From: an uncultured Rhodocyclaceae bacterium
GTDB lineage: Bacteria > Pseudomonadota > Gammaproteobacteria > Burkholderiales > Rhodocyclaceae
Reading direction: 5' to 3'
Assembly (NCBI GenBank): GCA_903950295.1
Contig: CAJBAP010000007.1
Span: 1 to 5,138, forward strand
Length of the DNA: 5,138 bases
Program-made: the position numbers and the translations under genes
In this document: piece after piece, positions 1-5,138 of the stretch
Layout: every line of letters starts with the position of its first letter
How positions within the stretch are numbered: the first letter of the stretch is position 1
Notes under the pieces: generated by a model
Database searches by the model: none
Seen by the model: only the letters and a program-made list of their open reading frames with translations
Told to the model about the DNA's origin: nothing

Positions 1-490
1 GCAGGAAATATTGCGGCATGATGCAGGCCGCCAGGGCCGTGTGCGACGGATAGCTGACGACCTTGCCCTTGAGGTCGGCGGGGGTCTTGATCCCGCTGTC
101 CTTGCGGATAATGAATATGCCCTTGAAGTCTGCGGCATCGCCGGCCATGGCGATGACACGATAGCCGACCTTGATGGATTCGAGCGTCTGCCACGGGTTG
201 GGCAGCAGGATTTCCGGTCCGCGGGCGCGGAATTTTTGTTCATAGGCCTGATAGTCGCGCGAGGCTTCCAGTTCGATGCGTACCCCGGCCAACTGGCGGT
301 TCAGGTGATCGACCAGCGGTTGGTAGGCTTCGGCGAGCTTTTGCGGGTTATGCAGCGGATGGATCGCCAGGCGGTAGGTCGGCAATGTTGTGGTTGCTGG
401 TGCGTTGCTGTATTTCAACGCAGGAGCCTCTGCCGGGCGGTCACAGCCCAGCAACAGTAGCATAGTGACGAGGACAAGGAGTGATTTCAT
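1..490 (-). CDS. PhnD-type phosphate/phosphonate substrate-binding lipoprotein, N-terminal part (runs off the left edge)
   Basis: The frame is open from ATG 490-488 to the window edge (163 complete codons), and the C-terminal part lies outside. A GGAG Shine-Dalgarno sequence sits 8 nt upstream of the ATG (minus strand, 502-499), which supports this start. The product opens with a lipoprotein signal: MKS, a hydrophobic stretch, then lipobox L-L-G-C with the lipidated Cys at residue 16. Asp at +2 would keep it on the inner membrane if E. coli Lol rules apply. The mature part reads YRLAIHPLHNP...LAEAYQPLVDHLN, then an LPNPW turn near residue 98, and then DLKGKVVSYPSHTA. This is the layout of the PhnD/SsuA/transferrin-like periplasmic binding superfamily, which binds phosphonate, phosphite or related anions. 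Such lipoproteins occur both as transporter receptors and as sensors beside signalling proteins. No permease or ATPase gene is visible, and the ligand cannot be inferred. Confidence 0.85.
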   Translation of the reverse strand, partial: MKSLLVLVTMLLLLGCDRPAEAPALKYSNAPATTTLPTYRLAIHPLHNPQKLAEAYQPLVDHLNRQLAGVRIELEASRDYQAYEQKFRARGPEILLPNPWQTLESIKVGYRVIAMAGDAADFKGIFIIRKDSGIKTPADLKGKVVSYPSHTALAACIMPQYFL

Positions 491-781
491 ATTCGGTGCT
501 CCAGCCCAAGTCTAGTCCCTGCGGCTGCTTGTTGCCAGATAGTGGGCAGTTTTTGCCTAACCTCGAAGTATTTCGGACGGCCGGACTTGGCCGTTGATGG
601 CCGGTAGTCCGCGGTGGCTAACGTCGGCTGTGTAGATCTGAAATTCCAAGGGCAGATTCCCAGCGGCGAACTTCAGGGGACCAGCGAGTGTTCGGTGCCC
701 ATAAGCGACTGATGAAACATGCAATTGGGTAGGCAGCTTTATGTTCAGTAAGCAGCGTTCAAACATACCGCTTCAGACACA
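491..781. other. Intergenic spacer between the signalling gene and the lipoprotein gene
   Basis: There is no convincing gene here; a 69-codon open stretch on the minus strand (557-766) has no recognisable domain. The spacer holds inverted repeats: a compound GC-rich hairpin at 582-611, and TATGTT (740-745) paired with AACATA (762-767) across 16 nt. No T-run follows either hairpin on the minus strand, so no standard Rho-independent terminator can be called after the TAA at 782. The lipoprotein gene's Shine-Dalgarno sequence (499-502) is at the low end. I could not identify a clear -35/-10 promoter. Confidence 0.6.
582..611. repeat. Compound GC-rich hairpin containing the shared 16-mer (copy 1)
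   Basis: An outer stem CGGACT (582-587) / AGTCCG (606-611) encloses an inner stem GGCC (589-592) / GGCC (599-602) with loop GTTGAT. The 16-mer TGGCCGTTGATGGCCG (588-603) recurs exactly at 4357-4372 on the other side of the signalling gene. AGTC follows two bases later in both copies. It could be a degenerate intergenic repeat or a structured 3' end for the signalling transcript. A conventional terminator is unlikely because no T-run follows on either strand. Confidence 0.55.
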
Positions 782-1066
782 TTAACTTCGTGAGTAAGCG
801 GTAATGTAGGAGAAGCAGGTGTGCGCATCGTCGGCCAGATCGAAAAAACTTAACTTGCGACGCTGCCATGGTGCAAATTCATAACCAATCATTTCTTTGT
901 TAAGGTCACGCAGTACCATGCCCCAGTCCGCGAAGAACCGGCTCCGGGCCGGGCCCTCAATGACGATACGCACATCACGGTGACGAGGATCAGCCTTGAC
1001 ACGGTCCATCAGGGCAAACAGCGCATCCCGCTTGCCTTCCAGTATCTGCATGAAATAACCGTCCTG
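782..1066 (-). pseudogene. C-terminal half of the BLUF domain, in frame after the internal TAA
   Basis: The codons after TAA 1069-1067 read QDGYFMQILEG... and continue to TAA 784-782, in the same frame as the upstream segment. With the upstream half they rebuild a BLUF flavin-binding blue-light sensor. Tyr977, Asn1001, Gln1019, Trp1060 and Met1062 are separated by 24, 42, 83 and 85 residues from the Tyr, the same offsets as Tyr21, Asn45, Gln63, Trp104 and Met106 of AppA. Gln1019 would be the switching glutamine beside the flavin. An ATG at 1051-1049 with AGGA 9 nt upstream could allow reinitiation of an 89-residue piece. That piece lacks the flavin-contacting Tyr and Asn, so it should not work alone. 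The domain identity is secure; independent function is doubtful. Confidence 0.8.
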
Positions 1067-1069
1067 TTA
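1067..1069 (-). other. In-frame TAA at codon 1012, at an expected aromatic position in BLUF
   Basis: The minus-strand codons read GTG TAA CAG GAC GGT. BLUF proteins usually have Tyr or Phe after the GI(T/S)GxLL strand and before xxGxFxQ, so the likely ancestral codon is TAC or TAT, one base from TAA. There is no insertion or deletion: the frame is the same on both sides and the BLUF residue spacing is exact. Confidence 0.85.
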
Positions 1070-3979
1070 CACCAGACAGCCCGAGATGCCGGCCGAGCGG
1101 TTGCACGACTGCGCCTGTTTTTGCAGGGCGTTGAGGTCGTCACTGGAGAAGGCCTGTGTTGCCTGGCTGACGTAGATCAGGAAATGGAGTAGAGACGCTG
1201 TGTCGGGTACATCCACTTGCAATTCACGGTCGACAGTCTCGACAAAAACCGATTCAGCCAGCGGACGATGAAAGTAGTAGCCTTGGATGAAGTCACACCC
1301 ATAGACGCACAGTTCGCGCTGCTGGGCGCCCGTCTCGACACCTTCCGCCACGAGCTTTAATCCCAGGGCACGCCCCAAACCAATCACGGCACGGATGATG
1401 GTACGGCTCTCTTCGCTCTTGTCGATGCCATCGACAAAGGCACGATCAATCTTCAGTACATTGACCGGTAGCCGCGTTAGTTGCGCCAGTGAGGAATAGC
1501 CGGTGCCGAAATCATCCACCGCTACCCGCAAACCAAGATCAGCCAGCCGCCGCAGGATGCGCAGATTGGTTTCGACATCGGCCATCAACGAGGTCTCGGT
1601 GATTTCCAGCAGCAGACGCGCCGGATCGGCGCCCGTCTCGCGCAAGGTGGCAGCAAAATCGTCGGCCAGCGTTTCCTCGTTCAGCTGCCGCACCGAGAGA
1701 TTCACCGAGACATAGGGCGCCCTGTCACCCCAGCGCTGGCGCCAGTCGGCCTCGGCACGACAGGCTTGGCGGAAGACCCAGGCCCCGATGGGCACGATGG
1801 CACCGGTTATTTCGGCAATCGGAATGAATACGGCGGGCGAAACCTCGCCCTCGGGCGGATGCCAGCGCAAGAGTAATTCGGCACCAAGAATACGACCGCT
1901 CTCGGCCGCGACGATGGGCTGAAAGCGTGGCGACAACTCGTTTCGTTCGATGGCCGAACGCAAGCCATTGGTGATGATCAGCCGCTGCTTGGCCTGATCC
2001 TGCAGACTTTCGCTGAAGAATTGCCAGCCATCACGCCCTTTTTCCTTCACTGCATACATCGCGGTGTCGGCAAAGCGCAACAGATCGTCGGCGGCGTGAG
2101 TGCTGCCGCTGCCGATGGCAACGCCGATGCTGGCAGTAACAAATAATGACAGGCCGTTGAAATCGACCGGCTGACGCAGGATATCGTTAATCCGCTCGGC
2201 CAGGACAGACATCGAGGTCGGCTGCTCGACCTGCTCGCACAAAACAACAAATTCGTCCCCGGCCAAACGGGCGACGGTATCACCTGGCCGAGCCTGTTCA
2301 ATCATCCTGGCCGCCACCGACTTCAGTACCGCATCGCCGGCTTCATGACCGTGGGTGTCGTTGATCAGCTTGAAGCCATCGAGGTCGACGAACAACAACG
2401 CCACACTCACGCCGCTGCGCCGAGAACGCTGCAAGGCATTGGTCAGCCGCTCACGGATCAGAGCGCGGTTGGGCAGGCCGGTGAGCGGGTCATGGGTGGC
2501 ACGCCGCGTCAGTTCATCCTCGGCCTTCTTGCGTTCGGTAATGTCACGCATGGTGACCACCAGCAGCCATTCGTCACCATTCCTGAATTTGGCAATGGAG
2601 GCTTCTAGCGGGAAGAAACTGCCGTCCTTGCGATAGCCCATCACATCGTTCCGCCCGGACATGCGGCGCTCCGTTTCCTCACCCGCGACAAAGCCACGCA
2701 GCAGTTCGGCATGCCGTTGCCGGAAATGGGGTGGCAGCAGGAGGTGCACCGACATGCCGAGCAACTCCTCCTCCTGGTAGCCAAAAACAAGGCAGGCACT
2801 GAGATTGGATTCGGTGATGATGCCCTCGGCATCGGTGGCCAGGATCGCCATATCGGCAATCGACAATATCTGCTGCGCTGTGCCGACTCGGCGTCTGGCG
2901 GCACCGACTTCCGCCGCCAGACGGGCCGTAACGGCCGGTGTGGCGGGTGATTCATGCAGGCGCGCCGCTTTGACCTGTTCACGATAACGTTCGGGAATCA
3001 CGGGAGGGTTGCGACCAAAGTTCTCGACGATGCTGAAGGTGCCATCAGCATTGCACCGCGACAGATAGGTATTAACGCTGGCGTGATGGGTGACTGCATC
3101 CATCTCGACCACACCCTGCGGCCCGACGACACGCACTCTTTCCAGCGCACCGACCAGTGCCTCGGCCTCGGTTGTACCCGCTGCCGCCACCGCATTAGCG
3201 AAGGCGTGTACGCACAGGTAAGTGCCTTCACCAAAGTTTGTCAGCACGCCATTGCCATGCGGCCAGATGCCATCGACCCCGGGCTGGCGCAGCAAGCGCT
3301 GCTGATAGTGGCGGTTTTCCGGTGTTTCGAGCGACATGAAATAGGAGTTACTCGAATAAAAACCTTCGCGCACCTCCGCCGAGAGACGGCTCACCATCAT
3401 CTCGTCGTAATGCCCCATCACCACGGCCATGCGAGATTTCAGACCAAGTTCGGTGAAACGTGTCAGCAGGGTGATCTGGTCGCTACCTGCAAAGTAAGGC
3501 ACAAAGACGTCGGCGCCCGAACGGCCAAGCTGTGCCAGCAGTAGGTCAATAGCAACAGTGTCGCAGCCTATCGGCAGGTATTCCTCACCGACGATGTCGC
3601 CGTCGAGACGCTGCAAGGCACGCTTGGCCGCGTCAATCGATCCGCGTGGCCACTCGTAGTTGTTGCCGGCAAAGAACATCTTGAGACCGTAGCGCCGCGC
3701 CATGAAAGGAATCATCTGGTCGATCTGCTGATTGGGCAGTGCGGCAAAATGGAAGAAGTAGCGACCGCTGATGCTGCCTTCGTAAAACGAGAAGTTGAGC
3801 AGCGGAATCTGCTTTGGTTCGGCCACCTGCGCAGCCACGGCAATACGTGAATTGGAAAGCAGATTGCCGATGATGGCGACGCAACCATGTGCATCGATCA
3901 GCCGTTCAGCCGCCGGCACGGCAGTATCCGGCAGGCTGCCATCGTCCTCAATCACCAGCTCCAGCGGCCGCCCCAGCAC
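1067..3979 (-). CDS. Longest open segment of the signalling gene: binding domain, PAS, GGDEF, EAL and half a BLUF domain (970 codons)
   Basis: Residue numbers follow the full frame from ATG 4102. This stretch is open from a GTG at codon 42; that GTG has no good ribosome site and lies inside the binding domain, so it is probably not a native start. The binding domain shows ERGGVLGRPLEL, GNNYEWPRG (near 146-154) and VGPQGVVEMD, resembling amide- and urea-type receptors. PAS runs from QILSIADMAILATD to VVTMRDITERKKAEDEL. GGDEF has HDPLTGLPNR (537-546), DLDGFK (573-578) and AGDEF (614-618), a permitted variant of the active site. RPGD (605-608), five residues before it, is the cyclic-di-GMP inhibitory I-site. 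EAL has ELLLRW (742-747), Asn801, Glu833/Glu836, Asp863-Asp864 in DDFGTG, Lys884, Glu920/Glu923 and Gln940, a full phosphodiesterase set. Both enzyme domains therefore look potentially active. The segment ends in GISGCLV, midway through BLUF. Confidence 0.8.
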   Translation of the reverse strand: MLGRPLELVIEDDGSLPDTAVPAAERLIDAHGCVAIIGNLLSNSRIAVAAQVAEPKQIPLLNFSFYEGSISGRYFFHFAALPNQQIDQMIPFMARRYGLKMFFAGNNYEWPRGSIDAAKRALQRLDGDIVGEEYLPIGCDTVAIDLLLAQLGRSGADVFVPYFAGSDQITLLTRFTELGLKSRMAVVMGHYDEMMVSRLSAEVREGFYSSNSYFMSLETPENRHYQQRLLRQPGVDGIWPHGNGVLTNFGEGTYLCVHAFANAVAAAGTTEAEALVGALERVRVVGPQGVVEMDAVTHHASVNTYLSRCNADGTFSIVENFGRNPPVIPERYREQVKAARLHESPATPAVTARLAAEVGAARRRVGTAQQILSIADMAILATDAEGIITESNLSACLVFGYQEEELLGMSVHLLLPPHFRQRHAELLRGFVAGEETERRMSGRNDVMGYRKDGSFFPLEASIAKFRNGDEWLLVVTMRDITERKKAEDELTRRATHDPLTGLPNRALIRERLTNALQRSRRSGVSVALLFVDLDGFKLINDTHGHEAGDAVLKSVAARMIEQARPGDTVARLAGDEFVVLCEQVEQPTSMSVLAERINDILRQPVDFNGLSLFVTASIGVAIGSGSTHAADDLLRFADTAMYAVKEKGRDGWQFFSESLQDQAKQRLIITNGLRSAIERNELSPRFQPIVAAESGRILGAELLLRWHPPEGEVSPAVFIPIAEITGAIVPIGAWVFRQACRAEADWRQRWGDRAPYVSVNLSVRQLNEETLADDFAATLRETGADPARLLLEITETSLMADVETNLRILRRLADLGLRVAVDDFGTGYSSLAQLTRLPVNVLKIDRAFVDGIDKSEESRTIIRAVIGLGRALGLKLVAEGVETGAQQRELCVYGCDFIQGYYFHRPLAESVFVETVDRELQVDVPDTASLLHFLIYVSQATQAFSSDDLNALQKQAQSCNRSAGISGCLV

Positions 3980-4039
3980 CCCGCCGCGTTCGTTGATTTC
4001 ATCACAGGCGATACGCGCCGCCCAGACAATTTCGGGGCC

Positions 4040-4042
4040 TTA
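4040..4042 (-). other. In-frame TAA at codon 21, at the expected Tyr of a YG motif in the binding domain
   Basis: The frame reads LTGLVEI-stop-GPEIVWAARIACDEIN. Type I periplasmic-binding proteins commonly have Tyr-Gly at this point (TGxxxxYG...), so a TAC or TAT codon is the probable ancestor. Homology resumes immediately after the stop in the same frame. Confidence 0.8.
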
Positions 4043-4247
4043 AATTTCAACCAGCCCGGTCAGGGGCGGCATCAGGCCAAGGCGAATTGAGTCAGGTATC
4101 ATTTATTCCATTTTCCTATGATTGAATCTCACGAATGTGGCCCACTGGTTTTCTGATAAAGACTGTTGGACCCTCAGGTATGCATCCGACACCCAAAGGT
4201 TGCTCGAAAGTCTTAGCTATCTGCGAGGTGGTGGCTGAGTAAAATCA

Positions 4248-4353
4248 GCAATGGTTGAACCTCGCGACCATTGCCACTCGGCAGTAAAGGGCTGCTTTGT
4301 TATGAGTTAGCTGCCGCTCATGTTAGCTCATCTTCCGGCCTATCAGAGGCCGG
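4248..4353. repeat. Array of three inverted repeats in the spacer
   Basis: Three stems stand in a row. GCAATGGT (4248-4255) pairs with ACCATTGC (4267-4274), 8 bp with an 11-nt loop. CGGCAG (4279-4284) pairs with CTGCCG (4311-4316), enclosing a smaller AAAG (4286-4289) / CTTT (4295-4298) stem. CCGGCCT (4335-4341) pairs with AGGCCGG (4347-4353), 7 bp with a 5-nt loop. The last could slow or end transcription from the methyltransferase gene, whose stop is about 20 nt away, but no T-run follows. The arrangement fits a degenerate intergenic repeat or a folded RNA leader. No known riboswitch or named small RNA was recognised. Confidence 0.55.
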
Positions 4354-4356
4354 TTG

Positions 4357-4372
4357 TGGCCGTTGATGGCCG
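4357..4372. repeat. Second copy of the 16-mer TGGCCGTTGATGGCCG
   Basis: Identical and in the same orientation to 588-603, about 3.77 kb away on the other side of the signalling gene. Similarity continues as AGTC two bases beyond, so the unit reaches over the methyltransferase stop codon (4373-4375). The motif contains a short GGCC / GGCC inverted repeat. Confidence 0.6.
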
Positions 4373-5044
4373 TCAGTCGCCATACGCGCCCGCTGGGTTA
4401 ATTGCTGTTATTTTGGCGCGCTCAACCAGCGCTTCGGCTTTGGTAGCCGATAGCCATTTCCAGGGCAGCGGAATCAGACCCGGCACTTGCTGTCGGTAAT
4501 CCCGATAGGCTGCGCCGAAGTGCGCTTCCAGTTTGTGCTCTTCGAGGCGTGAACCCACCAGGAAATAGAGTGTCATCGCGCCGGCCGAAATCAGCAGCGG
4601 CGCATTCATGTCACGTGTCCAGATCAGCAGCAGCCCGAGTGCGTACCAGGGGTGGCGCACATGGCGGTGCAGCGGTGAAATGCGAAAACCTTCGTGCTCG
4701 ACTGCATCCGTGCGCTTTTCTCGCCAGGGTCGCGTGCCGAGGAATTCCCCCATGTCGTAATTCCGCGTGGAGAAATAGAAGCCGGCAAGTGTTGCCAGCG
4801 CCAAGCCATTTGCCACCCATGCCAGCGGGCCGGTCCAGCGCCACAGCCAGTCACCGGGCAGTGCGTACGTTGCCCACACCAACGGCACCAGCAGCAGCGT
4901 CTCCAGCGCATTGAAGGTCAGGCGGTAGTACGGCGCAAAGCCTGGCCAGCGCCTGGTCACCCAGGCTTTGCATGCCAGTGCCGCGAGCAGCGAATGGAGA
5001 GCGGCGTAGGCGATCCAGCCGAGGGCAAGCCAGAGCAGTGCCAT
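4373..5044 (-). CDS. Integral-membrane methyltransferase of the NnrU/MddA/isoprenylcysteine-methyltransferase type
   Basis: A 223-residue protein with about five predicted membrane segments (roughly 3-24, 46-62, 72-92, 132-143 and 147-164). The N-terminus contains AALHSLLAA (14-22), like the HSLLAS signature of NnrU/MddA proteins. The C-terminal half has RHVRHPWY (127-134) and EEHKLEAHFGAAYRDY followed by VPGLIP (187-192). This is the S-adenosylmethionine-binding arrangement of the ICMT/PEMT membrane methyltransferases. MddA relatives methylate methanethiol to dimethyl sulfide, and NnrU is linked to denitrification gene clusters; the substrate here cannot be chosen. The ATG (5044-5042) shares one base with the argJ stop (TGATG), which implies translational coupling and cotranscription. 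No strong Shine-Dalgarno sequence precedes it. Length and motifs look complete, ending in TGA 4375-4373. Confidence 0.85.
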   Translation of the reverse strand: MALLWLALGWIAYAALHSLLAALACKAWVTRRWPGFAPYYRLTFNALETLLLVPLVWATYALPGDWLWRWTGPLAWVANGLALATLAGFYFSTRNYDMGEFLGTRPWREKRTDAVEHEGFRISPLHRHVRHPWYALGLLLIWTRDMNAPLLISAGAMTLYFLVGSRLEEHKLEAHFGAAYRDYRQQVPGLIPLPWKWLSATKAEALVERAKITAINPAGAYGD

Positions 5045-5138
5045 CAGCTGCGATAGTCGGCGTTGATCTTCACGTAGTCGTAGCTGAAATCGCAGGTCCA
5101 GACGTTGGCTGCATGGCTGCCGCGGCCGAGGTCGACGC
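5044..5138 (-). CDS. argJ: Bifunctional ornithine acetyltransferase/N-acetylglutamate synthase ArgJ, C-terminal end (runs off the right edge)
   Basis: Only the last 30 codons are present, reading [20 protein letters not shown] and ending [10 protein letters not shown], then TGA (5046-5044). This tail is highly characteristic of ArgJ: the DLGRG and VWTCD strands and the terminal [10 protein letters not shown]. ArgJ transfers acetyl from N-acetylornithine to glutamate in the cyclic arginine pathway, in the cytoplasm, and cleaves itself into two chains; this is the end of the beta chain. The stop overlaps the next start by one base, so the membrane methyltransferase is probably in its operon. 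The catalytic residues lie outside the window. Confidence 0.9.

Follow-up and report, generated by a model that had tools for sequence, protein, structure and literature searches.

A 5,138-nucleotide stretch of contig CAJBAP010000007.1 from an uncultured Rhodocyclaceae bacterium, hereafter the window, contains on its minus strand what is best explained as a damaged gene copy for a cyclic-di-GMP (c-di-GMP) enzyme of the BldP type, and intact members of the same family are best explained as c-di-GMP enzymes with three sensors; taken as a whole, we consider this explanation likely. It draws on the domains, their order, the orthology, the conserved residues and the distribution, all of which we computed here.

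The window copy is interrupted twice

The minus-strand frame from 4102 to 782 encodes Peripla_BP, PAS, GGDEF, EAL and BLUF domains in this order (Pfam), and comprises 1106 codons (785..4102) followed by a TAA terminator at 782-784. Translating 4102..785 with TAA read as X revealed exactly two internal in-frame stops, both TAA: one at codon 21 (4040..4042, minus strand), early in the binding domain, and one at codon 1012 (1067..1069, minus strand), which cuts BLUF in two between its reactive Tyr (codon 977, 1172..1174) and its reactive Gln (codon 1019, 1046..1048), both placed by alignment on the minus strand. The 970-residue piece encoded by 3979..1070 matches Peripla_BP_6 (1.9e-53), Peripla_BP_5 (1.6e-47), PAS_9 (1.4e-12), GGDEF (1.4e-45) and EAL (1.1e-71) in Pfam, and it also carries the first half of BLUF at 25.4 bits against the Pfam cut-off of 25, with the second half, on 1051..785, reaching 44.7 bits against the same cut-off. 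As it stands, the window copy would yield neither a complete binding domain nor a working BLUF domain. An intact near-copy (P0003, 1106 aa), which is 96% identical to the window over the searched stretch, holds all five domains in one chain, with BLUF scoring 8.6e-26 and 90.3 bits. The initial annotation had read these five domains off the joined 1106-codon frame, and their order and coordinates hold on both the window frame and the intact protein; the double interruption was not plainly stated there.

The frame around the stops is well preserved. In the 265 alignment columns with at least 97% agreement, the first stop is the sole deviation of the window, and when the threshold is lowered to 90%, 4 of 407 columns differ in the window, against 3 of 407 in intact P0003. 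In addition, an ENA record of a 3,151-base contig (P0002), possibly from the same sample, gives an identical 970-residue product that ends at the same stop. Taken together, these observations indicate that the two stops are either very recent or artificial, the latter meaning sequencing errors. Whether both are sequencing or assembly errors in a gene that is intact in the organism is an evenly balanced question, since the lack of any further decay in the frame argues for errors, whereas the recurrence of the product in a separate, if perhaps not independent, record and the presence of an internal stop in one of eight Allochromatium orthologues argue against them.

The window family appears to include BldP

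The enzyme BldP, described from Allochromatium vinosum and Magnetococcus marinus (Ryu et al. 2017, doi 10.1128/JB.00014-17), is listed as a blue-light-activated phosphodiesterase with a BLUF domain and FAD (PMC8846402, Table 1). Each of eight Allochromatium genomes possesses one full-length orthologue with 69-100% identity to the query, one of which has an internal TGA, and in every one of these genomes exactly one BLUF domain lies in a frame of more than 1,000 residues, at the orthologue's place. Among 48 genomes of the class that includes Magnetococcales, BLUF occurs in five and a long BLUF protein in two. One of the Allochromatium genomes we take to be A. vinosum and one of the Magnetococcales genomes to be M. 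marinus, and the sole long BLUF protein in each of them is a full-length five-domain member (Pfam), with 58% identity to P0003 in both cases. These two proteins and P0003 also end in EAL followed by BLUF, an order that is split by a stop in the window, and BldP itself reportedly has just such a C-terminal EAL-BLUF module and a light activation that is oxygen-dependent. If these genome names are right, the window family appears to be orthologous to the BldP of both species, from which the window copy differs in being interrupted twice.

The five-domain order is thus not new, and belongs to a widespread family that has already been partly characterised as BldP. Likewise, the novelty that the initial annotation had implied for BLUF placed after EAL falls away with the inclusion of BldP in the family. 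The contrast with BlrP1 and YcgF/BluF nonetheless holds, in that these proteins also couple BLUF to EAL but lack the binding, PAS and GGDEF domains and carry BLUF at the N-terminus (PMC8846402). In the full-text literature searched for a heme in BldP or for this architecture, a scope that left out most subscription papers, BldP was found in PMC8846402 alone, with no account of it binding heme. A cut-down form of BldP, EB1, has been used in optogenetics, as stated in PMC8846402 and PMC8892541; the 'EB1' of PMC8993538 is an unrelated microtubule protein.

Catalytic and flavin-binding residues are conserved

To assess residue conservation, we aligned 113 members with BLUF, selected by length; of the 120 listed proteins and the 80 genome loci described below, 54 and 59, respectively, were included. 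The EAL phosphodiesterase domain (1262..1963, minus strand, residues 714-947) has its catalytic residues in the window, and these are invariant across the alignment. The GGDEF domain (2030..2500, minus strand, residues 535-691) carries an AGDEF motif and an RxxD inhibitory site, and its catalytic residues are likewise present throughout with the exceptions of L024 and L064. BLUF (917..1189, minus strand, residues 972-1062) retains its reactive Tyr in 112 of 113 members and its flavin Asn, its Gln and its Trp in all 113. A predicted model gives BLUF the expected order of strands and helices, and in a structure comparison aimed at this domain both match lists were filled by EAL. The catalytic motifs had been described as intact from the window alone, and that description is supported.

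It is quite conceivable, though we put it somewhat below an even chance, that the GGDEF domain is no working cyclase and merely tunes EAL by binding GTP or c-di-GMP. Such tuning is known in other GGDEF-EAL proteins, the first motif residue is variable (AGDEF in 79 of 113 members, an SGDEF-type residue in 14), and two residues have been lost from the M. marinus member, namely the Arg of RxxD and the leading Asp of DLDGF. On the other side, Asp616 and Glu617 are retained in 112 of 113 members and the RxxD Arg in 110, a level of conservation that speaks against this reading.

The N-terminal domain is a putative solute sensor

The first domain (2987..4090, minus strand, residues 5-372) is a type I periplasmic-binding-protein domain of AmiC/UrtA-like kind. 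It shows a type I binding fold without an export signal, as had been proposed from the window, and no N-terminal segment exceeds a mean hydropathy of 1.56 in the 113 rows. Stretches of 19 residues above 1.6 do occur somewhere in 68 of the 113 rows, and the highest value (2.06) falls where PAS starts, at residue 411 in the row concerned; judging that there is no membrane segment is therefore not a matter of numbers alone. We describe the domain as apparently cytoplasmic. A predicted model of this end of the protein is confident for each domain and not for the arrangement of the domains (pTM 0.66).

The domain shares 24-28% identity with AmiC and UrtA, from which it differs in being fused to an enzyme and in an invariant Asn148 (113 of 113 members) where both have Asp. 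Its scores of 150-152 bits fall short of the cut-off of the NCBIfam urea_ABC_UrtA model (492.75). Across the 80 loci, no family of neighbouring genes recurs at more than 10, as counted with greedily called ORFs in unannotated clusters, among which genes for urea or amide metabolism were not identified either, and conserved neighbourhood was for that reason rejected as a clue to the ligand. The absence of a recurrent neighbour would also suit a domain that senses no small molecule and instead acts as a docking or dimer platform, in the way that AmiC docks AmiR. This we think unlikely, given that the binding domain is the most conserved part of the protein (mean pairwise identity 0.68 versus 0.43 for BLUF), with an invariant motif of its own and invariant residues at cleft-type motifs. 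Such a strongly conserved site is more readily reconciled with solute sensing.

The PAS domain resembles heme oxygen sensors

Searched against solved structures on its own, the window PAS domain (2528..2878, minus strand, residues 409-525) matched FixL first (2.9e-15) and then DosP (1.3e-05). A profile built from 49 PAS members gave FixL at 5.1e-19 and DosP at 1.8e-18, and 13 of its first 14 distinct PDB sequences were FixL or DosP, a count in which entries named yddU or 'Heme pas sensor protein' stand for DosP; the fourteenth was 10jx, a multi-sensor kinase. The domain is predicted to bind heme, and two of its residues are found in all 113 members. His464 (2711..2713, minus strand) stands opposite residue 77 of DosP in the profile alignment, a histidine that we take to be the heme ligand. 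Arg484 (2651..2653, minus strand) lies within one position of FixL R220 and DosP R97, falling on FixL R220 in three of five alignments of the window PAS and off by one in the RmFixL and DosP profile alignments. As a control, we examined the PAS-GGDEF-EAL stretches of 20 paralogues from that genus, in which, by an alignment that is rough at this distance, the His was found in none and the Arg in three.

Some observations point the other way: the His is absent from two of 28 rows without BLUF, and R479 lies near a position that is presumably hydrophobic in FixL. The NCBIfam FixL model matched as well, although at 48.5 bits it stayed well under its cut-off of 850, which is set for the whole protein. 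PAS domains often carry no cofactor, and with the distal Arg located only to within one residue and LOV domains also matching, more weakly (first at 4.4e-9), one could suppose that this PAS is a cofactor-free or flavin-binding signal relay whose invariant His is structural. In view of the dominance of FixL and DosP among the closest structures and the lack of the His in the paralogues, we find this doubtful. The PAS domain of this family is, as judged by sequence comparison, very probably a heme oxygen sensor of the FixL/DosP type. FixL, the closest solved PAS, is a histidine kinase, whereas DosP joins a heme PAS to GGDEF-EAL and matches in sequence and fold over PAS, GGDEF and EAL; DosP differs in having neither a binding domain nor BLUF, and two of its PAS domains were matched. 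The initial interpretation had been right about domains, order and motifs and had envisaged two inputs, missing this very probable third sensor.

The architecture is widespread and BLUF is its most labile input

Of 7,998 candidates scored in a protein search, 7,544 passed, and all five domain types were present in 108 of the best 120 of these 7,544 matches; the other 12 of the 120 had no Pfam BLUF. A scan of genome contigs gave 165 relatives, of which 80 were retained, and Pfam found EAL in 79 of these 80 locus ORFs, GGDEF in 80, PAS_9 in 79, Peripla_BP_6 in 78 and BLUF in 61, a BLUF count that purpose-built profiles reproduced for the same 80. Carriers include isolates such as Parazoarcus communis (L010) and an Allochromatium (L034). 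Intact homologues, which had been anticipated in Rhodocyclales, thus occur there and well beyond, and loss of BLUF or the binding domain from the close homologues, which would have suggested an assembly join, is not what the best matches exhibit. In a sample of 200 genomes from the order to which the genome of locus L001 belongs, BLUF occurred in 68 genomes with 108 domains in total, but only three of the 108 lay in frames of more than 1,000 residues, one in the centre genome and two in full-length members with 74% and 70% identity to P0003. The five-domain architecture is therefore widespread and yet a small share of BLUF proteins.

The relatives also bear on two further readings of the window. 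Decoding of TAA as an amino acid would account for two internal stops that are both TAA and sit at columns where relatives agree on one amino acid, but this coincidence would arise for 26 of the 93 single changes to TAA, a chance of 0.28 for each stop and hence 0.08 for both, and the gene itself terminates at a TAA where its relatives terminate too, leaving recoding very improbable. That two contigs were wrongly joined to give the five-domain order, as the double interruption might suggest, has practically no chance of being correct when the order is common to homologues from many assemblies, isolates among them.

Among the inputs, BLUF shows the lowest conservation, and it has repeatedly been gained or lost. 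In most of the 28 rows without BLUF the protein ends cleanly after EAL. BLUF state requires 13 changes on a 93-row tree and eight, at least four of them forced by starred branches, on an 84-row tree, from which we had dropped two rows cut inside BLUF (L061 and P0089), two with odd tails (P0015 and P0037) and five with long branches (L067, L068, L073, L074 and L080); on quick unrooted trees such as these, gain is not distinguishable from loss. A relative from genome G101 (L103, 841 aa) with PAS-GGDEF-EAL-BLUF order and 53% identity over residues 415-1105 keeps EAL-BLUF and carries another PAS where the binding domain would otherwise stand.

A model for integration of solute, oxygen and light

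We propose that intact members are single cytoplasmic proteins in which three sensors act on one GGDEF-EAL core. The AmiC/UrtA-kind Venus-flytrap domain would sense a single, unvarying small polar solute, which probably resembles an amide or urea without being urea itself; the FixL/DosP-type PAS would bind heme and read oxygen; and the C-terminal BLUF would read blue light and raise phosphodiesterase activity, the latter as others showed for BldP. Ligand and oxygen might together set the state of the helix joining PAS to GGDEF, with light acting from the opposite end on the EAL dimer, such that c-di-GMP would be removed in light when oxygen and ligand are in a permissive state. As with all function here, we infer the heme, the ligand class, the coupling and the direction of effect. 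We lean slightly towards viewing intact members as switches with three inputs (a solute, oxygen sensed by heme, and blue light sensed by flavin), in which solute and oxygen sensing form the permanent core and light is an add-on that comes and goes between lineages.

If true, this three-input reading would explain at the level of domains why light activation of BldP is reportedly oxygen-dependent. Should the heme and solute sensors be real, light control in these bacteria would be gated by oxygen and nutrition. The dual-input idea thereby becomes a three-input prediction, in which heme is both what is new and what is easiest to test. The review PMC8846402 calls PBP-clan domains periplasmic and gives SBP_bac_3 as the only one studied in c-di-GMP networks. 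The BldP-type family would be a widespread exception among such domains, apparently cytoplasmic and with a strongly conserved ligand site.

Gene surroundings in the window

The remainder of the window holds, all on the minus strand, the end of argJ (5044-5138, identified by eye), a gene for a membrane protein of 223 residues (4376-5044) and the beginning of a gene whose product is PhnD-like, a binding protein (2-490, Phosphonate-bd 1.3e-22); no RNA families or tRNAs were found in the window. The PhnD-like neighbour has one weak match among the ORFs neighbouring the other loci, with 25% identity, at the P. communis locus.

Neighborhood of the BldP-type gene

Directly downstream of the BldP-type gene in the window and on the same strand lies the start of a gene for a PhnD-like phosphonate-type binding protein (window 2-490, minus strand), whose leader is lipoprotein-like. 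The window also encodes a hydrophobic protein of 223 residues (4376-5044, minus strand), which found no match in a Pfam search extended to E = 1 and whose gene adjoins the end of argJ, the latter recognized by eye. Both sides of the BldP-type gene carry one copy of an imperfect 31-base direct repeat with 84% identity (579-609 and 4348-4378), and its exact core, GGCCGTTGATGGCC, occurs twice against an expectation of 0.09. This core was absent from all 123 loci that we searched, and the 31-base repeat is possibly a small repeat element.

Relatives in other genomes

Among related loci, L009, L012, L032, L033, L037, L054, L056, L057 and L072 each have a separate GGDEF gene immediately next to the BldP-type gene and in the same orientation, and the sensor parts of these adjoining genes vary by lineage. 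The Allochromatium-genus orthologue L085 (G009:C1:979121-982441) is a further interrupted member, with one in-frame TGA. Domain content also differs among relatives: L103 (1060-3582) reads PAS-PAS-GGDEF-EAL-BLUF without the binding domain, and the shortened member L078 (7989-10034) ends with GGDEF, without EAL and BLUF.
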